NCBI GenBank assembly: GCA_902567635.1
Contig: CACFNV010000001.1
Span: 1 to 64,000 of the forward strand
Source: an uncultured Alphaproteobacteria bacterium
GTDB taxonomy: Bacteria; Pseudomonadota; Alphaproteobacteria; Rhodobacterales; Rhodobacteraceae
Length of the DNA: 64,000 nucleotides
Reading direction: 5' to 3'
Shown here: positions 1 to 64,000 of the stretch, one piece after another
Position numbering within the stretch: position 1 is the first letter of the stretch
How the letters are laid out: each line of letters begins with the position of its first letter
Notes under the pieces: model-generated
Seen by the model: only the letters and a program-made list of their open reading frames with translations
Database searches by the model: none
What the model was told of the DNA's origin: nothing
Position numbers and translations under genes: made by a program

Positions 1-2
1 CT

Positions 3-713
3 TCAAATAAGGTCGGTGAAGCTCCTTTTTCAGTAGATGCGAATCTATTGCATACCTCCTCTGAGGGCTTAATATTGGAAGATCCCTCAAAAGAAGCTCC
101 AGAATATATATTTCAAAGAACGGAACAACCTGAAAGTGCTGCTGAGAAATCAGATATTATTAATTTAACTTTCAAAAACGGAGATCCCATTGCTTTAAAT
201 CAGAAAAATTATCCACCAGGAAAGTTGTTAGAGGAACTTAATGTAATAGGTTCAAAACATGGAATAGGAAGGCTAGACCTAGTTGAAAATAGGTTTGTTG
301 GTATGAAATCAAGAGGAATTTATGAAACTCCCGGCGGCACTATTTTATTAGAAGCTCACAGAGGTATTGAAAGCATAACGCTGGATAGTGGGTCAGCACA
401 TTTGAAAGATGAGATAATGCCAAAATATGCAGAATTAATTTACAATGGTCTTTGGTTTTCGCCTGAAAGAAAAATGCTTCAAGCTTTGATTGATGAAAGT
501 CAACTATTTGTTGAAGGCGAGGTTACTCTAAAATTATATAGGGGAAGTGCCGTAGTTATTGCTAGGCAATCCTCAAAAAGCCTCTACTCCGAAAAATTGG
601 TTACGTTTGAGGACGATCAAGGCCTTTACGATCAAAAAAACGCTGAAGGCTTTATAAAACTTAAGGCACTCAGGTTGAGGGAGTTAGCTAGAAGAAATAA
701 CAAACAAGATTAA
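3..713 (+). CDS. argG: Argininosuccinate synthase, C-terminal part (5' truncated by window edge)
   Basis: Frame open from the window start: [40 protein letters not shown]...; ArgG-like C-terminal half. Confidence 0.93.
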
Positions 714-746
714 ATAAAAGTTTTGTATATGGCTTCTATCTAAATT

Positions 747-1022
747 TTATAGATTGTTGCGGATAATAATTTGTGCTGACCAGACTAAAATAATAACGAC
801 AAGAGGCGCAAAATCTATCGGTCCTGAGTATGGCAAAAAGCGTCTTATACGACTATATATTGGATTTAACAACTGGTTGAGACCATTCCACAACTGCATT
901 ACTAATTGTTGGTTTCTGTTTAAAATGTTAAAGTTTATCAACCAGCTCAATATAATTTGTGCGATTACAATGCAACTTAGAATATATAAAATTAAGTCTA
1001 ATATCTCTAGTACAGAAACCAT
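747..1022 (-). CDS. YggT family membrane protein
   Basis: 91 aa, two hydrophobic segments, YggT pattern (NPIYSRIRRFLPYSGPIDFAPLVVIILV). Confidence 0.85.
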   Translation of the reverse strand: MVSVLEILDLILYILSCIVIAQIILSWLINFNILNRNQQLVMQLWNGLNQLLNPIYSRIRRFLPYSGPIDFAPLVVIILVWSAQIIIRNNL

Positions 1023-1120
1023 AGGGGGACCTTATAACTGATTTTTATGTTATTATATAAGTAATAGTAAAAAATAGAAATAAAAGAACCACTATTCAAA
1101 AAAGTTGTTATTATTGTCTC

Positions 1121-2443
1121 ATGGGGGAAAAAATAAAAATATATTCGTGGATGCTGTTTGATTGGGCTTGCCAACCAATTCACACATTAATTGCCACATT
1201 TATCTTTGGTCCCTATTTTGTCTCTGCAGTTGCTAGTAACCCGGTAGAAGGACAAGCGCTTATTGGCACGGCTGTTACTGCATCGGGTGTTATTGTTGCA
1301 GTGTTTTCACCAATCCTGGGAGCGATGGCTGATCAAACCCAAAAAAGAAAACCTTGGATAATGTTTTTCTCAATGTTTTTTTTAATAGCCACATTCAGCC
1401 TTTGGTTTGCAGAACCAAATATGGAAAATACTTTTTGGATTCTTCTTGCATATACAATAGGGTTTGTTGCAGTTGATTTTTCAACAGTATTTAATAATTC
1501 AATGATGCCAAGCCTTGTTAAACCAAGTAATTTAGGTAAGTTATCAGGTTCTGGCTGGGGATTAGGGTATCTCGGTGGATTGGTCTCTCTTATTATAATG
1601 TTGCTACTCTTTGTTGAGCAAGATAATGGATTGACATTATTAGGCAATAATCCAATTTTTGGCCTAGATCCGGAACAAAGAGAGGGCACCCGAATTGTAG
1701 GACCTTTGACTGCAATATGGTATTTAATTTTTATTATTCCTTTCTTTATTTTTGTTCCAGAAGCAAAGTTGGCTACTGTAAGTAAATTAGACGTTATGAA
1801 GGCTCTAAAAGATCTACTCTCGAATATAATTAATTTAAAAAACGACAGAAACTTAGCATGGTATCTAGTCTCTTCGATGTTCTACAGAGATGCTATGAAT
1901 GCCATTTTCTTTTTTGGGGGTATTTACGCGGCGGGGGTTTTAGAAATGAGTACAGTACAGCTTGGTTTATTCGGTATATTGGCTGCTTCAACTGGAACAA
2001 TCGGAGCATACCTAGGCGGTATATGGGATAGTAAGTTTGGATCAAAATTTTGTATAAATATCATGTTAGCAGGTTTACTCGTTGTAATCATAATTATATT
2101 TGGTCTAACCCGTAGCAGCTTTTATGGCGTACAGCTGGATCCAAGCTCAAATTCAGCTGACATAATCTTCTATATAGCTGGTGGCATCCTAGGTTTTGTC
2201 AGCGGACCGATACAGTCTGCTTCGAGAACACTGTTAGTTTTTTTAGTTGATGAGAACCGTCTCACAGAGAGTTTTGGTTTATATGCTTTGGTTGGAAGAG
2301 CAACCGCTTTTCTGGCTCCCATGTTGATAACTTGGTTTACACTTGCAAGCGGATCCCAACAAATTGGCTTAATACCGATTATTATCTTGTTATTTATTGG
2401 GTGGGCCTTGCTGGCCTTAGTGAAAATTAAAAAAACTATTTAA
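1121..2443 (+). CDS. MFS transporter, UMF1 / Atg22-like family
   Basis: 440 aa multi-TM; N-term YSWMLFDWACQPIHTLIATFIFGPYF typical of UMF1 family. Confidence 0.85.
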   Translation: MGEKIKIYSWMLFDWACQPIHTLIATFIFGPYFVSAVASNPVEGQALIGTAVTASGVIVAVFSPILGAMADQTQKRKPWIMFFSMFFLIATFSLWFAEPNMENTFWILLAYTIGFVAVDFSTVFNNSMMPSLVKPSNLGKLSGSGWGLGYLGGLVSLIIMLLLFVEQDNGLTLLGNNPIFGLDPEQREGTRIVGPLTAIWYLIFIIPFFIFVPEAKLATVSKLDVMKALKDLLSNIINLKNDRNLAWYLVSSMFYRDAMNAIFFFGGIYAAGVLEMSTVQLGLFGILAASTGTIGAYLGGIWDSKFGSKFCINIMLAGLLVVIIIIFGLTRSSFYGVQLDPSSNSADIIFYIAGGILGFVSGPIQSASRTLLVFLVDENRLTESFGLYALVGRATAFLAPMLITWFTLASGSQQIGLIPIIILLFIGWALLALVKIKKTI

Positions 2444-3336
2444 TGAAGCACCCAATATTTTTTCTTTTTATTTTTTTTGCAAGTGTAGCAGTTGTAACTG
2501 GTGATACTAAAACATGGAAATTAATCCCTACTGGCTATCTTAATATTGAGAGAAATGAAGATAATTACGGCGGTTTTTCTGGAATAGATATTTCTGATGA
2601 TGGTTTAGAGTTATTAATGATTACAGACAAGTCATTTTTCTTTGAATTGAATTTAATAAGAGATCAAAATCAAAATATAAAAGATTTCGCAATCAAAAGA
2701 GATGGACGGCTACTCTCTAGTAAAGGAGAGTTATTAGATAAACGAAACACAGATAGCGAGTCTATCGTAAGAGATAGTAATGGAGTGTATTTCATATCTT
2801 TTGAGTCGAATAATAGGGTGATGAAGCACGAAAATATTGATGGAAAAGCAAAATTCCTAGAGAGGCATCAAGATTTCAAAAAATTGGGAAGCAACAGTGG
2901 TATTGAGGCGCTAGCCATTGATAAATACAATAGGTTAGTAGCCATACCAGAGAAGCCTCCAAAAGGGAAAAATTTACTACCAATTTATAGGTATGAGAGT
3001 GATACCTGGTCATTAATAAAAGAGATAGAGATTAATAATGACTTTTTAGTAACCGGTGCAGTATTTATCTCTGAGAATAAATTGCTATTGTTAGAAAGGA
3101 AGTTCTCCTGGACAAACGGGTTTAAATCAAGATTTCGATTACTTTCTTTAGATTTTTTTGGTAACAATAAACCGAAAATAATTTTTACTTCAAATCCAAA
3201 CCAATTTGATAATCTGGAAGGATTAGCTATTTGGAATGATGCTAAAGGAAATAAAAGAGTCATTACCGTCTCTGATGATAATTTTCATCCACTCCAAAGA
3301 AGTGAAATTGTAGAGTTTATTTTGAAATTTGAATAA
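2443..3336 (+). CDS. Esterase-like activity of phytase family protein, probably exported
   Basis: Signal-peptide-like N-term; [46 protein letters not shown] pattern; TAATG overlap with upstream MFS gene. Confidence 0.75.
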
Positions 3337-3353
3337 CGTTAAAAGGAGCAACC

Positions 3354-4181
3354 ATGTTAGAACTTCAGTTAAAAGAAATGATAGAAAAATCATGGGATAA
3401 TAGAGATAAAATTAATACAACAACAACTGGAGAAATTAGAACCTCAGTAGAAAAAACCCTTAAAATGTTGGGAAATGGTGAAGTTCGAGTTGCTGAAAGA
3501 CAAGAAAATGGGGACTGGAATGTTAATCAATGGGCAAAAAAAGCGGTTTTGCTCAGTTTTCGTTTGCGTGATATGGAATTACAAAAAGGCGGACCTCAGG
3601 GAGGTACCTGGTGGGACAAAGTTGACAACAAGTTCAAAGGCTGGGATGAAACTGAATGGCGAAAGAAAAACTTTAGAGCAGTGCCAAATGCGGTGGTCAG
3701 GCAGTCAGCTTTCATTGCTGAAAATGTAGTTTTAATGCCATCTTTTGTAAACCTAGGCGCTTATGTTGATAGTGGATCTATGGTGGATACCTGGGCAACA
3801 GTAGGGTCTTGTGCCCAAATTGGTAAGAATGTACACCTTTCAGGAGGAGTAGGTATTGGTGGTGTTTTAGAGCCTATGCAAGCTTCTCCTACAATAATTG
3901 AAGATAATTGTTTTATAGGAGCAAGATCTGAGGTAGTGGAGGGATGTATAGTACGAGAAGGATCGGTAGTTGGCATGGGTGTTTTCATAAGTCAATCAAC
4001 AAAAATTTTTGACAGAGAAACTGGAGAAATTACATATGGAGAGATTCCTCCTTATTCTGTCGTTGTATCAGGTTCCATTCCTTCAAAAAATAATGTCAAT
4101 CTATATTGCGCGGTGATAGTAAAAAGAGTAGATGAGAAAACTAGAGGAAAAACATCTATTAATGAACTTCTAAGAGATTAA
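3354..4181 (+). CDS. dapD: 2,3,4,5-tetrahydropyridine-2,6-dicarboxylate N-succinyltransferase
   Basis: Hexapeptide-repeat protein, WWDKVDNKF...[43 protein letters not shown]. Confidence 0.95.
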
Positions 4182-4189
4182 CTGAGTAA

Positions 4190-5353
4190 ATGTTTGTAAA
4201 TGACCCCATATTACTTGCAAAAAAATTGATAACTTTTCAATCAGTTACCCCTGAAGACGGTGGATCATTAGAGTATGTGAGATCACAATTAAACAATAGG
4301 AAATTCTCCTGTAATTTATTTGTTGAAAATAATGTTAAAAATCTTTTCGCTAGATGGAAACCAGAAAAAACGTATGAAAAAACGATTGCCTTTAATGGAC
4401 ACGTAGATGTTGTTCACCCGGGAGACCCAAAACAGTGGAAATATGGTGCCTTCTCAGGTGAAATCAAATCAGGAAGAATATTTGGTCGTGGAGCCGTAGA
4501 TATGAAATCGGCTGTGGCAGCATTTATGTGCGCAGCCTCTGAAGCCATTTTAGAATATGATTTAAAAAGCTCAATAGTTATAATGCTTACAAGTGATGAA
4601 GAAGGTAAGGCAGAATTCGGAACTAGGGCGATTCTTGATTGGATTAAAAAAAATAAGGAACAAATCAACCATTGTATTGTGGGTGAACCAACTTCATCTG
4701 ATAAATTGGGCGACACAATAAAAATCGGAAGAAGGGGTTCATTAAATGGAACTGTATATTGCATAGGAAAACAAGGTCATGTTGCATATCCCGAAAAAGC
4801 AATCAATCCAGTTGAGAAAATAATAGAATTTCTTTCTAAACTCAAATCTTATCAACTTGACAGTGGAAATGATTTCTTTGGACCTTCGTCACTAAATATT
4901 TCATCTGTGGAAACAAATAATCTTTCTTCAAATGTGATACCAGGAGAGTGTGAAGCTAAGTTTAATGTTAGATATAACGACAATTATAAAGCATCCGATT
5001 TAAAAAATTTAATAAAAAATATATCTCAAGAGTTCAATAGCTCTTCGAAAAGTAAAATAAGAGTGGAGTACCGAGAGTCCGGCGATAGTTTTATAACTAA
5101 ACCTGGTCACCTTTCAAATATTATGTCTGAATCAATAAAAAAAATAACAAAGTTGACACCCAAGCTGTCTACAGGAGGGGGAACATCTGATGCTAGATTT
5201 ATACAAAAATTTTATCCTGTAATCGAATTTGGCTTGGTTGGGGATACAATGCATCAAGCAAATGAAAATACAAAAACTAAAGATATTGTTTTGTTAAAAA
5301 ATATCTATAAAGAGTTTATTAGAAATTATGATCAGCAAAGTTTAAATGAATGA
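4190..5353 (+). CDS. dapE: Succinyl-diaminopimelate desuccinylase
   Basis: M20 peptidase motifs (FNGHVDVVHPGD, GRGAVDMKSAVAAF, TSDEEG, STGGGTSDARF); adjacent to dapD. Confidence 0.95.
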   Translation: MFVNDPILLAKKLITFQSVTPEDGGSLEYVRSQLNNRKFSCNLFVENNVKNLFARWKPEKTYEKTIAFNGHVDVVHPGDPKQWKYGAFSGEIKSGRIFGRGAVDMKSAVAAFMCAASEAILEYDLKSSIVIMLTSDEEGKAEFGTRAILDWIKKNKEQINHCIVGEPTSSDKLGDTIKIGRRGSLNGTVYCIGKQGHVAYPEKAINPVEKIIEFLSKLKSYQLDSGNDFFGPSSLNISSVETNNLSSNVIPGECEAKFNVRYNDNYKASDLKNLIKNISQEFNSSSKSKIRVEYRESGDSFITKPGHLSNIMSESIKKITKLTPKLSTGGGTSDARFIQKFYPVIEFGLVGDTMHQANENTKTKDIVLLKNIYKEFIRNYDQQSLNE

Positions 5354-5754
5354 TTGGGAAATTAAACCATATAGCGATTGCCACGCCAAATCTTAAAGAA
5401 GCAGCAAAAACATACCAAGACTTGTTAGGCGCTAAAGTAGGCCAACCAATCTCGCAAATGGAGCATGGCGTGTCCGTGATTTTTATCGAACTTCCAAACA
5501 CAAAAATAGAACTTCTAGAACCTCTAGGGGAAACAAGTCCAATATTAAATTTCCTATCCAAAAATCCAAGAGGAGGAATCCATCATATCTGTTATGAAGT
5601 GACCGATATTCTGAAAGCTAGAGATAGGCTAATAGAAAAGGGTGCAACAATATTGGGTTCTAGCGAACCAAAAATCGGAGCACACGGTAAGCCAGTTATT
5701 TTTATTCACCCCAAAGACTTTAATGGGACTCTCATCGAACTCGAGCAAGTTTAA
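5350..5754 (+). CDS. mce: Methylmalonyl-CoA epimerase (VOC family)
   Basis: KLNHIAIATPNLKEAAKTYQDLLGA...GGIHHICYEV...LIEL; ATGA overlap with dapE. Confidence 0.88.
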   Translation: MIGKLNHIAIATPNLKEAAKTYQDLLGAKVGQPISQMEHGVSVIFIELPNTKIELLEPLGETSPILNFLSKNPRGGIHHICYEVTDILKARDRLIEKGATILGSSEPKIGAHGKPVIFIHPKDFNGTLIELEQV

Positions 5755-5756
5755 AA

Positions 5757-5987
5757 ATGACTATAACGGCAGTAATAGTCCTTTTTTCAGTGTTTTGGTT
5801 CATAATCTTATTTATTATTTTGCCTTTAAATGTAACCACTCAAAAAGATGTTGAGAATATTGTTCCAGGAACGGCTCCATCCTCGCCTGTTAAGTCCAAT
5901 TTAAAAAAGAAATTTTATATTACCACTATAATTACACTATTAGTATGGGTGCCTACATGTTTTGGGATAAACTTTTTTATGCCGTAG
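5757..5987 (+). CDS. DUF1467 family membrane protein
   Basis: 76 aa, two TM segments, downstream of mce. Confidence 0.7.
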   Translation: MTITAVIVLFSVFWFIILFIILPLNVTTQKDVENIVPGTAPSSPVKSNLKKKFYITTIITLLVWVPTCFGINFFMP

Positions 5988-5989
5988 AA

Positions 5990-7786
5990 TTAGACAATTT
6001 CTTCATCTATCACACGCAGTTTTAATTCTTCAAGCTGATCATCTGTTGGGAGTCTTGGAGACCCAAGCATTGGATCCTCCGCTCTCTGGTTCATAGGAAA
6101 CATAATCACTTCTCTAATATTCTCTTCTTTCGCCAATAACATTACAATTCTATCTATACCAGCAGCACATCCACCGTGAGGGGGTGCTCCAAATTTCAAA
6201 GCATTCACTAACCCAGAAAATCGTTCCTCTACTTCTTCTTTCTTGTAACCTGCTATCTCAAATGCTTTAAACAATGACTCTATGTTATGATTTCTAATAG
6301 CACCCGAAAGTATCTCATAACCATTACATGACAGATCATATTGTAGACCCAAGATATTTAGGGGTTCTAATTCTTTAGCAAACAAATCATCCTTTGGCAT
6401 AGAAAATGGGTTGTGAGAGAACTCTACTTTACCCGTTTCTTTATCTTTCTCATACATTGGAAAATCATTTATCCAACAAAACTCGTAAGACTCTTCTACG
6501 GTATGACCTAATTCTAAACCTATAACATTTCTTGCCTTCGCTGCAATATCATTAAAGTGTGAGGGGTTTCCTCCAAAAAAGAAAACTGCGTCACCACTTT
6601 CCATATTCAAAAAGCCTCTTAATTCCTCAGTTTTCTGATCTCCCAGATTTTTAGCTATTGGCCCAGCTGCTTCAATTTTTTTTTCATCTGTCAAACGCCA
6701 GAATATATAGCCCATTCCTGGTAATCCTTGCTCTTGAGCAAATTTGTTCATTCGATCACAAAATTTTCTGCTTCCACCTGCTTTAGCAGGAATTGCTTTA
6801 ATTTGATTTTCCCTGTTCTTTAGAAGGTCAGAAAAAATTTTGAAGCCCGAACCTTCAAAATAACTTGAAACGTCTAACATCTTGATTGGGTTTCTTAAAT
6901 CTGGTTTGTCAGTACCATACCAATCAAGTGAATCGCTATAGCTAATGATTGGAAAATCAGCGCTGACCTTGTAACCATCTGAAAATTCTTCAAAGAGCCC
7001 AATAAAGACTTTTTCAATTAGTTGGAAAACATCTTCCTGACTTACAAAAGACATTTCAACATCCAGCTGGTAAAAGTCAGTAGGCGATCTATCAGACCTT
7101 GGATCTTCATCTCTAAAACAAGGTGCAATCTGAAAATATTTATCAAAGCCGGCAACCATAATAAGCTGTTTATAAATTTGTGGTGCTTGGGGAAGAGCAT
7201 AAAACTTTCCTGGATGTAACCTTGATGGTATTAAAAAGTCTCTAGCTCCCTCTGGAGAGGACGATGTTATTATAGGAGTTTGAAATTCATTAAAATCCAA
7301 TTTCCACATTTCTTTTCTGATAAACTCAATTATTTTTGACCTAAGAATCATATTTCTATGTATTGATTCTTTTCGTAGATCTAAAAACCTATACTTAAGT
7401 CTTGTTTCTTCGGGATATGAAAGATCTCCAAACACAGGTAGAGGTAATTCCTCAGACTCCCCCAAAACTGAAACATTGGCTATGTAAACCTCTATTTCAC
7501 CAGTTGCAATCTTAGAGTTGATTAAACTATCTTCTCTTTTTCTTACTACTCCCTCTATACATATGCACCATTCTTGTTTTATATTCTCTACAGCAGAAAA
7601 GACTGGGCTGTCAGGGTCAGCTAAGATTTGGGTCAAGCCATAATGATCTCTAAGATCTATAAAAAGAACTCCACCATGATCGCGAACCCTATGCACCCAC
7701 CCGGCAAGTTTAACCTCATCATTGACGTGATCTGCTCTTAATTGATTACAATTGTGGGATCTGAATAAATGCACTTTTTCAACCAA
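5990..7786 (-). CDS. aspS: Aspartate--tRNA ligase
   Basis: 598 aa class II aa[66 protein letters not shown]. Confidence 0.97.
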
Positions 7787-7859
7787 AACTTTAGTATCCT
7801 CGTATAATAAATATTACTACAATCAAAAATATAAATATTTAAAAATAAAGAGTTTATGT

Positions 7860-7877
7860 TAAGTGTTTGTACACTTA
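7860..7877. promoter_or_regulatory. 18-bp palindrome TAAGTGT-ttgt-ACACTTA upstream of carB
   Basis: Perfect 7-bp inverted repeat with 4-nt spacer in the aspS/carB divergent intergenic region, ~30 nt before the likely carB ATG. Confidence 0.4.
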
Positions 7878-7906
7878 TAGTTTTCTTATTCAAAGTAAAA
7901 TTTTGT

Positions 7907-10900
7907 ATGCCTAAAAGAAACGATATTAATTCCATCCTACTTATAGGAGCTGGCCCCATTGTCATAGGCCAAGCATGTGAGTTTGACTATAGTGGAGCTC
8001 AGGCGTGTAAGGCATTAAGAGAAGAGGGATTCAAAATAATTTTGGTGAACTCCAACCCTGCAACGATAATGACAGACCCAGAACTAGCAGACGTGACATA
8101 TATTGAACCGATAAATAGTAAAACCATAGAAAAAATCATAGAAAAAGAAAAGCCTGACGCAATCTTACCAACAATGGGCGGTCAAACTGCTCTTAATGTA
8201 ACAGTTGAATTAGATAAGAACGGAACATTAGAATTATATGGAATTCAACTAATTGGGGCTAGTAGGGATGCTATAGAGAAAGCTGAGGATAGGTCACTCT
8301 TCAAAAAAAGTATGGATAGAATAGGGATAAAGAGCCCCAAGTCGGAAATTGCTACAACATTAAAGGAGGCTTTGTTAGCAGTCGATAAGATAGGATTGCC
8401 CGCTGTAATCAGGCCTGCCTTTACGCTAGGTGGAAAAGGAGGCGGTGTTGCCTATAACGTAAATGATTTTAAGAAAATTTGTTTAGAAGGTTTAGATGCT
8501 TCTCCTGTTAAACAAATTTTAGTAGACCAAAGCCTTATCGGATGGAAAGAATTCGAAATGGAGGTCATCCGCGATAAGAACGATAATTCTATTATCGTTT
8601 GTTCGATAGAAAATATTGACCCAATGGGAGTGCATACTGGAGATAGTATTACTGTAGCGCCAGCTATGACGTTGACAGATAAAGAGTATCAATCAATGCG
8701 AAACGCATCCTTAGCAGTACTTAGAGAAATAGGTGTAGAAACAGGTGGTTCTAACGTTCAATGGGCTATTAACCCGAAGACGGGTGAAATGCTAATAATA
8801 GAGATGAACCCCAGAGTTTCTCGATCGTCTGCCCTAGCTTCAAAAGCAACAGGATTTCCAATAGCTAAAGTAGCAGCAAAACTTGCTGTGGGTTATTCAC
8901 TAGATGAGCTAAAGAATGATATTACAAAAACGACTCCTGCAAGTTTCGAGCCCTCGATAGACTACATCGTAACAAAAATACCACGTTTTGCTTTTGAAAA
9001 ATTTCCTACTGTTTCCAATAAATTAGGAACCGCAATGAAATCAGTAGGAGAAGTCATGGCTATAGGAACAACATTTCAGGAAAGCCTACAAAAAGCCTTA
9101 AACTCCTTGGAAAGTGAGATAACAGGTTTTGAAGAACAAAAAAATAGTTTCACTAAGGCGTCCGTCACTAAAGAGCTTTCTTTACCGACTCCCAATAGAA
9201 TATTGTTTATCGGTCATGCTTTTCGAATTGGACTAAAACTGGAAGAGATCTATAAACTTACACTTTATGATCCTTGGTTTTTAAAGCAGATTGAAGAAAT
9301 AATATCCTACGAAAGGAAGCTTTTAAAAATTGGGGCTAACGCTTCAAAAGTTGATATTTCCTATGCTAAGTCTATGGGTTTTAGTGACTCTAGGTTAGCG
9401 AAATTATTAGGGTTACCAACTGTAGAGATTCAAAAATTCAGAGAAAAAGAAAATATTTTTCCAGTTTATAAGCGAATAGACACTTGTGCCGCAGAGTTTA
9501 ACTCCGAAGCTTCTTACTTATACTCAACATATGATCTATCAACAGAATCTTCAAAAGATTGTGAGGCTACCCCATCGGACTTAAAAAAGGTAATAATTCT
9601 TGGAAGTGGACCTAACAGAATAGGTCAAGGGATTGAATTTGATTATTGCTGTTGCCATGCTTGCTTTTCGCTTAGTGAAGAAAAAATAGAGACCATCATG
9701 ATTAATTGTAATCCCGAAACTGTTTCTACAGACTTCGATACATCAGAAAAACTTTACTTTGAGCCTCTGACTTTCGAATCAGTTTTTAATATTATTGAGA
9801 TAGAAAAAAGAAGAGGTGATTTTTTAGGAGTAATAGTTCAATACGGTGGCCAAACACCTCTAAAGCTAGCAAGGGAACTAAAAGACAAAGGAGTCAAAAT
9901 CCTGGGAACTCAACCTTCAGCGATTGAAATCGCTGAGGATAGGCAACTTTTTAAAGAGATAATAGAAAAATTGAATTTGAAACAGCCAAAAAATAAAATA
10001 ATTAATTCAAAAAAAGCTACCAATAAGGTTATTGAAGAAATTGAGTACCCCATAATAGCAAGACCTTCTTTTGTATTAGGAGGTAGATCAATGCAAATAA
10101 TTTACGACTCCAAACAATTAAGGAATTATTTGAAAACAGATATAGAGATAAGTCCAAATAGCCCCTTACTTTTAGATAGTTACTTAGGCTCTGCTGTAGA
10201 AGTCGATGTTGATGCTTTAAGCGATGGAAAAAAAGTTTTTATTGCAGGAGTAATGGAACATATAGAAGAAGCTGGAGTACATTCAGGAGATAGCGCTTGC
10301 TCTTTACCTCCTCACTCTTTGAAGAGCGAAATAATTACGAAAATTAAGAAGCAAACGACAGCTTTAGCAATAGAGCTAAAAGTTAAGGGTTTGATGAATG
10401 TGCAATTCGCAGTGAAAAATGAAGATATATATGTTTTGGAAGTAAACCCTCGCGCAAGTAGAACTGTCCCTTTTATAGCTAAGGCAACTGGAATACCTTT
10501 AGCAGGGCTGGGAGCAAAATTAATGATTGGCAAGAAAATATCAGATTTGGATATTAAGGAAAAAATCAATAGACACGTTGCCGTTAAAGAAGCAGTACTA
10601 CCATTTGAAAGATTGCCTGGAAGCGACACTCTTTTGACTCCTGAAATGCGTTCTACGGGAGAAGTTATGGGGATAGATAATAATTTTGGAATGGCATTCT
10701 TTAAGTCCCAAATAGCTGCAGGAATTATGTTACCTCATTCTGGCAGCGCATTCATTTCAATTAAAGATACGGATAAAACAGAGATGATGCTCGATGCTCT
10801 AAGAGAACTTAACGACATTGGTTTTAAATTAATTGCAACAGCAGGCACTAAGTTATTTTTAGACAGAGCCGGTATAAAAAATGAATTAGTAAGAAAGGTT

Positions 10901-11137
10901 TTTGAGGGAAGACCCAATATAGTTGATTTATTGATTGATAGAAAGATATCAATTGTGATGAATACAACTGAAGGAGAGCAGTCAATTATAGATAGCAAAG
11001 ATATACGACAATTAGCTCTAGATAAGAAAATTCCATATTATACTACTGCAAGAGGGATCATTGCCGCCATATTTTCCCTTAAAGAAAATAAAAAATATGA
11101 CTATTTAGTTAAATCAATACAGGAGTATCACATTTAG
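7907..11137 (+). CDS. carB: Carbamoyl-phosphate synthase large subunit
   Basis: Two ATP-grasp halves; the native start is likely ATG 7907 ([30 protein letters not shown]), not the 7856 of the ORF track. Confidence 0.97.
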
Positions 11138-12099
11138 ACTACTCTATTAGGTATGTCTGTTTTATTAAAAAAAGCTAACAAATTATTTAATGCCAGCATC
11201 CCCATTTTTTCTCTAGTTTCAATAGTGGCAGAACCTATATGCGGTAAAAGAGTAACATTTGGTAGCAACCTTAAATTATCTGGAACATTAGGTTCATTTC
11301 TGAAAACATCCAAACCCGCTCCAGCAATTTCGTGGTTTTGAAGTAAAGCTGTTAATGCCTCTTCGTCAACGACATCTCCTCTGGACGTATTTATAAAAAA
11401 AGCCGATTTCCTGATTTTTTTTAATCTATTTTTAGACAAAAAATTCTTGTTATCTTTACCACTTGAAATATGAACCGAGATCACGTCTGATTCTTCCATA
11501 AGCTTATCAAGATCAAATCTGACGTTAGCTTCAAACTCAAGATCCTTTACAGGACTTCTATTGAAATAAAGAACCTTCATTCCAAAAGCTTGATTTGCTC
11601 TCTTGGCAAAACTTCTACCTATTCTCCCCATACCGATTATTCCTATAGTCTTGCCCTTTAAGTCCATACCAAGATTATTCACTAGAGAAAAACCCTTCCA
11701 TTTTCCTAACCTTATCATCATCTCTGAATGAAATGCATTTCTAGTCACCGACAATAATAAAAGTGTAGCTATGTCGACCGTTGCCTCCGTTAATACATCA
11801 GGAGTGTTTGTAACAATTAACTCATTTTTTTTGGCTGCCTCCAAATCTATGTTATCTACCCCTACCCCAAAATTAGCAATAATTTTTGCCCTTCTACTAG
11901 AAGTCTCTATAATTTCTTTAGTTATTTTATCGCTTACCGTACAAAGAATTCCATCAGCGTGTTCCATCGCCTCCATTAATTTTTCTCTATCAAAACTTAA
12001 ATCATTTTTGTTTAAAGAAACTAAAAATAACTCCTTCAGTTTCTCTTCAACACTATCTGGTATTTTTCTGGTAACAATAATTTTTGGTTTCATATTCAC
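11134..12099 (-). CDS. D-2-hydroxyacid dehydrogenase (glyoxylate/hydroxypyruvate reductase-like)
   Basis: [51 protein letters not shown]. Confidence 0.88.
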
Positions 12100-12108
12100 A
12101 TATTACGC

Positions 12109-12432
12109 TTAATGAACACGACTGCCAAGTTTGACGGGTTTTTCTGGAGTCAAAAGAACAATTTCATTTTCATTATCACCATTAACGCCCAGAACTAAAA
12201 CCTCAGAAATAAACGGTCCTATTTGTCTGGGTTCTAAGTTGATAACCGCTATTACATACTTTCCAATAAGGGCTTCAGGTGTATAATTTTCTGTGATCTG
12301 GGCAGATGATTTTTTAATTCCTACTTTACCAAAATCTATCCAAAGCTTAATTGCGGGTTTCCTTGCCTCCTTAAAACTTTCAGCTCTTACAACCTTACCA
12401 ACCCTCATCTCAGTATCAAAGAAAGCACTCAT
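12109..12432 (-). CDS. tRNA-binding protein, CsaA-like
   Basis: 107 aa OB-fold; FFDTEMRVGKVVRAESFKEARKPAIKLWIDFG...SSAQITENYTPEALIGK. Confidence 0.85.
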   Translation of the reverse strand: MSAFFDTEMRVGKVVRAESFKEARKPAIKLWIDFGKVGIKKSSAQITENYTPEALIGKYVIAVINLEPRQIGPFISEVLVLGVNGDNENEIVLLTPEKPVKLGSRVH

Positions 12433-12492
12433 AATTTAAATCTTTCCCAAATCTTTAGTTCTCTAAAACTTTATATTTAGATATACAGCATA

Positions 12493-13317
12493 TCATATTT
12501 TGCTTAGCTGTTTTGACCTTTCGATAGCGGCATGCACTGCGTTTGAGAGAATATAAGGTAACCCATTCTTTTCTTCCATTAAATGTAAAAGAGCAGCTTG
12601 AGTTGTCCCTCCAGGACTTGTTACATTTTCTCTGAGCTTACTAGGGTTTAAATCTGACTTGATCATCAATTCACCAGCTCCAAGAATTGTATTTTTCGCC
12701 AAGACGTTTGCCTCTTCAGCTTTAAGTCCTTGCTTTATCCCTTCCTTTATCATTAATTCTGCCATTAAGAATATATAGGCTGGCCCTGAGCCACTTATAG
12801 CCGTCACCACATCGATTTTATTTTCACCAGATAATTTTATTACTGCACCAAAACTCTCCAACAAGGATGTAAGTTCTAATAATTTTTCCTTTTTTACAAA
12901 TTCATTTTCAATTAAGGCGGTTACTCCTTTAGAGACCTGAGCTGGTAGATTGGGCATTATCCTAGCAATTGCTTCTTTAGTTCCTAAATATTCTGCTATT
13001 CTTTTTATTTCAATGCCCGCCAGCATAGAAACAAAGGTTACTGATTTATTTGACAAAAATTTTAGTATAGGTCTGATTGTTTCAATACTCTGTGGCTTTA
13101 CTGCCAAAAAACAGTATTGAATATCTTGTGGTTGATGACAGTTTAAATTCAATCCCTCATCAGATTTTTTTTTTAACCAATCTGACGGATTAGGTTCCTC
13201 AACAAATATATTTTTTAATGGATAACCCTTTTTTATCCATGCAGCAAGTATTGAACCTCCCATTCGCCCGCAGCCAATCAAATGTATTTTAGCCTTTTTT
13301 TGAATAAAATTGTTCAC
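12493..13317 (-). CDS. proC: Pyrroline-5-carboxylate reductase
   Basis: IHLIGCGRMGGSIL...SGSGPAYIFLMAE...VTSPGGTTQAAL. Confidence 0.95.
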   Translation of the reverse strand: MNNFIQKKAKIHLIGCGRMGGSILAAWIKKGYPLKNIFVEEPNPSDWLKKKSDEGLNLNCHQPQDIQYCFLAVKPQSIETIRPILKFLSNKSVTFVSMLAGIEIKRIAEYLGTKEAIARIMPNLPAQVSKGVTALIENEFVKKEKLLELTSLLESFGAVIKLSGENKIDVVTAISGSGPAYIFLMAELMIKEGIKQGLKAEEANVLAKNTILGAGELMIKSDLNPSKLRENVTSPGGTTQAALLHLMEEKNGLPYILSNAVHAAIERSKQLSKI

Positions 13318-13330
13318 TTAAAAATGCAAT

Positions 13331-13834
13331 CTATGCATAGCCTGCGGCCTCACCAAAGGCTACAGAAATCGCATCTTTTGGCATAGCGTCACCCCAACAT
13401 GTAATCTGAAAGGTAGGATAAAACTTTTCTGCGATATTGATTATACGGATTATAGCAATCTTAAGTTCTCCTGAGGTTATAATTAGTTCACCATTTAAAG
13501 ACATACTGTTTCGATAAAGCATTAAGTTCTCATGCGGGCTATAAACAAATGTGCCTTCTGTATTATCTGTATTAACTAAATTTAGTGTCTCATAAAGCTT
13601 TGATAATTTCTTTTTTGGTGGTGACATTTCAAAAGAACAAATGGTTGTTAATGATTCATGTCTTGAATTCCAAATTGAATTTAAAGCGTACTCTCTCCAA
13701 CTCCCTTTTATGATAATTGATATTTCATCATCTTTATCCCTTAAAAATTCCCACTGCTCAGAATTAGCCAATATTTCTAAGGCGTCTATTGGATGCGTTT
13801 CATCTAAAAATATGATGGACTCTGATTGCCTCAT
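13331..13834 (-). CDS. YbjN domain-containing protein
   Basis: 167 aa; YbjN-like composition, adjacent to proC as in many alphaproteobacteria. Confidence 0.75.
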   Translation of the reverse strand: MRQSESIIFLDETHPIDALEILANSEQWEFLRDKDDEISIIIKGSWREYALNSIWNSRHESLTTICSFEMSPPKKKLSKLYETLNLVNTDNTEGTFVYSPHENLMLYRNSMSLNGELIITSGELKIAIIRIINIAEKFYPTFQITCWGDAMPKDAISVAFGEAAGYA

Positions 13835-13938
13835 TTACAGCTGCTCCTTTTTTTGCAATCAGTATAGCCACAAAATTTTGAAATCTCTACAAGAATTAGT
13901 AATTTATTCTTTTTGAATACTAAATATTGATAATTTTT

Positions 13939-14199
13939 CTACTTATTTTTTGATTTTGGCTTTACATTTTTCGATTCAGAAGAATTCTTCCCTTTTTGGG
14001 CAGTTTCTTTTCTAATTTTTTCAACGCTTAACTTTAACGCCTCAAACTCTTCTCTCGTAACGAAATCTCTATCAGCTAACCACCCATCTAACCAAGATTT
14101 AAATACAGATTCCGCTTCCGTCTTTGCAGATTGTGCTGCCCCAAAAGCATCCGTCATAACTTTCGAAAGATTATCAATAAGAGGATTTTTTAGTTGCAT
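13939..14199 (-). CDS. Accessory factor UbiK family (BMFP) protein
   Basis: NPLIDNLSKVMTDAFGAAQSAKTEAES...DFVTREEFEAL... Confidence 0.82.
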   Translation of the reverse strand: MQLKNPLIDNLSKVMTDAFGAAQSAKTEAESVFKSWLDGWLADRDFVTREEFEALKLSVEKIRKETAQKGKNSSESKNVKPKSKNK

Positions 14200-14263
14200 T
14201 TTAATTCCTTTTATTTTGTTTTTTAAATTATTAAAGATTAATATAGTGTCTACTTAGATCTTT

Positions 14264-15169
14264 TTGGAGAAAAAAATTTTCCAATACCCAAATATAGATG
14301 AAACTGCGTTATCATTTTCCCTTTTTGGGAGGACAATAGATGTTCAATGGTACGGTTTGTCTTATATATGCGGTGTTTTAGTTGCTTGGTACCTAATGTT
14401 AATGATAGTACGCAATAACCATTTATGGAAAAATTCGAGAAAACCAGTTTCTAAGAGTGATATTGATGACTTAATAACATATATGATCCTTGGGATTTTA
14501 ATTGGAGGAAGATTAGGATACTGCATTTTTTATACACCAACATATTACTTAGAAAATCCACAAAAAATATTCTTTTTGTGGGAAGGAGGAATGTCATTTC
14601 ACGGTGGGTTTCTAGGGGTGGTTATAGCGGGGACATTTTTCGCAATTAGACGCAATCTTCCCATTTTATCTCTAGGAGATATTATTGCCTTCTCCTCGCC
14701 ACCTGGCCTTTTTTTTGGCCGTATCGCTAACTTCATTAATGGGGAACTTTGGGGCAAGCAAACTTCATTTTTTTTAGGTATGGCTTTTACAAAGGGAGGA
14801 GGACAATTTTGCCCTGACAATAAAGACAGCGTTTGCCTAAGGCATCCTTCTCAATTATATGAGGCAGCCCTCGAGGGCATATTACTCTTGGCTATATTTT
14901 TTCTTCTCATATATGCATTTAGGGCCCTGAAAAAACCAGGCCTAATTTTTGGAACGTTTCTCATGGGCTACGGTTTTATAAGATTTTGTATCGAGTTCGT
15001 AAGGGAGGCTGATAACTTCTTTGTTACTGAGACTAACCCTCTTGGGCATGCTTTTCAAATTACCTCCGACTTCGGTCTAACGATGGGGCAAACTCTTTGC
15101 CTGCCTATGATTTTAATTGGCTTTTTGCTAATTTGGAATGCAATGCGTAAAAATCCAAAATGCTATTAA
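14264..15169 (+). CDS. lgt: Prolipoprotein diacylglyceryl transferase (TTG start)
   Basis: PNIDETALSF...WYGLSYICGVL...GILIGGRLGYCIFY...MSFHGGFLG...GRIANFINGELWG. Confidence 0.95.
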   Translation: MEKKIFQYPNIDETALSFSLFGRTIDVQWYGLSYICGVLVAWYLMLMIVRNNHLWKNSRKPVSKSDIDDLITYMILGILIGGRLGYCIFYTPTYYLENPQKIFFLWEGGMSFHGGFLGVVIAGTFFAIRRNLPILSLGDIIAFSSPPGLFFGRIANFINGELWGKQTSFFLGMAFTKGGGQFCPDNKDSVCLRHPSQLYEAALEGILLLAIFFLLIYAFRALKKPGLIFGTFLMGYGFIRFCIEFVREADNFFVTETNPLGHAFQITSDFGLTMGQTLCLPMILIGFLLIWNAMRKNPKCY

Positions 15170-16221
15170 AGAGAAAAATAGTCGAAAGAATTTCTTTAGA
15201 GGGACCTATAAGCATTTCCAAGTATATGGAAATTTGTTTGTGGGACCCTGATGAAGGGTATTATTCAAAAAAACAAATTATAGGTAAAGATGGAGATTTT
15301 GTTACGTCTCCTGAGTTATCTCAAACTTTTGGTGAATTAATAGGAATTTGGTCCTTAAGTCAGCATCTTAAAAAGTTTACAGATAAAAAACTGTCTTTAT
15401 TAGAGTTAGGACCTGGAAAGGGAACTTTAGTGAGCGACGCATTAAGGGCAATAAACAAAATCATTAAAAATAAAATCGAAACCGAAGTCTATCTTCTTGA
15501 AAAGTCCACTGCATTAAAATCAATTCAGCAAAAAAAACTTTTGGGATTTAATATCAAATGGCTGAATGACGTGCATAAAATACCCCAAAAACCACTTGTT
15601 ATTATCGCAAATGAATTCTTCGACTCCTTGCCTATAAACCAATACGTGAAAGTAGAAGGCGGTTGGCAGGAAAGAAAGATAGCAGTTAAAAATAATAATT
15701 TTTATTTCACCTTGGATAAAAAAGTAGTGAAATTTAAAACCAATTATTTTGATAACACACCTCTTGGAAGTATAATTGAATATTCGTTTATCTCTGTTGA
15801 AATAATTTCACTAATTTGTGAAAATGTTAAAAAATTTGGAAGTATAGCTTTAATAATTGACTATGGCGACACCTTTGGTTTTGGGGACACTTTGCAAGCG
15901 ATAAAGAGTCATACTCCCGAATTCATTTTAAATAACCCCGGTAAAAGCGATCTAAGTTCTCACGTAAATTTTAGTATCTTGGCCAAAGTAGCTCTTGAAA
16001 GAGGTTTATTTGTTTCTCCTGTTTTGGAGCAATACAAATTTTTAAAGAATTTAGGAATTGAAAATCGTTTGAAACAATTGATTAAACTGAATCCGGGAAA
16101 GAACATTTACTCTGAAATTAATGGAATAAAAAAATTGATTGATCCTGAAAATATGGGAACATTATTCAAGGTGCTTGCTATTTTTGATGGTAAGCTTGCT
16201 GATTTAGAGGGATTTTGTTAA
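15160..16221 (+). CDS. SAM-dependent methyltransferase, MidA/NDUFAF7 family
   Basis: GPISISKYMEICLWDPDEGYYSKK...GDFVTSPELSQTFGELIG; overlaps lgt by 10 nt. Confidence 0.88.
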   Translation: MLLKRKIVERISLEGPISISKYMEICLWDPDEGYYSKKQIIGKDGDFVTSPELSQTFGELIGIWSLSQHLKKFTDKKLSLLELGPGKGTLVSDALRAINKIIKNKIETEVYLLEKSTALKSIQQKKLLGFNIKWLNDVHKIPQKPLVIIANEFFDSLPINQYVKVEGGWQERKIAVKNNNFYFTLDKKVVKFKTNYFDNTPLGSIIEYSFISVEIISLICENVKKFGSIALIIDYGDTFGFGDTLQAIKSHTPEFILNNPGKSDLSSHVNFSILAKVALERGLFVSPVLEQYKFLKNLGIENRLKQLIKLNPGKNIYSEINGIKKLIDPENMGTLFKVLAIFDGKLADLEGFC

Positions 16222-16222
16222 T

Positions 16223-16984
16223 TTGAAAAAGTTTTTTAAAGCACAAAATTTGCGGAGTGTAAAACATGGTTTTTTTGGAAGAGTTGGAGGAATTTCTAAA
16301 GGCATTTACTCAAGCCTAAATGTTTCTTTAAACTCTGCTGATAGTCCTTTAAATATAGCTGAAAATAGGAAAATAGTTTCAGAAACTTTAGGAGCTGAGT
16401 CAGAAAAAGTTTTTTTTCTTAATCAAAAACATACAAATAAGGTAGTTTTTTTTGATAAAGAAACGAATGCAAATGATATTATCAAATTAGAGGCAGATGC
16501 TTTTATTACAAATAAAAAAAATACCGGTGTGGGAATTGTTACAGCAGATTGTGCCCCCATATTAGCTTTCGAACCCGAAAGTGGTTTTATTGCGGGCATT
16601 CACGCAGGTTGGAAAGGAGCCTTAGCTGGAATTTGTGAAAACACAGTATTAAAATTAAATGAAATTGGTATAGACACAAAAAAGTTAGCTGTCGCGATAG
16701 GCCCTTGCATTTCCAAAAAAAGTTATGAGGTGAAAGACGACTTGGTTAAGAGGTTTGTAAAACAAGATTCATCATTTAAAAATTTTTTCAATAGAGTTGA
16801 TGGGAGAATATTTTTTGATTTAGCGGGCTTTATCAAAATTAGGTTTGAAGAGATGGGTATTTATAATATAGAAGTAATAGATATGTGCACATACGCAGAT
16901 GAACAAATGTTTTTTTCTAATAGGAGAACACATAAAATGCTAGAAAAAGACTTTGGTCGAATGGCGTCTGTAATAAGTCTCTAG
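16223..16984 (+). CDS. pgeF: Peptidoglycan editing factor PgeF / polyphenol oxidase (YfiH) family (TTG start)
   Basis: HGFFGRVGGISKGIYSSLN...NQKHTNKV...TADCAPIL...IHAGWKGALAGI. Confidence 0.93.
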   Translation: MKKFFKAQNLRSVKHGFFGRVGGISKGIYSSLNVSLNSADSPLNIAENRKIVSETLGAESEKVFFLNQKHTNKVVFFDKETNANDIIKLEADAFITNKKNTGVGIVTADCAPILAFEPESGFIAGIHAGWKGALAGICENTVLKLNEIGIDTKKLAVAIGPCISKKSYEVKDDLVKRFVKQDSSFKNFFNRVDGRIFFDLAGFIKIRFEEMGIYNIEVIDMCTYADEQMFFSNRRTHKMLEKDFGRMASVISL

Positions 16985-17005
16985 AAAACCAATATTGAGG
17001 AAAAA

Positions 17006-17953
17006 ATGAGTAATCATATTAAGTCTAAGCTATTGATTATTGGGTCAGGGCCAGCAGGATATACTGCAGCGGTATATGCTAGTCGAGCCATGTTGTCCCC
17101 AATTTTAATTCAAGGAATACAACCTGGCGGTCAATTAACAATTACTACGGAGGTAGAAAATTGGCCTGGAGAAGAAGAAATACAGGGGCCTGATTTAATG
17201 ATTAAAATGGAAAATCACGCTAGAAAATTAGGGTGTGAAGTTATTTCTGATCATATAAAAAAGCTAAATCTAAATGACAGGCCTTTTTGTGCAGAAGCTG
17301 ATAGTGGAAAGCTATACTATGCCGATTCTATAATTCTTGCTACGGGAGCTCAAGCAAATTGGTTAGGTTTGCAAAATGAAGAGAAATTCAAAGGATTCGG
17401 CGTGTCTGCTTGCGCCACTTGTGATGGTTTTTTTTATAAGGATAAAGTAGTTGCAGTTGTAGGAGGAGGCAATATGGCTGTTGAGGAAGCCCTTTTCTTA
17501 ACAAAGTTTGCTTCTAGAGTTTTATTGATCCATAGAAGAGACTCATTACGAGCCGAAAAGATTTTGCAACATAGGCTTATGGAAAATAAAAAAATTGAAA
17601 TTCTTTGGAATAAAAAAGTAATAGACGTTATAGGAGAAAATAATCCTCCAGGTGTAACTGGTTTAATTCTTGAAGATACAAATAATAAAAAATTAATAAA
17701 TATAGATGCTTCGGGTGTTTTTATTGCAATAGGTCACTCTCCCGCTTCTGAACTTTTTGTTGAGCAATTGAAAACATATGACGGAGGTTATATAGTAACT
17801 GAGCCTGGTTCTACAAAGACTTCAATAGAAGGGGTTTTCGCAGCAGGAGACCTCGTTGACAATGTTTACAGACAGGCCGTTACCTCTGCAGCAACGGGAT
17901 GTATGGCGGCGCTTGATGCAGAAAAGTATCTAAGTAAAAATAAAGGAGCCTAA
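17006..17953 (+). CDS. trxB: Thioredoxin-disulfide reductase
   Basis: [41 protein letters not shown]. Confidence 0.96.
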
Positions 17954-17956
17954 AAG

Positions 17957-18439
17957 GTGGAGAAAATTGATGTTTCAGTAGTAATGGGAAGTCAATCAGA
18001 CTGGCCAACTATGAAGGTTGCTTGTGACTTATTAGAAGAATTTAAAATAGACTATGAAAAAAAAATTGTTTCAGCTCATAGGACCCCTGACCGTTTATAT
18101 CAATTTGCCTCGAAAGCAATTCAAAGAAGAATAAAGGTAATTATTGCAGGAGCAGGTGGGGCAGCTCATTTACCTGGAATGATTGCATCCAAAACTATTT
18201 TGCCAGTTATAGGTGTTCCCATAGAAACGTCTGCTCTTAAGGGTTTGGATAGTTTATATTCCATAGTTCAGATGCCTAGAGGTTTTCCAGTAGCAACAAT
18301 GGCCATTGGAGAGCCTGGAGCATTTAATGCTGCTATATTGGCTATGCAGTTGTTAGGTCTACAAGATCCTAAATGTGAGCAATCACTAAGTGATTGGCGC
18401 GAGAAAGTTACAAAAAAAGTTGCAGATGAACCCAATTAG
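17957..18439 (+). CDS. purE: 5-(carboxyamino)imidazole ribonucleotide mutase (GTG start)
   Basis: VVMGSQSDWPTMK...SAHRTPDRLYQFA...AGAGGAAHLPGM. Confidence 0.96.
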   Translation: MEKIDVSVVMGSQSDWPTMKVACDLLEEFKIDYEKKIVSAHRTPDRLYQFASKAIQRRIKVIIAGAGGAAHLPGMIASKTILPVIGVPIETSALKGLDSLYSIVQMPRGFPVATMAIGEPGAFNAAILAMQLLGLQDPKCEQSLSDWREKVTKKVADEPN

Positions 18440-19478
18440 AAACATTGGTATTATTGGCGGAGGGCAGCTTGCTCGAATGCTCTCTATGTCATGTGCAGAC
18501 CTTGGTTTTCACGTACACATTTATTGCCCTGAAAACGATTGTCCTGCAGCTCAAGTATCAAACTCAATCACTAATGGTGATTACAAAGATAAAAATAAAT
18601 TACGTGAATTTTCAAAATCCTTAGATATTTTAACCTACGAATTTGAAAATATAGACTCATCAGGACTTAGAGAGATAGAGAAAGAGGTAACTATTTGCCC
18701 ACCCATCATATCACTAGAAATTGCACAAGATAGATTTCTTGAAAAAAGCTTTTTACTTGATTTAGGAATTAGGACTACACCTTTTTATAAAGTTGACGAT
18801 TTCTCTGATCTAGAACTTTTAGTTAAAAGGAAAAAGAAGCAATTTCTTATAAAAACAAGAAGGTTTGGATATGACGGAAAGGGTCAAGTCCTAGTAAAAA
18901 ATTATAGTGATTTGGAGCGAAAATTTTCTAAACAGTTAATAACACCGTCAATTGCAGAAGAAGTTTTAGATTTTGACAAGGAAATTTCTATTATTTTAGC
19001 AAGAGATACAAAGGGCGAAATGAAAGTCTTTGAAGCAGCTGAAAACCAACATAAAGATGGCATTCTTTTTTCAAGTTTGGTACCGGCAAAAATCAGTAAG
19101 AAAATAGAACAAGAAGCGATATTAATTTCTAAAAAAATAGCGTCAAATCTTAATTATATTGGCGTGATAGGTGTTGAGTTCTTCGTAAAAAATCAAAAGC
19201 TTTATGTCAATGAGTTTGCCCCTAGAGTACATAATTCTGGCCACTGGACTATGGATGCGTCGAACATAAGTCAATTCGAACAACATATAAGAGCAATATC
19301 AGGTCTACCTCTTTTGTCTCCCGAAAGATATGCTGACGTAAACATGTATAATTTAATAGGTACATTAGACACAAATAAAAAATTTCACAAAAATGCCAAA
19401 CTTTATCTATATGGGAAAAGTGAGGTTCGTTCAGGTAGGAAAATGGGGCATATTAACGTAATAAAAAAAGGGAGCTAA
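18426..19478 (+). CDS. purK: 5-(carboxyamino)imidazole ribonucleotide synthase
   Basis: Start likely ATG 18426 (MNPIRNIGIIGGGQLARMLS), overlapping purE by 14 nt; FAPRVHNSGHWTMDA motif. Confidence 0.95.
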   Translation: MNPIRNIGIIGGGQLARMLSMSCADLGFHVHIYCPENDCPAAQVSNSITNGDYKDKNKLREFSKSLDILTYEFENIDSSGLREIEKEVTICPPIISLEIAQDRFLEKSFLLDLGIRTTPFYKVDDFSDLELLVKRKKKQFLIKTRRFGYDGKGQVLVKNYSDLERKFSKQLITPSIAEEVLDFDKEISIILARDTKGEMKVFEAAENQHKDGILFSSLVPAKISKKIEQEAILISKKIASNLNYIGVIGVEFFVKNQKLYVNEFAPRVHNSGHWTMDASNISQFEQHIRAISGLPLLSPERYADVNMYNLIGTLDTNKKFHKNAKLYLYGKSEVRSGRKMGHINVIKKGS

Positions 19479-19491
19479 AAGCTCCCTTTTT
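19463..19491. terminator. Bidirectional rho-independent terminator between convergent purK and groEL
   Basis: aaaaaaa GGGAGCT aaa AGCTCCC ttttt: perfect 7-bp stem (19470-19486) flanked by A7 and T5; the purK stop codon lies within the hairpin. Confidence 0.85.
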
Positions 19492-19517
19492 CAATAAATA
19501 TAATGGAGTTAGCAGTA

Positions 19518-21191
<1,674 letters not shown>

Positions 21192-21227
21192 CTAACTTTA
21201 ATTGAATTGTTATATTTAAATATATTA

Positions 21228-21515
21228 TTAAGAAATAATTCCTAAAATATCGCTTTCCTTCATTATGAGTAATTCTTCGTCGTTTATTTTGACCTCAGTT
21301 CCAGACCATTTTCCGAACAGAATTTTATCTCCTGCTTTAAGCTCCATGGGTATAATTTTGCCTGAATCGTCTCGAGCACCCGATCCAACAGAAACTACTT
21401 CTCCCTCAGCAGGTTTTTCTTGAGCTGAATCAGGAATTATTAATCCCCCAGCTGTTTTATCTTCACTATCAACTCGACGAACCACAACACGGTCGTGCAA
21501 AGGTTTAAAAGCCAT
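21228..21515 (-). CDS. groES: Co-chaperonin GroES
   Basis: True start at 21515 ([24 protein letters not shown]); the ORF track extends 30 codons too far upstream. Confidence 0.97.
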
Positions 21516-21588
21516 TGAGTATCTCCTCCAAAAAAAAATTAAACTTAAAAGATTATCTTCCCCTCTTGAGGTTGGCAATCTAGTAGCG

Positions 21589-21618
21589 TTCTTGTATTTA
21601 AGCAAGAAATTAATCTTG
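21589..21618. promoter_or_regulatory. Candidate groESL control element: overlapping inverted repeats TTCTTG-N8-CAAGAA and CAAGA-N6-TCTTG
   Basis: Seen directly in ttcttgtatttaagcaagaaattaatcttg, 74-103 nt upstream of groES; no CIRCE consensus seen. Confidence 0.35.
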
Positions 21619-21746
21619 TCAATACGTCAAATGACTTTTTTTTTAAAAATATCAAAAAAAATAGTTTCTTATTCTAACTTGCGTTATAAAAAAATTATTT
21701 TTAGAGAAAACTTAAGGTTTAATTTGCATTCACGGGAAAATGTCAT

Positions 21747-22637
21747 TTGACAACTTTTATAAATAAATTTTCAGAAATTTCAGGAAATTATGAAATCTTA
21801 ATTTGTGATTTGTGGGGATGTTTACATGATGGAAGAAATAGTTTTGAGAAGGCTCTCCAAACTTTAAATAATTTTCGTGATAACGGCGGATTGGTTATTC
21901 TTGTGACCAATGCACCTAGACCACGGGATTCAGTTGAAAATCAAATTAATAGACTGGGAATTAATAAATCTCATTACGACTTTTTGTTAACATCAGGTGA
22001 ATTAACATCTGAACTTCTTGGAGCAAATAACAAGGAAAAAATAAAAGTTTTTCATATTGGAGCCACTAGAAATCATAGTGTCTTCGAAAACATTAAACGT
22101 TATAATAGGATACTAGAGATTGAAATCGTAACTTTAGCAGACGCAGAAATAATAGTTTGCACTGAACCTTTTAACCCAGTTTCAGACACCGTTGATGACT
22201 ATAAAGATCTATTGTCTGAGGGAATTAGAAAAGGCTTACCCTTTGTTTGTTCCAACCCCGATCTAGTTGTTGATATAGGTGAAATGAGAGAGTTATGCGC
22301 AGGATCAATTGCATACAGATACGAGTCGCTTGGAGGTCAAACTACTTACCTTGGAAAACCTTTTAGTACCATTTATAAGAGAGTTTATCAGTTCGTTTCT
22401 ACTAAAATTAAAATCGAAAAAAGTAAGTTTCTTTGTGTCGGTGATGGCATTAATACAGATATAAAGGGAGCTGGGTTTGAAGGGCTGGACTCCTTATTGA
22501 TTATTGGAGGCTTACTAAGAGACGATTTCTTAATGAAACAAAATCGTAAATATTTTATAGATAAAAAAGGATTTAAAAAATATCTTTTAAAGAATAATTT
22601 CATTGAACCAACTTTTTCTATGAAGTTTTTTGAATAA
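21747..22637 (+). CDS. TIGR01459-type HAD-superfamily hydrolase (TTG start)
   Basis: ILICDLWGCLHDGRNSFEKA...VTNAPRP...FLCVGDGINTDIKGA. Confidence 0.87.
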   Translation: MTTFINKFSEISGNYEILICDLWGCLHDGRNSFEKALQTLNNFRDNGGLVILVTNAPRPRDSVENQINRLGINKSHYDFLLTSGELTSELLGANNKEKIKVFHIGATRNHSVFENIKRYNRILEIEIVTLADAEIIVCTEPFNPVSDTVDDYKDLLSEGIRKGLPFVCSNPDLVVDIGEMRELCAGSIAYRYESLGGQTTYLGKPFSTIYKRVYQFVSTKIKIEKSKFLCVGDGINTDIKGAGFEGLDSLLIIGGLLRDDFLMKQNRKYFIDKKGFKKYLLKNNFIEPTFSMKFFE

Positions 22638-22748
22638 TTGTTAAGAAAAACCTTGTCCTATTTAATACGGGAATTTAATAAGATTTGACCATTAAAATAC
22701 AAACAGAAAATAATTTTATAAGAATTAAAAATAGGTAATTTTTTTGAT

Positions 22749-23672
22749 ATGCTAATAATTAAAGACACTAAAAAGATTCCAAAGCCATCCCGAGGTTATT
22801 CTGTTGCGATAGGTAATTTTGATGGATTACATTTAGGCCACCTATCTGTTATATCATTAGCTCAAAATCATGGAAAAGAATTGGATACTGGAGTTCTGAC
22901 CTTCGAACCACATCCGCGACAATTTTTTAACGAAAACCAGCCTGGATTCCGTCTAATGAATGCTGAAACGCGTCTGAATACTTTAAAAGACCTAAATTTG
23001 GACGTACTGTTTGAAATACCATTTAATCAGTCTTTAGCAACTCTTAGACCTGAAGATTTTGTTGAGACCATTTTGATCAAAAAGTTAAATATTAAGCATA
23101 TTGTAGTCGGAGAAAGCTTTCGATTTGGAAAGAATAGAGCAGGTTCTGTAGAATTACTAAGAAAATACAATATTGAAGGGAAACTTGACCTGACTATAGC
23201 CCCAGCCTTCAAATTTGATGATCAAATAGTTTCTTCAAGTCTATTAAGGGAGAAATTAAGGGTAGGCTCCATCAAAGAAGTAAATAAATTACTTAACCGT
23301 AATTATCATATTGTGGGAGTTGTTAAGGAAGGGTTTCAAAGGGGAAGAGATTTGGGATTCCCAACTATTAATTTAGAAATAAAAGATATCTTAATCCCAA
23401 GATATGGGGTTTACGCTGCTTTTGTTGAAGTACTTTCAGGAGAACATAAAGGAAAATATAAGGGAGCTGCGTCGATCGGATTAAGGCCTACATACGGAAA
23501 TAATGATCCAAACATAGAAGTTTACATCTTTGATTTTAGTGGGTCACTTTATGAGGAAAAAGTATCTGTTTCTTTGGTGGACTTTTTGCGACCGGAGATT
23601 AAGTTCGATAATGAGCTGCAGCTGATAGAACAAATGAACAAAGACTGTTCCGAAATTTTAAAAATACTATAA
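22749..23672 (+). CDS. ribF: Bifunctional riboflavin kinase / FAD synthetase
   Basis: VAIGNFDGLHLGH...TFEPHPRQFF...GRDLGFPTINL...GAASIGLRPTYG. Confidence 0.95.
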   Translation: MLIIKDTKKIPKPSRGYSVAIGNFDGLHLGHLSVISLAQNHGKELDTGVLTFEPHPRQFFNENQPGFRLMNAETRLNTLKDLNLDVLFEIPFNQSLATLRPEDFVETILIKKLNIKHIVVGESFRFGKNRAGSVELLRKYNIEGKLDLTIAPAFKFDDQIVSSSLLREKLRVGSIKEVNKLLNRNYHIVGVVKEGFQRGRDLGFPTINLEIKDILIPRYGVYAAFVEVLSGEHKGKYKGAASIGLRPTYGNNDPNIEVYIFDFSGSLYEEKVSVSLVDFLRPEIKFDNELQLIEQMNKDCSEILKIL

Positions 23673-23675
23673 ATA

Positions 23676-24140
23676 ATGAAAAAAACTGAAAACAAAGTAT
23701 TAAGGGATAAATTCTGGGAAAAGTATACGCTGGACCAGATGAATAGTATGGAATGGGAGGCACTTTGCGACGGGTGCGGGAAATGTTGTCTTCTGAAATT
23801 GGAAAATGAGAGTCAAATATATTTGACTAATATAGCGTGTGCTCAAATTGATTTACAAAACTGTAGATGCCAAAATTACAAAAAAAGAACAGAGTTGGTT
23901 AAAAACTGTATGTCCTTAACTAAGGAAAATTTAAAAATCAATCTGAAATGGCTTCCTTATACTTGTAGCTACAAACTTGTTTCTGACAAACAATCGCTTC
24001 CTCCTTGGCACCATTTAATTACCAAAGATAGAAATACTGTTCATGAACTTGGCTTTTCTATTAAAAACAATTGTATTCACGAAACAAAAGTACAGAAAAA
24101 GAATATGCGTTCACATGTTATCGCAGAGATTGGCAATTAA
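23676..24140 (+). CDS. YcgN / UPF0260 family cysteine-cluster protein
   Basis: FWEKYTLDQMNSMEWEALCDGCGKCCLLKLE...WLPYTCSYKL. Confidence 0.9.
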   Translation: MKKTENKVLRDKFWEKYTLDQMNSMEWEALCDGCGKCCLLKLENESQIYLTNIACAQIDLQNCRCQNYKKRTELVKNCMSLTKENLKINLKWLPYTCSYKLVSDKQSLPPWHHLITKDRNTVHELGFSIKNNCIHETKVQKKNMRSHVIAEIGN

Positions 24141-24346
24141 AATTTAACTATGTACTTCTAGTCGATATTGATCTTTTTTGATATTGTATTGAAAGTTTAT
24201 TAAATAGTATTTTTAATATAGGAAATGTGCGGTCTTAAGTCTCTGCTAAAAAAGTAAATAAAACAACAATTTTAGAATCCTTTTACTTTTATAAAATTCA
24301 AAAATGTATAGGATAGGAATCAAATCCTTAAGATTAATTTACAGTT

Positions 24347-25360
24347 ATGAATTCAAACGGAAAAGTTAAAATAATATCAGGTAATTCTAATCTTGTACTT
24401 GCAAAAGCAATATCAAAAAGAGTTGGATTGCATATAGGTGAGAGAATTCCTTTGGTTAGAGCTAGAGTTGAGCGGTTTAAGGATCAAGAAATCTTCGTAG
24501 AAGTTTTCGAAAATGTGCGTGGAGAAGATATGTTTATCATTCAATCTACATCTAACCCGGCCAATGATAATCTTATGGAACTATTAATAATCGCTGATGC
24601 TCTAAAAAGGTCTAGCGCAAAACGAATTACTGCAATAATTCCTTACTTTGGATATGCTAGACAAGACAGAAGAACAAAGGCCAGAACACCAATAAGCGCG
24701 AAGCTAGTTGCTAATCTCCTTGCTGAATCTGGGATAAATAGAGTTTTGACATTAGATTTGCATGCATCACAGATACAAGGATTTTTTGATATACCAGTAG
24801 ATAATTTGTATGCGTCACCAATTTTTGCGATAGATATAAGACACTATTTTTCAAGAGATGGATCGTTAATGATAGTCTCTCCCGACGTGGGAGGAGTAGG
24901 GAGAGCGCGGGAGTTAGCTGAAAAAATAAATATTGATCTAGCAGTTGTCGACAAGAGAAGAAAAGCTCCTGGAGAAATAAATTCCATGACGATAATTGGA
25001 GACGTTAAAGATAAAAACTGCATTCTAGTAGATGACATTTGTGATACTGCGGGAACGCTTATAAAATCAGCAGAGCTTTTGCTAGATAACGGTGCAAAAT
25101 CCGTACATGCTTATATTTCTCATGGTGTGCTCTCTGAACAAGCAGCAAAAAGGATCAGTAACTCAAGCCTGAGTTCTATGGTTATAACTGATACGATAGA
25201 ACCTTCTCAGGAAGTTAAGAGATGTAAAAAAATTAGAATTATTTCTACGGCACCTCTGCTAGCACAAGCAATGTTAAATATATCTCATGAAAGCTCGGTC
25301 TCATCTCTTTTCAGCGAAAAGTCTCTGAAGCCAATTTACGAGGGAATGTATCCTACCTAG
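24347..25360 (+). CDS. prs: Ribose-phosphate pyrophosphokinase
   Basis: IISGNSNLVLAKAISKRVG...IIPYFGYARQDRR...ILVDDICDTAGTL. Confidence 0.96.
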   Translation: MNSNGKVKIISGNSNLVLAKAISKRVGLHIGERIPLVRARVERFKDQEIFVEVFENVRGEDMFIIQSTSNPANDNLMELLIIADALKRSSAKRITAIIPYFGYARQDRRTKARTPISAKLVANLLAESGINRVLTLDLHASQIQGFFDIPVDNLYASPIFAIDIRHYFSRDGSLMIVSPDVGGVGRARELAEKINIDLAVVDKRRKAPGEINSMTIIGDVKDKNCILVDDICDTAGTLIKSAELLLDNGAKSVHAYISHGVLSEQAAKRISNSSLSSMVITDTIEPSQEVKRCKKIRIISTAPLLAQAMLNISHESSVSSLFSEKSLKPIYEGMYPT

Positions 25361-26571
25361 GATACTTTCTTAGACCTTAAAGTAATATTTAATATTGTTA
25401 GGGATAGGATAAAAAGAATAGCTGCAAATAAGAATGGCATACCAGGTAGCGACAATCTTGTTCCAGCCGTTGTGGAATAGTTGAAAATTGCGGTCATAAG
25501 AATAGGCCCCAATATAGACGTCAGACCAACTAAACTGCTCAATATTCCTTGAAGTAATCCTTGATTATCGTCTGAAGTTTCATTGGACATATAAGCCTTA
25601 ATAGATGGGTTGACCATTTCAGACATGGCTGCAATTGGCAAAATAAAAAAAACAATTATTTCACTCTCCACTAAACCTAGGGAAACGAAAGCAACAATTC
25701 CTAAAACCATAGAAATGGTTGATAAAATCCTGGTAGAGAGTTTATCAATATAATTTAGCCTTATAACAAACGCTTGAACAATAAATAAAAGAAATCCGTA
25801 GCAGGCTAGACTAGTACCAATCATGCCTGAACCCCAGCCAAAAACTTCCTTTCCCCAGAAACTCCATACGGCGGGATATACAGTGTTTGCAAAAGCTATT
25901 AAGAAAAAGCAAAAAAATATTTTTCTTATTGATTTTATTTTAGTAATTTTAAGGATACTAGAAAAGGGATTTAGACTTTCTAGTTTAAAATTATTTATCT
26001 TTCTCCGATCTATAGACTCAGGTAAAAAAAAGTAACATAAGAAAAAGTTTGACAATGCGAAAGCAGCAGAAATAAAAAAAGGTGCCCTTACATTAAATTC
26101 CCCTAAAATTCCTCCAATACTAGGCCCCAAAATAAAACCTAAACCAAACGCTGCTCCAATAATTGCAAAGTTCTTTTTTTTCATTTGAGGCTCAGATATA
26201 TCTGCCAGGTATGCTGTCGCTGTAGTAACTGTTCCACCTGCAACACCAGCGACCAACCTGCCAACAAACAAAAGAACTATTGAGGATGCAAGCCCCATAA
26301 TAACGTAATCTATAAAAAGTAATAATAAAGCTATTAGTAGTATAGGTCTTCTACCAAAAATATCTGAAAGAACCCCAATAGAAGGTGAAAAAACAAACTG
26401 CATAAAAGCATAAGAAGAGGCTAAAAGACCTGCCCATAAAGCAGCGTTGGAGTTGTTTAATATACCAACATCATTAAGTAAATCGGGTATAATTGGGAAG
26501 ATAATTCCTATGCCAATTATATCAATTAGGACTACAGAAAAAATTAAAAAAATTCTTATGTCTTTATACAA
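25357..26571 (-). CDS. MFS transporter, TetA-like (multidrug/tetracycline-type)
   Basis: 404 aa, 12 TM-like; IDIIGIGIIFPIIPDLL...SPSIGVLSDIFGRRPILL. Confidence 0.85.
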   Translation of the reverse strand: MYKDIRIFLIFSVVLIDIIGIGIIFPIIPDLLNDVGILNNSNAALWAGLLASSYAFMQFVFSPSIGVLSDIFGRRPILLIALLLLFIDYVIMGLASSIVLLFVGRLVAGVAGGTVTTATAYLADISEPQMKKKNFAIIGAAFGLGFILGPSIGGILGEFNVRAPFFISAAFALSNFFLCYFFLPESIDRRKINNFKLESLNPFSSILKITKIKSIRKIFFCFFLIAFANTVYPAVWSFWGKEVFGWGSGMIGTSLACYGFLLFIVQAFVIRLNYIDKLSTRILSTISMVLGIVAFVSLGLVESEIIVFFILPIAAMSEMVNPSIKAYMSNETSDDNQGLLQGILSSLVGLTSILGPILMTAIFNYSTTAGTRLSLPGMPFLFAAILFILSLTILNITLRSKKVS

Positions 26572-26601
26572 AACTTAGTTTGTGAAATGAAATGTTCACT
26601 A

Positions 26602-27006
26602 TTACCTATTTTGTAGTGACTTTTTTACTTCATTAAAGTCGCTTTTTCTCAGTTCTATATCATCTATATTTATAACACTTTCAGAACTTAATTTCTGTTC
26701 TAATTCTTCCATATACTCTGAAAGTAAAGATGAATTAACCTCTTCTTCGGGAATAGCTGAATCTACCAGTACAGAAACATTATTGTTTAATACCTCTATA
26801 ATTCCTCCAGAAATGAAAAGTCTTTTCTTTTCATTTTTCTCCATTTCCGCTTCTAGAAAACCAGGCCTTAAAGTACTTATACAATCTCCATGATTCGGCA
26901 AAACCATAAAATCACCCATCATTCCAGGCAGTAGTATCGATGCTACCTCCTCTTGAAGAACTATCTTTTCTGCTGATATAACACTTGCTGAAATTCTTTC
27001 AGACAT
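26602..27006 (-). CDS. atpC: F0F1 ATP synthase subunit epsilon
   Basis: VISAEKIVLQEEVASILLPGMMGDFMVLPNHGDCISTLRPG; operon position. Confidence 0.93.
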   Translation of the reverse strand: MSERISASVISAEKIVLQEEVASILLPGMMGDFMVLPNHGDCISTLRPGFLEAEMEKNEKKRLFISGGIIEVLNNNVSVLVDSAIPEEEVNSSLLSEYMEELEQKLSSESVINIDDIELRKSDFNEVKKSLQNR

Positions 27007-27029
27007 GTTTCCTCACTCTAAAATTAGTT

Positions 27030-28457
<1,428 letters not shown>

Positions 28458-28473
28458 TTACTCCTTCAAATCT

Positions 28474-29352
28474 TTATAGTGCTTCAGCACCAGAAATTAT
28501 TTCAATTAATTCGTTAGTTATAGCCGCTTGCCTTGATCTATTGTAATCGATAGTTAGCTTATCAATCATTTCACCAGCATTTCGAGTAGCATTATCCATC
28601 GCAGCCATCCTTGATCCCTGCTCTGATGCAGCGTTTTCTTGCAGGACTGAAAAAATGGATGTTGCGATACTTTTAGGTATTAATTCATTAAGTATTTCTT
28701 CTTCATCAGGTTCAAATTCAAAATTTGTATTATCGTGCTCTGAATTTTGTTGAGAAACCTCTACAGGTAAAATTTGGAAAGAACTGGGAATTTGTGAAAT
28801 GACTGACTCAAATCTATTGTAAAATATTTCTGCAATTTCAAAGTCATCATCTTCGAAATTTGTAATAATACCTGCTGCTATTTTTTTTGCTATTTCAAAT
28901 GTCAGATTTTTCTCGGAACTTAGGTCGACGTGTTCTGCAAATAAACTTCCATAATCCCTTTTTAGTTGCTCTCTACCCTTCTTTCCAATAGTCAATATTT
29001 TTACATTTTTATTCTCTTTTAAGAGAGCAGATATTCTCAATCGAGCTAGTTTTACAATCGAAGAATTAAACCCCCCGCACAAGCCTCTCTCAGCGGTTGC
29101 CACGATAATTAGATATTTAGTCGGGCTATCCTTATTAATAAGGAACTTATTTGTGATAGACCCATTTTCTTGTGAGGTATTTGCTAAATTTGCTACTATA
29201 CCTCTCATTTTTTCAGCGTATGGCCTTCCTCTCTCAGCAGATTCTTGGGCTTTTCTAAGTTTCGCTGCTGCGACCATTTGCATTGCCTTTGTTATTTTTC
29301 GCGTCGACTTAACGCTATCAATTCTTATTTTAAGGTCTTTCAGATTAGGCAT
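28474..29352 (-). CDS. atpG: F0F1 ATP synthase subunit gamma
   Basis: LKDLKIRIDSVKSTRKITKAMQMVAAAKLRKAQ; C-term TIDYNRSRQAAITNELIEIISGAEAL. Confidence 0.97.
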   Translation of the reverse strand: MPNLKDLKIRIDSVKSTRKITKAMQMVAAAKLRKAQESAERGRPYAEKMRGIVANLANTSQENGSITNKFLINKDSPTKYLIIVATAERGLCGGFNSSIVKLARLRISALLKENKNVKILTIGKKGREQLKRDYGSLFAEHVDLSSEKNLTFEIAKKIAAGIITNFEDDDFEIAEIFYNRFESVISQIPSSFQILPVEVSQQNSEHDNTNFEFEPDEEEILNELIPKSIATSIFSVLQENAASEQGSRMAAMDNATRNAGEMIDKLTIDYNRSRQAAITNELIEIISGAEAL

Positions 29353-29355
29353 TTT

Positions 29356-30894
29356 TTAAATGTAACTTTTGGAAAATTGATCTAATGTCGATTTAATTTT
29401 ATCTTCTATTTGACCTTCTATCTTTTGATCATTTTTTGTGATTTCTTCAATCAAAACCTTTCCTGAAGATCGTAGAAAAGATACAAGTTCTTTTTCGAAT
29501 TTAGTAACTTCCTTTACATCAATCTTATCTAGATATCCTTTTGTACCAGCGTATATTACAACGACTTGCTCAGCGTTTGTGAGTGGAGAATATTGAGGTT
29601 GCTTTAACAGTTCTGTCAGTCTCGCACCTCTATTTAAAAGAGCTTGAGTACTTGCATCTAAATCAGAACCGAATTGAGCAAAAGCAGCCATTTCTCTATA
29701 TTGCGCTAGTTCAAGTTTTATAGATCCCGCTACAGACTTCATAGATTTTGTCTGGGCAGAAGAGCCAACCCGTGAAACTGACAAGCCAGTGTTAACGGCA
29801 GGTCTTATCCCTTGATAAAACAGCTCCGTTTCCAAGAATATCTGTCCATCAGTAATAGATATTACATTTGTTGGGATAAAAGCGGACACGTCTCCCCCCT
29901 GAGTCTCAATTATAGGAAGAGCTGTTAACGAGCCACCCCCATTTTCCTCATTGAGTTTAGCTGATCTTTCTAGAAGGCGAGAATGAAGATAGAAAACATC
30001 TCCTGGATATGCTTCTCTTCCTGGAGGTCTTCTCAATAACAATGACATCTGCCTGTAAGCAACTGCCTGCTTTGAAAGGTCATCATAAATTATTAGCGCA
30101 TGCATGCCATTGTCTCTAAAGAACTCTGCCATCGAGGTCGCAGAATATGGAGCTAAAAACTGCATAGGCGCGGGATCAGAAGCAGTTGCAGCAACGACTA
30201 TTGTGTATTCTACAGCGCCCGTTTCTTCTAATTTTTTGACTAACTGCGCTACGGTCGATCTTTTTTGACCAATCGCTACGTATATACAATATAGTTTTTT
30301 ACTTTGATCTGATTTTGCAGCATCATTGTATGTCTTCTGGTTCAAAATTGTATCAACTGCAACAGCTGTTTTCCCGGTCTGCCTATCCCCAATAATTAAT
30401 TCTCTTTGACCTCTTCCTATTGGAATCAAAGAATCTACAGATTTCAAGCCTGTTGCCATCGGCTCGTGAACTGATTTTCTAGGAATTATTCCTGGGGCCT
30501 TTACATCTGCAACCGATCTTTTCTTTGTCTTAACAGGGCCCTTACCATCAAGCGGATTTCCCAGACCGTCTACAACTCTTCCAAGCAATTCCATTCCAAC
30601 AGGAACATCAACAATTGCACTTGTTCTTTTGACAAGATCGCCTTCTTTTATATCTCTGTCAGAGCCAAAAATCACAACTCCAACGTTGTCAATTTCTAGG
30701 TTTAAAGCCATTCCCATAGTTCCGCCAGGGAACTCAACCATTTCCCCTGCTTGCACTTTATCCAAACCATAAACTCTCGCTATTCCGTCACCTACAGATA
30801 GAACTTTACCTACCTCAGATACTTCAGTGTCATTACCAAAATTCTTAATTTGTTCCTTTAGTATTTTGGAAATTTCCGATGCTTGAATATTCAT
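29356..30894 (-). CDS. atpA: F0F1 ATP synthase subunit alpha
   Basis: [30 protein letters not shown]. Confidence 0.98.
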
Positions 30895-31455
30895 TTATAA
30901 ACCTCTTTTCAAACTGTTTTTAAGATTTCTTAACTTAGAATTAATGCTTGAGTCTAACAATACTGATCCAATTTTCATCTCCATACCTGCTATAATGGAA
31001 GGGTCTACTTCTGTATTGATTTTGATTGATTTTTTTGTAACTTGCTGAACAATCCTAATTATATCTTCCATATTCTGTCCGCTTACTTCTTTTGCTGTCC
31101 TTATATCTAACGTTAGTTCATTTTTATCTATTGAACATAGTTTCATAAAATCCTTGGTGAAATTTACCAAATCATAACTCCTACCCTTACTTATCATAAG
31201 TAGGACTGTATTTTTTAATTCACTAGATAATTTCAATTTTTCACAAACTTTCAAAAAAACCTTCTCTTGGTCGCCAGTGTCATAAATAGGATTTCGGAAA
31301 AAGTAATTCAATTCATTTTTATCTTTCAAAATGCCTTTAAAAACATCTACTTCTTTCTCAATTTCAGAAAGTTTCTTGTTTTCTTTTGATAGTTCGAATA
31401 GGGCTAACGCATACCGAGCCGATGGTTTTGAACTTATCTCGTTTAATTCCTGCAA
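30895..31455 (-). CDS. atpH: F0F1 ATP synthase subunit delta
   Basis: ARYALALFELSKENKKLSEIEKEV...DPSIIAGMEMKIGSVLLDSSINSKLRNL; first gene of operon. Confidence 0.93.
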   Translation of the reverse strand: MQELNEISSKPSARYALALFELSKENKKLSEIEKEVDVFKGILKDKNELNYFFRNPIYDTGDQEKVFLKVCEKLKLSSELKNTVLLMISKGRSYDLVNFTKDFMKLCSIDKNELTLDIRTAKEVSGQNMEDIIRIVQQVTKKSIKINTEVDPSIIAGMEMKIGSVLLDSSINSKLRNLKNSLKRGL

Positions 31456-31584
31456 TGATTTACCTTATATACTATTCAGAGTAGCCACTAACAAATTTGA
31501 AAGCACTCACTTGATACTTTAATATCAGAGCCTGGCTTCTCTGACAAGTTGTCGATCGTATTTTTTTAAAAAAAACCATAATAT

Positions 31585-32346
31585 TCAAGTCGTGATCGTA
31601 GCCTTAACGTAAGTAGAGAGCTTCTTTGTTTCTTTGGCACTTATTTTATGTGCTCCATATACACTTTTACTTGCCTCAACAATTAAAACCCCGCCAAAGA
31701 AGGGAAAATTAAATTTTTTTCCAACCGCTTCCCAAAAGTTTATTGATCTTAACCAATATCCCTTTTTAGATGGTATTCCGTATAGAACGGAAAAAATACT
31801 ATCAATATGAAATTGATTCTGTGAAAGCAAGAAAGTTAGCTGATTTATAGTATAAGGCTTTCCAAAGCCGAATGGAGTATTGTCTGAGCGTGCCCATAAA
31901 CCAGTTCTATTTGGAACCAAAAGAATTAATTTTCCCTTTCCATCTAAAACTCGAAAAGCTTCATTCAATAAATCGTCTTGATTTCTGCTAACCTCAAGCC
32001 CATGAGCCATTAATATAATATCTGCCGAAGATGTATTTATTGGCCATGAAGTTTCATCAACTAAAACGGAGAGGTTCTTTTTATTCTTTGGCCAAGGCAC
32101 AACACCCTGCTCACCAGGCATTAGAGAAACAATTTTAGGACTATTTACATTCAGGCTCGAGATTTTTGTAAGAGATTCCATGAAGGGACAAGTGAAACCG
32201 AACCCAATTATGAATTCACAAGAGTTACTGCTCATTAAAGGAGTCAAGGTTTTACTTATAATCTTACCTACTTTTGTTCCCAGATCAGTATGAGAATAAA
32301 AGTTTTTCAATTCAGCAACATCCATTCTCATTTGTTGATATTCCAA
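31585..32346 (-). CDS. Class I SAM-dependent methyltransferase
   Basis: 253 aa; MAHGLEVSRNQDDLLNEAFRVLDGKGKLILLVPNRTGLWARSDNTPFGFGKPY; beside gloB as in other alphaproteobacteria. Confidence 0.83.
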   Translation of the reverse strand: MEYQQMRMDVAELKNFYSHTDLGTKVGKIISKTLTPLMSSNSCEFIIGFGFTCPFMESLTKISSLNVNSPKIVSLMPGEQGVVPWPKNKKNLSVLVDETSWPINTSSADIILMAHGLEVSRNQDDLLNEAFRVLDGKGKLILLVPNRTGLWARSDNTPFGFGKPYTINQLTFLLSQNQFHIDSIFSVLYGIPSKKGYWLRSINFWEAVGKKFNFPFFGGVLIVEASKSVYGAHKISAKETKKLSTYVKATITT

Positions 32347-32413
32347 TGTTGCCTTAGCTTACAAAATATTGATAACATTATGTATTATAGTCTCAAAAAA
32401 GGAATAGTTACCG

Positions 32414-33178
32414 ATGTCTAAAATAAAAATTATACCGTGTCTTTCAGATAATTATGCATACCTTATCGTTGATGATCAAACAAAAAAGAATATTTTAATA
32501 GATGCTCCTGAAGCTGACCCTATCTTAGATTATTTAAAGAAAAATTCACTTAATTTAGATTATATCCTACTAACCCATCATCACGCTGATCATATAGATG
32601 GAGTAGAGAAGCTACGAAAAGAATATAATTTAAAGGTCATAGGGGCAAAAAGAGATAAAAAGAGACTACCAGATCTAGACATTGAAGTTGAAGATGGTCA
32701 AACAGTTGATATCGGAGAAACGGAGTTTCATATTATTGATGTTGATGGTCACACTGTGGGTCATATTGCATTTATTTGGGTCGCAGAAAACATTAGTTTC
32801 ACAGGAGACTCGCTTATGGTTATGGGTTGTGGAAGGTTATTTGAAGATACACCCGAAAAAATGTTTGAAAGCTTACAAAAATTTAAGCAATTTTCCAAGG
32901 ATATGAAAATATACTCCGGTCATGAGTACACTAAATCAAACATAGAATTCGCTCTTAGCATAGACAAAAACAACCTAAAGCTTAAAGATCGACATAAAAG
33001 AGTTATAGAAACCTTGTCAAAAAACGAGCCAACAATTCCATCAACTTTAAGAGAGGAGTACGATACTAACCCATTTTTAAGACAGGACGATCCCTCGATA
33101 GTAAAAACGTTAAAAATGGAAACCCTAACCTCAGCTGAAAGATTTGCAAGAATAAGATCTTTAAAAGATAATTTTTAA
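32414..33178 (+). CDS. gloB: Hydroxyacylglutathione hydrolase (glyoxalase II)
   Basis: LTHHHADHIDGVEKL, GHTVGHIAF, FTGDSLMVMGCGRLFE, YSGHEYT. Confidence 0.95.
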   Translation: MSKIKIIPCLSDNYAYLIVDDQTKKNILIDAPEADPILDYLKKNSLNLDYILLTHHHADHIDGVEKLRKEYNLKVIGAKRDKKRLPDLDIEVEDGQTVDIGETEFHIIDVDGHTVGHIAFIWVAENISFTGDSLMVMGCGRLFEDTPEKMFESLQKFKQFSKDMKIYSGHEYTKSNIEFALSIDKNNLKLKDRHKRVIETLSKNEPTIPSTLREEYDTNPFLRQDDPSIVKTLKMETLTSAERFARIRSLKDNF

Positions 33179-33267
33179 CTTTGAGTCAGAAATTTAGGTT
33201 TTACTATTTCATAGTTTCGGTTTAAAACTGATTTAATAGTCATAAATAGTCATAAAAAAGGATCGAA

Positions 33268-35577
33268 ATGCCTTCATTTTCTAGTTCACTTGAAAAAAGC
33301 ATACACAGCGCTTTAAAGCTGGCAAATGAGAGAAATCATGAGTTAGCCACACTGGAACATCTTCTTTTAGCTTTATTAGACGAAAAAGATGCTTCTAATG
33401 TTTTGTTAGCATGTGATGTCAATGTCAAAGAGTTAAGAACAAATATTGAAAACTTTTTGAATAATGAACTTGGAAGTTTAGTAACCGAAGTTGAAGGAAG
33501 CGAAGCTGTTCCAACTACGGGATTTCAAAGAGTTATACAAAGAGCCGCTATTCATGTCCAAAGCTCCGGACGCAATGAAGTTACTGGAGCTAATGTTTTA
33601 GTAGCGATTTTTGCAGAACGAGAAAGTCATGCCGCATTTTTTCTTCAGGAACAAAATATGACCAGGTATGATGCAGTTAACTTTATAGCTCATGGTGTTT
33701 CCAAGAATCCAAACTTTGGAGAAAATAAAAATGAAGATAATATGGATGAACAGTCCTTGGAAAATGATAAAAAAGATTCAGAAAAGGAGAGTGCGCTTTC
33801 AAAATATTGCATAAACCTGAACAAAAAATCAAAGGAAGGTCAAATAGATCCACTAATAGGTAGAGCCATTGAAGTGGAGAGATGCATACAGATACTTTGT
33901 CGGCGAAGAAAAAATAATCCGATACTGGTTGGTGATCCTGGCGTAGGTAAAACTGCAATTGCGGAAGGCTTGGCTAGAAAAATTATAAACGATCAGACGC
34001 CGAAAGTTCTAAAAAACTGTATAATTTATTCTCTAGATATGGGCTCTCTTCTTGCAGGAACTAGATATAGGGGTGATTTTGAAGAAAGACTGAAGCTTGT
34101 TATGAAAGAGTTAGCAAATGAAAAATCTGCCATACTTTTTATTGATGAGATTCATACCGTCATAGGAGCTGGGGCGACTTCGGGTGGAGCAATGGACGCT
34201 TCAAACTTACTGAAACCATCTCTACAAGACGGCTCTTTAAGATGCATGGGATCTACAACTTATAAGGAATTCAGAAATCACTTTGAAAAAGATAGAGCTC
34301 TCGCGAGGCGGTTTCAAAAGGTCGATGTTAACGAGCCCTCTGCAGAAGATACAGTCAAAATATTGAATGGCCTAAAACAGTATTTTGAAGATCATCACAA
34401 AATAAAATATTCAAACGATTCGATAAGGTCTGCAGTAGAATTAGCCACCAAATATATTCACGATAGAAAGCTTCCTGATAAAGCAATTGATGTTATCGAC
34501 GAAGCTGGAGCTGCTCAAAGCTTATTTATGGAGAATAAAAGAAAAAAAATAATTGGTGTTAGAGAGATTGAGGATATAGTTTCAAAAATAGCTAGAATTC
34601 CTTCAAAAAGAATTTCTAAAAATGACTCTGAGGTTCTTCAAGACCTCGAAAAATCGCTTAAACGAGTTGTGTTTGGTCAAGATAAAGCTATAGAAATGCT
34701 TTCTTCATCTATTAAATTGTCAAGAGCTGGGCTTCGTGAACCTGAAAAACCAATTGGAAGTTATCTATTTGCTGGTCCGACTGGAGTTGGAAAAACAGAG
34801 GTCTGCAAACAACTTGCAGATGTTCTTGGCGTTGATTTATTGCGGTTTGACATGTCAGAGTATATGGAGAAGCATTCTGTTTCCAGATTAATAGGAGCTC
34901 CTCCCGGGTATGTAGGGTTTGATCAAGGAGGGTTGCTAACAGATGGTGTAGATCAACAACCCTACTGCGTTCTTTTGCTAGATGAGATAGAAAAAGCGCA
35001 CCCTGATGTTTTCAATATTTTGTTACAAGTAATGGATCACGGCAAGTTGACTGATCACAATGGCAAAAGGGTAGACTTTAGAAATGTAATTTTAGTAATG
35101 ACATCTAATGCAGGCGCAAGTGAGCAGGCTAAAGAAGCTATTGGTTTTAATAGAAGCGTAAGGATAGGTGAAGCTGACGCTGCAATTGAAAAAATGTTTA
35201 CTCCTGAATTTAGAAACAGACTTGATTCAGTTATTACTTTTAACTCACTACCAATGGAGATAGTTATACAAGTTGTAGAAAAATTTATACTACAATTGGA
35301 AGGGCAACTAATAGATAGAAATGTTACAATTGAATTCTCAAAGGAGTCATTGGAGTGGATTGCTGGTGAGGGTTATGACTCAAAAATGGGTGCGAGACCT
35401 CTATCTAGAAAAATACAAGAGCATATTAAAAAACCACTATCAGAAGAGTTGCTTTTTGGAGCTCTTAAAAAAGGCGGTGTTGTAAAAATAGGCGTCCAAA
35501 AAGGAGTGCTAAAATTAGGATATAAATCTATTGACTCCAATAGAACAAAAAGAGTTAAAGACAAGATTTTAACTTGA
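33268..35577 (+). CDS. clpA: ATP-dependent Clp protease ATP-binding subunit ClpA
   Basis: 769 aa with Clp N-domain, two AAA+ modules (GDPGVGKTAIAEGLA; AGPTGVGKTEVCKQLA). Confidence 0.96.
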   Translation: MPSFSSSLEKSIHSALKLANERNHELATLEHLLLALLDEKDASNVLLACDVNVKELRTNIENFLNNELGSLVTEVEGSEAVPTTGFQRVIQRAAIHVQSSGRNEVTGANVLVAIFAERESHAAFFLQEQNMTRYDAVNFIAHGVSKNPNFGENKNEDNMDEQSLENDKKDSEKESALSKYCINLNKKSKEGQIDPLIGRAIEVERCIQILCRRRKNNPILVGDPGVGKTAIAEGLARKIINDQTPKVLKNCIIYSLDMGSLLAGTRYRGDFEERLKLVMKELANEKSAILFIDEIHTVIGAGATSGGAMDASNLLKPSLQDGSLRCMGSTTYKEFRNHFEKDRALARRFQKVDVNEPSAEDTVKILNGLKQYFEDHHKIKYSNDSIRSAVELATKYIHDRKLPDKAIDVIDEAGAAQSLFMENKRKKIIGVREIEDIVSKIARIPSKRISKNDSEVLQDLEKSLKRVVFGQDKAIEMLSSSIKLSRAGLREPEKPIGSYLFAGPTGVGKTEVCKQLADVLGVDLLRFDMSEYMEKHSVSRLIGAPPGYVGFDQGGLLTDGVDQQPYCVLLLDEIEKAHPDVFNILLQVMDHGKLTDHNGKRVDFRNVILVMTSNAGASEQAKEAIGFNRSVRIGEADAAIEKMFTPEFRNRLDSVITFNSLPMEIVIQVVEKFILQLEGQLIDRNVTIEFSKESLEWIAGEGYDSKMGARPLSRKIQEHIKKPLSEELLFGALKKGGVVKIGVQKGVLKLGYKSIDSNRTKRVKDKILT

Positions 35578-35581
35578 CCGT

Positions 35582-37285
35582 TTATCTCTCTGTTAGCTTG
35601 AACTCAATTCTCCTATTTTTTGCTAAATCTTCATTTGAATCTGAAAAAGAAATTGGCTGATGTTCTCCAAAACCTGCGGCGGAAAGACGTTTTGGGTCAA
35701 TATCTTGACTTCTTATCATATATCTCACTACTGATAAGGATCTTGCCTGACTAAGTTCCCAGTTGTCATCAAAATTACTAGACTCGCTTACAGGGGTAAT
35801 ATCGGTGTGACCATCAACTCTTAAAATCCAGTTGATATCTTCAGGTATAATTAGAGAAATATCTTTTAAAACTCTGGAAATTTGATCTAACTGTTCTTGA
35901 CCCTTATAACCTAAGTCTGCCGAACCTTTATCAAATAAAACCTCTGAAGAAAAAACAAACCTATCTCCTACCACATCTATTCCATCAACCTCTCCCAAAA
36001 TCTTTTTTAAACGCCCAAAGAATTCGGACCTATATTCTCTAAGATTTTTTGCTTCACTCTCCAATCTTTTTCTTTCTTTTTCTTCCAATTGTGCTCTTAC
36101 CCTTTGCTCAGATGCTACTTTTGCCAAGGCAGCGTTCAATTTTGCTCCCAAAGCTTGTATCTCAACATTATTGGAATAATCCTTTTTGATTGTCTCATCT
36201 AGTATGGATGTCAACTGATCCAATTTTTCGCTTAAATCAGAAGCTTGTAACGTTAGCCTAGCTACTTCTTCTCTTGAAGCTTTAGTTTTTTCTTCCTCAG
36301 CTGAAAGTCTGAGTCGGGCTTCTCTCAGAGCCAAATCTCTTGTTTGCATAATAGTTTCATTATCTACAAGCCTTTTCTCTAACCTTTCAGATCTCTTTTC
36401 TAGTAAAGCCTTTGCCTCTCGACTTGCTGCTAAAAGTTTTAGCGTTTCCATAGCGTTTTTTCTCTCTTCCTCTAAAGCAAGGGTCAGAATAGCTAGCTCT
36501 TCTTTATTATTTGCAAGAGATTCTTTCAGATTTTTTATAGCGAATTGCTCAAGAAGCCTTCTTTTTTCAGCATCTGTTAAATCTTTCGAAACTTTATCTA
36601 ACCTTTCTCTAGACTCTGATAAAGCGATTTCACTTGTTTCCAATTTACCTAAAATATCCTTTTTTTCAGATAATTGAATTTTGTTTTCATACTTCAGTTT
36701 TTTAACAAGCAACTCTAATGCTTCATTAGTTGCTGCCATAATTTTTTCTTCTTTTATCTTTTTATTTATTTGTTTTCTGGCTCTTGCTAAAGCTAGTTCA
36801 GCAGCTTCCTTTTTAGATACTTCAGAACTCAGATTATCTTTTTCTGTTTTCAACTGATTACTCAACTCCAGCCTTTTTGTAATAAGTGAGGCAACTTGCA
36901 GTTCAAAATCTTTTATTTCTTTTGTTGCAATATCCATCTCTTTTCTCAATTCTAACAAAAGACTTATTTTCTGATTCAACTCCTTCTCACGTAATTTCAA
37001 TTCATTTGATTGCTGACTAAAACTTGTTTCTAATGAAGTCTTCTCACTGCGCAAAAGGCCTAATTGATCACTTAAAGATTTTAAATCATTTCCAAGCTCT
37101 GAAAGTTCCACTTCTTGTTCGCTAAGTTCTATCTCCTGAACAGATATCGTATCCCGTAATATAGATTGAATGATCATAAAAATAGACAAAATGAACATTA
37201 AGATAAGTAGAATTGCAGTCATAGCATCCACAAAGCCTGGCCAGATATTTGCTGTGAATCGCTCTCCACTCCTTCTGGTCAACAT
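35582..37285 (-). CDS. OmpA/MotB-family peptidoglycan-binding protein with N-terminal TM, long coiled coil and C-terminal OmpA domain
   Basis: N-term NIWPGFVDAMTAILLILMFILSIFMI (MotB-like TM with Asp); heptad-rich middle; C-term FSSEVLFDKGSADL...RVDGHTDITPV...LSQARSLSVVRYM...RRIEFKL. Confidence 0.88.
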   Translation of the reverse strand: MLTRRSGERFTANIWPGFVDAMTAILLILMFILSIFMIIQSILRDTISVQEIELSEQEVELSELGNDLKSLSDQLGLLRSEKTSLETSFSQQSNELKLREKELNQKISLLLELRKEMDIATKEIKDFELQVASLITKRLELSNQLKTEKDNLSSEVSKKEAAELALARARKQINKKIKEEKIMAATNEALELLVKKLKYENKIQLSEKKDILGKLETSEIALSESRERLDKVSKDLTDAEKRRLLEQFAIKNLKESLANNKEELAILTLALEEERKNAMETLKLLAASREAKALLEKRSERLEKRLVDNETIMQTRDLALREARLRLSAEEEKTKASREEVARLTLQASDLSEKLDQLTSILDETIKKDYSNNVEIQALGAKLNAALAKVASEQRVRAQLEEKERKRLESEAKNLREYRSEFFGRLKKILGEVDGIDVVGDRFVFSSEVLFDKGSADLGYKGQEQLDQISRVLKDISLIIPEDINWILRVDGHTDITPVSESSNFDDNWELSQARSLSVVRYMIRSQDIDPKRLSAAGFGEHQPISFSDSNEDLAKNRRIEFKLTER

Positions 37286-37290
37286 GTTTA

Positions 37291-38514
37291 TTAACCCTTT
37301 TTATTGCCTCTAGCCAATTCAATAATCGCTCTACTTAATTCAGATAGATCCGATCTCAGGTCTGCTAATGCATCTTGTCGTGAATTTATTAGTTCATCTA
37401 CTAATTTAGATATTTGGACTTCTATGTTTCTCAATCTAGTAACACTTTCTAGGTCCTTTGAGCTACTTTCTCCAAACTGACCTTTAATTAAAGTGTTTAA
37501 ATCGTTTTGACTAGAAATCAATTTATCTATAGAACTCTTATCAAAAGAACCTGCTCCATTGTTTGAAGAAGAAACCGAAACTTTAGAATTAATTAATGCT
37601 TTAATTGAATCTGATAAATTATTAATCTGCTCATCAGTTTTAGATCTATATTTTTCAGACGTTTCAACAATTTCACTTAATGACGAAACTTGTTGCCCTA
37701 ATTGAGCAATCAACGGACCAAAATTACTGTTGTTACCGTTAGAGCCCCCTGTATCACCATCACCAAAGAAACCAATACTTGTAAATGAAGAAAGCCATTC
37801 TTCCAGTTGCATGTAGAATCTATTTTGTCCATGTCCTGCAAAAAGTTCAAGTAGACCAACAACTAAACTACCAGCCAAGCCTAAAAGAGATGATGCAAAA
37901 GCCGTACCCATCCCCCCCAACTGCCCTTCCAGGCCCTCCATTAAATTGTCAAAAACTTCGATAGCAGTCTGCCCTTCCTTTGGGACTAAGCTCTTTATAG
38001 TATTAACAACCTCTGGTACAGTTATTGCCAAACCATAAAATGTTCCTAAAAGGCCAAGAAAAATCAATAAATTGATCACATAACGAGTCAAGTCCCTCGC
38101 TTCATTTAATCTTGTTGCAACAGAATCTAAAATTGAATTTAAGGAACTTGAAGTCAAGATTGTTTTTGTTTTTCTGCCTTTTAGAAGAGACGCCAAGGGC
38201 ACTAGAATTTTAGGAGGATTGACAAACTCATGACCAGGTCGATCAAGTGCAAAATTTTCCACCCAATTTACTGCAGCAAATACCACAAAAACTTGCCAAA
38301 AACAGCAAAGAACTCCAAAAATAAATACTGTCAGTATAACGCCGTTTAGGTAAGGTGATGACAAAAATATAGGTGCAACAGAAGGAAACATAAGGTATGC
38401 GCCTACAAATACGAGAACTAAAGATAATAACATCAAAACAATTTGTTGTACCGGTTGCCCAAAGTCTTGTGCTTCGGTCTTTATAAAATTGAAAGAGTAC
38501 TTTTTCTTTGGCAA
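37291..38514 (-). CDS. MotA/TolQ/ExbB proton-channel family protein
   Basis: LLIFLGLLGTFYGLAITVPEV...LGGMGTAFASSLLGLAGSLVVGLLELFAG; 5 nt upstream of the MotB/OmpA-like partner. Confidence 0.87.
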   Translation of the reverse strand: MPKKKYSFNFIKTEAQDFGQPVQQIVLMLLSLVLVFVGAYLMFPSVAPIFLSSPYLNGVILTVFIFGVLCCFWQVFVVFAAVNWVENFALDRPGHEFVNPPKILVPLASLLKGRKTKTILTSSSLNSILDSVATRLNEARDLTRYVINLLIFLGLLGTFYGLAITVPEVVNTIKSLVPKEGQTAIEVFDNLMEGLEGQLGGMGTAFASSLLGLAGSLVVGLLELFAGHGQNRFYMQLEEWLSSFTSIGFFGDGDTGGSNGNNSNFGPLIAQLGQQVSSLSEIVETSEKYRSKTDEQINNLSDSIKALINSKVSVSSSNNGAGSFDKSSIDKLISSQNDLNTLIKGQFGESSSKDLESVTRLRNIEVQISKLVDELINSRQDALADLRSDLSELSRAIIELARGNKKG

Positions 38515-38598
38515 TATTTTTCCAATATGATTTTTTTATCTTTTTTCTTCTATGAGCTTAAAAGATATCATTACTGATCGCTAGATATAAATTGTAAT

Positions 38599-39594
38599 TT
38601 GTTATATCAAAATATAATGAAAAAAAAAATAATTACATTTTTACTCACCTTTTTTGTGATTATGGTTTCAAGCTATATGGTTTGGTTTTATGTAGCTAAA
38701 AAGCAAGAAAAAATTTTATTGGAAGCCTTAAGTCATACCTTAGATTCTAATATTAAAAATTCAAACTTTAAAACTTCAGGATTCCCTTACAGATTTTTCA
38801 CAGAAATAAAAAATATCAATTCACAGATTGCGAACACTAATTACAAGGTTTTGATCCCCAAAGCTGATATACTAAGAATGGCTTATAATCTAAGAAAAAC
38901 CATTATTTTAATTGATAAACCCGTGATTAAAGGAGACTTTTCAAGTTCTTTATACTTCACTGCAAAAGAGTCAAGATTAAGTTTATCAGGGGTGTCGATA
39001 GCTGAAAAATTCAAGCTTATATCACAAACAAATGGTATTAAAGTAATAGGTAATAATGAGATTGAAATTGCAGATATTGACCAAGCAATAGTTGCTCTAA
39101 GAGATATCTCAAGGGGTGAAATTGAAGTCTATATAAGATTGGATAGAGTAAGTTTAAGAAAAGATTCAAATGATTTTATTCGATTAAACAGAGAAGTAGA
39201 TAGTCAGTTATTACTAAGCGGGTCTTTGCATTATGAGCCATTTTCAACACAATCTGAAAAACCAAATTTTGAAAGGAAACCTTTTATTATAGAAACTGTA
39301 AATTTTATGAATGAGTTTTTAAAACTGAATTGCGATTTAAAGCTTTATTTAAGTACAAATAAAATTTACACGAATAAAGAAGAAAAATGCTTTTTGAAAA
39401 TCTCCCCCAATATCTTTAATTTAATTACCACAAATAATCCAGAAATAGTAAAATTTATATATCTAATAAAGGCGTTTGTGAGCTTAAAGCTATTAACAAA
39501 CCCCGAAAACTTCATCGAAATTCCTTTCTTGATATCTGTAAAAAATAATATCGTATTCATCAACAAAAAGAATGTCTTTGAATTAAATTTTTAA
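38599..39594 (+). CDS. DUF2125-like exported/membrane-anchored protein
   Basis: N-terminal TM segment, alphaproteobacterial DUF2125-like beginning (NSNFKTSGFPYRFFTEIKNI). Confidence 0.65.
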   Translation: MLYQNIMKKKIITFLLTFFVIMVSSYMVWFYVAKKQEKILLEALSHTLDSNIKNSNFKTSGFPYRFFTEIKNINSQIANTNYKVLIPKADILRMAYNLRKTIILIDKPVIKGDFSSSLYFTAKESRLSLSGVSIAEKFKLISQTNGIKVIGNNEIEIADIDQAIVALRDISRGEIEVYIRLDRVSLRKDSNDFIRLNREVDSQLLLSGSLHYEPFSTQSEKPNFERKPFIIETVNFMNEFLKLNCDLKLYLSTNKIYTNKEEKCFLKISPNIFNLITTNNPEIVKFIYLIKAFVSLKLLTNPENFIEIPFLISVKNNIVFINKKNVFELNF

Positions 39595-39601
39595 CAAAAA
39601 T

Positions 39602-40504
39602 TTAGTTTCTTCCAAAATCTGGGTTTTTTGTGTCTTGGCCAGCCTCAACAATACTTTTTCTGATATCTCTTGTTCTTTCAAAATATTTCAAAAGATAATC
39701 TCCGTCCTCTCTCCTTATAGCTCGCTGTAACGAAAAAAGCTCTTCTGTAAACCTACCAAGAACTTCTAAGTGTGCTTTTTTGTTATTTAAAAAAATATCT
39801 CTCCACATTGTTGGATCCGATGCTGCTATTCTGGTGAAGTCACGAAAACCTGCAGCAGAATAATTTATAATCTCTGACTCAGTAACAGTCTCAAGATCAT
39901 TAGCAACTCCCACCACAGTATAAGCGATAAGGTGTGGAGCATGAGAAGTTACAGCCAAAACTAAATCATGGTGTTCTGGGGTCATTATCTTTATGTTCAT
40001 ACCTAATGAAGACCAGAAATTTTTCACTTTCATTACAGCTTTGGGGTCTGTTAGCGCCAAGGGAGTAAGAATACACCATCGGCCTTCAAACAAACCAGCA
40101 AAACCGGACTCAGGTCCTGATTTTTCTGTGCCTGCAACTGGATGACCAGGAACAAACAAATCCATTTTTTCTTTTAAAATAGGTTCTAGACTTTCTATAA
40201 GTGATAATTTTACTGAACCAACGTCAGTAATAATCATTTCTGAAGTAATTTCCCCACTTAAACTTTTTACAACTTCAGGAATTTGCCCAACAGGTACGCA
40301 GAGTATAACAAGGTTTGCATCCTTTAAAGCTTCATTTAAATTATTCTTTACGTCACAAAATCTTATTTTTCTTGCTGACTCTCTTACCTTAGGACAAATA
40401 TCATACCCATTTATCTCAACTTTTTTCCATTTCTCTTTTGCTGAAAGAGCTATTGAAGAAGCTATTAAGCCTAAGCCAATAAGTGTTATTCTTTTGAATA
40501 TCAA
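39602..40504 (-). CDS. Prephenate/arogenate dehydrogenase
   Basis: ITLIGLGLIASSIALSAK...VPGHPVAGTEKSGPESGFAGLFEGRWCILTP. Confidence 0.92.
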   Translation of the reverse strand: MIFKRITLIGLGLIASSIALSAKEKWKKVEINGYDICPKVRESARKIRFCDVKNNLNEALKDANLVILCVPVGQIPEVVKSLSGEITSEMIITDVGSVKLSLIESLEPILKEKMDLFVPGHPVAGTEKSGPESGFAGLFEGRWCILTPLALTDPKAVMKVKNFWSSLGMNIKIMTPEHHDLVLAVTSHAPHLIAYTVVGVANDLETVTESEIINYSAAGFRDFTRIAASDPTMWRDIFLNNKKAHLEVLGRFTEELFSLQRAIRREDGDYLLKYFERTRDIRKSIVEAGQDTKNPDFGRN

Positions 40505-40505
40505 T

Positions 40506-41633
40506 TCATTTCCCCAAAAGTTCCTTTAATAGAGAATGAACTCTATTACAAATCTCTCCAGTTGCAATCGTTAATCTTAAAGCGTTGGGTAATCCATAAG
40601 ACTCCACCCGCCTTGCAATTAAGCCATTTTTTTTCAAAAAATTGTCAGCTTTGAGGAGTTGTTGTCTCTCCGAAAACCTTAATAGTAAGAAATTTGCATA
40701 GGAGAGATCCACTTCCAAACCCAGGGCCAATAATTTTTTTCTTAAACTATCTCTATTTTCTCTGTTCAATCTCCTCTGTTTTTCCACAAATTTTTTATCT
40801 AAAATTGATATTTCTGCGAGTTTTAATCCAACAGACGAAATATTAAAAGGAGACCTAACGGTATTTAAAACATTTACTATGTCCTGTGATCCATATCCCC
40901 ATCCAACTCGGAGGCCTCCTAATCCATAAATTTTTGAAAACGTCCTTGTTATAAAGATATTATGAAACTCATCTGCCAGTTTTAGTCCACCATCATAATT
41001 TTCTATATATTCAGCATAGGCCCCATCTAAAACCAATAATATATTGGGACATAATTTTTTCCTTAACCGTTTTATTTCATCAAGACCGATCATTGTCCCT
41101 GTTGGGTTATTAGGGTTAGCCAAAAATACTATTCTGGTTGTTTTTGAAACTCGCGCTAGGATGTTGTCAACAGATGCAACTCTATTATTTTCATCAGCCT
41201 TTACAGGTTTGGCACCAGCTGCTATTGCAGATATTTTATACATTAAGAAGCCATGTTCAGTATAAATCACTTCGTCTCCAACTTGAGAATAACAGCGACA
41301 CAGCAACTGAATAATTTCGTCTGATCCAGCACCACAAAAAATTTTTTCCTTATCTATATTATAAACATCAGATATGGCTTGCCTGAGCGACAAATGATCA
41401 CTTTCTGGATATTCAAAAAGAGAGTCTTGGAGGGAGTTGTAAATATTTTTTATTTTCTCACTAGGTCCATTTAAATTTTCATTGGCACTTAACTTGGTTA
41501 TGCTAGCTTGACCTTCGATTGCATGTTCTCCACTAATATACTTTGGAACTTTAAGGAATTGCTTTGATGGCATTATTTTATTCTTGGACTTATTCATGAT
41601 ATTTTCCAGAAAATTGGTGTATCTTTCTTTCAT
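40506..41633 (-). CDS. hisC: Histidinol-phosphate aminotransferase
   Basis: KLSANENLNGPSEKI...FLANPNNPTGTM...VLDGAYAEY...RTFSKIYGLGGLRVGWG. Confidence 0.94.
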   Translation of the reverse strand: MKERYTNFLENIMNKSKNKIMPSKQFLKVPKYISGEHAIEGQASITKLSANENLNGPSEKIKNIYNSLQDSLFEYPESDHLSLRQAISDVYNIDKEKIFCGAGSDEIIQLLCRCYSQVGDEVIYTEHGFLMYKISAIAAGAKPVKADENNRVASVDNILARVSKTTRIVFLANPNNPTGTMIGLDEIKRLRKKLCPNILLVLDGAYAEYIENYDGGLKLADEFHNIFITRTFSKIYGLGGLRVGWGYGSQDIVNVLNTVRSPFNISSVGLKLAEISILDKKFVEKQRRLNRENRDSLRKKLLALGLEVDLSYANFLLLRFSERQQLLKADNFLKKNGLIARRVESYGLPNALRLTIATGEICNRVHSLLKELLGK

Positions 41634-41636
41634 ACT

Positions 41637-43808
41637 CTAATAAAAACTATACGGATCAATGTCCACACTAAAATATATACCCTTCGGGACAACAACTTTT
41701 TTTAGCCATTCTCTTATTTCTAACTGGGAGAACCTTTCAAAGTTTCTAGTTTTAATCAATAATCTAACTCGTATTTTTTTTCTTATTTTGGGAATAGGAG
41801 CTAAAGCTGGGCCAAAAATCTCGCAGTTTTTTAACTTTAACAATTTAAATTGTTTCTTCAAATCCACTCCAAACTCAATCAATGCTCTCTCAAAAAAACC
41901 TGATATAATAATAGAAATTAATTTCCCATAAGGAGGTGCTCCTCCACGTTTCCTTTCCCGCAATTCGGTTTCTAAAAAACCTTCGGCTGTATCATGCAAT
42001 AGAGCTTGGAAAACTGCATGATCTGGCAACCAGGTTTGAAGAAAAGCACTGCTGCCATCGGAAAATCTGCCAGCCCTTCCTATTACTTGTTTTATGGTTT
42101 GATAGCTTTTTTCAAGAATTCTATGGTCTCCTGCGCTTAAACCCATATCAGCATCGATAACTGCAACCAACTTTAACATTGGAAAATTGTATCCTTTTGA
42201 TACCAATTGGGTTCCAATTATTATATCGTTTTTTCCTGACTTTATTTCTTCTAACACCGCCGGCATTTTTTCTTTATCTGAAAAGAAATCAGATGATAAC
42301 ACTACACTTTTATTGTTGGGGAAAAGTCTTCTAATCTCTGATTGAATTCTTTCAACCCCTGGTCCTATTGGAATTAATTTGCTACCTTCCTTGCATTCAT
42401 TGCAATTGGTATCTAAAGGTTCCGTGGAACCACATATGTGACAAAGATAACAATTTTTTTCACGGTGTAATACCAAATTTGTAGCACAATTTTTGCAAGT
42501 TATGGATTGCCTACATCGAGTGCAAAAAGAAATAGGGGCGTAACCTCTTCTATTTAAATATAATAGAACCTGTTCACCACGCTCAAGAGCAATTTCTATT
42601 TCTCGATTTAAGTTCGGAGAAATCCAAGTATCCCTATTTAACTTTTCTTCATTCATATCTATAAGTCTGATTCGAGGCTGTTGTACTTTTCCGTAACGCT
42701 CAGGTAAGTCAATTTTCTTGTATTTCCCAATCTTAAAATTGTGCCACGTTTCAATACTTGGCGTTGCAGAAGAAAGAACAACACTACATAGAGCCAATGA
42801 CCCTCTCAACACAGCCAAATCTCTAGCGTTATATATGGGAACTTCTTCCTGCTTATAAGCGTTATCATGCTCCTCATCGATGACAATTAAACCCAAACGC
42901 TTGTAAGGTAAAAAAATAGCAGATCTTGCACCAACTAAGACCTTTAACTCACCGCTAACTATTCTATTATAAACACTCCTACGCTTTGACACTGATAATC
43001 GGGAATGCCATTCTCCAGGGATAACGCCATATCGGTTTTTTATACGTTCAATAAAATCGATGGTAAGTGATATTTCTGGAAGAAGAATTAAAGCTTGTTT
43101 ATTTTTACTCAAACACTCCGATACTGCATCCAAATAAACTTCTGTTTTTCCCGAACCTGTTACTCCAAAAAGTAACCAAGGAGAGAAAGAGTTTTGAGTC
43201 ACATCTTTTCTAATCATGGTTGAGGCTTTTTTCTGCCTCTCAGAAAGAGTTTTCGAAAACTTAGGTTTTATTATCTCATTTTTTTTTATTTCATCTAATT
43301 TTATTAAAATTCCTTGATGAACCATTGAGGTAATTAATGATCTACTTACTTTAATTTTATCAGAAATGCTTTTAAACGAAGCTTTTTTCTGAGAAAATTT
43401 TTTAAAGATCTCTACTACTTCGGCTTGTTTTTGAGTTAATTTTTTAATACTCAAACTATTATTCTCGAACATAATATCGGCACGTTCTTTTTTATGAAAG
43501 TCAAGATTTTGAACAGTCATTTTTAAGAAGGCCTGAATTGGTGAAAGAGTATACGTATGTGCTTTTTTTAGGAAAAGGATCATCTCCTCGCTGAGTTTAA
43601 ATGTGCCTACAACTCTTAAAATAGATTTTAAATCCCCTGGCTGAAATTCGGGAGATCCGTCTCTCCAAACTACTCCCAAAACAATCCTATTTCCTAAAGG
43701 CACTTCAACCAAGTTACCAATTTGTATTTCAACATCATTTGTCTTATAGTCCAAAATGGGTATTTTTGGGTTTGTAAATATAATTCCAAATTTTTTTTCT
43801 TCTGACAT
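41637..43808 (-). CDS. priA: Primosomal protein N' (replication restart helicase)
   Basis: LLFGVTGSGKTEVYLDAV...VGARSAIFLPYKRLGLIVIDEEHDNAYKQEE; zinc-binding Cys clusters. Confidence 0.96.
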   Translation of the reverse strand: MSEEKKFGIIFTNPKIPILDYKTNDVEIQIGNLVEVPLGNRIVLGVVWRDGSPEFQPGDLKSILRVVGTFKLSEEMILFLKKAHTYTLSPIQAFLKMTVQNLDFHKKERADIMFENNSLSIKKLTQKQAEVVEIFKKFSQKKASFKSISDKIKVSRSLITSMVHQGILIKLDEIKKNEIIKPKFSKTLSERQKKASTMIRKDVTQNSFSPWLLFGVTGSGKTEVYLDAVSECLSKNKQALILLPEISLTIDFIERIKNRYGVIPGEWHSRLSVSKRRSVYNRIVSGELKVLVGARSAIFLPYKRLGLIVIDEEHDNAYKQEEVPIYNARDLAVLRGSLALCSVVLSSATPSIETWHNFKIGKYKKIDLPERYGKVQQPRIRLIDMNEEKLNRDTWISPNLNREIEIALERGEQVLLYLNRRGYAPISFCTRCRQSITCKNCATNLVLHREKNCYLCHICGSTEPLDTNCNECKEGSKLIPIGPGVERIQSEIRRLFPNNKSVVLSSDFFSDKEKMPAVLEEIKSGKNDIIIGTQLVSKGYNFPMLKLVAVIDADMGLSAGDHRILEKSYQTIKQVIGRAGRFSDGSSAFLQTWLPDHAVFQALLHDTAEGFLETELRERKRGGAPPYGKLISIIISGFFERALIEFGVDLKKQFKLLKLKNCEIFGPALAPIPKIRKKIRVRLLIKTRNFERFSQLEIREWLKKVVVPKGIYFSVDIDPYSFY

Positions 43809-43901
43809 TAATTTTTACTCGAACTTAATTTTTCTTTCTTTGAAATAAATCACCATGTAGACTACAGCTTTAATTCAATATTGAGCCAAAAAGGTATCGC
43901 C

Positions 43902-44555
43902 ATGCAATTATTTCTTGATGGATCAGAAATCGACAAAATAATAGAATATAATAATATTGGTATTTTAGACGGAATAACAACTAATCCGTCTATAATTTTA
44001 AAGTCAGGAAAAAACGTTTTTGAAGTGATTGCCGAAATCACAAAAATCGTTAAAGGGTCCGTGAGTGTCGAAGTGAGCGCTACGGATAGAGAAGAGATGT
44101 ACTTACAAGGAAAAAAGCTTTCCGCAATAGCTGAAAATGTTACAGTTAAACTTCCTATTACATGGGAGGGTCTTGCGGCTTGCAAACGACTTTCTGATGA
44201 AGGCACTAGTGTTAACATGACCTTATGTTTCTCATCCTCTCAAGCTCTCCTTGCAGCTAAAGCTAAAGCAAGTTTTGTAAGTCCTTTTATTGGAAGGTTG
44301 GATGACAGCAATCAAGATGGAGCAAACTTGATTTCTGAAATAAAGAAAATTTATATCAATTATGGGTTTAATACGAAGATATTGGCAGCATCAATCAGAA
44401 CAATTAATCATGTTAAAGAATGTGCTTCAATTGGCGCAGATGTAGCTACTATACCAGTTAATGTTTTTGACAAGCTTATAAAACATCCTCTAACCGACTC
44501 TGGACTTAAGCAATTCACTAATGACTGGAATAAAACAGGTCAATCAATATTGTAG
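43902..44555 (+). CDS. Fructose-6-phosphate aldolase / transaldolase-like
   Basis: Likely ATG 43902 (MQLFLDGSEIDKIIEY...GILDGITTNPSII). Confidence 0.9.
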   Translation: MQLFLDGSEIDKIIEYNNIGILDGITTNPSIILKSGKNVFEVIAEITKIVKGSVSVEVSATDREEMYLQGKKLSAIAENVTVKLPITWEGLAACKRLSDEGTSVNMTLCFSSSQALLAAKAKASFVSPFIGRLDDSNQDGANLISEIKKIYINYGFNTKILAASIRTINHVKECASIGADVATIPVNVFDKLIKHPLTDSGLKQFTNDWNKTGQSIL

Positions 44556-44559
44556 TTGA

Positions 44560-45252
44560 ATGAAAAAAAATAAATTAAATGAGGACGTAAGGCAAAAGAT
44601 CCTTAAAAATCCAGATTTGGTATTGTTGGATCAGGAAATTTTTATGTCCTTAATTAACGAAAACAATTTTTCTGATGATGAAAATATTGTAGACATTAGA
44701 AATATATTTCTCAAAAGACTAGGCGCTAAACTTGAAAATTTAAAAAACGCAAATGATAAGATACTTAAAAATGCTTATGAAAATCAACTGAGTGTAAATA
44801 AAATACATAAGTGTTGTTTATCTGTTCTTGACTCAAAAACCATCCAAGAGCTATTTATGAAACTATTTGATGAGTTTCCAATTTTTCTGAAAATAAACTC
44901 TCTAAAAATAGTTTTAGAAAAAACGGTTCAATTTGACGGGGATATAAAAAATATTAAATATGCTTCTAAAGAGGAACTGTTAGATTTTTCTAAATTTGTA
45001 GGCCTCACCGAGTCTAGACTAGTTATTTTGCGAGAGGATTTAAGTTACGAGCACAGATTTAATCTAGGTTTAGATTCTTCTCAGGACAATGTCGAATCTG
45101 AAGCAATATTGAGCCTAAACATCAAAAATAAAGGGCTAGGATTTATTTTTCTTGAAGCTAACGACAAGAAAACGTTCTCAATAGACCAAGCTACTGACTA
45201 CTTGGAGTTTCTAAGCAAAATTATTTCTAAACAAATAGAGAACTTATCATAG
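44560..45252 (+). CDS. DUF484 family protein
   Basis: LNEDVRQKILKNPDLVLLDQEIFMSLI; located between fsa and xerC, a common alphaproteobacterial context. Confidence 0.8.
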   Translation: MKKNKLNEDVRQKILKNPDLVLLDQEIFMSLINENNFSDDENIVDIRNIFLKRLGAKLENLKNANDKILKNAYENQLSVNKIHKCCLSVLDSKTIQELFMKLFDEFPIFLKINSLKIVLEKTVQFDGDIKNIKYASKEELLDFSKFVGLTESRLVILREDLSYEHRFNLGLDSSQDNVESEAILSLNIKNKGLGFIFLEANDKKTFSIDQATDYLEFLSKIISKQIENLS

Positions 45253-45303
45253 AAAATATAGTTTTATTTCAAGAGATCAAATAAACACTTCGAGATTATA
45301 AAG

Positions 45304-46215
45304 ATGACCACCAAACTTGAAAAAATACTTAATGAATGGATTTCATACAACTCTAATGTGCGGAAATTATCACTTAACTCAATTAAGTCATATAGTATTG
45401 ATCTCAAAAGTTTTTGTACCTTTGCCTTCAATGATAATACCGATGTTTCTCCATCAGATTTTAGAAAAATAAAATTAGCAGACTTTAGAAATTGGATTGT
45501 GTCACTAAAATCACAATCGGTTGGCTCTGCAACAATATGTCGAAAAATCTCTAGCTTAAAAAATTTTCTTTCTTGGTTAGACAATACGTATAATGAGAAA
45601 AATCCTGATATAGAAAAATTGGATTCACCTCGAAAAGACAAAAACCTCCCAAGACCCAATTCGATAAAAGAGATAGAAAAGTTATTAAAATCAATCGAAA
45701 AAGCCAAAGAGCGAAAGTGGGTAATTCTAAGGAATAAAGCTATTTTTATTTTGCTTTACACTTGTGGCATGCGAATCTCTGAGGCATTAGATTTAAAGAG
45801 ATCTGTATTACCTCTGGGTGACAGCATCATTGTTAAAGGAAAGGGAAACAAGGAAAGAATGGTTCCTATATTAGAAATTACAGATCAGATAATAAAAGAG
45901 TATCTTCAAAGCATTCCTTTTTATAAAAAAGCAAATGATTTTTTATTTTTAGGGATAAGGGGAAAAAAGCTTTCTCCACGATCTTTTCAAAAAGTTATCG
46001 AAAAAGCACGAAAAGAAAATGGTTTTTTAGAAACAACTACTCCTCACTCACTTCGTCACTCATTCGCAACTCACATGCTTAACGAGAACACTGACTTAAG
46101 AAGCATTCAAAAACTATTGGGGCACTCTTCTCTTTCTAGCACTGAGATATATACCCAGGTAGAGGAAAAAAAGTTAATTCAGGTTTATAGGTCGACGCAT
46201 CCAAGAGAAAAATAA
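45304..46215 (+). CDS. xerC: Tyrosine recombinase XerC
   Basis: YTCGMRISEALDLK, VKGKGNKERMVPI, TPHSLRHSFATHML, IQKLLGHSSLSSTEIYTQV. Confidence 0.93.
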   Translation: MTTKLEKILNEWISYNSNVRKLSLNSIKSYSIDLKSFCTFAFNDNTDVSPSDFRKIKLADFRNWIVSLKSQSVGSATICRKISSLKNFLSWLDNTYNEKNPDIEKLDSPRKDKNLPRPNSIKEIEKLLKSIEKAKERKWVILRNKAIFILLYTCGMRISEALDLKRSVLPLGDSIIVKGKGNKERMVPILEITDQIIKEYLQSIPFYKKANDFLFLGIRGKKLSPRSFQKVIEKARKENGFLETTTPHSLRHSFATHMLNENTDLRSIQKLLGHSSLSSTEIYTQVEEKKLIQVYRSTHPREK

Positions 46216-46220
46216 TTTCA

Positions 46221-49121
46221 CTACTCTATTGAATTGATAACTGAAGAACATCTGATGCATAAAGCCTTTTCTGAATCAAACCCAGAATTCTTATATGTCC
46301 AACATCTTTCACATTTATGGCCAGTTGCTATTTTGCAAATAACACCAATGTCTGGTGTTTCATCTGAGGTAAAGCAATCACTTGGTAATTCTCCTTCTAT
46401 GTGCTTAACATCAAACCCGGAGGTTATGCATATTTCACCCATATCTGCTAACTTAATCATACTGTATAGACTTTTATCTTTTATAAAAATTGTTGGAAAA
46501 GCTTCTAAGCTAGAGCCAATTACCTTATCTCTTCTAAAAATTTCAATTGCCCCTGTAACAACCTTTCTTACTTTTCTAATTAGATCCCATTTTTCTTCAA
46601 TCTCTTTATTTTTCCAATGATTTTCAGACTTAGGAATATCTAAAAGGTGCACCGATTTATCTTCATCGGGAAACCTTTCAAGATATACCTCCTCCATTGT
46701 GAAAGGTAAAATGGGAGCAAACCATGTAATAAGCCGATAGAAAAGCAAATCAAGAAGAGTTAGCGTTGCTTTTCTTTTCAAGCTATTTTTGCCCTCACAA
46801 TATAAAACATCTTTTCTTATATCAAAATAAAAGGAAGATAGATCCTGAGTACAAAATTGAAAATAAATTTGAAAAACATGTTGAAAAGAATAAGACTCAT
46901 ATGCATCTCTTATTTTTTTATCTACTTCAAAAACCCTATTTAGAATATATTTTTCAAGGTCAGGAAGTTCATTATACTCAATAATACTTTCTCTATATTC
47001 ACTTAAATTTCCAAGTAAAAACCTCGCAGTATTTCTAAGTTTCCTATAACTATCCGCAACGCCCTTTAAAATTTCAGGCCCAATTCTCATATCCACTGTA
47101 TAATCGCATTGGGCAACCCAAAGCCTCAAAATATCCGCGCCATATTGCTTGATTACTTGTTGAGGGCTAACCGTGTTCCCAAGGGACTTAGACATTTTCA
47201 ATCCCTTTTCATCTAAAATAAACCCGTGAGTTAAAACACCCTCGTAGGGAGCTCTTCCCCGAGTTCCACAAGATTGAAGCAAAGAGGAGTGAAAGAACCC
47301 TCTATGTTGATCGGTTCCCTCAAGGTATAAATCAGCTGGCCACTCCCCATCTGGCCTATCTCTGAGAACATATGCATGGGTTGAGCCAGAGTCGAACCAC
47401 ACGTCCAAAATATCATTTACTTGCTCAAATTGATCTGGATCATATAAACCATCTAAAAATCTCTCTTTTGACCCCTCTTTGAACCATGCATCAGCTCCCT
47501 CTTTTCTAAAAATATCATTAATTCTTTTGTTTAATTTATCATCTTTTAAAATAAATTCAGGATGATCTGGTGCACAATCTTTTTTAACAAAACATGTTAG
47601 TGGAACTCCCCAGGCGCGTTGCCTCGACAAAACCCAATCTGGTCTCGAGGAAACCATATTAAATAACCTATTTCTACCAGACTTTGGAACCCATTTTACT
47701 AATTTGTCGATAGACGTTAACGCTCGTTCTCTAATAGATTTGCCATTATCATCAAGACCATCCTCCAACGGTCTATCGATATTCACAAACCACTGAGGCG
47801 TGTTTCTAAAAATTACTGGAGCTCTAGATCTCCAACTATGTGGGTATGAATGTTCCAGTATGCCTCTGGCGATAAGGCGATCAGCTTCAACTAGCTTATC
47901 GATAACATTTCTATTTGCCCCACCATCTTTACCCTTTTTATCAAAAATTGTTAGACCTTTGAAAAAAGGGACATGATCTGCAAAACTACTATCATCCAGT
48001 ACATTGTCAGTCATTTTTGACAGCCATCCACGCTTCAAAAAAACTTCAAAATCTTCAGCTCCGTGGCTAGGTGCAATATGTACAAATCCTGTTCCCGTTT
48101 CATCCGTCACGTGTTCAGCCTCTACCAACGGCACGTCATAATCCCAGAATCCATTTGCTCCAGATAATCCAAAAAACGGATGTCTAAGGATCAAATTGTT
48201 CAAAACAGTACTTTCCACAGATTTGACGCGATTATACTTAATTACTCGCGACTTTTTCAGGGTCTCATCTGATAGATTATCAGCGAGAATAATTCGGTCT
48301 CCTACCTTAACCCAACACTCATGCTCAACTTCATTAATCTCATAAAGCCCGTATCTAATACTTGAGTGATATGCTACCGCTTTATTTGAAGGAATTGTCC
48401 AAGGAGTAGTAGTCCATATTACTATATCGTCTCCCCTAAAATCTCCTTTATCGATCTTGAATTTAACCCAGATTGTAGAGCTTCTATGGTTTTTATATTC
48501 TATTTCTGCCTCTGCTAGAGCCGTTTTTTCTACTGGAGACCACATAACTGGTTTCGAGCCTCTATATACTACGCCTTTATTAACTAAGTTTAGAAACTCT
48601 TCAGAAATCACAGCCTCACTTTCGAAATCCATCGTTGAATAAGGATTTTTCCAATCTCCAATTACTCCAAGCCTTTTAAATTCCTCTTTCTGTAATTTTA
48701 TCCAATCCTGAGCAAACTCTCGACAATCCTTTCTCAGCTGATTTATCGGAATATCTTCTTTGTTTTTTCCTTTTTGACGATATTTTTCTTCAATTTTCCA
48801 TTCTATAGGCAAGCCATGACAATCCCACCCTGGAACATATACACAATTCATTCCCATTACCTGCTTACTTCTGGTCACAAAATCCTTTAAAATTTTGTTC
48901 AAGGCATGACCAATATGTAAATATCCATTTGCATAGGGCGGGCCATCGTGCAAAATAAACGTTTTTCTTCCCTCTTTCTTGAACCTTAATTTATTATAAA
49001 CCTCTATTTTTTCCCATTTTGAAAGCCACTCTTTTTCCCTTTCGGGTAAATTAGCTCTCATGGGAAAATCAGTCTTAGGTAAAAATAAACTTTGTTTGTA
49101 ATCTTTTTCAGTTATTGACAT
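46221..49121 (-). CDS. ileS: Isoleucine--tRNA ligase
   Basis: HIGH-like GYLHIGHALNKILKD and KMSKS motifs; likely start 49121 (MSITEKDYKQSLFLPKTDFPMRANLP); C-terminal CERCW zinc motif. Confidence 0.97.
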   Translation of the reverse strand: MSITEKDYKQSLFLPKTDFPMRANLPEREKEWLSKWEKIEVYNKLRFKKEGRKTFILHDGPPYANGYLHIGHALNKILKDFVTRSKQVMGMNCVYVPGWDCHGLPIEWKIEEKYRQKGKNKEDIPINQLRKDCREFAQDWIKLQKEEFKRLGVIGDWKNPYSTMDFESEAVISEEFLNLVNKGVVYRGSKPVMWSPVEKTALAEAEIEYKNHRSSTIWVKFKIDKGDFRGDDIVIWTTTPWTIPSNKAVAYHSSIRYGLYEINEVEHECWVKVGDRIILADNLSDETLKKSRVIKYNRVKSVESTVLNNLILRHPFFGLSGANGFWDYDVPLVEAEHVTDETGTGFVHIAPSHGAEDFEVFLKRGWLSKMTDNVLDDSSFADHVPFFKGLTIFDKKGKDGGANRNVIDKLVEADRLIARGILEHSYPHSWRSRAPVIFRNTPQWFVNIDRPLEDGLDDNGKSIRERALTSIDKLVKWVPKSGRNRLFNMVSSRPDWVLSRQRAWGVPLTCFVKKDCAPDHPEFILKDDKLNKRINDIFRKEGADAWFKEGSKERFLDGLYDPDQFEQVNDILDVWFDSGSTHAYVLRDRPDGEWPADLYLEGTDQHRGFFHSSLLQSCGTRGRAPYEGVLTHGFILDEKGLKMSKSLGNTVSPQQVIKQYGADILRLWVAQCDYTVDMRIGPEILKGVADSYRKLRNTARFLLGNLSEYRESIIEYNELPDLEKYILNRVFEVDKKIRDAYESYSFQHVFQIYFQFCTQDLSSFYFDIRKDVLYCEGKNSLKRKATLTLLDLLFYRLITWFAPILPFTMEEVYLERFPDEDKSVHLLDIPKSENHWKNKEIEEKWDLIRKVRKVVTGAIEIFRRDKVIGSSLEAFPTIFIKDKSLYSMIKLADMGEICITSGFDVKHIEGELPSDCFTSDETPDIGVICKIATGHKCERCWTYKNSGFDSEKALCIRCSSVINSIE

Positions 49122-49237
49122 ATTTATCACTGTATTTGATAACTGTTTTTTAAATGAAAAAAAGTACATATACAAACAAATATTTTTTTAGTCATAAATC
49201 CATTCACCAATTAAAGAGATAAACAAGAAAAAAATAA

Positions 49238-49990
49238 ATGTACCGCTTTTCGTTAAAACTAGAATACGATGGAACGTGTTTTCATGGATGGCAAATTCAG
49301 GATAATATCGAAACTGTTCAAGGTGTGCTTTTAGAGGCTATAAGGAATTTAGAACCATCCTGCCAAGAGGTAGTTGGGGCAGGAAGAACCGATGCAGGTG
49401 TTCACGCGACAAATCAAATAGCGCATATCGACTTAGAAAAATTATGGGAAGAGTACACAGTTCAAAAAGCATTAAACTTTTACTTAGCCAAGAAACCGAT
49501 CTCTGTGCTAGAGGTAAAACTTGTCGACAAGAATTTTCATGCAAGATTTTCTGCAATTAAGCGTCATTATATATACAAAATTTATTATCGAGGAGCTTCC
49601 CTTACATTTGAAAGAAATCTATATTGGAACATCCATTACCCCCTAAATGAAGAACAAATGAAAGTTGCAGCAATGTATCTTGTTGGAAAGCATGATTTTA
49701 CAACTTTCAGATCTTCTAGTTGCCAAGCTAAAAGCCCTATGAAAACTATTGATGCTATTTTGATAAAAAAAAATAAATCCGATCATGGATTTATCTACGA
49801 ATTTCAATTTTCTGCAAGAAGCTTTTTACATAATCAAATTAGAAGTATTGTTGGTAGTTTAGAAAAAGTTGGTAAAGGATCTTGGTCACCAGAAAGAATT
49901 GCTCAAGCATTAAAAGCTAAAGATAGGTCTCATTGTGGGACAGTAGCACCTCCTCAAGGCCTTTATTTAAGTGGAATAGAATACGATTAA
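49238..49990 (+). CDS. truA: tRNA pseudouridine(38-40) synthase
   Basis: LEYDGTCFHGWQIQD...GAGRTDAGVHATNQIAH. Confidence 0.96.
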   Translation: MYRFSLKLEYDGTCFHGWQIQDNIETVQGVLLEAIRNLEPSCQEVVGAGRTDAGVHATNQIAHIDLEKLWEEYTVQKALNFYLAKKPISVLEVKLVDKNFHARFSAIKRHYIYKIYYRGASLTFERNLYWNIHYPLNEEQMKVAAMYLVGKHDFTTFRSSSCQAKSPMKTIDAILIKKNKSDHGFIYEFQFSARSFLHNQIRSIVGSLEKVGKGSWSPERIAQALKAKDRSHCGTVAPPQGLYLSGIEYD

Positions 49991-49994
49991 AATA

Positions 49995-51092
49995 TTACTT
50001 ATTGAATAAAAAATTCAAAATATCCCCATCTTTAACAATATATTCTTTGCCCTCACTTCTTAGCTTGCCTGACTCCTTTGCTTTGGCCCAGCCACCACAT
50101 TCCACATAATCTCCATAACTGACTGTTTCTGCTCTAATAAAACCTTTCTTAAAATCAGTGTGTATTTTTCCTGCTGCCTCAGGAGCACATGTATTACGGT
50201 TAATGGTCCAAGCTTTGGTTTCTTTTGGGCCAACAGTAAAATATGTACAGAGATCAAGCAACTTGTAACCCTGATTTATAAATTTATCTAGACCTGCTGT
50301 CATCATACCCATTTCATTTAAAAAGCTTTGAAGCTCATCAGGATCAGTCAACTCGCTCAATTCTTGCTCAATCGAAACCGAAATATTAATTGTTTTTGAG
50401 TCCAGAGAGTTAGCTTTTTCCTCAACAGACTTAGAAAATTGGTTGCCACTTACAACGCTATCTTCATCTACGTTACAAATAAAAAGCATGGGTTTTGAAG
50501 TTAGAAGTTGTGAATATTTCTTCATGACCAATTCCTCTTCATTAAAGCTTCCGTTTCTTACATGTGTACCCTCTTCTAATAGAGCCTTTGCTTTTTCTAA
50601 GAATTCTATACTTGTTAATTGAACATCTGTTTCTTTACTCTTTTTTTTATGATTATCTATTCTCTTATTAACACTCTCCAAGTCAGCTAGTAAAAGCTCT
50701 GTATTAATTATATCAATATCTGATACTGGATTTAGCACTTGATTGACATGAGTAACGTTTTCATTCTCAAAACACCTAATAACATGAGCCACTGCGTCAC
50801 ATTCTCTTATATTTGCCAAAAATTTATTTCCGAGCCCCTCCCCTTTAGAAGCTCCTTCGACTAAACCAGCTATGTCAACAAACGTCATTTTGGCTGGAAT
50901 AACCTCTTTCGAATTAGCCATTGAGCTTAATTTTTGCAATCTATTGTCAGGAACAGGAACCTCCCCTACATTTGGGTCAATAGTACAAAATGGAAAATTT
51001 TCAGCTTGAGCGTTATTAGACTTCGTTAGTGCATTGAAGAGCGTTGATTTGCCAACGTTTGGAAGTCCTATTATACCTGTTTTGAAACCCAT
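49995..51092 (-). CDS. ychF: Redox-regulated ATPase YchF (Obg-related)
   Basis: GIIGLPNVGKSTLFNALTKS...FPFCTIDPNVG...FVDIAGLVEGASKGEGLGNKFL. Confidence 0.97.
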   Translation of the reverse strand: MGFKTGIIGLPNVGKSTLFNALTKSNNAQAENFPFCTIDPNVGEVPVPDNRLQKLSSMANSKEVIPAKMTFVDIAGLVEGASKGEGLGNKFLANIRECDAVAHVIRCFENENVTHVNQVLNPVSDIDIINTELLLADLESVNKRIDNHKKKSKETDVQLTSIEFLEKAKALLEEGTHVRNGSFNEEELVMKKYSQLLTSKPMLFICNVDEDSVVSGNQFSKSVEEKANSLDSKTINISVSIEQELSELTDPDELQSFLNEMGMMTAGLDKFINQGYKLLDLCTYFTVGPKETKAWTINRNTCAPEAAGKIHTDFKKGFIRAETVSYGDYVECGGWAKAKESGKLRSEGKEYIVKDGDILNFLFNK

Positions 51093-51201
51093 TAATTTAA
51101 AAACCTAACTATGTTGCCACTAACCAAAAACTTCTTAACTAATTCTCAATTGTGATTTAAAAGATATGAGAGTATTCGTAATTAATTAGAGATATAATTT
51201 T

Positions 51202-51993
51202 ATGTCAAGAATAAATGCTAAGTTTGAAGAATTACAGTCCATTAAACGTAAAGCCTTTATCCCTTTTATTATGGCTAGTTTTCCTGACTTCGATTACTCA
51301 AAAAAACTTTTAAATAGTTTGCCTGAGCTTGGAGCTGACCTTATTGAAATAGGTATTCCTTTTACTGACCCAATGGCTGATGGAAAAACCATACAAGAAG
51401 CTGGTCAAACCGCATTGAACGGTGGCTTCCTTATGGAACATCTTTACGATCTAATCAAAAGTTTCAGAACCAAAGATGATAAAACTCCAATCATTTTAAT
51501 GGGGTATTTTAACCCTATTCACAAAATAGGTGCTAAAGAGTTTCTGAAAAAAATAAAAAGCCTAGGTGTGGATGGTTTAATTATTGTTGACCTTCCTCCC
51601 GAAGAGGATGAGGAACTGTGCGTACACTGTTTGGCAAGTGAAATTAACTTTATTCGTTTACTGACTCCCACAAGCGATGATAATCGGCTTAAAAGTTTAT
51701 TAAAAAATACTAGTGGTTTTCTTTATTATGTATCTGTAGCTGGAGTAACAGGTACAAAAGTCCCAGTAAAAAAATCTGTGGAGAGAGACATTATTCGTAT
51801 AAAAGAAAAAACCGATACACCAATTTGTGTAGGGTTTGGTATAAAAAATGCGGATGATGCTAAAGAAATTGCCCACTTGGCGAATGGTGTGGTTGTTGGC
51901 TCTGCTATTATAGAAAAAATAAATTCTAAAGAAAGTGATAAAAAGGTTTTTGATTTTGTTAAAAGCCTATCAAATGCAGTACATTTAGTTTAA
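51202..51993 (+). CDS. trpA: Tryptophan synthase subunit alpha
   Basis: PFIMASFPDFDYSKKLL...GADLIEIGIPFTDPMADGKTIQEAGQTAL...SVAGVTGTK. Confidence 0.96.
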   Translation: MSRINAKFEELQSIKRKAFIPFIMASFPDFDYSKKLLNSLPELGADLIEIGIPFTDPMADGKTIQEAGQTALNGGFLMEHLYDLIKSFRTKDDKTPIILMGYFNPIHKIGAKEFLKKIKSLGVDGLIIVDLPPEEDEELCVHCLASEINFIRLLTPTSDDNRLKSLLKNTSGFLYYVSVAGVTGTKVPVKKSVERDIIRIKEKTDTPICVGFGIKNADDAKEIAHLANGVVVGSAIIEKINSKESDKKVFDFVKSLSNAVHLV

Positions 51994-52065
51994 AAAAAAT
52001 TTTGACCTTAAATAAGATATAATATATTAACGTTCAAGGTTTTATAACAATAAAGGTATTAAGAA

Positions 52066-52728
52066 ATGGCTGATAGCTTAGCATTAAATGCAATCGTTAG
52101 AGCGGATATTGGAAAAGGCGCTGCTAGAGCCGCTAGAAGAAATAACCTTGTACCTGGCGTTATATACGGAGGCTCAGAAAACCCCGTTAGTATAAATGTT
52201 AAATTCAACGAGTTAATTAAACTACTAAGAGCAGGTAAATTTATGTCAACTCTGATCAACTTGACAGTTGGAGATAAAACCATTCAGGTAATATGTAGGG
52301 ATATTCAGAAGCACATAGTTAAAGACCTACCTACCCATATTGACTTTATGAGGCTTTCTAAAACTGCAAGAATTAAACTCTTTATCCCAGTTGTTTTTCA
52401 AAATCAGGATGTTTGTGTAGGATTAAAAAAAGGCGGCGTTCTTACGGTTGTAAGGCCCGAAGTTGAACTGTTGGTTAATGCAATGGAAATACCTTCCTCT
52501 TTAGAGGTAGATATTAAAGATTTTGAAGTAGGTGATACTATTACTATATCTAGTGTAGAGCTTCCTTCAGGAACCGAGACCACAATAAAGGGTCGAGATT
52601 TTGTTTTAGCAAACATCCAAGCCCCAAGTAGCTTAAAGTCTAGCGAAACAGAAGAAGAAGCAGCTGAAGAAAACGAAGAGGGAACTCCTGAGGAAGAAAC
52701 AAAGGACTCTGAGGAACCATCAGAATAA
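52066..52728 (+). CDS. rplY: 50S ribosomal protein L25/general stress protein Ctc
   Basis: IGKGAARAARRNNLVPGVIYGG...HIDFMRLS; acidic C-terminal tail. Confidence 0.93.
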   Translation: MADSLALNAIVRADIGKGAARAARRNNLVPGVIYGGSENPVSINVKFNELIKLLRAGKFMSTLINLTVGDKTIQVICRDIQKHIVKDLPTHIDFMRLSKTARIKLFIPVVFQNQDVCVGLKKGGVLTVVRPEVELLVNAMEIPSSLEVDIKDFEVGDTITISSVELPSGTETTIKGRDFVLANIQAPSSLKSSETEEEAAEENEEGTPEEETKDSEEPSE

Positions 52729-52746
52729 ACTTAAGAAGCCATTAAT

Positions 52747-53283
52747 TTGATTTTAGTTGTAGGACTCGGAAACCCAGGTTTGGAGCATTCCAAAACACGC
52801 CACAATATAGGCTTCACAGCTTTGGACATGATCTCTGAAAGATACAGCTTTGAAAACTGGAAAAATAAATTAAACGGACATTATGCTACGGGAATCGTTG
52901 GGAAACAGAAAACTATTTTGTTAAAACCTCAAACATTTATGAATATGTCTGGTTCCTGTGTAAAAAGCTTTGCTGATTATTTTAAAATAGAGAATAATAA
53001 TCTTTTCGTTATTTATGACGACATTGATTTGAAACTGGGAGTTATGAAAAAAAAAATTGGTGGCGGTCATGCAGGTCACAATGGTGTTAAGTCAATATTC
53101 GAAAATCTACAAACGTCAAATTTTTATAAGATCAGAATTGGTATAAGTCGTCCTGAACAAAAAGAAAAAGTAGCGAACTTCGTATTATCTAAATTTTCAC
53201 TCGATGAGCTCATTATGGTCAAAGATGTCTTAGAGAAGGTAACAAATGACTTTGAAAAAATTATTGGTTGTAGCTCGGTATAA
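52747..53283 (+). CDS. pth: Peptidyl-tRNA hydrolase
   Basis: VGLGNPGLEHSKTRHNIGF...KPQTFMNMSG...GGGHAGHNGVKSI; begins with TTG. Confidence 0.95.
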   Translation: MILVVGLGNPGLEHSKTRHNIGFTALDMISERYSFENWKNKLNGHYATGIVGKQKTILLKPQTFMNMSGSCVKSFADYFKIENNNLFVIYDDIDLKLGVMKKKIGGGHAGHNGVKSIFENLQTSNFYKIRIGISRPEQKEKVANFVLSKFSLDELIMVKDVLEKVTNDFEKIIGCSSV

Positions 53284-53285
53284 TT

Positions 53286-54518
53286 TTACAAGGATACATT
53301 AAGGTGTTCGGCTACCGTAAATATATCTTTGTCCCCCCTGCCACACATGTTCAAAAGAATAATCTGATCTTTTTCCATTTTAGGAGCTATCTTTATTACA
53401 TGGGCCAAAGCGTGGCTTGGTTCCAACGCTGGTATTATACCCTCTAACTGACAACATAGCTGAAAAGCCTCTAACGCTTCTTTATCTGTCACAGAAACAT
53501 ATTTTACCCTATTTGTATCATTTAACCATGAATGTTCTGGCCCTATACCAGGATAATCGAGCCCTGCTGAAATAGAATGTCCTTCTATGATTTGACCATC
53601 TTCGTCTTGCAGTAAGTATGTCTTGTTTCCATGCAAAACTCCCGGTGACCCACCAGAAAGAGACGCTGCGTGTCTCATTCGACTATCAATACCTTCACCT
53701 CCAGCCTCTACCCCAATAATATCTATATCGATATCATCCAAAAACTCATAAAAGAGGCCCATTGCATTTGATCCTCCACCTATACAAGCTATTATTGTGT
53801 TGGGAAGTCGTTTCTCATACTCAACAATCTGTTGTCTAGCTTCTCTCCCTATAACTGATTGGAAATCCCGTACCATTGCAGGATAAGGGTGCGGACCTGC
53901 AACGGTACCTATGCAATAAAAAGTATCATCTACATTAGAAACCCAATCTCTAAGGGCCTCATTCATAGCATCTTTTAAAGTACCTCTCCCAGCCGTAACG
54001 GGTACTACTTCAGCTCCTAACAACTTCATCCTAAAGACATTTGGGGCCTGCCTCCTTACATCCGTTTCTCCCATAAAAACAATACACTTCAATCCAAACC
54101 TGGCACACACCGTTGCGGTAGCAACTCCATGTTGCCCTGCTCCCGTTTCCGCGATAATTCGTTTTTTATTCATTCTTTTTGCAAGAAGAATTTGACCTAA
54201 AACATTGTTTATCTTGTGTGCCCCTGTATGATTTAGCTCATCTCTTTTAAGATAAATCTTCGCACCTTTAAGATATGATGTTAGCCTTTCGGCAAAGTAC
54301 ATTGCGCTTGGACGCCCTACATAATTTTTAGAAAGATCATTATATTCTTTCCAAAAACCTTTGTCTCTTTTTGCCAAATTATATTCTTTCTCTAATGAAA
54401 GAATTAATGGCATTAACGTTTCTGAAACAAACCTTCCACCGTACTCTCCAAATCTACCTTTATGATCTGGACCCATTTTGTATGAGTTAGGAAAATCAGT
54501 TTTATTTATGGTGTTCAT
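53286..54518 (-). CDS. trpB: Tryptophan synthase subunit beta
   Basis: [15 protein letters not shown]...[16 protein letters not shown]...[13 protein letters not shown]. Confidence 0.97.
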
Positions 54519-55152
54519 TAACTCTCCTTACAAAGCTTGATATTTTTTCTATAGATTTATTTCCAGGTTCTACTTCTACTCCTGATGAAACGTCTACCAT
54601 ATTTGCTCCAGTAATGGAAATAGCGCTTGAAACATTGTCTGAATTTAATCCTCCGGCAAGAAACCAAGGTTTTTTTGCGTTAAAACCTTGCAATATTTTC
54701 CAATCAAAAGCAATTCCATTTCCACCAGGAAGAGATTTCTCACTCTCTGGCTTTGCGTCCAGCAACATGTAATCAACTATGTTTTCATAACTTCTAATTT
54801 TCTTAATATCATCTTTTCTACTTATCCCAATGGCTTTTATTATTGGGATTTTGCTGTTTTTGGATATCTCTAATACTCTTTCAGGTGACTCTTGCCCATG
54901 TAATTGCAAAAAATCAATATTAAGTTCATTAGCAATTTTTTCTACTATGTCATTCTCAGGGTTAACTAATAAGGCAACAGTTCCGATAGTAGACGGTACT
55001 CCTTTCAGAAGTTTTTTCAACCTATTAACGGTGACATATCTGCTTGATCCTTTAACAAGAACAAAACCAAGGAAATCAATCCCTAAACTAGTTGCTGCCA
55101 AAATATCTTTTTCCTGAGTTAGTCCACAGATTTTTATGCTTATTTCTTTCAT
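54502..55152 (-). CDS. trpF: Phosphoribosylanthranilate isomerase
   Basis: [14 protein letters not shown]...[22 protein letters not shown]...[10 protein letters not shown]...DVSSGVE. Confidence 0.95.
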
Positions 55153-55488
55153 TCAGTTCAGCATATCCATAATTTTTTCCTCTTCAGAAAAAAATCTTTC
55201 TTTGTTAGTGTCTAAATCTAGTTTTGTCTTCCTTAGTTCACTCTCTTTTAAACGCAATAAATTGCGCAGTTTAATATATCTTACATGTTCCAGAATTATT
55301 CCTATAAAAATACCAAAAAACAAGGTTAAAAAGACAATCACATAAATTGGTAAATAAATAAACTTTAGACCTCCTTCAATGATTAAGTTGAGGTAAATAT
55401 TTATTTTTACCGGCTCATCGTTAGCTAACGCGAATGCCAAAAAACTAAAAATTACCAACAAACCCAAAGCGTATCTCCAGAGGTTCAT
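55153..55488 (-). CDS. LapA family / DUF1049 membrane protein
   Basis: 111 aa, two TM segments, C-terminal coiled coil; between trpF and ihfB. Confidence 0.75.
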   Translation of the reverse strand: MNLWRYALGLLVIFSFLAFALANDEPVKINIYLNLIIEGGLKFIYLPIYVIVFLTLFFGIFIGIILEHVRYIKLRNLLRLKESELRKTKLDLDTNKERFFSEEEKIMDMLN

Positions 55489-55491
55489 TAA

Positions 55492-55773
55492 TCAAACCTC
55501 GTTCATTTTTTGCCTAAGCGCTTTACCTGATTTAAAATAGGGCACAATCTTTTCTTTTACATCTACTTTTGATCCTGTCTTAGGATTCCTACCTTGTCTG
55601 GCATTTCTTTGCTTGACTGCAAAAGCTCCAAAACCCCTTAACTCTACTCGTTTTCCATTCTCAAGCGCCAAAGTAATTTCACTAAGTATTGAATTGATAA
55701 TTTTTTCAATATCTCTATAATATAAATGAGGATTTTCTTCTGCTATTTTTTTCATTAGGTCTGATTTTATCAT
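55492..55773 (-). CDS. ihfB: Integration host factor subunit beta
   Basis: [30 protein letters not shown]...[23 protein letters not shown]. Confidence 0.93.
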
Positions 55774-55827
55774 ATTCTAAACCCTTTCCGTCTTCCTGAC
55801 CTTTAGACTATGCCAAAAATATAACAC

Positions 55828-56739
55828 TCAAAAAAGAGTTGAATATAACCTTGGGCCTTGATCACCTAAAAATCTTGCTTTCACATGCGAAACATCTTGC
55901 ACAAATTCAAAAAAATTCCATATTGAATTATTGTCTTTTTTGATACTCCAGTCAACTATAGGTAAATTATCAAATTCAACATATTTGCTGGTTAGATATT
56001 TGACTGCTTCTTCTTCTCCACCAATCTTATCAAGCATACCAATTTTAAGGGCCATTCTACCGGTAAAAAGCTGTCCAGTTAAAACCTTGTTTAAGTTTTC
56101 CTTTGAAAGATTTCTTTCATTTACTATTAAGTTTTTGAACCAAACGAAAGTTTCATCTACCAATTCCTTATGTTTTTCAATAGCCTTTTCTGTTGGATAC
56201 TCAAAAAAATTAAATGATGTTTTTAAGTCTGCCGATTTAAAAGTATTTATACTGATCCCCAATTTTTCTAGTAACTCTGAAAAGTTTGGATACTGCACAA
56301 TCACTCCTACAGATCCAGTCAAGGTATTTCCTCTTGAAACAATAAAGTCAGTAGCAAGAGCAATCAAATAACCTCCTGATGCAGCTGTTTCTCCCAAGAC
56401 TGAAACACTAGGCTTTATTTGAGATAGTTTAGATAAAGATACATATATGGACTCCGCACCAACAACTGAACCACCAGGGCTATTAATATGGACAATTACA
56501 GCCTTTACATTCTCATTTAATTTTAACTGTGAAAATAAGTTCTGGAGGTCATTATCATCATGAATTTGACCCGCAACTTTTACTCTTGCGATATGTGGAT
56601 CACCTCTTTTTAAGTCCGATACGTTGTTTGCTAAGAATAAAACTGCTACAATGACTAAAACAAGGATTACACCCCCAAAAAAACCTCTTCTACGAGATCT
56701 TCTTTTAGCTTGATCAAATAATTCGAACTCAATCGACAT
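55828..56739 (-). CDS. sppA: Signal peptide peptidase SppA (S49)
   Basis: VKAVIVHINSPGGSVVGAESIY...AASGGYLIALATDFIV...TGSVGVI. Confidence 0.92.
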   Translation of the reverse strand: MSIEFELFDQAKRRSRRRGFFGGVILVLVIVAVLFLANNVSDLKRGDPHIARVKVAGQIHDDNDLQNLFSQLKLNENVKAVIVHINSPGGSVVGAESIYVSLSKLSQIKPSVSVLGETAASGGYLIALATDFIVSRGNTLTGSVGVIVQYPNFSELLEKLGISINTFKSADLKTSFNFFEYPTEKAIEKHKELVDETFVWFKNLIVNERNLSKENLNKVLTGQLFTGRMALKIGMLDKIGGEEEAVKYLTSKYVEFDNLPIVDWSIKKDNNSIWNFFEFVQDVSHVKARFLGDQGPRLYSTLF

Positions 56740-58434
56740 TTAATCGCTTTTTTCGTCCTGATCTTTTAAAGCTGCTCCTAAAATATCACCCAAAGACGCA
56801 CCTGAGTCTGAAGAACCATATTGTTCAACGGCTTCCTTTTCTTCAGCCAATTCTAATGCTTTGATAGAGAGCGTTAGCTTTCTTGAGTTTTTATCAACAC
56901 TGATAACTTTCGCATCAAGTTTGTCTCCCTCTGAAAATCTATCCGGTCTTTGCTCTGCTCTATCACGAGACAAGTCTGATCTCTTGATAAAGCCTTTGGA
57001 ACCCTCACAAATAACTTCCACACCAGAATCTTCCACTTTTGATACTACAGCTGTAACTGTACTACCTTTTTTAATATTCTTGGCAACCGATTCAAATGGA
57101 TCCTTACTCAATGCTTTGATCGAAAGTGAAATTCTTTCTTTTTCTACGTCTATATCAGTTACAACAGCTTTAACATGGTCGCCTTTTTTAAAATCTTTAA
57201 TAGCTTCTTCCCCGGATTTTTCCCAATGCAAATCCGAAAGATGTACCATTCCATCGATATCATTTCCTAAACCTACAAAAAGACCAAATTCAGTTATATT
57301 TTTAATTTCGGCTTCTATTACGCTTCCACTAGGATTACCATTTAGAAAGTTCTCCCAAGGGTTTCCCTGAATTTGCTTCAGGCCTAAACTAACCCTTCTT
57401 TTTTCCTTGTCCAATTCCAATACCTTAACCTCGACTTCTTGACTGGTTGATAATATTTTTCCAGGGTGAACATTTTTTTTAGTCCAAGACATCTCGGAAA
57501 CATGGACCAAACCCTCGACACCAGCCTCTAACTCAACAAAAGCACCATAATCAGTTATATTTGTTACTAATCCCTTTTGGTTTGATCCAATAGGAAACCT
57601 AGATTCCACATCTGCCCAGGGGTCAACGTCTAATTGCTTCATTCCTAAGCTAATTCTATTTGTCTCTTTGTTGACCTTTATTATTTGTACCTTGATTGAA
57701 TCTCCCAGCGTTAAAACTTCAGAAGGATGATTTATTCTTTTCCATGCAATATCAGTAACATGTAGAAGCCCATCTAAACCTCCCAAATCAACAAAGGCCC
57801 CATAGTCAGTTATATTTTTTACCACTCCCTCAACCGTATTACCTTCAGCCAAATTTCCGACAAGTTCTGCTCTCTGTTCAGCTCTAGACTCTTCCAGAAC
57901 AGCTCTTCTTGAAACAACAATATTCCCTCTTTTTCGATCCATTTTAAGTACTTGAAATGGTTGAGGTACATTCATCAAGGGGACAGTGTCTTTTATAGGC
58001 CGCACATCCACTTGGCTCCCCGGCAAAAAAGCAATGGCACCATCTAAATCGACAGTAAAACCTCCCTTTACCTTTCCGAATATAATTCCATCTACTCTTT
58101 CTTCAGTCTTTGCCGCTCTCTCGAGCTTATCCCATGCTTCTTCCCTTCTAGCTTTTTCTCGACTTACTACCGCTTCTCCCTTTGAATTCTCAACCCTCTC
58201 AAGATATACCTCAACCACGTCACCGACTTTCAGTTCATCTGATTTACCAGATACACCTGAAAATTCACGAAGGTCAATCCGTCCTTCCATTTTGTAACCA
58301 ATATCAATAATTGCTTGCCCAGCCTCTATAGCTATTATTGTACCGTTTACTACAGTATTTTCTTTTGGGGTACCTTCCTCAAAACTTTTATTGAGTAGGG
58401 ATTCAAATTCAGCCAAATTATTAGCTGTTTCCAT
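56740..58434 (-). CDS. rpsA: 30S ribosomal protein S1
   Basis: 564 aa with repeated S1 domains (GAFVDLGGLDGLLHVTDIAWKRINHPSEVL). Confidence 0.97.
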   Translation of the reverse strand: METANNLAEFESLLNKSFEEGTPKENTVVNGTIIAIEAGQAIIDIGYKMEGRIDLREFSGVSGKSDELKVGDVVEVYLERVENSKGEAVVSREKARREEAWDKLERAAKTEERVDGIIFGKVKGGFTVDLDGAIAFLPGSQVDVRPIKDTVPLMNVPQPFQVLKMDRKRGNIVVSRRAVLEESRAEQRAELVGNLAEGNTVEGVVKNITDYGAFVDLGGLDGLLHVTDIAWKRINHPSEVLTLGDSIKVQIIKVNKETNRISLGMKQLDVDPWADVESRFPIGSNQKGLVTNITDYGAFVELEAGVEGLVHVSEMSWTKKNVHPGKILSTSQEVEVKVLELDKEKRRVSLGLKQIQGNPWENFLNGNPSGSVIEAEIKNITEFGLFVGLGNDIDGMVHLSDLHWEKSGEEAIKDFKKGDHVKAVVTDIDVEKERISLSIKALSKDPFESVAKNIKKGSTVTAVVSKVEDSGVEVICEGSKGFIKRSDLSRDRAEQRPDRFSEGDKLDAKVISVDKNSRKLTLSIKALELAEEKEAVEQYGSSDSGASLGDILGAALKDQDEKSD

Positions 58435-58481
58435 TAAATTCTCCTTTTTTCACCAAAATTGGCTTTTTTTGTAAGCTTTTT

Positions 58482-59126
58482 CTATTCGGAAGAACCGAGA
58501 CTCAGACTTTTATACTTTTTTTCCACAATTTCAATAATTTCTTTTTTCAAACTGCCAAATGGAATATTGGAGGTGTCTATTATTGTTGCATCTTTAAGAC
58601 ATACAAGTGGAGCTATAGCTCGATTAATATCTCTTTGATCTCTGGCTTTTAAGCTAGCTTCCAACTCTTTAAGAGAAATATTCTGACCCATTCGTTTCAT
58701 GTCTTTCTGTCGGCGAACCGCTCTTATACTTAAATTAGCTGTAACAAAAAGTTTTATTTGCGCCTGCGGAAAAACAATGCTCCCAATATCACGTCCGTCC
58801 AAAACTGCTCCATTCGATTGATTTGGAAAGTTACGTTGAAACGTTAGAAGTGCATCTCTTATATCCTTTTCCTTAGCCAACTTACTTGCTTCTTCACCAA
58901 ATTTTTGCAGCCTTAACTGTGGATCAGAAAGATCATCCTCTGTAAGGCCATTTACAACTTTCAAGGCATTTTTCAAAGATGCAGTTTTATAATTTTTTAT
59001 TGTCTTAAAAGCCAAAGCTCTGTAAAGTAACCCTGTATCCAAATAATTAATTTGAAAATACTCAGCTATTATTTTAGCAACTGTTCCCTTGCCAGAAGCA
59101 GAGGGACCATCAACGGCAATTATCAA
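58482..59126 (-). CDS. cmk: (d)CMP kinase
   Basis: IIAVDGPSASGKGTVAKIIAEYF...LDTGLLYRALAF...VLDGRDIGSIVFPQA. Confidence 0.95.
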   Translation of the reverse strand: MIIAVDGPSASGKGTVAKIIAEYFQINYLDTGLLYRALAFKTIKNYKTASLKNALKVVNGLTEDDLSDPQLRLQKFGEEASKLAKEKDIRDALLTFQRNFPNQSNGAVLDGRDIGSIVFPQAQIKLFVTANLSIRAVRRQKDMKRMGQNISLKELEASLKARDQRDINRAIAPLVCLKDATIIDTSNIPFGSLKKEIIEIVEKKYKSLSLGSSE

Positions 59127-59158
59127 TTTTTCCTTTGATATAATACCTTCCTCTTTAA

Positions 59159-60469
59159 TTAATTTTGCATAATATTTGCTCCTACTTTTCTAAACTCGTT
59201 TATAAAAGTAGGGAAACTAGTATTTATCGATGAATATTCATCTAAAATGATAGGTTTTTCAGAAGCTTGACCTAGACACAAAAAGGACATTGCTACTCTG
59301 TGATCTCCAAAAGTCCTTATTTTGGCACCTCCTGTCACCTTTTTTTGTCCACTTACAATAAGAAAGTCATCACCATATTCTATTTCAATCCCACATTGCT
59401 TTAAACCTTTTGCCATCGATACAATTCGATTGCTCTCTTTGACTGTTAGCTCTTTGATACCTCTCATGATAGTTTTCCCAGTTGCAAATGATGCAATTAT
59501 TGACAGTATTGGGTATTCATCGATCATACTTGGGACCCTGGATATGGGCACTTCAATACCTTTCAATTTGGAAAAACATACAGTTAAATCTGCAACTAAT
59601 TCGCCACTGATGGTTCTGTTGTTAGATAACTCTATTTTTGCCCCCATTTCCTTAACCGTTTCCAAGAAACCACTTCTGGTGTGATTCATACATAAATTAT
59701 AAAGATTTATACTTGAGTCTTTCACGATTAAAGCACTGGCAATAAAAAAAGCTGCTGATGATGGGTCTGTTGGAACAACAATTTTTTTTGGAGTTAGTTC
59801 CTGAAATCCTAGCAATTTGTGAGAAAATCCTTTTGAGGAAAATTTACTATCTACTTTTACTCCAAAATCACTAAGCATATTTTCAGTATGATTACGAGTA
59901 AGACTTTTTTCAATATAGGTTGTTTCTCCTCTGCAATTTAACCCTGCAAGTAAAACAGCTGATTTTATCTGCGCAGAGTCTATTTTTGATTCAAATCTTA
60001 TTGGAAGAGGCTCTTTTGCACCTGTGATGGTAATTGGCAAAAATGAGTTTTCCCTAGCAATAAAGCTTGCGCCCATCCTCTCTAAGGGTTCAATTATTCT
60101 ATCCATGGGTCTTTTACTTAAACTAGGGTCTCCGACAAAAACCGCTTTAATCGGGGTTGTAGAGATTGCACCCATTAATAATCTACACGTAGTACCTGAA
60201 TTACCGCAATCAATTACATTTTCAGGGGAAGAAAAACCTCCCACGCCAAAACCATATACTTCCCAATTATTTTTGTTCTTAATAATCCTTGCCCCAAATT
60301 TTTCCATTGCTTTTATTGTTCTGTAAATATCTTCAGACTCAAGGAGACCTTCGATCACTGTTTTTCCAATAGATAGAGCTCCAAATATGATTGCTCTATG
60401 AGATATAGATTTGTCCCCAGGCAAAATTATGTTTCCCTGAAGTGAATTAGTTTTACTTGATGTTATCAT
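59159..60469 (-). CDS. aroA: 3-phosphoshikimate 1-carboxyvinyltransferase (EPSP synthase)
   Basis: LPGDKSISHRAIIFGAL...DCGNSGTTCRLLMG...GDPSLSKRPMDRI. Confidence 0.96.
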   Translation of the reverse strand: MITSSKTNSLQGNIILPGDKSISHRAIIFGALSIGKTVIEGLLESEDIYRTIKAMEKFGARIIKNKNNWEVYGFGVGGFSSPENVIDCGNSGTTCRLLMGAISTTPIKAVFVGDPSLSKRPMDRIIEPLERMGASFIARENSFLPITITGAKEPLPIRFESKIDSAQIKSAVLLAGLNCRGETTYIEKSLTRNHTENMLSDFGVKVDSKFSSKGFSHKLLGFQELTPKKIVVPTDPSSAAFFIASALIVKDSSINLYNLCMNHTRSGFLETVKEMGAKIELSNNRTISGELVADLTVCFSKLKGIEVPISRVPSMIDEYPILSIIASFATGKTIMRGIKELTVKESNRIVSMAKGLKQCGIEIEYGDDFLIVSGQKKVTGGAKIRTFGDHRVAMSFLCLGQASEKPIILDEYSSINTSFPTFINEFRKVGANIMQN

Positions 60470-60532
60470 TTGAAATTAAAATCTTTTGCATTTTATTAAA
60501 TTTAAGATAAATCTTTTTCGTGTATATTTGTT

Positions 60533-61218
60533 TTAATTCTTTGAGTATACAAGATAGAAGGGCTTTCTTCCTTCTTGAATTGCTTTCTCTTCATACTTTG
60601 TATTTTTATTTAAAAACCATCGATAATTCTTTTTTATTGGATTGAATTTAAGTCTCCTAAAAATTTTCATCTGTTCAAAAAGCGCAATTATTTGGTTTTT
60701 ATAATCGAGAATATCTGTTGCCATACAAATCTTACCTCCCCTTTTTAAACAAAAACATATATTTTCTATATTCTCCCAGTTAAGCAACCTACGTTCATGA
60801 TGCCTTTTTTTCGGCCATGGATCTGGAAAAAGAATGTAAAATCTTTCTATTGATTCTTTAGGAAGAAAATTGAAAAGTATTCGTATATCTCCGTGAAATA
60901 TTTTAATATTTTTTAATTCACGCTTGTAGGCATTAAAACAAGTTGAAGCCACTCCGTTCTGAAAAACTTCACACCCGACAAAATTTATTTCTCTTCTTTC
61001 AAAGGCCTGATCAATAAGATGCTCACCATTTCCAAATCCGATCTCTACCCAACATTTTTTTTTTTTATAAACGCTGGGCCTGTAATCAAATCAAACGCCA
61101 TTTTGCTGTGAAGCTGATCCATGCCCATAGCTTGGTTTTTTGTCAGCCTTCTTCCCTTTATTCGTCCAAAAGTTCTGGTCTTAGTGAAGTCATAGAATGC
61201 TTTTTCTTTTATATCCAC
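60533..61218 (-). pseudogene. trmB: tRNA (guanine(46)-N7)-methyltransferase, coding frame interrupted at a poly(A)12 tract (frameshift, slippage-dependent, or sequencing error)
   Basis: N-terminal frame from GTG 61218 (VDIKEKAFYDFTKTRTFGRIKGRRLTKNQAM...GPAFIKKKNVG*) stops at TAG 61047-61045; the other frame continues CWVEIGFGNGEHLIDQAFERREINFVGCEVFQNGVASTCFNAYKREL...FPDPWPKKRHHERRL. They join only with +1 or -2 nt in T12 at 61055-61066. Confidence 0.85.
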
Positions 61219-61232
61219 TATATTATTACTCT

Positions 61233-62399
61233 TTAAATCATCGATCTTATTTTATCTACTAAATCGGTTTTCTCCCAAGAGAAGCTTCCATTATCTTCCG
61301 GAGATCTCCCAAAATGCCCATAAGCTGACGTTTTTTCGTAGATTGGTTTCCTAAGGTTCAACCTTTCAATTATACCTTTTGGTGTCAAATCTACTAATTC
61401 GGAGATCAATCTCTCCAGCCTTCTTTCTTCAACTTTAGAAGAATCAAAGGTATCAACATAAATTGAAAGAGGTTCCGCAACACCAATCGCATAGGACAGC
61501 TGTATTAAACATCTTGAAGCCACTTTTGAGGCAACTATGTTTTTTGCAATGTATCTTGCTACATAAGCAGCAGATCTATCCACTTTTGTGGGGTCTTTTC
61601 CTGAAAAAGCTCCTCCACCATGAGGAGCGGCCCCCCCATAGGTATCAACTATGATTTTTCTACCTGTCAACCCTGCATCTCCGTCAGGACCTCCAATAAC
61701 AAATTTTCCAGTTGGATTGATATGCCAGCTCGTATTTTCAGACAACCATTCTAGAGGCACAACTTTTTTTACATATGGTTCAACAATATCTCTTACATCA
61801 GCCGATGAAAGATTAGGGTCGATGTGTTGAGTTGACAAAACAAGTGACTCAATAGAAACGGGCTTACCATTCTTATATCTTAGTGTTAGTTGAGATTTGG
61901 AGTCTGGCCCAAGATTTTTTTCTATCCCTTTGTGCCTAGCTTCAGCTAATTCTTTTAAAATCATATGTGCGTAATGAAGTGGTGCTGGCATTAGCTCAGG
62001 CGTTTCCTCTACCGCATACCCAAACATTATTCCTTGATCACCGGCTCCATCACGATCAACTCCTTGAGATATATCGCTTGACTGTTGATGTATTAAATTA
62101 GAAATCTTTAAGTTTTTCCAATGAAATCCTTCTTGCTCATAGCCAATTTCTTTAACAACTTTTCTTACGAGTTCATCTATTTCGGGCTTTAGAGAATTAA
62201 ACTCTAAGCCTGTTGAAAACCCAACTTCTCCACCTACAACGACAGTATTTGTAGTGGAAAATGTCTCACATGCCACTCTAGCCAACTTGTCTTTTTCTAA
62301 ACAAAAATCCAGTATTGCATCAGAAATTCTATCACAAATTTTATCCGGATGACCCTCCGAAACTGACTCAGAAGTAAAAATAAAATCCTCTCTACCCAA
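61233..62399 (-). CDS. metK: S-adenosylmethionine synthetase
   Basis: [24 protein letters not shown]...[12 protein letters not shown]...[19 protein letters not shown]. Confidence 0.98.
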
Positions 62400-62419
62400 A
62401 TTTTGTCTCCTTATAATTT

Positions 62420-63922
62420 TTAATAAAATCTTTTTCTTAAAATTAGGTAATGTACGAGAATAGATATTAATGATAAAAGAAGTAAATAGGAACTTAAATT
62501 TTTACCCATTTTATTATACAAGCTATTCTTTATTGTTTCTTCTCCATTAATTTTAACATCTATAAATCCTCGCTTATCAACCGGAATATATTTTGTCACC
62601 TTACCAAATTTATTCACCTTAGCAGAGATACCGGTATTAGCAACGCGAACCAAAGGCAAATTATTTTCTAACGCCCGCATTCTTGAAATAGTTAAATGTT
62701 GATTTGGCCCGCCCTTTTTCCCAAACCATGCATCATTGGTTATATTTACAAACCATTTAGCATTATTAACTTTGTCAATAATCTCATTAGAAAAGAGTGA
62801 ATCGTAGCAAATTAAAGTAACAAAGGGAGGGACAGAAATTTTTTCTGTAACTTTCAGACCTTTACCAGAACTAAATCCTTTGCTCAATAGCTTGTGTTTC
62901 CCAAAAAAATTTATGTATCCTAAAAATCGAGCGAAAGGAAAGTATTCACCAAAGGGTACTAGGTAACTTTTGTCATAAACGGAAACAATTTTTCCATATT
63001 TATCAATTAAAAATGCTGAATTAAATATCTTCTTTTTTTCCCGATTAACTCTCAAACCACCCAAAATCAAGGGAGCTTTAATTTTCGTTACTATATTTGT
63101 CAGTTTGTCGCTATTTTCCTCTGGTAACCAAGTGACAGAGGTCTCGGGCCAAATCACTAAATCGGGATATGGTTTTTTTTCACTTAAATTTAAAAGGATA
63201 TTTAAGTTTTTATTTTCATTCTCTTTTTTCCATTTTTCTCTCTGCTTAATGTTTGGCTGAACGATTCTTACTGTAAAAAAATTATCTTTATGGCTATCCT
63301 CTAATTCATAATTATTTCCAAAAGCACCATACAAAAAGCTAAATAAAATAACGACACCTGAACTGAAAGTTATAAATGTTGGGTAACAAAGTGTAGATCC
63401 CAAAATAAGTATTATTGCTGAAAACCAATATGGACCTAACCAAGAAACAAATATTATTGCAGGAGAATCTATCCAAGCATAAGCTACAATTCCCCAGGGA
63501 AAGCCAGTAAATATATAGGAACGAGTTAGTTCCATCAAAACCAAAAAAATTGAAAAAATCAAAACTTTTTCTCTCTTGGATTCAATTCTCTGAGTAGCTA
63601 GAAAACTTAAATAGAAAGCTAAACCCCAAAAAGAAGCTAAAAAACCGACAAAAATTGTAAAACCAGCTGTTGCAACCGAGAAGTTATTGTCGAATTCAAT
63701 TAGAAAAGGATTTATTATCCAAGCAAAAGTAAGTCCAAAATATCCAAGTCCGAGAAAATAACCAAAAAAAAATGACTGACTATTATTCTTAGTATAATTT
63801 ACCCAGAAAAAGCCAGTTAATGGTAGAGAAAGAAATGCTATCATAGGAGCATTAAAAGGCTCATGACCTAAACCAAATAAGCACCCCAAAAGCAAAAAGC
63901 CAAAGCAATAAAATTTAAACAG
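62420..63922 (-). CDS. lnt: Apolipoprotein N-acyltransferase (start uncertain: CTG 63922 or TTG 63895)
   Basis: Multi-TM N-term plus nitrilase domain ([45 protein letters not shown]). Confidence 0.92.
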
Positions 63923-63942
63923 CCTTTACCTCAAATTAAAAG

Positions 63943-64000
63943 TTAATTTTTTAGAGTTAACCTCAATCTTTTTACGCGCCTAGGGTCTGCATCCAAGACT
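63943..64000 (-). CDS. HlyC/CorC-family protein, extreme C-terminus (truncated by window edge)
   Basis: Minus-strand frame VLDADPRRVKRLRLTLKN* resembles the conserved CorC tail (ADPRRIKR-type) and precedes lnt as in many alphaproteobacteria. Confidence 0.6.
   Translation of the reverse strand, partial: VLDADPRRVKRLRLTLKN

Follow-up and report, generated by a model that had tools for sequence, protein, structure and literature searches.

Interruption of the trmB reading frame at a 12-A tract in an alphaproteobacterial draft genome, and a possible tolerance of the break by slippage

The trmB locus and its poly(A) tract

The window analysed here is the initial 64 kb of a 95-kb contig from a draft genome of 1.5 Mb (G000; 83 contigs, 58% complete). 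trmB is found on the minus strand at positions 61218–60533, with metK as its upstream neighbor (positions 61233–62399, minus strand, TIGR01034) and aroA as its downstream neighbor (positions 59159–60469, minus strand, TIGR01356). The trmB reading frame is lost at a poly(A) tract, positions 61066–61055. As counted on the sequence, the tract consists of exactly 12 A residues on the minus strand (T12 on the plus strand). There is no longer homopolymer in the window; the runner-up has a length of 10.

The upstream half of the gene (positions 61045–61218, minus strand) runs from a GTG start to a TAG stop that follows soon after ATA AAA AAA AAA, and encodes 57 aa ending in FIKKKNVG*. This aa sequence gives no family match of its own in Pfam and TIGRFAM-type profile searches; it can be aligned with the N-termini of TrmB orthologues in the genus. 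The downstream frame, also on the minus strand, is open from position 61090 to position 60533 (stop to stop, stop codon included) and reads KKKKCWVEIGFGNGEH...YSKN*. It carries SAM-binding motif I (CWVEIGFGNGEH) and the remainder of the protein to the C-terminus. Profile searches show matches of this half to PF02390 (E-value = 3e-42, 144 bits) and to TIGR00091 (131.3 bits, above the curated cut-off of 112.65). By these family matches the downstream half is TrmB, tRNA (guanine46-N7)-methyltransferase, with a predicted m7G46 activity.

In the downstream frame, translation could start no earlier than a GTG at position 60952, which is 3′ of motif I; no ATG, GTG or TTG was found upstream of motif I. 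Thus a catalytically complete TrmB requires a change of frame, and the gene is not one uninterrupted reading frame, since the frame changes at A12. The two frames rejoin when the tract gains one A or loses two, which is equivalent to a −1 ribosomal slip. Beyond A12, no further stops or frame breaks were found in the window trmB. The locus displays a single break at a run of at least nine A/T residues with the remainder intact, as in the poly(A) breaks of Blochmannia and Buchnera. A first-pass annotation had described trmB as split at this 12-A tract of the minus strand, with two intact halves, motif I in the downstream frame, and joining only as A13 or A10; sequence, coordinates and frames are as it described. 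Additional inactivating mutations downstream, which it took as the mark of a plain pseudogene, were not found in the window trmB.

trmB in related genomes

The genus of G000 is represented by 22 draft genomes of 1.0–2.3 Mb, and the other genomes of the family that were searched are 2.9–5.6 Mb in size. The gene order lnt-metK-trmB-aroA-cmk-rpsA is identical in all genus members with the locus assembled, and trmB is found wherever contigs run on beyond metK. Loss of trmB in those genus genomes that gave no hit is not supported: either metK is missing too, or contigs end inside metK or trmB. No case of a clean loss was found among genus genomes with the locus assembled.

An uninterrupted trmB is present in 10 species of the genus in which the tract is assembled. 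Nine of these have A7–A11 at the same site, and one reads GAAAAGAATT there. (The trmB of G006 begins past the tract, so it is outside these ten.) Conservation of the tract in relatives, a point raised by the first-pass annotation, is thus found in part: an A-rich stretch is kept at the same site in the genus, but G000 is long-branched and no near relative in the set carries its tract. For a comparison of tract length within the species, no same-species copies were found in viral_contigs, and genome_contigs yielded only distant relatives with ~40% identity.

A second out-of-frame trmB is found in G019, which reads GAA AAA AAA AAA TTT GGC TAG at the tract. Both of its halves are intact and its phase is the same as that of the window trmB. 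In a tree built on five neighboring genes, G000 forms a long outgroup branch and G019 is nested among species with an intact trmB. This position of G019 indicates that the two breaks are independent, and a shared ancestral break was rejected on the same ground.

The G000 branch has a length of 1.52 on trmB vs 1.26 on lnt, and the remaining trmB tree is also deeper. The terminal branch of G019 on the trmB tree is short. The downstream half of the G019 trmB gives a pN/pS of 0.25, vs 0.19–0.20 in two intact species; the value for its own cmk is 0.27. An acceleration after the break is not clear in G000 (compared with lnt) or in G019 (from pN/pS), and a recent break would leave no signal. With no clear relaxation in these comparisons, nothing appears to indicate a long-standing loss of constraint on the broken trmB.

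Long A/T tracts and frame breaks in the genus

Approximately 0.6 Mb of genus sequence was classified, with tracts of at least 11 listed genus-wide and tracts of at least 10 listed in G000. Tracts of A9–A10 inside genes are in frame on both sides in 36 of 36 cases, i.e. none is broken. Tracts of at least 11 inside genes are in frame in 16 cases; at the other five of 21 the frame is lost and each half of the gene is intact. The difference between the two length classes (5/21 vs 0/36) gives a Fisher p of 0.005, but two of the five breaks were added by inspection, which favors the effect, and the classifier alone gives 3/19 (p = 0.04 by hand). Apparent breaks at tracts of A/T7–A8 were rejected, the seven inspected being gene junctions; among those at length 6, many represent the lnt/metK junction.

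The five out-of-frame genes all have their breaks at A11–A12. Two of them are the trmB copies of G000 and G019. G019 also contributes vsr, each half of which matches Pfam Vsr. The remaining two are from G017: yqgE, with YqgE family matches in both halves, and an rsmC-like methyltransferase gene, whose downstream half has an MTS domain and whose upstream half gives a weak MTS_N match. The rsmC-like gene is uninterrupted in G012. One extra A, or a −1 ribosomal slip, restores the frame in four of the five. The exception is vsr, encoding a mismatch endonuclease, whose A11 (L200:1504–1514) is in the opposite phase and needs one A fewer. This four-to-one bias in direction is not significant, and an undercalled longer run gives the same direction.

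In G000, the frame is kept at the remaining long tracts inside genes, among them about ten A10/T10 tracts, an A13 in coaBC and an A11 in a gene of the alanine dehydrogenase/PNT family. The coaBC tract (contig 3, positions 17774–17786; L162:1505–1517) is located between the two catalytic domains of this essential bifunctional gene, and slippage at this point would free the CoaC domain alone. In another gene, of ~495 aa, an in-frame A11 (FQKKKLL) is kept in four species (L281, L301, L316 and L321, at about position 1000). No NCBIfam family is matched by the L301 copy; the gene is a candidate for conserved slippage.

Two of the drafts, G004 and G017, bear on whether such tract lengths are real. 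They are listed as separate species yet are ~99.7% identical at the loci compared (L325/L326, L343/L344, L243/L229), i.e. ~0.3% divergent, and their contig ends differ. Their alignments are gap-free, and 21 of 21 homopolymers of at least 7 are equal in length, including five A11 and one A13; the two drafts may share one sequencing platform. The yqgE and rsmC-like breaks, both at A11, are common to the two. In yqgE (L269:1002–1012, L343, L344), in-frame sister sequences read GAG-A8-TCC, vs A11-TC in G004 and G017. The simplest account would be the loss of one C beside a tract that was lengthened by two G-to-A changes (GAG to AAA). A lost C next to the tract is not a homopolymer miscount. At the rsmC-like break (L270:995–1005, L325, L326), the sister sequences are in frame with A12 or with C plus A11. 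Judged from these alignments, real frame breaks in the genus are likely.

The first-pass annotation had noted that the trmB tract might be a base-calling artefact. A miscount of the homopolymer in sequencing or assembly would mean that the tract is truly in frame and trmB an ordinary gene. In favor of a miscount are the draft status of the genome, the tract being the longest homopolymer in the window, the phase of four of the five genus breaks, which is that expected from one lost A, and the in-frame state of every other trmB tract assembled in the genus apart from that of G019. On the other hand, tracts of similar or greater length in G000, e.g. the coaBC A13, are in frame inside genes, G004 and G017 agree at every homopolymer compared, and the yqgE break by its simplest alignment lies beside the run and not within it. 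The agreement of G004 and G017 and their shared breaks lower the odds of a simple artefact in the genus; they do not do so for the window contig, whose A12 length is not proven by that agreement. For the window trmB a miscount is possible, if doubtful.

Possible slippage or inactivation, and relation to known systems

The trmB break may be real, the poly(A) tract being hypermutable and present at an out-of-frame length that is tolerated since slippage or sliding restores some product. We give this reading a little less than an even chance. The tract would encode a lysine-rich linker directly before the SAM-binding fold. If A12 is the true length in the cell, RNA polymerase may slip on the A-run and add one A in a share of the transcripts, and/or ribosomes may slide −1 on A AAA AAA to give ...KKKKCWVEIG... 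The joined product is predicted to carry a run of K residues followed by CWVEIGFGNGEHLIDQAFER across the junction. The majority product would be the 57-aa fragment, and a fraction of full-length TrmB would remain. No stimulatory RNA structure stands out 3′ of the tract (z = +1.65), so that unprogrammed slippage would be the simplest mechanism.

The support for such a rescue of trmB is circumstantial: the conserved locus, the lack of a clear relaxation of constraint, the restriction of breaks to tracts of at least A11, the independent break at the same site in G019, and the breaks shared by G004 and G017. Transcriptional slippage, one of the possibilities raised in the first-pass annotation, has gained from these observations, and at the trmB tract itself it appears plausible.

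A recent loss of trmB would look identical. Under this explanation a slippage mutation, fixed or present as the majority allele, has inactivated the gene with no meaningful rescue. A poly(A) run of this length is a hotspot for replication slippage, laboratory E. coli can do without TrmB, and a trmB break is seen twice in the genus. However, neither broken trmB carries other damage, constraint is not clearly relaxed, no clean loss is found where the locus is assembled, and comparable breaks are present in otherwise conserved genes (yqgE, rsmC-like). Recent inactivation is rather unlikely on this evidence. As for the new pseudogene also raised in the first-pass annotation, an old plain pseudogene is disfavored, and the recent form stays among the alternatives. 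Programmed frameshifting or phase variation, with the tract as a maintained regulatory switch, is very improbable: the position of the tract is conserved in the genus, two species share the phase and A AAA AAA is present, but there is no downstream RNA structure, most orthologues are in frame, and the remaining out-of-frame genes have unrelated housekeeping or repair roles, none being a surface gene.

Tolerance of the trmB break by slippage may be part of a wider pattern. It is suggested, tentatively, that RNA polymerase and/or ribosomes slip on tracts of at least A11 with such frequency in the genus that indels there are near-neutral; trmB, yqgE, the rsmC-like gene and vsr would then move into and out of frame yet remain functional, outside insect endosymbionts. 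If true, slippage-buffered frameshifting would reach a lineage whose genomes are larger than those of insect endosymbionts, and pseudogenes called automatically at long A-runs in AT-rich drafts would often be miscalls. The length threshold (no breaks at A9–A10, about one in four from A11 upward) gives a prediction that RNA data can test directly.

No relevant earlier report, for streamlined marine bacteria or of trmB frameshifts, came up in literature searches. In E. coli and Buchnera, insertions prevail among transcriptional slippage events in A/T runs, and their frequency grows exponentially with the length of the run; the study that found this detected no restored frame (PMC5574713). According to a review, 12%–50% of transcripts are corrected in endosymbiont genes with long poly(A) tracts, and sliding on A-runs is mentioned as well (PMC5009743). 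Eight Blochmannia vafer genes have such breaks, and the four that were tested display no unusual acceleration (PMC3017870). Rescue of poly(A)-frameshifted Blochmannia and Buchnera genes by transcriptional slippage is attributed to Tamas 2008 and Wernegreen 2010, as cited in PMC3017870.

The comparison with insect endosymbionts made in the first-pass annotation holds as an analogy. Nothing that marks such a lifestyle was found in this analysis for G000, and the drafts of the genus are small beside the other genomes of the family. The likeness to Blochmannia and Buchnera consists of one indel in a long A-run, intact halves, conserved genes and no clear sign of accelerated evolution; the differences are another lineage, larger genomes at 35% GC, and fewer long tracts. 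There is also a resemblance to tssM of Citrobacter rodentium, where an interrupted gene gives a longer protein via transcriptional frameshifting; there, two length variants are shown experimentally, unlike for trmB (PMC4256274). IS elements likewise use A/T runs as slippage sites, with runs of nine examined (PMC1088944); slippage there serves the expression of a mobile element, whereas in trmB, a housekeeping gene, nothing points to programming. The kind of break is already known from insect symbionts, and its possible extension beyond endosymbionts would be the interesting part.
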